Position numbers and translations under genes: made by a program
In this document: positions 1 to 17,239 of the stretch, piece after piece
How the letters are laid out: every line of letters starts with the position of its first letter
How positions within the stretch are numbered: the first letter of the stretch is position 1
Notes under the pieces: generated by a model
The model's input: only the letters and a program-made list of their open reading frames with translations
Told to the model about the DNA's origin: nothing
Databases searched by the model: none
Source: an uncultured Eubacteriales bacterium
Lineage (GTDB): Bacteria > Bacillota > Clostridia > Oscillospirales > Oscillospiraceae
Length of the DNA stretch: 17,239 nt
Direction of reading: 5' to 3'
Assembly: GCA_900313295.1 (NCBI GenBank)
Contig: OMQS01000174.1
Span: 1 to 17,239 of the forward strand

Positions 1-49
1 GTCCGGAGGGGGTGGCTTCGGACAGACGGGAATCGTTTGTCTTCTTCAT
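1..49 (-). CDS. Possible 5' end of a gene running off the left edge
   Basis: An ATG at 47-49 on the minus strand opens a frame of 16 full codons (MKKTNDSRLSEATPSG) that is still open at the window edge. It lies 38 bp downstream of the glnN stop in the same direction, so it could be the next gene of that operon. Against it, no Shine-Dalgarno sequence precedes the ATG: the upstream stretch is AT-rich and purine-poor. The fragment is too short for any family assignment. It is reported only as a possibility. Confidence 0.2.
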   Translation of the reverse strand, partial: MKKTNDSRLSEATPSG

Positions 50-63
50 GCTAATTATGATTA

Positions 64-76
64 TGAACAGTGTTCA
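64..76. repeat. Short dyad after glnN
   Basis: TGAACAGTGTTCA is a perfect 5-bp inverted repeat around a 3-bp centre, in the 38-bp gap between the glnN stop and the possible next gene. It has no following T-run, so it is not a convincing intrinsic terminator in either direction. It could be an operator half-site pair or chance. No terminator for the gltX-spoIIM-glnN unit is visible before the window edge. Confidence 0.3.
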
Positions 77-87
77 ACCGCACACGA

Positions 88-2184
88 TCACACGCTGAAA
101 AGAATGTCGGCGTAGGTGGGATAAGGCCAGAATTCGGCGGCGGTATGGGTCTCCAAAGCGTTCACCAGATGGCTGGCCTTGTATTCCAGAGCGTAGACCA
201 CGTCCCGATAGTAGCGGGCGGAGTCGATGCCCCCCTCGGAGGCGGGGGCGTTCTCCAGCGCCTTGGCCATGGCCTTGGCTGTGTCATACAGCTGGCCGTT
301 CAGCTCGGAGAGCTGCTGCAGCAGCTCCGTTTCGGCGGCGCAGTCCAGATAGAGCGCCTTCTTGCGCTGGACGGTCTCGGCCAGCTCGCCGGTGTAGCGG
401 GACACGGCGGGGAAGATGCTGCGGCGGATCATGGAGAGCAGGGTGTTGGCCTCGATGGCCGTGATCTTGCAGTAATTCTCCAGATGGATGCCGTAGCGGG
501 CGTGCATCTCCTCGGAGGAGAAGACATCGTGCTTGGTGAAAAGGTCGATGTTCTTCCCGTCGATATAGGCAGGCATGCTGTCCACGGTGTCGCGGAGGTT
601 GCTCAGTCCGCGGCGCTTGGCCTCCTCCGCCCAGGAGTCGTCATAGCCGTTGCCGTTGAAGATGATGCGCTGGTGCGCCTTGAAGGTGTCGTGCAGCAGG
701 GTCTGGAGGGCGGAATTGAAGTCCTCGGCCTTTTCCAGAATGTCGGCAAACTGACCCAGCTCCTCGGCCATGATGGTGTTGAGCACGGTGTTGGGGCTGG
801 CGATGGACTGGGAGGAGCCGAGCATGCGGAACTCGAACTTGTTGCCGGTGAAGGCCAGGGGAGAGGTGCGGTTGCGGTCGGTGGTGTCCTGGGGGATCTC
901 GGGGAGGGTATCCACGCCGATCTCCAGCTTTTTCTTGGTCATATCCACGTATTCCGTGCCCTGAATGATGGAGTCCAGCACGGCCGTCAGCTCGTCGCCA
1001 AGGAAAATGGAGATGACCGCCGGAGGCGCTTCGTTGCCGCCCAGACGCAGGTCGTTGCCGGGGTAGGACACGCAGCAGCGGAGAATGTCCTGATATTCGT
1101 CCACCCCCTTGACAAACGCCGCCAGAAACAGCAGGAACTGGGCGTTCTGGCTGGGGGTCTTGCCGGGCTTGAGAAGATTTTCACCGGTGTCGGTGGCCAG
1201 AGACCAGTTATCATGCTTGCCGCTGCCGTTGACGCCGGCAAAGGGCTTCTCGTGGAGCAGGCAGACCAGACCGTGGCGGTCGGCCACCTTCTTCAGCAGA
1301 GCCATGGTGAGCTGGTTGTGATCCGTGGCGGTGTTGGCGTCGGTATATACGGGGGCGATCTCGTGCTGGGCGGGGGCTACCTCGTTGTGCTCGGTCTTTG
1401 CAAAGACGCCCAGCTTCCACAGCTCCTCGTCCAGATCGTGCATGAACTGCGCGACCCGAGGACGGATGGCGCCATAGTAATGGTCGTCCAGCTCCTGACC
1501 CTTGGGGGGACGGGCACCGAAGAGGGTGCGGCCGCAGAGCTTGAGATCCTCGCGCTTTTGGTACATGCTCTTGTCGATGAGGAAATACTCCTGCTCGGGG
1601 CCTACCTGCGGGATCACATGCTTGGCATCCGTGTTGCCGAAAAGGCGCAGAATGCGCAGGCTCTGCTGATCCAGCCGGCTCATGGAGCGCAGCAGGGGGG
1701 TCTTCTTATCCAGCACCTGGCCGCTGTAGGAGCAGAACACGGTGGGGATATAGAGGGTCTTATCCTTTACAAAGGCGTAAGAGGTGGGATCCCAGGCGGT
1801 GTAGCCCCGCGCCTCGAAGGTGGCACGCAGGCCGCCGGAGGGGAAGGAGGAGGCGTCGGCCTCGCCGCGGGAGAGTTCCTTGCCGGACAGCTCCATGATC
1901 ACGGAGTCCTTTCCGGAGGGGGTGATGAAGCTGTCGTGCTTTTCGGCGGTGACGCCGGTCATGGGCTGGAACCAGTGGGTATAGTGGGTGGCGCCCAAGT
2001 CCGTGGCCCAGTCCTTCATGGCGGCGGCGATCTGGTCGGCAATGGAGCGGGGTAGGGTGGTGCCCTGGGTCATGCATTGCCTCCATGCGTCATAAGCGTC
2101 CGCAGACAGGCGCTGTCGCATTTTGTCCTCATTGAAGACCATGCTGCCGAACAGATCGGGGATCTTTTTGATGTTTTCGTCCAT
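88..2184 (-). CDS. glnN: Glutamine synthetase type III (GlnN)
   Basis: The 698-residue protein should make glutamine from glutamate, ammonia and ATP in the cytosol. Its length is that of the GSIII family (about 700 residues), far longer than GSI or GSII. Diagnostic stretches are GPEQEY (about 195-200), HEKPFAGVNGSGKH (about 311-324, the substrate/ATP-site signature), LGGNEAPP (about 381-388) and NRTSPLAFTGNKFEFR (about 438-453). The start is the ATG at 2182-2184, preceded by AAAGGAG at good spacing. A frame open further upstream to 2385 overlaps the spoIIM-like gene and lacks family similarity, so the longer start is rejected. The gene lies 35 bp after the spoIIM-like gene, and no separate promoter is obvious in that gap, so it is probably co-transcribed with gltX. 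No GlnR-like operator was recognised. Confidence 0.97.
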   Translation of the reverse strand: MDENIKKIPDLFGSMVFNEDKMRQRLSADAYDAWRQCMTQGTTLPRSIADQIAAAMKDWATDLGATHYTHWFQPMTGVTAEKHDSFITPSGKDSVIMELSGKELSRGEADASSFPSGGLRATFEARGYTAWDPTSYAFVKDKTLYIPTVFCSYSGQVLDKKTPLLRSMSRLDQQSLRILRLFGNTDAKHVIPQVGPEQEYFLIDKSMYQKREDLKLCGRTLFGARPPKGQELDDHYYGAIRPRVAQFMHDLDEELWKLGVFAKTEHNEVAPAQHEIAPVYTDANTATDHNQLTMALLKKVADRHGLVCLLHEKPFAGVNGSGKHDNWSLATDTGENLLKPGKTPSQNAQFLLFLAAFVKGVDEYQDILRCCVSYPGNDLRLGGNEAPPAVISIFLGDELTAVLDSIIQGTEYVDMTKKKLEIGVDTLPEIPQDTTDRNRTSPLAFTGNKFEFRMLGSSQSIASPNTVLNTIMAEELGQFADILEKAEDFNSALQTLLHDTFKAHQRIIFNGNGYDDSWAEEAKRRGLSNLRDTVDSMPAYIDGKNIDLFTKHDVFSSEEMHARYGIHLENYCKITAIEANTLLSMIRRSIFPAVSRYTGELAETVQRKKALYLDCAAETELLQQLSELNGQLYDTAKAMAKALENAPASEGGIDSARYYRDVVYALEYKASHLVNALETHTAAEFWPYPTYADILFSV

Positions 2185-2198
2185 TGCAAACTCCTTTC

Positions 2199-2213
2199 GC
2201 CGCACGATGCGGC
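2199..2213. other. GC-rich hairpin next to the glnN ribosome binding site
   Basis: GCCGCA-CGA-TGCGGC forms a 6-bp perfect stem with a 3-base loop in the 35-bp gap between the spoIIM-like stop and glnN. On the plus strand it is followed by AGTTTTTT, which looks like an intrinsic terminator, but no plus-strand gene precedes it. On the minus strand, the one being transcribed, the hairpin ends one base before the AAAGGAG of glnN and has no trailing U-run. It could act as an mRNA-processing or stability element that sets glnN translation apart from its upstream genes. Confidence 0.45.
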
Positions 2214-2219
2214 AGTTTT

Positions 2220-2840
2220 TTATAACACCGCTTGAAACAAAACGGGTGTCACATAGGTTTCGATGACGGCGGCTACCACCAGCAGCGGCACGATCCACAA
2301 AAGCAGAGTCTGCCCGCAGCGGCTCACGGCGGCGCTGACGGCGCCCTTCTGCTTTTTCAGCAGGGCAGTGGATACCGTTTTGCACAGGTACAGACCCAGC
2401 GCCGCCGAAAGCACCAGAGCCGTGACCTCAAAAATGCCGTGGGGCAGAACGCCCACGAGATATTTCCACAGGGGAATGTTCTGATGGATATAGTAACCGG
2501 CGAACAGGCCGAGGGTGGCGCCGTTCACGCCCAGAGTCAGGGCGGACAGGCGGATGAAGGGGAGCAGCCCGTAGGCAACGGCCATTATCATGGCGAAGAG
2601 GTTATTGAGCAGCAGCGCGGTGAAAACGATGCGCCCGCTCCCATCGGACATGCCGCTCTGGGAGAGCAGATGGGCGAAATGCTCCACGATGCCGTCCGCC
2701 TGCTGGGGAAAGAGAAGGCTGGCTGCAAAGCTCAGCAGAACGATGCCGGCAAACGCCCAGCCGGCGGTGAAGACCGTGCTGCCGAACTCCTGACGGAAAA
2801 AGGCGATGCTGTCGCCGTAGGCTTGTTTTAACCCTCGCAT
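2220..2840 (-). CDS. spoIIM: Stage II sporulation protein M family (SpoIIM/DUF95) membrane protein
   Basis: A 206-residue integral membrane protein with about five hydrophobic segments. It carries the hallmark LPHGIFEVTAL (cf. PHGIFE-P-A in the family) in its second half and a hydrophobic C-terminus ending VIETYVTPVLF, also typical. In endospore formers SpoIIM acts with SpoIIP and SpoIID in septal peptidoglycan hydrolysis during engulfment; other members of the family have no proven sporulation role. The chosen start, ATG at 2838-2840, begins inside the last codons of gltX, giving a 13-bp overlap (2828-2840) and suggesting translational coupling, since no strong Shine-Dalgarno is seen. The frame is open upstream to 3041, but that part is an antisense-like shadow inside gltX. 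Family assignment is confident; the sporulation role is inferred. Confidence 0.85.
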   Translation of the reverse strand: MRGLKQAYGDSIAFFRQEFGSTVFTAGWAFAGIVLLSFAASLLFPQQADGIVEHFAHLLSQSGMSDGSGRIVFTALLLNNLFAMIMAVAYGLLPFIRLSALTLGVNGATLGLFAGYYIHQNIPLWKYLVGVLPHGIFEVTALVLSAALGLYLCKTVSTALLKKQKGAVSAAVSRCGQTLLLWIVPLLVVAAVIETYVTPVLFQAVL

Positions 2841-4324
2841 TGGCTCAGCTTGGCGAGACCCGCGCGCAGACGGCGCAGCGTCTCCTCCTTTCCGAGAATG
2901 GCGCAGATCTCCACGGCACCGCCGGGGGTGACCAGCTTGCCGGCGGCGGCGATGCGCACGGGCCACATGAGCTTGGCGTTCTTGACCGCCAGCTTTTCGG
3001 CCAGAGCAATTAGGCCGTCGTGTATGCTGTCCGCCGTCCAATCGGGCAGCGCCTCCAGCATGGGGATGGCCGCTTCCAGCATGGCCTTGCAGACGGCGGG
3101 ATCGGTCTTGGCTTTTTTATTGGTGAAAAACTCCAAGTCATACGCCGGACAGGCGTCGAAGAAATCCACCTTTTCGGGGATGTCCGAAAGGCGCTCGCAG
3201 CGAGCCTGCAGCAGGGCGGCGATGGCGGCAATGTCGAAATCGCCCTTCACCGTTTGGCGGATGTAAGGCTCGGCGACTTTTGCGAAAGCCTCGGGCGTCA
3301 TGGAGCGCAGGTAGACGGCGTTGAAATGATCCAGCTTTGCGCGGTCAAAAATGGCGGGGGACTTGGAGATGCCGGCGATGTCAAAAGCCTTTACAAGCTC
3401 CGGCAGGGTGAAAATTTCCTGCTCTGCCAGCTCGCCCTTGGGGCTCCAACCCAGAAGGGCTACATAGTTGAGAATGGCCTCGGTGAGATAGCCCTCGGCC
3501 TTCAGATCCTCGTAGGAGGGGTCGCCGTGGCGCTTGGACATTTTGTTCTGTGCGTCACGCATGACGGGGGAGCAATGAACATAAGTGGGGATCTCCCAGC
3601 CGAATGCCTTATAGAGCAGGTCATACTTGGGGGCAGAGGAGAGATACTCGCTGCCGCGGACTACATGGGTGATGCCCATGAGGTGGTCGTCGATGACGTT
3701 GGCGAAGTTGTAGGTGGGGAGGCCGTCCCGTTTGAGGAGCACCTGGTCGTCCAGGGTGCTGTTTTCCACGGTGATGTCGCCAAAGATGGCGTCGTGGAAG
3801 GTGGTGGTGCCTTCGGCGGGGATCTTCTGGCGGATGACATAGGGCAGACCTTGCGCCAGCTTTTCCTGCACCTGCTCCGCCGTCAGGTCGCGGCAGGGGT
3901 CGGCAGCGCGGCCGAAATCGCCGCTGTCTTCCTCGGACTCGTTTTTTTCACAGAAGCAGTAGTAGGCAGCGCCCTTTTCCACCAGCAGCTGGGCGTACTT
4001 GCCGTAGGTGTCCCGTCGCTGGGACTGGATATAGGGCGCCACGGGGCCGCCTACGTCGGGGCCTTCGTCGTGGGTGAGGCCGCACTCGGCCATGGTGCGG
4101 TAGATCACGTCCACGGCACCCTCCACCTGACGGCGCTGGTCGGTGTCCTCAATGCGCAGGATGAACGTGCCGCCGTGGGAGCGGGCGATGAGCCACGTAT
4201 ACAGCGCCGTGCGCAGATTGCCCACATGCATGTATCCCGTGGGGGAGGGGGCAAAACGGGTGCGCACCTGGCCGTGGGGGATCTTGGCCTCCATCTGCTC
4301 AAAATAGCTGTGATCCAGTGTCAT
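2828..4324 (-). CDS. gltX: Glutamate--tRNA ligase
   Basis: The 498-residue class I aminoacyl-tRNA synthetase charges tRNA-Glu with glutamate. The N-terminal Rossmann fold shows APSPTGYMHVGN (about 25-36), containing the HIGH-type motif as HVGN. The second signature, KMSKRHGD, is at about 261-268. A YCFC cysteine pair (about 122-125) sits where several GluRS enzymes carry part of a zinc site. Length fits the family (about 480-500). The ATG at 4322-4324 is preceded by GGAGG with a slightly long 10-base spacer. The gene appears to head the gltX-spoIIM-glnN unit and is divergent from trpS, with a near-consensus promoter at 4390-4417. The roughly 60-nt leader is too short for a T-box. Confidence 0.97.
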   Translation of the reverse strand: MTLDHSYFEQMEAKIPHGQVRTRFAPSPTGYMHVGNLRTALYTWLIARSHGGTFILRIEDTDQRRQVEGAVDVIYRTMAECGLTHDEGPDVGGPVAPYIQSQRRDTYGKYAQLLVEKGAAYYCFCEKNESEEDSGDFGRAADPCRDLTAEQVQEKLAQGLPYVIRQKIPAEGTTTFHDAIFGDITVENSTLDDQVLLKRDGLPTYNFANVIDDHLMGITHVVRGSEYLSSAPKYDLLYKAFGWEIPTYVHCSPVMRDAQNKMSKRHGDPSYEDLKAEGYLTEAILNYVALLGWSPKGELAEQEIFTLPELVKAFDIAGISKSPAIFDRAKLDHFNAVYLRSMTPEAFAKVAEPYIRQTVKGDFDIAAIAALLQARCERLSDIPEKVDFFDACPAYDLEFFTNKKAKTDPAVCKAMLEAAIPMLEALPDWTADSIHDGLIALAEKLAVKNAKLMWPVRIAAAGKLVTPGGAVEICAILGKEETLRRLRAGLAKLSQCEG

Positions 4325-4389
4325 GGCGAAAAAACCTCCGTGATAGTATCAAAAACAAATAGTATTCCATAATAAAAATATACCATACC

Positions 4390-4417
4390 ATTATAAAGAA
4401 GACGCGGAAAAAGTCAA
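4390..4417 (-). promoter_or_regulatory. gltX promoter
   Basis: Read on the minus strand, TTGACT (4412-4417) and TATAAT (4390-4395) are separated by 16 bp. This is the most canonical -35 of the window; the others begin TTGC. The predicted transcript starts near 4383, giving a leader of about 60 nt. Divergent from the trpS promoter. Confidence 0.75.
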
Positions 4418-4419
4418 GA

Positions 4420-4445
4420 AAAAATGCAATTTCGGTTGCATTTTT
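4420..4445. repeat. Perfect 10-bp inverted repeat between the divergent gltX and trpS promoters
   Basis: Arms AAAAATGCAA (4420-4429) and TTGCATTTTT (4436-4445) are exact reverse complements around a 6-bp centre (TTTCGG). The right arm contains the trpS -35 (TTGCAT), and the left arm starts 3 bp from the gltX -35. The stem is A/T-rich, and its position upstream of both start sites argues against a terminator. A shared operator is the more attractive reading. Confidence 0.6.
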
Positions 4446-4464
4446 ATGGGAAAAGTGATACCAT
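4436..4464 (+). promoter_or_regulatory. trpS promoter
   Basis: TTGCAT (4436-4441), a 17-bp spacer and TACCAT (4459-4464), with an extended -10 TG at 4456-4457. The predicted start near 4471 gives a leader of about 60 nt before the ATG. The -10 is only a 4/6 match, but the TGn and the match to other promoters in the window support it. Confidence 0.6.
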
Positions 4465-4533
4465 GGCGTTGCTATGTATGAAAATGGGGGGTAAGTGCGC
4501 TTTGCCGCCCCATTCGGAAGGAGAAATGACTCT

Positions 4534-5538
4534 ATGGAAACCACCGTTGAGAAGAAAAAACGGATATTCAGCGGCATACAGCCCAGCGGCGAGCTGACCC
4601 TCGGCTCCTACATGGGCGCCATCCGCAATTGGGTGGCTCTGCAGGACGAATACGACTGCCTGTACTGCATCGTGGACATGCACGCCATCACCGTGCGGCA
4701 GGATCCCGCCACTCTGCGCCGCCGCAGCGTGAACCAGCTTGCGCAGTACATCGCCTGCGGCCTTGACCCCAAGAAGAACATCATGTTCATCCAGAGCCAT
4801 GTGCCCCAGCATGCGGAGCTGAGCTGGGTGCTGGGCTGCTACACCCAGTTCGGCGAGCTGAGCCGCATGACCCAGTTCAAGGCCAAGGCCAAGCAGCACG
4901 CCGACAACATCACATCGGGGCTGTTTACCTACCCCGTGCTCATGGCGGCGGATATTTTGCTGTATCAGGCGGATCTGGTGCCGGTGGGAGAGGATCAGAG
5001 GCAGCACGTGGAGCTGACGCGGGACATTGCCCAGCGGTTTAACGGGCTGTATAGTGACACCTTTACCCTGCCGGAGGCGTTCATCCCCAAGATGGGGGCG
5101 CGGGTCATGAGCCTTGCAAACCCCGAAAACAAAATGAGCAAATCCGACCCCGACGGCTGCGTGTTTATGATGGACAAGCCTGAGGACATCATGCGCAAGT
5201 TCAAGCGCGCCGTCACCGACTGCGAGACGGCGGTGAAATTCGACCGCGAGAACAAGGCGGGCATCTCAAACCTGCTGACCATCTACTGCGCCGCCACCGG
5301 CAAGACCATGGCCGAGGCGGAGGCGGACTTTGCCGGACAGGGCTACGGCGTTTTCAAGCCCGCCGTGGGCGAGGCCGTGGTGGAGCTGCTGCGGCCGTTG
5401 CGGGAGGAGTCCGAGCGCATTATGAAGGACAAGGCGTACTTAGAGAGCGTCTACAAAGAGGGTGCAGACCACGCCTCCTATCTGGCGCAGAAGACCCTGA
5501 GCAAGGTGTACCGCAAGATAGGGTTTGTGGCAAAGTAA
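4534..5538 (+). CDS. trpS: Tryptophan--tRNA ligase
   Basis: A 334-residue class I synthetase charging tRNA-Trp, of normal length for the family (about 330). Visible signatures are IFSGIQPSGELTLGSY (about 11-26, HIGH-equivalent region), MAADILLYQADLVPVGEDQ (about 137-155, the tryptophan/ATP-site segment) and KMSKSDPDG (about 200-208, the KMSKS loop). The start is the ATG at 4534-4536, with AAGGAG about 10 bases upstream. An in-frame start at 4495 would place the Shine-Dalgarno inside the coding region, and the ATG at 4526 is out of frame, so both are rejected. It is transcribed alone from its own promoter, divergent from gltX. No T-box or clear intrinsic terminator is seen around it. Confidence 0.97.
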   Translation: METTVEKKKRIFSGIQPSGELTLGSYMGAIRNWVALQDEYDCLYCIVDMHAITVRQDPATLRRRSVNQLAQYIACGLDPKKNIMFIQSHVPQHAELSWVLGCYTQFGELSRMTQFKAKAKQHADNITSGLFTYPVLMAADILLYQADLVPVGEDQRQHVELTRDIAQRFNGLYSDTFTLPEAFIPKMGARVMSLANPENKMSKSDPDGCVFMMDKPEDIMRKFKRAVTDCETAVKFDRENKAGISNLLTIYCAATGKTMAEAEADFAGQGYGVFKPAVGEAVVELLRPLREESERIMKDKAYLESVYKEGADHASYLAQKTLSKVYRKIGFVAK

Positions 5539-5541
5539 GGG

Positions 5542-5563
5542 CAAGATCATATCAAGATCTTAT
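5542..5563. repeat. Tandem 11-bp direct repeat upstream of the Fe-S scaffold promoter
   Basis: CAAGATCATAT (5542-5552) is followed immediately by CAAGATCTTAT (5553-5563), identical at 10 of 11 positions. The pair ends 13 bp before the -35 of the next promoter. A repeat of about one helical turn in that position could be a regulator-binding site. The same bases can form a weak AAGATC/GATCTT hairpin, but no T-run follows, so termination of trpS here is not supported. Confidence 0.45.
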
Positions 5564-5576
5564 CATGTATAGTTCC

Positions 5577-5605
5577 TTGCAAAGAAGGAAAATATTTGTT
5601 ATAAT
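5577..5605 (+). promoter_or_regulatory. Promoter of the NifU-like/GGGtGRT unit
   Basis: TTGCAA (5577-5582), a 17-bp spacer and a perfect TATAAT (5600-5605), with an extended TGT at 5597-5599. This is the strongest-looking promoter of the window. The predicted start near 5612 gives a leader of about 47 nt. Confidence 0.85.
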
Positions 5606-5658
5606 CAAAGTGAACTGAGAACAGCAGAAACATATCACATAGAAAGGATTTGGCTATT

Positions 5659-6351
5659 ATGATCTATACCAGCGAAGTACAGCATATGTGCCCCATCGCC
5701 AAGGGCGCTTATCACGGCCCGGCACCTATCCCTGAGGAGGGGAAGTGGGTGCAGGCTAAGGAGATCGGCGACATCTCCGGCTTTACCCACGGCATCGGCT
5801 GGTGCGCTCCTCAGCAGGGCGCCTGCAAGCTGACGTTGAACGTGAAAAACGGCGTCATTGAGGAGGCTCTGGTGGAAACCATCGGCTGCTCCGGCATGAC
5901 CCACTCCGCCGCCATGGCCTCCGAAATTCTCATTGGCAAGACCATTCTGGAGGCGCTGAACACCGATCTGGTGTGCGACGCCATCAACACCGCCATGCGG
6001 GAGCTGTTTTTGCAGATCGTCTACGGCCGCACCCAGTCCGCTTTCTCCGAGGACGGTCTGGCGGTGGGCGCCTCTCTGGAGGATCTGGGCAAGGGCCTGC
6101 GCTCTCAGGTGGGCACCATGTTCGCCACCAAGGAGAAAGGCCCCCGCTATCTGGAGATGGCCGAGGGTTATGTGACCCGCGTGGCACTGAACAAGGATGA
6201 CGAGATCGTGGGCTACGAGTTCATTAGCCTTGGCAAGATGATGGACTTCATCAAGAAGGGCGACGACGCAGGCACCGCGCTGGAAAAGGCCAAGGGTCAC
6301 TACGGCCAGTTCGACAACGCCGCCAAGTATGTCGATCCCAGACAGGAATAA
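5659..6351 (+). CDS. NifU-like iron-sulfur cluster assembly scaffold protein
   Basis: A 230-residue protein whose central part resembles the NifU/IscU N-terminal scaffold fold: GACKLTLNVKNGVIEEALVE (about 54-73) then TIGCSGMTHSAAMASEIL (about 74-91), equivalent to the FGCGAAIASSS segment of scaffolds. Cysteines are at 11, 49, 56, 77 and 106; C49 or C56, C77 and C106 are the likely cluster ligands. It is longer than IscU (about 130), with extra N- and C-terminal segments. The start is the ATG at 5659-5661, 10 bases after AAAGGA; a TTG at 5650 sits directly against that Shine-Dalgarno and is rejected. It is the first gene of a two-gene unit with the GGGtGRT gene 16 bp downstream. No cysteine desulfurase is in the window, so the sulfur donor and the client are unknown. 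Confidence 0.85.
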   Translation: MIYTSEVQHMCPIAKGAYHGPAPIPEEGKWVQAKEIGDISGFTHGIGWCAPQQGACKLTLNVKNGVIEEALVETIGCSGMTHSAAMASEILIGKTILEALNTDLVCDAINTAMRELFLQIVYGRTQSAFSEDGLAVGASLEDLGKGLRSQVGTMFATKEKGPRYLEMAEGYVTRVALNKDDEIVGYEFISLGKMMDFIKKGDDAGTALEKAKGHYGQFDNAAKYVDPRQE

Positions 6352-6367
6352 GGAGGAGGGCGAAATT

Positions 6368-7369
6368 ATGGCACTGTTTGAAAGCTACGAAAGAAGAATC
6401 GACAAGATCAATGGCGTCCTCGCTCAGTACGGCATCGGCTCCGTGGAGGAGTGCCGCGAGATCTGCCAGGCCAAGGGCTTTGACCCCTATGAGATCGTGA
6501 AGGGCATCCAGCCCATCTGCTTTGAAAACGCCTGCTGGGCCTACACCGTGGGCGCGGCTATCGCCCTGAAGACCGGCGTGAAGACCGCCGCCGAGGCCGC
6601 CAAGATGATCGGCGTGGGTCTGCAGTCCTTCTGCATCGACGGCTCCGTGGCTGAAGACCGCAAGGTGGGTCTGGGGCACGGCAATCTGGGCGCTATGCTC
6701 CTCAGCGAGGAGAGCAAGTGCTTCGCTTTCTTGGCCGGCCACGAGTCCTTCGCCGCCGCCGAGGGCGCCATCGGCATCGTGAAGAACGCCAACAAGGCGC
6801 GCAAGGAGCCGCTGCGGGTCATCCTCAACGGCTTGGGCAAGGACGCCGCCCAGATCATCAGCCGCATCAACGGCTTCACCTATGTGCAGACCCAGTTCGA
6901 CTACTACACCGGCGAGCTGAAGATCGTGCGCGAGGTGCGCTATTCCGAAGGCGAGCGCGCCGACGTGCGCTGCTACGGTGCTGACGACGTGCGTGAGGGC
7001 GTGGCCATCATGCACCACGAGGGCGTGGACGTGTCCATCACCGGCAACTCCACCAACCCCACTCGCTTCCAGCATCCCGTGGCCGGCACCTACAAGAAGG
7101 AGTGCATCGAGCAGGGCAAGAAGTACTTCTCCGTGGCCTCCGGCGGCGGCACCGGCCGCACCCTGCATCCGGACAACATGGCCGCCGGCCCCGCTTCCTA
7201 CGGCATGACCGACACTATGGGTCGTATGCATTCTGACGCGCAGTTCGCCGGCTCCAGCTCCGTGCCTGCCCACGTGGAAATGATGGGCTTCCTCGGCATG
7301 GGCAATAACCCCATGGTCGGCGCCACCGTGGCCGTGGCTGTGGCGGTTGCCGAAAGCCTGAAAGGCTGA
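6368..7369 (+). CDS. GGGtGRT family protein of unknown function
   Basis: A 333-residue protein recognisable by the motif that names its family, GGGTGRT (residues 259-265, within ASGGGTGRTLHPDN). It is rich in glycine and in cysteine (29, 33, 51, 56, 89, 118, 202, 246), including C29-x3-C33 and C51-x4-C56. It has no signal peptide and no clear membrane span; the alanine/valine-rich C-terminus (about 317-330) is mildly hydrophobic. The ATG at 6368-6370 follows an AGGAGGAGGG run at ideal spacing, 16 bp after the NifU-like stop, so the two are co-transcribed. To my knowledge the family is known from anaerobic bacteria but has no established biochemical role. The partner suggests the protein receives or uses an Fe-S cluster; that is inference. 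A strong terminator follows. Confidence 0.9.
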   Translation: MALFESYERRIDKINGVLAQYGIGSVEECREICQAKGFDPYEIVKGIQPICFENACWAYTVGAAIALKTGVKTAAEAAKMIGVGLQSFCIDGSVAEDRKVGLGHGNLGAMLLSEESKCFAFLAGHESFAAAEGAIGIVKNANKARKEPLRVILNGLGKDAAQIISRINGFTYVQTQFDYYTGELKIVREVRYSEGERADVRCYGADDVREGVAIMHHEGVDVSITGNSTNPTRFQHPVAGTYKKECIEQGKKYFSVASGGGTGRTLHPDNMAAGPASYGMTDTMGRMHSDAQFAGSSSVPAHVEMMGFLGMGNNPMVGATVAVAVAVAESLKG

Positions 7370-7388
7370 TTTTCGGTATATGTTCCAT

Positions 7389-7424
7389 AAAAAATCCCGC
7401 CGAAAGATCGGCGGGATTTTTTTT
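7389..7424. terminator. Bidirectional intrinsic terminator between convergent genes
   Basis: A 10-bp stem, ATCCCGCCGA (7394-7403) with TCGGCGGGAT (7408-7417), has an AAGA loop. It is flanked by an A-run on the left and a T-run on the right, so it works on both strands. It ends the GGGtGRT transcript and also the minus-strand trio, whose last stop codon (7424-7426) touches the T-run. Confidence 0.95.
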
Positions 7425-7765
7425 CACAATATCAGCAGCAGACCCAGCGCTATGAGCAGCTCCTCGTCGGCCTTTTCCCGAAACAGCATGAACAGCAGAA
7501 GGAGCACCAGCAGGTCGCCGGCGTCCAGATCGCCAAGGTGCAGCTTCTCTAGGATCCGATTCAGCATGTCGCGCTCCGGACGCTGGGGAGCGGGGGGCGG
7601 TATGGGCGGCGGAGCAGACGGCGGGCGGGTGTTTGCGTCCGGCTTGGGCGGCGGGCGGTTGGGGAGTGGGCTGTTTTGCGGCTTTCCGGCGGTAGGGGGA
7701 GGCGGATCGGGCTGCGGCATGCGGGTATAAACGCCGCTGTCGTTGCGCGTGTAGCGGTTATACAT
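7424..7765 (-). CDS. Proline-rich small protein with hydrophobic C-terminus, unknown function
   Basis: A 113-residue protein, not recognised. It has a short polar start (MYNRYTRNDSGVYTRMP), a proline-rich stretch over about residues 16-67 with several PPP runs, an acidic helix, and two hydrophobic segments, LLVLLLLFMLF and the very C-terminal LLIALGLLLIL, joined by REKADEE. That suggests attachment to or insertion in a membrane with the proline-rich arm exposed. The start chosen is the ATG at 7763-7765, since GGGAGGGG lies 8 bases upstream; the in-frame ATG at 7781 would put this Shine-Dalgarno inside the gene. It begins 5 bp after the stop of the preceding gene and is the last of three small genes read together. 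It ends at the shared terminator. Confidence 0.75.
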   Translation of the reverse strand: MYNRYTRNDSGVYTRMPQPDPPPPTAGKPQNSPLPNRPPPKPDANTRPPSAPPPIPPPAPQRPERDMLNRILEKLHLGDLDAGDLLVLLLLFMLFREKADEELLIALGLLLIL

Positions 7766-7770
7766 GCCGT

Positions 7771-8145
7771 TCACCCCTCCCATTCCGTGAGGAAGCGCTT
7801 GCCGACGGTGATGAGCCGCGCCAGACGCGCCGCGCGCTCCACCTTGGCCTGCTTTTCTTCTTTTAAGTAGGGCTTGAGGGCGTTGAGGAGTTGCGTGGAA
7901 TGGCTTTGGTCAGCGGTCAGAGCCTGCAGCATGGGCAGAAATCGGGCGATGGTCTGCATGTCAAGCCCGCCCAGCAGAGAGCCTACGCCGCCTGCGTTTG
8001 GCGGGCTTTCCGGCGGGGGAGAGGGCGGCGGCTGCGGCGGCTGCGACCCCATGGAGCCGGAGAGCTGCTGCGCCAGCTGTACCACCTGCGCCATGCCGGC
8101 GGGATCCGAGAGGAGAGAGTTGAGCTTGTCTTCCAGTTCCGACAT
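7771..8145 (-). CDS. Small helical protein with proline-rich linker, unknown function
   Basis: A 124-residue protein, not recognised. An N-terminal helical segment (SELEDKLNSLLSDPAGMAQV, then VQLAQQL) is followed by a proline/serine linker (about 35-50), a glycine-rich turn (GGVGSLLGGL), and a C-terminal helical region that becomes strongly basic (ALKPYLKEEKQAKVERAARL). There is no signal peptide and no membrane span. The SDPAGMAQV-type segment resembles the QSPEG/QSPDG helices in the neighbouring 83-residue protein. The ATG at 8143-8145 has GAGGGGG about 8 bases upstream. It lies 15 bp after the previous gene and 5 bp before the next, so translation of the three is probably coupled. The high-GC shadow frames on the other strand here look non-coding. 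Confidence 0.75.
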   Translation of the reverse strand: MSELEDKLNSLLSDPAGMAQVVQLAQQLSGSMGSQPPQPPPSPPPESPPNAGGVGSLLGGLDMQTIARFLPMLQALTADQSHSTQLLNALKPYLKEEKQAKVERAARLARLITVGKRFLTEWEG

Positions 8146-8160
8146 GGCTGCACCCCCTCG

Positions 8161-8412
8161 TTACTGCTGCATCTGGCTGCCTAAGCGGTTTATCAGCGCC
8201 GAACCCTCCGGCGACTGCATGACTTTCTTCAGCATGGCCACCATTTGGGCGGTGCTGCCGCTATTGGCCGAGGAGGCCGCCTGATCCAGCGAGCTTCCGC
8301 CGTCCGACTGCGTGAGCATCTGCATCAGCTTTTGCCCGTCCGGCGACTGCATGATGCGCTGCACCATCTGGGGATCGTTTTTCACCTGCTTGAGTAGCTG
8401 CTGTATGTCCAC
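8161..8412 (-). CDS. Small helical protein with internal repeat, unknown function
   Basis: An 83-residue protein, not recognised, that looks fully helical and soluble. It has two copies of one short motif: IMQSPDGQKLMQML (about 20-33) and VMQSPEGSALINRL (about 65-78), separated by a Ser/Gly/Ala-rich linker. The start is a GTG at 8410-8412, with AAAGGA 9 bases upstream. The ATGs overlapping that site are in another frame, so GTG is needed. It is the first gene of the three-gene minus-strand unit. The upstream gap contains a possible sporulation-type promoter and an inverted repeat next to the Shine-Dalgarno. Confidence 0.75.
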   Translation of the reverse strand: MDIQQLLKQVKNDPQMVQRIMQSPDGQKLMQMLTQSDGGSSLDQAASSANSGSTAQMVAMLKKVMQSPEGSALINRLGSQMQQ

Positions 8413-8427
8413 AAGGCATCATCCTTT

Positions 8428-8462
8428 CCGCTTCATTCATGGCAGTATATGACGGGAAGCGG
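8428..8462. repeat. Inverted repeat around the small-gene promoter region
   Basis: CCGCTTC (8428-8434) and GAAGCGG (8456-8462) are exact reverse complements 21 bp apart. The left copy abuts the AAAGGA of the GTG-started small gene, so on the mRNA the stem could partly hide that Shine-Dalgarno. On DNA it brackets the putative -10. Confidence 0.4.
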
Positions 8463-8471
8463 AAAATAGTA
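8444..8471 (-). promoter_or_regulatory. Possible sigma-E-like promoter of the small-gene trio
   Basis: Read on the minus strand, CATATACT (8444-8451) matches 7 of 8 positions of the mother-cell sigma-E -10 (CATACAnT), and TACTATT (8465-8471) resembles its -35, 13 bp away, which is slightly short. No good housekeeping promoter fits the same gap: the closest, TTGGTA to TATACT, would need a 20-bp spacer. Weak evidence, but it would tie the trio to sporulation. Confidence 0.3.
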
Positions 8472-8483
8472 CCAAGGGGAAGG

Positions 8484-9062
8484 TCAGAACAGCTGCGCCA
8501 GAATGTCCACGCACTTGTCGATGCCGAGGACGCCGCTGTTGAGGCAGATGTGGTAGTTCTGGGCGTGACCCCATTTCATGTCGGTGTAAAAGCGGTGGTA
8601 GGCGGCGCGGCGCTTGTCCTTGTCCTTCAGACGCTCCTCGGGGGACTGCTCCCGCTCACCGTAGACCTTGACGATGCGCTCGGCACGGAACTGCATATCC
8701 GCATGGATGAAGACCTTCAGGCAGTCGGCCTTGTCCTGCAGGATGTAATCGGCGCAGCGGCCGACGATGACGCAGGGGCCTTTTTCGGCCAGAGCGGTGA
8801 TGATCTTATACTGGTGCGTCCAGAGAATGTCCTCGTTGGTGGGGCCGAACATCCGGTTGGAGAGGGCGGAGGAGAGGAAACCGCCGGGGGCATACTCACC
8901 GGCCTCCTTCACATAGTCCGCTGAAAAGCCTGTTCTCTTTTCCAGCTCCCGGATAAGCTCGGAATCATAACAGGGGATACCCAGCTTTTCGGCTACTTTT
9001 CGGCCGATGGTGCGTCCGCCGCTGCCAAACTCACGGCTGATGGTGATGACTCTGTTTTTCAT
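8484..9062 (-). CDS. Cytidylate kinase-like family protein
   Basis: A 192-residue P-loop protein of the cytidylate-kinase-like family. The N-terminus MKNRVITISREFGSGGRTIG holds the phosphate-binding loop in the GSGGRTIG form seen in this family rather than a classical GxxGxGK(T/S), followed by LGIPCYDSELI. GPCVIVGRCADYIL (about 95-108) and a long charged lid-like region (RAERIVKVYGEREQSPEERL) follow. True CMP kinases (Cmk) are longer and carry a CMP-binding insert; substrate and reaction here are unproven. The ATG at 9060-9062 has GGAAGGAG about 10 bases upstream. The gene lies 70 bp after nth, with a possible weak promoter between them. No terminator is evident after its stop. Confidence 0.85.
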   Translation of the reverse strand: MKNRVITISREFGSGGRTIGRKVAEKLGIPCYDSELIRELEKRTGFSADYVKEAGEYAPGGFLSSALSNRMFGPTNEDILWTHQYKIITALAEKGPCVIVGRCADYILQDKADCLKVFIHADMQFRAERIVKVYGEREQSPEERLKDKDKRRAAYHRFYTDMKWGHAQNYHICLNSGVLGIDKCVDILAQLF

Positions 9063-9107
9063 GGTTTTTGCGCTCCTTCCATATTCAGATCACGGTATGT
9101 TTTTACA

Positions 9108-9136
9108 AAAATAAACAATGATATGATGAAAATCAA
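9108..9136 (-). promoter_or_regulatory. Possible promoter of the cytidylate-kinase-like gene
   Basis: On the minus strand, TTGATT (9131-9136) and TATTTT (9108-9113) are separated by 17 bp in an AT-rich gap; the -35 overlaps the nth stop codon. The match is moderate, and co-transcription with nth is equally possible. Confidence 0.3.
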
Positions 9137-9771
9137 ACGGCGGTTCGACCCATGTCGCATAGGATGCGAAGGGTACAGCTCTCGCAGCGGGGGCTGCGGG
9201 CGGTGCAGACCGCGCGGCCATGGAGCACCATGCGGTGGCAGAAATCGCTGGATTTTTCCGGCGGCAGGCAGAGCCGGAGCTGCTTTTCCACCTGCAGGGG
9301 ATCTTTGCTGCCGTCGGTAAGCCCCAGACGGCCGGTGATGCGGATGCAGTGGGTGTCGCAGACGTAGCCGGCCTGACCGAATATATCGCCCAGAATGAGA
9401 TTCGCCGTTTTACGCCCCACGCCGGGCAGGCGCAGCAGCTCCTCCATGGTGCCGGGCACCTTGCCGCCGTAGTCGCGGAGAAGCATCTGGGCGCAGGCCA
9501 CCAGATCCCGCGCTTTGGCGCGCCAGAAGCCGCAGGAGTGGACATACTGCCCCACCTCCTCCTCGCTGGCCTCGGCGAAAGATCCGAGGGTGGGAAAACG
9601 GGCAAAAAGCGCCGGCGTAACAAGGTTTACCCGGGCGTCGGTGCACTGGGCGGAGAGCCGCACGGCGAAGAGCAGCTCATAGTCCTTTTTATAGTCCAGA
9701 GAGCAGAGAGCGGACGGGTACAGGCGCTCCAGCTCGGCAATGATGGCGTTCACTTCAGCGGGAGATTTCAA
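9133..9771 (-). CDS. nth: Endonuclease III (DNA glycosylase/AP lyase)
   Basis: A 212-residue base-excision repair enzyme that removes oxidised pyrimidines and nicks abasic sites. LPGVGRKTAN (115-124) is the helix-hairpin-helix with the catalytic lysine K121; the catalytic aspartate is D139 in CDTHC. The C-terminal 4Fe-4S loop is complete: C189-x6-C196-x2-C199-x5-C205. Length equals the family norm. The start is a TTG at 9769-9771: no ATG is available in frame near the conserved N-terminus, and AGAGGTG lies about 7 bases upstream. The segment usually written VDTHV reads CDTHC, placing cysteines 138 and 142 on both sides of the catalytic DTH. It is transcribed divergently from rarA and followed by the cytidylate-kinase-like gene. 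Confidence 0.95.
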   Translation of the reverse strand: MKSPAEVNAIIAELERLYPSALCSLDYKKDYELLFAVRLSAQCTDARVNLVTPALFARFPTLGSFAEASEEEVGQYVHSCGFWRAKARDLVACAQMLLRDYGGKVPGTMEELLRLPGVGRKTANLILGDIFGQAGYVCDTHCIRITGRLGLTDGSKDPLQVEKQLRLCLPPEKSSDFCHRMVLHGRAVCTARSPRCESCTLRILCDMGRTAV

Positions 9772-9792
9772 ATCGCATCACCTCTTGCGGCC

Positions 9793-9821
9793 ATTATAAT
9801 AGATGCGAAAGAAAATTGCAA
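9793..9821 (-). promoter_or_regulatory. nth promoter (shares its -35 with rarA)
   Basis: On the minus strand, TTGCAA (9816-9821), a 17-bp spacer and a perfect TATAAT (9793-9798). Because TTGCAA is its own reverse complement, the same six base pairs also form the -35 of the rarA promoter. The predicted leader is about 15 nt. Confidence 0.75.
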
Positions 9822-9844
9822 TTCCCATAAAACTGTGATACAAT
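9816..9844 (+). promoter_or_regulatory. rarA promoter
   Basis: TTGCAA (9816-9821), a 17-bp spacer and TACAAT (9839-9844), with an extended TGA at 9836-9838. It is back-to-back with the nth promoter on a common -35. The predicted start near 9851 gives a leader of about 25 nt. Confidence 0.8.
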
Positions 9845-9875
9845 ATTAAAATCCAAACCGAAAGGAGGGAGCCGT

Positions 9876-11141
9876 ATGCAGCCGTTAGCCGATGCCATTC
9901 GCCCACAGACGCTGGACGAGGTGGCCGGGCAAAAGCATCTTTTGGGGCAGGGCGCCATGCTCCGCCGCATCATTGAGAGCGGCACCTCTGCAAATTTGAT
10001 ATTCTACGGTCCCTCCGGCACGGGGAAGACCACGGTGGCGGGTATCATCGCCAAGCAGACCAACAAGACCCTGTATCACCTTAACGCCACCACGGCGTCT
10101 TTGCAGGATGTGAAGGACATCATGGCGGACGTGGGCACCATGCTGGCGCCCAACGGGGCGCTGCTGTATCTGGACGAGATCCAGTACTTCAACAAAAAGC
10201 AGCAGCAGAGCCTGCTGGAATACATGGAAAACGGCAAGATTACGCTGGTGGCCTCCACCACGGAGAATCCGTATTTTTATGTATACAATGCCCTGCTCTC
10301 CCGCAGCACGGTGTTTGAGTTCAAGCCCCTGACGGCGGAGGAGACCGTGCCGGCGGTGGTGCGGGCGCTGGAGATCGTGCGGGGGCAGAGCGCGCTGCCG
10401 CTTTCCTGGGAGGATGATGTGCCTGCGGCTATTGCAGCCGGCTGCGGCGGCGATGTGCGCAAGGCAGTGAACGCCGTGGAGCTGCTGTATCAGGCGGCAA
10501 GGCCGGAAAACGGACAGCTGATGCTGACAAGGAAAGATGCTTTACAGCTTGCACAGCACAGCGCCATGCGCTATGATCGAGCGGGGGACGACCACTACGA
10601 TCTGCTCTCGGCGCTGCAAAAGTCCATCCGCGGCTCCGATCCGGATGCGGCGGTGTACTATCTGGGACGGCTTTTGGTGGCAGGGGATCTGCTGTCGCCT
10701 TGCAGGCGGCTTTTGGTCATCGCTGCAGAGGACATCGGCCTCGCCTATCCACAGGCCATGGCCATCACAAAGGCTTGCGTGGATGCGGCGGTGCAGCTGG
10801 GATTGCCGGAGGCGAGGCTTCCGCTGGCTGAGGCGGCGGTGCTGCTGGCCACGGCGCCGAAGTCCAACTCCGCCCACAACGCCATCATTGCCGCCATGCA
10901 GGACATTGAGGCGGGGCAGATGGGGGATATACCCAGGCACCTGAAAAACGTACACGCCGACAGCGCCGGCAGCGGGAAGCCGGAGTCATATAAGTATCCG
11001 CACCTATATCCCAAGCACTATGTAAAGCAAAGATACTTGCCGGAAATCATGGGCGACAAGATCTATTACGAATACGCCGACAACAAAACCGAGCAGGCCG
11101 CCAAGCACTACTGGGAGCTGATAAAGGGCGGAGGAGAGTGA
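9876..11141 (+). CDS. rarA: Replication-associated recombination protein A (RarA/MgsA AAA+ ATPase)
   Basis: A 421-residue AAA+ ATPase of the RarA/Mgs1/WRNIP1 family, acting at stalled replication forks. It begins with the typical PLADAIRPQTLDEVAGQKHLLG. The Walker A is GPSGTGKTT (45-53), Walker B LLYLDEIQYFNK (96-107), sensor 1 STTENP (127-132) and the arginine-finger region LLSRSTVFEF (140-149). The C-terminal tetramerisation/lid region contains LVIAAEDIGLAYPQAM and YKYPHLYPKHYVKQRYLP, both familiar in the family. Walker B is followed by Q103-Y, where many homologues read HRFNK. Its ATG follows AAAGGAGGGA. The DUF951 gene starts 1 bp after its stop, and a third small gene follows, so the three form an operon from the promoter at 9816-9844. 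Confidence 0.97.
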   Translation: MQPLADAIRPQTLDEVAGQKHLLGQGAMLRRIIESGTSANLIFYGPSGTGKTTVAGIIAKQTNKTLYHLNATTASLQDVKDIMADVGTMLAPNGALLYLDEIQYFNKKQQQSLLEYMENGKITLVASTTENPYFYVYNALLSRSTVFEFKPLTAEETVPAVVRALEIVRGQSALPLSWEDDVPAAIAAGCGGDVRKAVNAVELLYQAARPENGQLMLTRKDALQLAQHSAMRYDRAGDDHYDLLSALQKSIRGSDPDAAVYYLGRLLVAGDLLSPCRRLLVIAAEDIGLAYPQAMAITKACVDAAVQLGLPEARLPLAEAAVLLATAPKSNSAHNAIIAAMQDIEAGQMGDIPRHLKNVHADSAGSGKPESYKYPHLYPKHYVKQRYLPEIMGDKIYYEYADNKTEQAAKHYWELIKGGGE

Positions 11142-11142
11142 C

Positions 11143-11331
11143 ATGGATCTGAAAGTGAACGACAGGGTGGAGCTGAAAAAGACCCATCCCTGCGGCAGCA
11201 AGGAATGGCTGGTGCTGCGCATCGGCATGGACATCAAGCTGCGGTGCATGGGCTGCGGCCATGAGATCATGGCGCCCCGACGGAAGGTTGAAAAAAGCAT
11301 CCGCAGGATCATAGAGGAGGAGAAATCATGA
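11143..11331 (+). CDS. DUF951 family small protein
   Basis: A 62-residue soluble protein matching the DUF951 pattern: KVNDRVELKKTHPCGSKEW (4-22), then IKLRCMGCGH (31-40), then PRRKVEKSIRRI near the C-terminus. The conserved cysteines C17, C35 and C38 and H40 could bind a metal; the C-terminal half is basic, compatible with nucleic-acid binding. Its function is not established. The ATG at 11143 follows GGAGGAG, located in the last codons of rarA, with 1 bp between the genes. Its own stop overlaps the next start as ATGA (11328-11331). Confidence 0.92.
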   Translation: MDLKVNDRVELKKTHPCGSKEWLVLRIGMDIKLRCMGCGHEIMAPRRKVEKSIRRIIEEEKS

Positions 11332-11426
11332 GACCGAAATGGACAAGATATGTGGCTATGGGCATTGCCCTGCTGCTGGCGGTGGTGATGCTGGTGGCGC
11401 TGGTGCTCCCGTATATCGGCTTGTAA
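11328..11426 (+). CDS. 32-residue single-span membrane peptide
   Basis: [12 protein letters not shown] is followed by about 18 hydrophobic residues ([20 protein letters not shown]) up to the stop at 11424-11426. The positively charged start and the single hydrophobic helix predict an N-in membrane peptide. It is below usual gene-calling length. Support comes from the ATGA overlap with DUF951 and an AGGAGG (11315-11320) 7 bases before the ATG. Its function is unknown; the context places it in the rarA-DUF951 unit. It could be mistaken for a random open frame, but start, Shine-Dalgarno and composition agree. Confidence 0.7.
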
Positions 11427-11432
11427 ATCCGG

Positions 11433-11461
11433 TTGCGGCGGCAACGAAATTGTGATATACT
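11433..11461 (+). promoter_or_regulatory. deoC-deoD promoter
   Basis: TTGCGG (11433-11438), a 17-bp spacer and TATACT (11456-11461), with an extended TGA at 11453-11455. A short dyad, GTTGC (11432-11436) with GCAAC (11441-11445), overlaps the -35 and could be an operator. The predicted start near 11468 gives a leader of about 25-30 nt. No terminator for the rarA unit is visible, so read-through into deoC is possible. Confidence 0.75.
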
Positions 11462-11496
11462 ATATTTATAATGACCGAAAGGAGATTTATTTGCAC

Positions 11497-12159
11497 ATGA
11501 ACGACACTGTGAAAGACATTCTCCGGCGGGTGGATCACACCCTTTTGAGCCAGGGCGCCACCTGGGAGGAGATCCGCGCCATCTGCGACGACGGCGTGAA
11601 GTACGGCTGCGCCAGCGTGTGCATTCCGGCCAGCTATGTGAAACAGGCGGCGGACTATGTGGCGGGGAAGATTGCCATCTGCACCGTCATCGGCTTCCCC
11701 AACGGGTACAGCACCACGGCCACCAAGTGCTTTGAAACGGAGGACGCCGTGAAAAACGGGGCGTCCGAGATCGACATGGTCATCAACATCGGCTGGGTGA
11801 AGGACGGGCTGTATGACAAGGTGCTGGAGGAGATCAAGGCCGTGAAGGCGGCCTGCGGCGGCAAGCTCCTGAAGGTCATCATCGAGACCTGCCTGCTCAC
11901 GGACGAGGAGAAAAAGGAGATGTGCCGTGTGGTATCCGAGTCCGGCGCGGAGTATATCAAGACCTCCACCGGCTTCGGCGGAGGCGGCGCCACCCGCGAG
12001 GATGTGGCGCTGTTCAAGGCGAATGTGGCGCCCCATGTGAAGATCAAGGCCGCCGGCGGCATTGCCAACTTGCAGGACGCGGAGGACTTCGTGGCCCTGG
12101 GGGCTGACCGTCTGGGCACCAGCCGCATCGTGAAGGCCGTGAAGGCCATGGAAAAATAA
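11497..12159 (+). CDS. deoC: Deoxyribose-phosphate aldolase
   Basis: A 220-residue cytosolic aldolase that splits 2-deoxyribose-5-phosphate into glyceraldehyde-3-phosphate and acetaldehyde. The Schiff-base lysine is K155 in KTSTGF, with the second lysine K184 in IKAAGGI and the proton-relay aspartate D93 in EIDMVINIG; the GTS near 207-209 is in the phosphate site. Length matches short DeoC enzymes (about 220). Start choice is ambiguous: the ATG at 11497 is 12 bases after AAAGGAG, while an in-frame TTG at 11491 is 6 bases after it and would add two residues (MH). ATG is chosen by default. deoD follows after 14 bp. Together with the downstream nucleoside importer this indicates deoxynucleoside catabolism. 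Confidence 0.96.
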
Positions 12160-12173
12160 GGAGGATTATAGAT

Positions 12174-12890
12174 ATGGCAACTCCCCACAACAATGCGAAA
12201 AAAGGCGATTTCGCAAAGACTGTTCTCATGCCCGGCGATCCCCTGCGGGCGAAGTTTATTGCCGAGAATTTTCTCACCGAGCCGAAGCTTGTGAACAACG
12301 TCCGAGGCGTGCAGGGCTATACCGGCACCTACAAGGGCGTGCCGGTGTCTGTGATGGCCAGCGGCATGGGTATGCCCTCCATCGGCATCTACTCTTATGA
12401 GCTTTATACTCAGTATGATGTGGAGAACATCATTCGGGTAGGCTCCGCCGGCGCCATGCGGGCGGATATGGAGCTGGGCAGCGTGATGGCCGGTCAGGGC
12501 GCCTGCACCAACTCCAACTTTGCCGACCAGTATGACCTGGGCGGCACCTACGCCCCCATCTGCGACTTTGAACTGCTGATGGCCGCCGTGGAGTCGGCCA
12601 AAGAGCTGGGCGTGAAGATGCCCGTGGGCAATCTCTACTCCTCCGACACCTTCTATGACGCGGCGCAGCGGAACATGCGCTTCGGCAAGATGGGCGTGAT
12701 GGCCGTGGAGATGGAGGCCGCCGCGCTCTACTGCACCGCCGCCTACACCGGCAAGCGCGCACTGGCCATCTGCTCCATTTCCGACAATCTGGTCAACGGC
12801 ACGGAGCTGTCCGCCGACGACCGCCAGACCACCTTCACCAACATGATGAAGATTGCGCTGGAAGTGGCCGTGAAAATGGCGAACAAGTAA
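12174..12890 (+). CDS. deoD: Purine nucleoside phosphorylase, DeoD type
   Basis: A 238-residue hexameric-type (NP-I family) phosphorylase that cleaves purine ribo- and deoxyribonucleosides with phosphate to the free base and (deoxy)ribose-1-phosphate. Motifs are MPGDPLRAK (19-27, phosphate), ASGMGMPS (62-69), RVGSAG (88-93), VEMEAAALY (178-186, ribose) and SISDN (201-205) with the catalytic aspartate D204. The last motif is usually SDH; here it is SDN. Length equals the family norm. The ATG follows AAGGAGGA by 8 bases, 14 bp after deoC. A strong terminator follows 13 bp after the stop. The phosphopentomutase that would connect DeoD to DeoC is not in this window. Confidence 0.97.
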   Translation: MATPHNNAKKGDFAKTVLMPGDPLRAKFIAENFLTEPKLVNNVRGVQGYTGTYKGVPVSVMASGMGMPSIGIYSYELYTQYDVENIIRVGSAGAMRADMELGSVMAGQGACTNSNFADQYDLGGTYAPICDFELLMAAVESAKELGVKMPVGNLYSSDTFYDAAQRNMRFGKMGVMAVEMEAAALYCTAAYTGKRALAICSISDNLVNGTELSADDRQTTFTNMMKIALEVAVKMANK

Positions 12891-12903
12891 ACCGATAGGC
12901 TAC

Positions 12904-12951
12904 AAAACGCAGCCCCTTGTGCACCTTGCACACATTAGGGGCTGCGTTTTT
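12904..12951 (+). terminator. Two-tier intrinsic terminator after deoD
   Basis: An outer 13-bp stem joins AAAACGCAGCCCC (12904-12916) and GGGGCTGCGTTTT (12938-12950). Its loop carries an inner 6-bp stem, TGTGCA-CCT-TGCACA (12918-12932). A T-run ends at 12951. It separates the deo genes from the lipoprotein gene. The nested shape is unusual for a plain terminator. Confidence 0.93.
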
Positions 12952-12974
12952 GCGGCCAAATTGTAAATTGGGAC

Positions 12975-13003
12975 TTGCTTTTTCGGAGATAAACTGGTAG
13001 AAT
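12975..13003 (+). promoter_or_regulatory. Promoter of the nucleoside-binding lipoprotein gene
   Basis: TTGCTT (12975-12980), a 17-bp spacer and TAGAAT (12998-13003), with an extended TGG at 12995-12997. The predicted start at about 13010 leaves a structured leader of about 70 nt. Confidence 0.78.
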
Positions 13004-13010
13004 ACCGATA

Positions 13011-13054
13011 TGTATGGAAGGAAAGCCATACAAATAAGCCGTCCTTCGGGGCGG
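13011..13054 (+). other. Two leader hairpins, one at the predicted 5' end and one with a UUCG loop
   Basis: Hairpin 1 pairs TGTATGG (13011-13017) with CCATACA (13026-13032) across an AAGGAAAG loop and starts at the predicted +1. Hairpin 2 pairs CCGTCC (13039-13044) with GGGCGG (13049-13054) around a TTCG tetraloop, with one G-U pair. Neither has a terminator T-run. The ribosome site (AGAAAGG, 13064-13070) lies free after them. The likely role is 5'-end protection of an abundant mRNA; alternatively hairpin 1 is an operator at +1. Confidence 0.5.
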
Positions 13055-13080
13055 AAAAAATGTAGAAAGGTAGATTAGAC

Positions 13081-14235
13081 ATGAAAAAGTTTCTTGCTCT
13101 GCTCCTGGCTCTTGTCATGGCGCTGTCCCTGTTCGCCTGCGGCAAGAAGGACGACAACAAGGATCCTGACGACAACAAGGTCGTTAAGGCCGACGACATC
13201 AAGGACGAAATGACCTCTGCTGACGGTAAGTATGAGATCGCTTTCGTCACCGACGTGGGCGCTCTGAAGGATAAGTCCTTCAACCAGGGCACTTACGACG
13301 GCGTGAAGCTGTATGCCAACGCCAACAACCTCAGCTACAAGTATTATCAGCCCGCCAACGGCGATCAGGCCACCGATGACGACCGCTTCGATGCCATGAA
13401 GGCTGCCTGCGAAAACGGTGCCAAGATCGTTATCTGCGCCGGCTTCATGCAGGAGAACGGCCTGCGCATGGCCGCTAAGGCTTATCCCAACGTGTCCTTC
13501 GTGTTTGTGGATGGTTATCCCGTCAGCGAAGAGGCCGGTGTGGAAGGTTCCCCCGCTCTGAAGAACGTTGCCGGTATCGCTTTCCAGGAGCAGCAGTGCG
13601 GCTATCTGGCCGGCTATGCTGCCGTTAAGGAAGGCTACACCAAGCTGGGCTTCACCGGCGGTGGCGGCGGCAACAACCCCGCCTGCTGCCGTTACGGCTA
13701 CGGCTACGTGCAGGGCGCCAGCGCTGCTGCCAAGGAGCTGAACAAGACTGTCGAGATGAACTACTCCTGGCTGTACGGCGGTTCTTTCCAGGCTTCCCCC
13801 GAGCTGCAGACCATGGCCAACGGCTGGTATGAGAACGGCACTGAGGTCATCTTCTCCTGCGGTGGTTCTATGTTCGCTTCCGTCGCTGCTGCTGCCGGCG
13901 CCAATGACGGCAAGGTCATCGGCGTGGACGTGGACCAGAGCTTCGAGTCCGACACCGTTATCACCTCCGCTATGAAGGGTCTGGCTGACTCCGTGCAGTG
14001 GGCGCTGACCAAGTTCTATGCCAATGAGTTCGCTTCCATCGGCGGTACTGTTACCTCCCTGGGCGCCAAGGACAACGCTGTGGGTCTGCCCACCGATACC
14101 TGGTCCCTGAAGGGCTGGACTGTTGACGAGTACAAGGCCATGCTGAAGGATATGGCCGACGGCAAGCTGGTCGTGGACGACGACTACACCAAGCTGGCCA
14201 GCACCGACAATCTGACCCTGAACGAAGTGAAGTAA
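13081..14235 (+). CDS. BMP-family nucleoside-binding lipoprotein (ABC importer)
   Basis: A 384-residue extracytoplasmic solute-binding lipoprotein of the basic membrane protein (Med/TmpC/PnrA) family, whose studied members bind nucleosides. The signal peptide MKKFLALLLALVMALSLFAC ends in a lipobox with the lipidated cysteine at 20, followed by a charged Lys/Asp-rich tether. The mature domain starts with YEIAFVTDVGALKDKSFNQG (about 51-70), a family hallmark, and contains ENGAKIVICAGFM and KVIGVDVDQSFES. The ATG has AGAAAGG 10 bases upstream. It has its own promoter and terminator, and the ATPase and permease genes follow. Codons ending in T (GCT, GTT, GGT) are visibly commoner than in its neighbours, compatible with high expression. 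The deo genes just upstream support a nucleoside ligand; the exact ligand is inferred. Confidence 0.94.
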   Translation: MKKFLALLLALVMALSLFACGKKDDNKDPDDNKVVKADDIKDEMTSADGKYEIAFVTDVGALKDKSFNQGTYDGVKLYANANNLSYKYYQPANGDQATDDDRFDAMKAACENGAKIVICAGFMQENGLRMAAKAYPNVSFVFVDGYPVSEEAGVEGSPALKNVAGIAFQEQQCGYLAGYAAVKEGYTKLGFTGGGGGNNPACCRYGYGYVQGASAAAKELNKTVEMNYSWLYGGSFQASPELQTMANGWYENGTEVIFSCGGSMFASVAAAAGANDGKVIGVDVDQSFESDTVITSAMKGLADSVQWALTKFYANEFASIGGTVTSLGAKDNAVGLPTDTWSLKGWTVDEYKAMLKDMADGKLVVDDDYTKLASTDNLTLNEVK

Positions 14236-14258
14236 TTTAGGGATTCATAGGATTACAT

Positions 14259-14288
14259 AAAAAAGAAGGGCGAAAGCCCTTCTTTTTT
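14259..14288 (+). terminator. Intrinsic terminator between lipoprotein and ATPase genes
   Basis: A 13-bp stem, AAAAAAGAAGGGC (14259-14271) with GCCCTTCTTTTTT (14276-14288), closed by a GAAA tetraloop and running into T residues. It is A-flanked on the left, so it may work in both directions. It would give a short, abundant lipoprotein mRNA, with only read-through reaching the transporter genes. Confidence 0.93.
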
Positions 14289-14343
14289 TGCACAAATTGG
14301 AAAGATGCTTGCGGCATTTTTTTGTAAAAACACGACACAAGAC

Positions 14344-14372
14344 TTGCAATCGGCCGCAGTGTACTGTATAAT
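14344..14372 (+). promoter_or_regulatory. Promoter of the ATPase-permease unit
   Basis: TTGCAA (14344-14349), a 17-bp spacer and a perfect TATAAT (14367-14372); TG directly abuts the -10, one base off the usual TGn. The predicted start near 14379 gives a leader of about 55 nt. The -10 is covered by a dyad at 14368-14383. Confidence 0.78.
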
Positions 14373-14383
14373 ATCTATATTAT
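14368..14383. repeat. A/T dyad over the -10 and start site of the ATPase promoter
   Basis: ATAATAT (14368-14374) and ATATTAT (14377-14383) are exact reverse complements 2 bp apart. The dyad overlaps the -10 and the predicted start, where a repressor would act. Low base complexity means chance is not excluded. Confidence 0.35.
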
Positions 14384-14433
14384 TTCTGCGTTTTATACGG
14401 GGGAAGAGAAAACTAAGGAAAGTAGGTGGCGGC

Positions 14434-15978
14434 ATGGACAATGCTCCCCAGTATGTGATCGAAATGCTTCACATCACCAAGGAGTTCCCAGGCATCAAGG
14501 CCAACGACGACATCACGCTGCAGCTCCGCAAGGGCGAGATCCACGCTCTGTTGGGCGAAAACGGCGCCGGCAAATCCACGCTGATGAGCGTGCTGTTCGG
14601 TTTGTATCAGCCCGAGGCGGGCGAAATTCGCAAAAACGGCGAAAAGGTCAATATCACCGACCCGAATGTGGCGACCGCCCTGGGAATCGGAATGGTACAC
14701 CAGCATTTCCAGCTGGTGGAGGTATTCACGGTACTGGATAATATCATTTTGGGGGCGGAGACCACCAAGCTGGGCTTCGTGCAGAAAAAGGAAGCCCGCA
14801 AAAAGGTGGAGGAGCTGTCGGAGCGGTACGGACTGAAGGTGGACGTGGACGCGCTGGTGGAGAACATCACCGTGGGTATGCAGCAGCGCGTGGAGATCCT
14901 GAAGATGCTGTACCGCGACAACGAGATCCTCATTTTCGACGAGCCTACTGCGGTGCTGACGCCGCAGGAGATCGAGGAGCTTATGCAGATCATGAAGAAT
15001 CTGGCGGCAGAGGGCAAATCCATTTTGTTCATTTCCCATAAGCTCAACGAGATCATGGAGGTGTCCGACCGAGTCACCGTGCTGCGCAAGGGGCGCTACA
15101 TCGGCACCGTGAACACCGCCGACACCAACAAGCAGGAGCTGTCGAACATGATGGTGGGTCGTCCGGTGCAGCTGGAGGTGAAGAAAACGCCTGCCCAGCC
15201 CAAAGAGGAGATCCTGCGGGTGGAGGACATGTGCGTGGCCTCCCACACCCACAAGCGCAATGCCGTGAATCATGTGAATTTCAGCGTGCGTGCAGGCGAG
15301 ATCGTGTGCATCGCCGGTATCGACGGCAACGGCCAGACGGAGCTGATCCACGGGCTGACGGGGCTTGACAAGTCTACGGGCAAGATCACCCTGTGCAGCC
15401 ATGATATTTCCCATTGCTCCATTCACCAGCGGAGCACAAATATGAGCCACATTCCCGAAGACCGGCACAAGCACGGCCTGATCTTGGACTTCACGCTGGA
15501 GGACAATCTGGTGCTGCAGCGTTTCCGGGAGCCGCAGTTCCAGCACGCGGGGTTCATCAAGCGTGACGCTGTGCGGGCGTACGCCGAGAACCTTATCGAG
15601 CGGTTCGACGTGCGCAGCGGTCAGGGGCCTGTGACCATTGCCCGCAGCATGTCCGGCGGCAACCAGCAGAAGGCTATCATCGCCCGCGAGCTGGATCGGG
15701 AAAAGCCGCTGATCGTGGCGGTGCAGCCCACCCGCGGACTGGACGTGGGCGCCATTGAATACATCCACAGCCAGCTTGTGGCGCAGCGGGACGAAGGAAA
15801 GGCCGTGCTGCTGGTGTCGCTGGAGCTGGAAGAAGTTATGAGTCTGTCCGATCGGATCCTCGTGCTGTACGAGGGTGAGATCGTGGGCGAATTTGATCCG
15901 AAGGAGATCACCGTGCAGGAGCTGGGTCTTTACATGGCCGGCGCAAAGCGTATGGGGAAGGAAGGTGAGCAGGCATGA
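14434..15978 (+). CDS. Nucleoside ABC transporter ATP-binding protein (double NBD)
   Basis: A 514-residue cytoplasmic ATPase with two nucleotide-binding domains, as in BMP-type nucleoside and ribose importers. NBD1 has Walker A GENGAGKST (41-49), Q-loop VHQHF (88-92), a degenerate signature ITVGMQQR (145-152) and Walker B ILIFDEPT (165-172), plus the switch histidine in FISHKLNE (199-206). NBD2 has a degenerate Walker A (GIDGNGQTE, 295-303), PEDR (341-344), an intact signature SGGNQQK (408-414) and LIVAVQPTRGLD (426-437), the family's usual form. The ATG at 14434 is chosen for length and conserved beginning; AGGTGG just upstream is a close, moderate Shine-Dalgarno. A frame opening at 14305 starts inside the promoter region. 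The stop overlaps the permease start as ATGA (15975-15978). Confidence 0.95.
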   Translation: MDNAPQYVIEMLHITKEFPGIKANDDITLQLRKGEIHALLGENGAGKSTLMSVLFGLYQPEAGEIRKNGEKVNITDPNVATALGIGMVHQHFQLVEVFTVLDNIILGAETTKLGFVQKKEARKKVEELSERYGLKVDVDALVENITVGMQQRVEILKMLYRDNEILIFDEPTAVLTPQEIEELMQIMKNLAAEGKSILFISHKLNEIMEVSDRVTVLRKGRYIGTVNTADTNKQELSNMMVGRPVQLEVKKTPAQPKEEILRVEDMCVASHTHKRNAVNHVNFSVRAGEIVCIAGIDGNGQTELIHGLTGLDKSTGKITLCSHDISHCSIHQRSTNMSHIPEDRHKHGLILDFTLEDNLVLQRFREPQFQHAGFIKRDAVRAYAENLIERFDVRSGQGPVTIARSMSGGNQQKAIIARELDREKPLIVAVQPTRGLDVGAIEYIHSQLVAQRDEGKAVLLVSLELEEVMSLSDRILVLYEGEIVGEFDPKEITVQELGLYMAGAKRMGKEGEQA

Positions 15979-17239
15979 AGCTGAAATTGCAGACTCTGGG
16001 CCGCAGCGACGGCTTCAACAAGCTGCTGTCCTCGCTGATCTCCATTGTGGTCGGCCTGCTGGTGGGCGGCATTGTGGTGCTCATCGTGGGTCTGGTGGAG
16101 CCGAAGATCACCAGCGGCAGCGTTTGGGACGGCATTCGCCTCATCTTTGCCGGCATCCTCAGCACCGGCCGTGACGCAGCCGGTTCGCTGACCTGGGGCT
16201 TTAACGCGCAGAATATCGGCAACATGCTGTTCCGTGCCACCCCGCTTATCATGACCGGTCTTTCCGTGGCCGTGGCTTTCAAGACGGGTCTGTTCAACAT
16301 CGGCGCACCGGGTCAGTACCTGATGGGTACGCTGGCCTCCCTGTGCATTGCACTCGGCATCCCGTCTTCCTCCGTTCCCGCAGGCGTCATCTGGGTGCTG
16401 GCGCTGCTGGGCGGTATGCTGGCGGGCGCACTGTGGGGCGCTATCCCCGGCCTGCTGAAGGCGCTGCTGAACATCAACGAGGTGCTGGCGTGCATCATGA
16501 CCAACTGGATCGCCGCCAACCTTGTGACGTGGATGTTTGACATCAGCAACTTTAAGAACATGGTGGAAAACACCAAGTCCGGCTATATTTACAAGACGAC
16601 TTATAACGGCGTGGCCACCCCGAAGCTGGGGCTGGACAAGCTGTTCCCCGGCTCGCAGATCAACGCCGGCATTCTGCTGGCGATCCTGCTGGCGATCGTG
16701 GTGTATATCATCATGCAGAAGACCACCTTCGGCTACCAGCTCAAGGCCTGCGGCAGCAACCGCCACGCCGCCCGCTATGCCGGCATCCCCGACAAGCGGA
16801 ACATCGTGCTGTCCATGGCCATTGCGGGCGCTCTGGCCGGAACCGGCGCAGCGCTGTACTGGCTCTCCGGCAACACGGAGTTCTACTGGACGACGTATCA
16901 GTCCCTGCCGGCGGTGGGCTTTAACGGCATCCCCGTGGCGCTGCTGGCCATCAACAACCCCATCGGCGTCATTTTCGCCGGTATCTTCATGGCTATGCTG
17001 GACATCGTGGGCATGCAGTTGACCAACCTCACGGCCTATAATGAGTATATCACCGACGTTATCATTGCCGTTATCGTGTATCTGTCCGCTTTCTCGCTGG
17101 TGATCCGGATGATGCTGGTGAACATCAGAAAGCGCAAGGAGCTGAAGAAGGCCGCCGTTACCACGGCGCCTGTCCCGCCGGAGGCCGCGGCGCAGCCGCT
17201 GGACGCGCCGGAGGAAACGCCGCCGGATGCGGCAGAGGA
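15975..17239 (+). CDS. Nucleoside ABC transporter permease, first subunit (3' end missing)
   Basis: An open frame of 421 codons from the ATG at 15975 to the window edge without a stop. It encodes a polytopic membrane protein of the branched-chain/ribose-type permease family (BPD_transp_2). The hallmark FKTGLFNIGAPGQYLMG lies at about 102-118; the coupling-loop region GYQLKACGSNRHAARYAGI is at about 253-271. About eight to ten hydrophobic spans end near residue 384, followed by a basic stretch (RKRKELKK) and a Pro/Ala/Glu-rich tail (about 393-421). It is translationally coupled to the ATPase through the ATGA overlap, with AAGGTGAG upstream. BMP-type importers normally use two permeases, so the second is expected just beyond the edge. 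Confidence 0.94.
   Translation, partial: MKLKLQTLGRSDGFNKLLSSLISIVVGLLVGGIVVLIVGLVEPKITSGSVWDGIRLIFAGILSTGRDAAGSLTWGFNAQNIGNMLFRATPLIMTGLSVAVAFKTGLFNIGAPGQYLMGTLASLCIALGIPSSSVPAGVIWVLALLGGMLAGALWGAIPGLLKALLNINEVLACIMTNWIAANLVTWMFDISNFKNMVENTKSGYIYKTTYNGVATPKLGLDKLFPGSQINAGILLAILLAIVVYIIMQKTTFGYQLKACGSNRHAARYAGIPDKRNIVLSMAIAGALAGTGAALYWLSGNTEFYWTTYQSLPAVGFNGIPVALLAINNPIGVIFAGIFMAMLDIVGMQLTNLTAYNEYITDVIIAVIVYLSAFSLVIRMMLVNIRKRKELKKAAVTTAPVPPEAAAQPLDAPEETPPDAAE

Follow-up and report, generated by a model that had tools for sequence, protein, structure and literature searches.

A NifU-like/GGGtGRT protein pair as a predicted iron-dependent enolase of anaerobic bacteria and methanogens

What is the function of two adjacent genes, encoding a NifU-like protein and a protein of the GGGtGRT family, that are found in an uncultured Eubacteriales bacterium of the Oscillospiraceae? 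The genes lie in a stretch of 17,239 nucleotides (contig OMQS01000174.1, C8 in our numbering; hereafter the window) from a genome of 1.39 Mb in 198 contigs that is 77% complete. The initial annotation of this DNA considered the first protein an iron–sulfur (Fe–S) scaffold and the second its dedicated, cysteine-ligated client. For the GGGtGRT family (PF14057), the records and the literature found assign no function, and an enolase role is proposed here; no such role appears in the passages found by the search, which did not take in most subscription papers and bioRxiv preprints.

The locus and the pairing of its two proteins

The two-gene unit is real, as both open reading frames were confirmed, and a promoter-like site and a Shine–Dalgarno sequence ahead of the second ATG are found with it (Table 1). 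A terminator-like hairpin is likewise present by reading, while a mechanical hairpin scan did not list it and gave a weaker 5-pair hairpin instead (7355–7367). A consensus scan returned two promoter-like sites in the region versus 0.6 expected from shuffles, and the two genes are 16 bases apart. Among the translations neighbouring the pair in the window, most of them judged by eye without a family search, no isc or suf gene was seen, as originally stated; glycolytic genes do not adjoin the pair in the window itself. The few named close relatives of the window's proteins are from Vescimonas, Butyricicoccus, Oscillospiraceae, or a "Firmicutes/Bacillota bacterium".

Table 1. Features of the NifU-like/GGGtGRT locus, in window coordinates
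Feature	Position	Strand	Description
Promoter-like site	5577..5605	+	TTGCAA-17 bp-TATAAT, TG ahead of the -10; 10/12 consensus matches; consensus match only
NifU-like protein	5659..6351	+	230 aa, ATG at 5659; proposed [4Fe-4S]-bearing subunit (cluster predicted); PF01592, 22.9 bits
Shine–Dalgarno sequence ahead of the GGGtGRT ATG	6352..6359	+	GGAGGAGG; read from the sequence
GGGtGRT protein	6368..7369	+	333 aa; PF14057, 654 bits; proposed substrate-binding/catalytic subunit
Terminator-like hairpin	7394..7424	+	ATCCCGCCGA-AAGA-TCGGCGGGAT followed by eight T; read from the sequence, absent from the list of the mechanical scan

The NifU-like and GGGtGRT proteins form an obligate pair. In a sample of 299 genomes from the window's phylum, PF14057 occurs in 19 genomes at 20 places, and a profile of the NifU-like protein finds 20 full-length places (413–458 bits) in exactly the same 19 genomes, the next match reaching 34 bits; the two genes adjoin at all 20 loci. 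In a second sample (149 genomes, the phylum around a Methanobrevibacter bin), the NifU-like gene is present in 75 of the 76 genomes with PF14057 and in none of the other 73, the single exception (G596) being a fragmentary gene that spans 198 profile positions. Among named loci, the NifU-like gene is found upstream in 78 of 80, of which two (L086 and L096) match in pieces and a few are cut by a contig end, and the remaining two start just 49–54 bases upstream. Moreover, the distances of the two proteins are correlated (r 0.82, 107 loci), with none of 1000 permutations as high. The co-occurrence survey suggested in the initial annotation has thus been carried out and bears out its dedicated pair, with both genes together in 19/19 and 75/76 genomes.

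Records of the pair, as judged by title or rank, come from Bacillota, Bacteroidota, Spirochaetota, Pseudomonadota, Myxococcota, Fibrobacterota, Lentisphaerota, Thermodesulfobacteriota, and Methanobacteriota, and the identity of the GGGtGRT protein to that of the window is 77–94% among named loci and 62–87% among sampled genomes. In a quickly built tree, in which many forks are weak, rows of methanogens are placed amid Bacillota rows, which suggests transfer. Vibrio, Persicobacter, and Collinsella have the pair too, on large replicons, so that it is not confined to strict anaerobes. In Collinsella, it lies downstream of sufD-sufS-sufU.

Family membership and cysteines

The NifU-like protein is only partly covered by the NifU_N profile (PF01592; 22.9 bits, cut-off 22), the match spanning residues 56–113 and profile positions 38–95 of 127, and the four scaffold equivalogs of NCBIfam that it matches all score below their cut-offs (28.3/187.9, 21.7/192.4, 20.4/92.5, and 17.3/273.3 bits). 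Profile alignment with canonical relatives covers 67 columns (residues 33–102, hhalign probability 97), in which C77 aligns to a canonical ligand cysteine, the first canonical ligand cysteine faces Q53, C49 sits in a gap, and the CGD position of scaffolds reads Q-G-gap, with C106 outside the aligned part. The scaffold ligand motifs CGD...GC...HC were not found, as the HC region is unaligned and the window's protein has no HC dipeptide. Thus, the NifU/IscU-like cysteine spacing that was initially noted holds for one cysteine, C77. C49, C77, and C106 are nevertheless invariant in 111/111 rows of the alignment, and C56 is present in 109/111, some rows of the 111-row alignments of both proteins being nearly identical. 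Compared with IscU, NifU, and SufU (PF01592), the protein shares a core of ~67 aligned columns including C77, but it is 230 residues long, has two other strict cysteines off the canonical ligands, fails the equivalogs, and has an obligate GGGtGRT partner. The assigned role of an Fe–S assembly scaffold is not supported, given the four missed cut-offs and another NifU/IscU/SufU-type gene (at least 60 bits) in 15 of 18 pair genomes; by its sequence, the protein does not appear to be a canonical scaffold.

The GGGtGRT protein is a full-length member of its family, matching profile positions 1–326 of 327 of PF14057 with 654.4 bits (cut-off 27). Pfam searches with the two proteins, at E up to 0.1, gave no match to an enolase family. 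The GGGtGRT protein had been described as cysteine-rich, with C29, C33, C51, and C56 as ligands, a description that is not borne out in the 111 aligned rows: these cysteines are present in 25, 105, 75, and 65 of them, respectively, and no cysteine at all is invariant, which argues against a Cys-ligated client. Counting H, D, E, K, R, Y, N, Q, and W, 27 positions are invariant. In an AlphaFold2 model (m80b917bf6a0f; pLDDT 87.4, pTM 0.88), the single stretch below 50 pLDDT, at 261–274, contains most of the motif loop, and such a floppy but conserved loop would fit a lid that becomes ordered with the substrate or the partner.

Glycolytic context, enolase absence, fluoride, and iron

The position of the pair in other genomes points to lower glycolysis. 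In one family (f35), it follows gap-pgk-tpi-gpmI in all six pair-bearing sampled genomes, two of which have the full run gap-pgk-tpi-gpmI-pair-pyk (L149 and L150, from G248 and G174), the others (L153–L156) having gap-pgk-tpi-gpmI-pair; Pfam confirmed pgk, tpi, gpmI, and pyk of G248 (L149), gap of G144 (L154), and gpmI of G029 (L155). The slot after gpmI and before pyk is where enolase would be expected, and all six genomes also match enolase (PF00113). The same glycolytic run, with one extra ORF before the pair, recurs in a separate lineage (L089/L101), and gpmI lies near the pair at L082. Faecalibacillus (L070) and a Clostridium (L081) have canonical enolase itself divergently oriented, head to head with the pair. 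The intergenic gap of the latter holds TTGATAATAATTATCAA with no mismatch and a copy with one mismatch, both Fur-box-like palindromes, and four hits at up to three mismatches are found in this locus versus 1.16 expected. As a control, 11 canonical NifU loci, with flanks of ~1.5 kb, have no such glycolytic neighbours.

Enolase is regarded as near-universal in glycolysis. Absence was called by PF00113 search only, and fragmented bins inflate it; with this reservation, enolase is absent from 17 of the 299 genomes of the first sample, that is, from 7/19 pair genomes versus 10/280 pair-less ones (Fisher p 1.7e-5), and, when three genomes of family f4 are left out, from 4/16 versus 10/280 (p 0.004). 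All three enolase-less genomes of this sample listed at 100% completeness carry the pair, and the ten that have neither are 61–97% complete. Within f4 (229 genomes, completeness >=95), the pair is present in 40/41 enolase-less genomes (p 0.013) and enolase in 32/33 pair-less genomes, one genome (G614, 96% complete) being without both. Together with the 97% complete genome of the first sample (G042), it suggests that certain organisms do without either enzyme or that their sequences are incomplete. The two enzymes coexist in 12/19 genomes of the phylum sample, 156/229 of f4, and 29/50 named pair genomes; the other 21 named genomes, without PF00113, include the isolates Oscillibacter valericigenes An890 and Oscillibacter sp. 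1-3, two Treponema-type bins, an Anaerobiospirillum bin, a Fibrobacteria bin, and two Bacteroidota bins. Mapped on the GGGtGRT tree, in which 40 rows have enolase and 28 lack it, its presence switches at least 14 times, a count that incomplete bins may inflate. No enolase was seen in the window's genome, which at 77% completeness proves little, and its five nearest rows by path (L023, L022, L035, L037, and L026) are all without PF00113.

A missing enolase has been described for Butyrivibrio proteoclasticus (PMC2914790), Butyrivibrio (PMC6912079), Pseudobutyrivibrio (PMC7523725), the Hungate1000 collection (PMC6118326), Oscillibacter valericigenes (PMC3558957), and Endomicrobia (PMC11257099, PMC12483993), as well as in reviews (PMC11026938, PMC11187502); the passages of this literature that deal with enolase loss do not name the NifU-like/GGGtGRT pair. 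Extracts of B. proteoclasticus are described as having only very low enolase activity (PMC2914790), which could be explained by oxygen damage. The Hungate1000 authors obtained no substantial additional insight from contrasting enolase-positive with enolase-negative Butyrivibrio (PMC6118326); such a contrast would miss a pair that most relatives have kept. In chicken-gut Bacteroidetes, enolase is reported to be low or absent while GGGtGRT and NifU are expressed, relatives of the pair proteins being highly expressed; phosphoglycerate mutase is low too, from which the authors infer diversion to serine (PMC11204068).

Fluoride provides a further connection. Among the 28 loci and the window that were covered with Rfam, L017 has a fluoride riboswitch (RF01734, 58.5 bits) preceding pair-crcB-crcB-DUF190 and a second one after (54.9 bits); the same gene set stands behind a riboswitch of 57.3 bits at L019 and, with no riboswitch detected, at L018. 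At L062, from a deltaproteobacterial bin, a riboswitch of 61.7 bits is followed on the same strand by crcB, DUF190, one more gene, and the pair, and a Geobacter bin (L051) has consecutive crcB-DUF190-pair. Altogether, crcB and DUF190 accompany the pair in these two bins and in three families from the window's phylum. Two Myxococcales loci (L069 and L086) have fluoride riboswitches as well as enolase nearby, and a pattern search over collected loci gave no further riboswitches of this form. According to a review, enolase is a classical fluoride target, with a Ki of about 80 uM, and is often encoded in fluoride-riboswitch operons (PMC11139923).

The link to iron made in the initial annotation agrees with two papers in which the pair is iron-responsive (PMC5395762, PMC10434189). 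In the early phase of Clostridium pasteurianum, GGGtGRT and the NifU-like protein are 7.1x and 3.7x up at high iron, and two enolase spots are 4.1x and 4.8x up at low iron (PMC5395762). In Bacteroides thetaiotaomicron at low iron, the pair changes by -11 to -12.8 fold and the table row holding eno reads +2.0 to 7.7 fold; the value 0.144 in its second column, which is probably its false discovery rate, makes the eno half of the reciprocity weak there (PMC10434189). These published iron data are correlations.

The proposed enzyme and its alternatives

Pairing, synteny, enolase loss, fluoride operons, and the published iron response together make it highly probable that the pair is a phosphopyruvate hydratase made of two subunits, dependent on iron and without kinship to the Mg-dependent enolase family; it is predicted to convert 2-phosphoglycerate to phosphoenolpyruvate in glycolysis and gluconeogenesis. 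The enolase role is strongly indicated by context and distribution, and the chemistry is proposed. Points against it are the many genomes with both enzymes, the pair-less genomes that also lack PF00113, the very low enolase activity of B. proteoclasticus extracts, the low phosphoglycerate mutase in the chicken gut, the occurrence of the pair in Vibrio, and its place away from glycolytic genes in the window. The three-cysteine [4Fe-4S] hydro-lyases, such as aconitase, Fe–S serine dehydratase, and class I fumarase, leave one iron of the cluster open, and the three invariant cysteines of the NifU-like protein would suit such an open site. Accompanied by this likeness in the proposed dehydration chemistry and in having exactly three strictly invariant cysteines, the pair differs in that its cluster subunit is NifU-like, the cluster is predicted, and no such family is among its Pfam matches. 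C49, C77, and C106 of the NifU-like subunit would ligate the [4Fe-4S] cluster and leave one iron open, and the GGGtGRT protein, with its invariant His, Lys, Arg, and Asp, would bind 2-phosphoglycerate against that iron. The hydroxyl at C3, activated by the open iron, may then act as the leaving group, with the proton at C2 abstracted by a base of the protein and the phosphate covered by the closing GGGtGRT loop. Such an enzyme should need iron and suffer from oxygen, and resistance to fluoride would be expected because catalysis would bypass the Mg–fluoride–phosphate site. Cells with both enzymes would use the pair at plentiful iron and the canonical enolase at scarce iron, and many anaerobes, probably including the window's organism, would have kept the pair only. 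It resembles enolase (PF00113/PF03952) in the proposed reaction, the slot after gpmI, the association with fluoride riboswitches, and the partly alternative genome presence, but it has no sequence relation found, consists of two proteins, and is presumably iron- rather than Mg-dependent.

Other explanations have to be weighed. A specialised Fe–S scaffold that builds a cluster for GGGtGRT, a dedicated client of unrelated function, would account for the NifU_N-like core (hhalign probability 97, 67 columns), the obligate pairing, the iron-responsive expression in the two papers, and the place downstream of sufD-sufS-sufU in Collinsella. This reading is improbable, since GGGtGRT has no invariant cysteine in 111 rows, the equivalog cut-offs are missed widely, 15 of 18 pair genomes have a scaffold-type gene of their own, and the gpmI/pyk slot, the enolase loss, and the fluoride operons would be left unexplained; the scaffold and client roles first assigned are therefore unsupported, and the pair is instead a strong candidate for enolase replacement. 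Similarly low is the probability of some other bypass of lower glycolysis, for example, from phosphoglycerate directly to pyruvate or by a glycerate route. Any bypass would fit the enolase-loss data, whereas at L149 and L150 the pair stands between gpmI, whose product is 2-phosphoglycerate, and pyk, which uses phosphoenolpyruvate; in addition, enolase is a main fluoride target (PMC11139923), and it is enolase itself that changes reciprocally with iron (PMC5395762, PMC10434189).

It could also be argued that animal-gut anaerobes both carry the pair and lose enolase, the pair serving in iron or fluoride stress, given that pair genomes are mostly anaerobes, that fluoride-riboswitch operons occur, and that many genomes keep both enzymes. 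Such confounding is very unlikely, and the least probable of these explanations, in view of an enolase state that switches no fewer than 14 times across the tree, the retention of the pair in 40/41 enolase-less f4 genomes, its glycolytic operon position in two lineages, and the lack of such neighbours at the 11 canonical NifU control loci (~1.5 kb flanks). Returning to the iron-dependent enolase, it is likely that the pair represents a second, non-homologous enolase class, heteromeric, with a [4Fe-4S] cluster on its NifU-like subunit, insensitive to fluoride, and horizontally spread in anaerobic bacteria and methanogens, which would fill the enolase gap of Oscillibacter, Butyrivibrio-type, and further organisms that lack the canonical enzyme, and act in an iron-controlled switch from one enolase to the other.

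The missing enolase of many gut bacteria is an acknowledged puzzle, for which the pair is a previously unrecognised candidate replacement, mostly in oxygen-avoiding microbes. If the proposal is true, a highly expressed gut family without an assigned function would find its place in central metabolism. Automated models of how anaerobes carry out glycolysis would then have to be corrected, and iron and fluoride would be tied directly to the flow of carbon through gut and rumen.

Copies and neighbourhoods of the pair

One sampled genome, G207, contains two copies of the NifU-like and GGGtGRT genes: L015 and L021 (G207:C94), the latter being a divergent copy of the entire pair (62% identity). No match to enolase was found in G207. 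In the deltaproteobacterial bin L062, three genes, two of them presumably for PAP2-type phosphatases and the third for a HAD-like protein, lie downstream of the fluoride riboswitch, ahead of crcB and the pair. At the Collinsella aerofaciens locus, a transposase separates the pair from sufD-sufS-sufU upstream. Beyond the unit in the window, a Pfam search of the three short ORFs returned nothing above the cut-off.

Positions of features at loci carrying the pair
Locus	Positions	Strand	Feature
L008	1391-1473		GA-cis RNA (RF02987, 67.8 bits)
L062	3086-4914		Three genes
L070	4869-4892		AGGTGA-N-TCACCT-type palindrome
L188 (C. aerofaciens)	1-5993		suf genes, transposase, pair
Window	7424-8412	minus	Three short ORFs

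Palindromes in promoter regions

Besides the Faecalibacillus locus L070, the AGGTGA-N-TCACCT-type palindrome, exact in some copies and degenerate in others, is present 5' of the pair in L076, L083, L088, L092, and L095. In these Erysipelotrichia-type leaders it is located directly downstream of the -10 box, constituting a putative operator. The Oscillibacter-type loci L026, L035, and L037 carry the palindrome GGTAATCGTTTACC within the promoter spacer upstream of the pair.

RNA elements

The 5' UTRs of the Clostridium loci L079 and L081 contain a GC-rich hairpin-like stretch, a possible structured regulator. At L008 in G246, a genome without enolase, the GA-cis RNA separates the NifU-like gene from the GGGtGRT gene. 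This RNA could control the two proposed subunits or keep them in balance.
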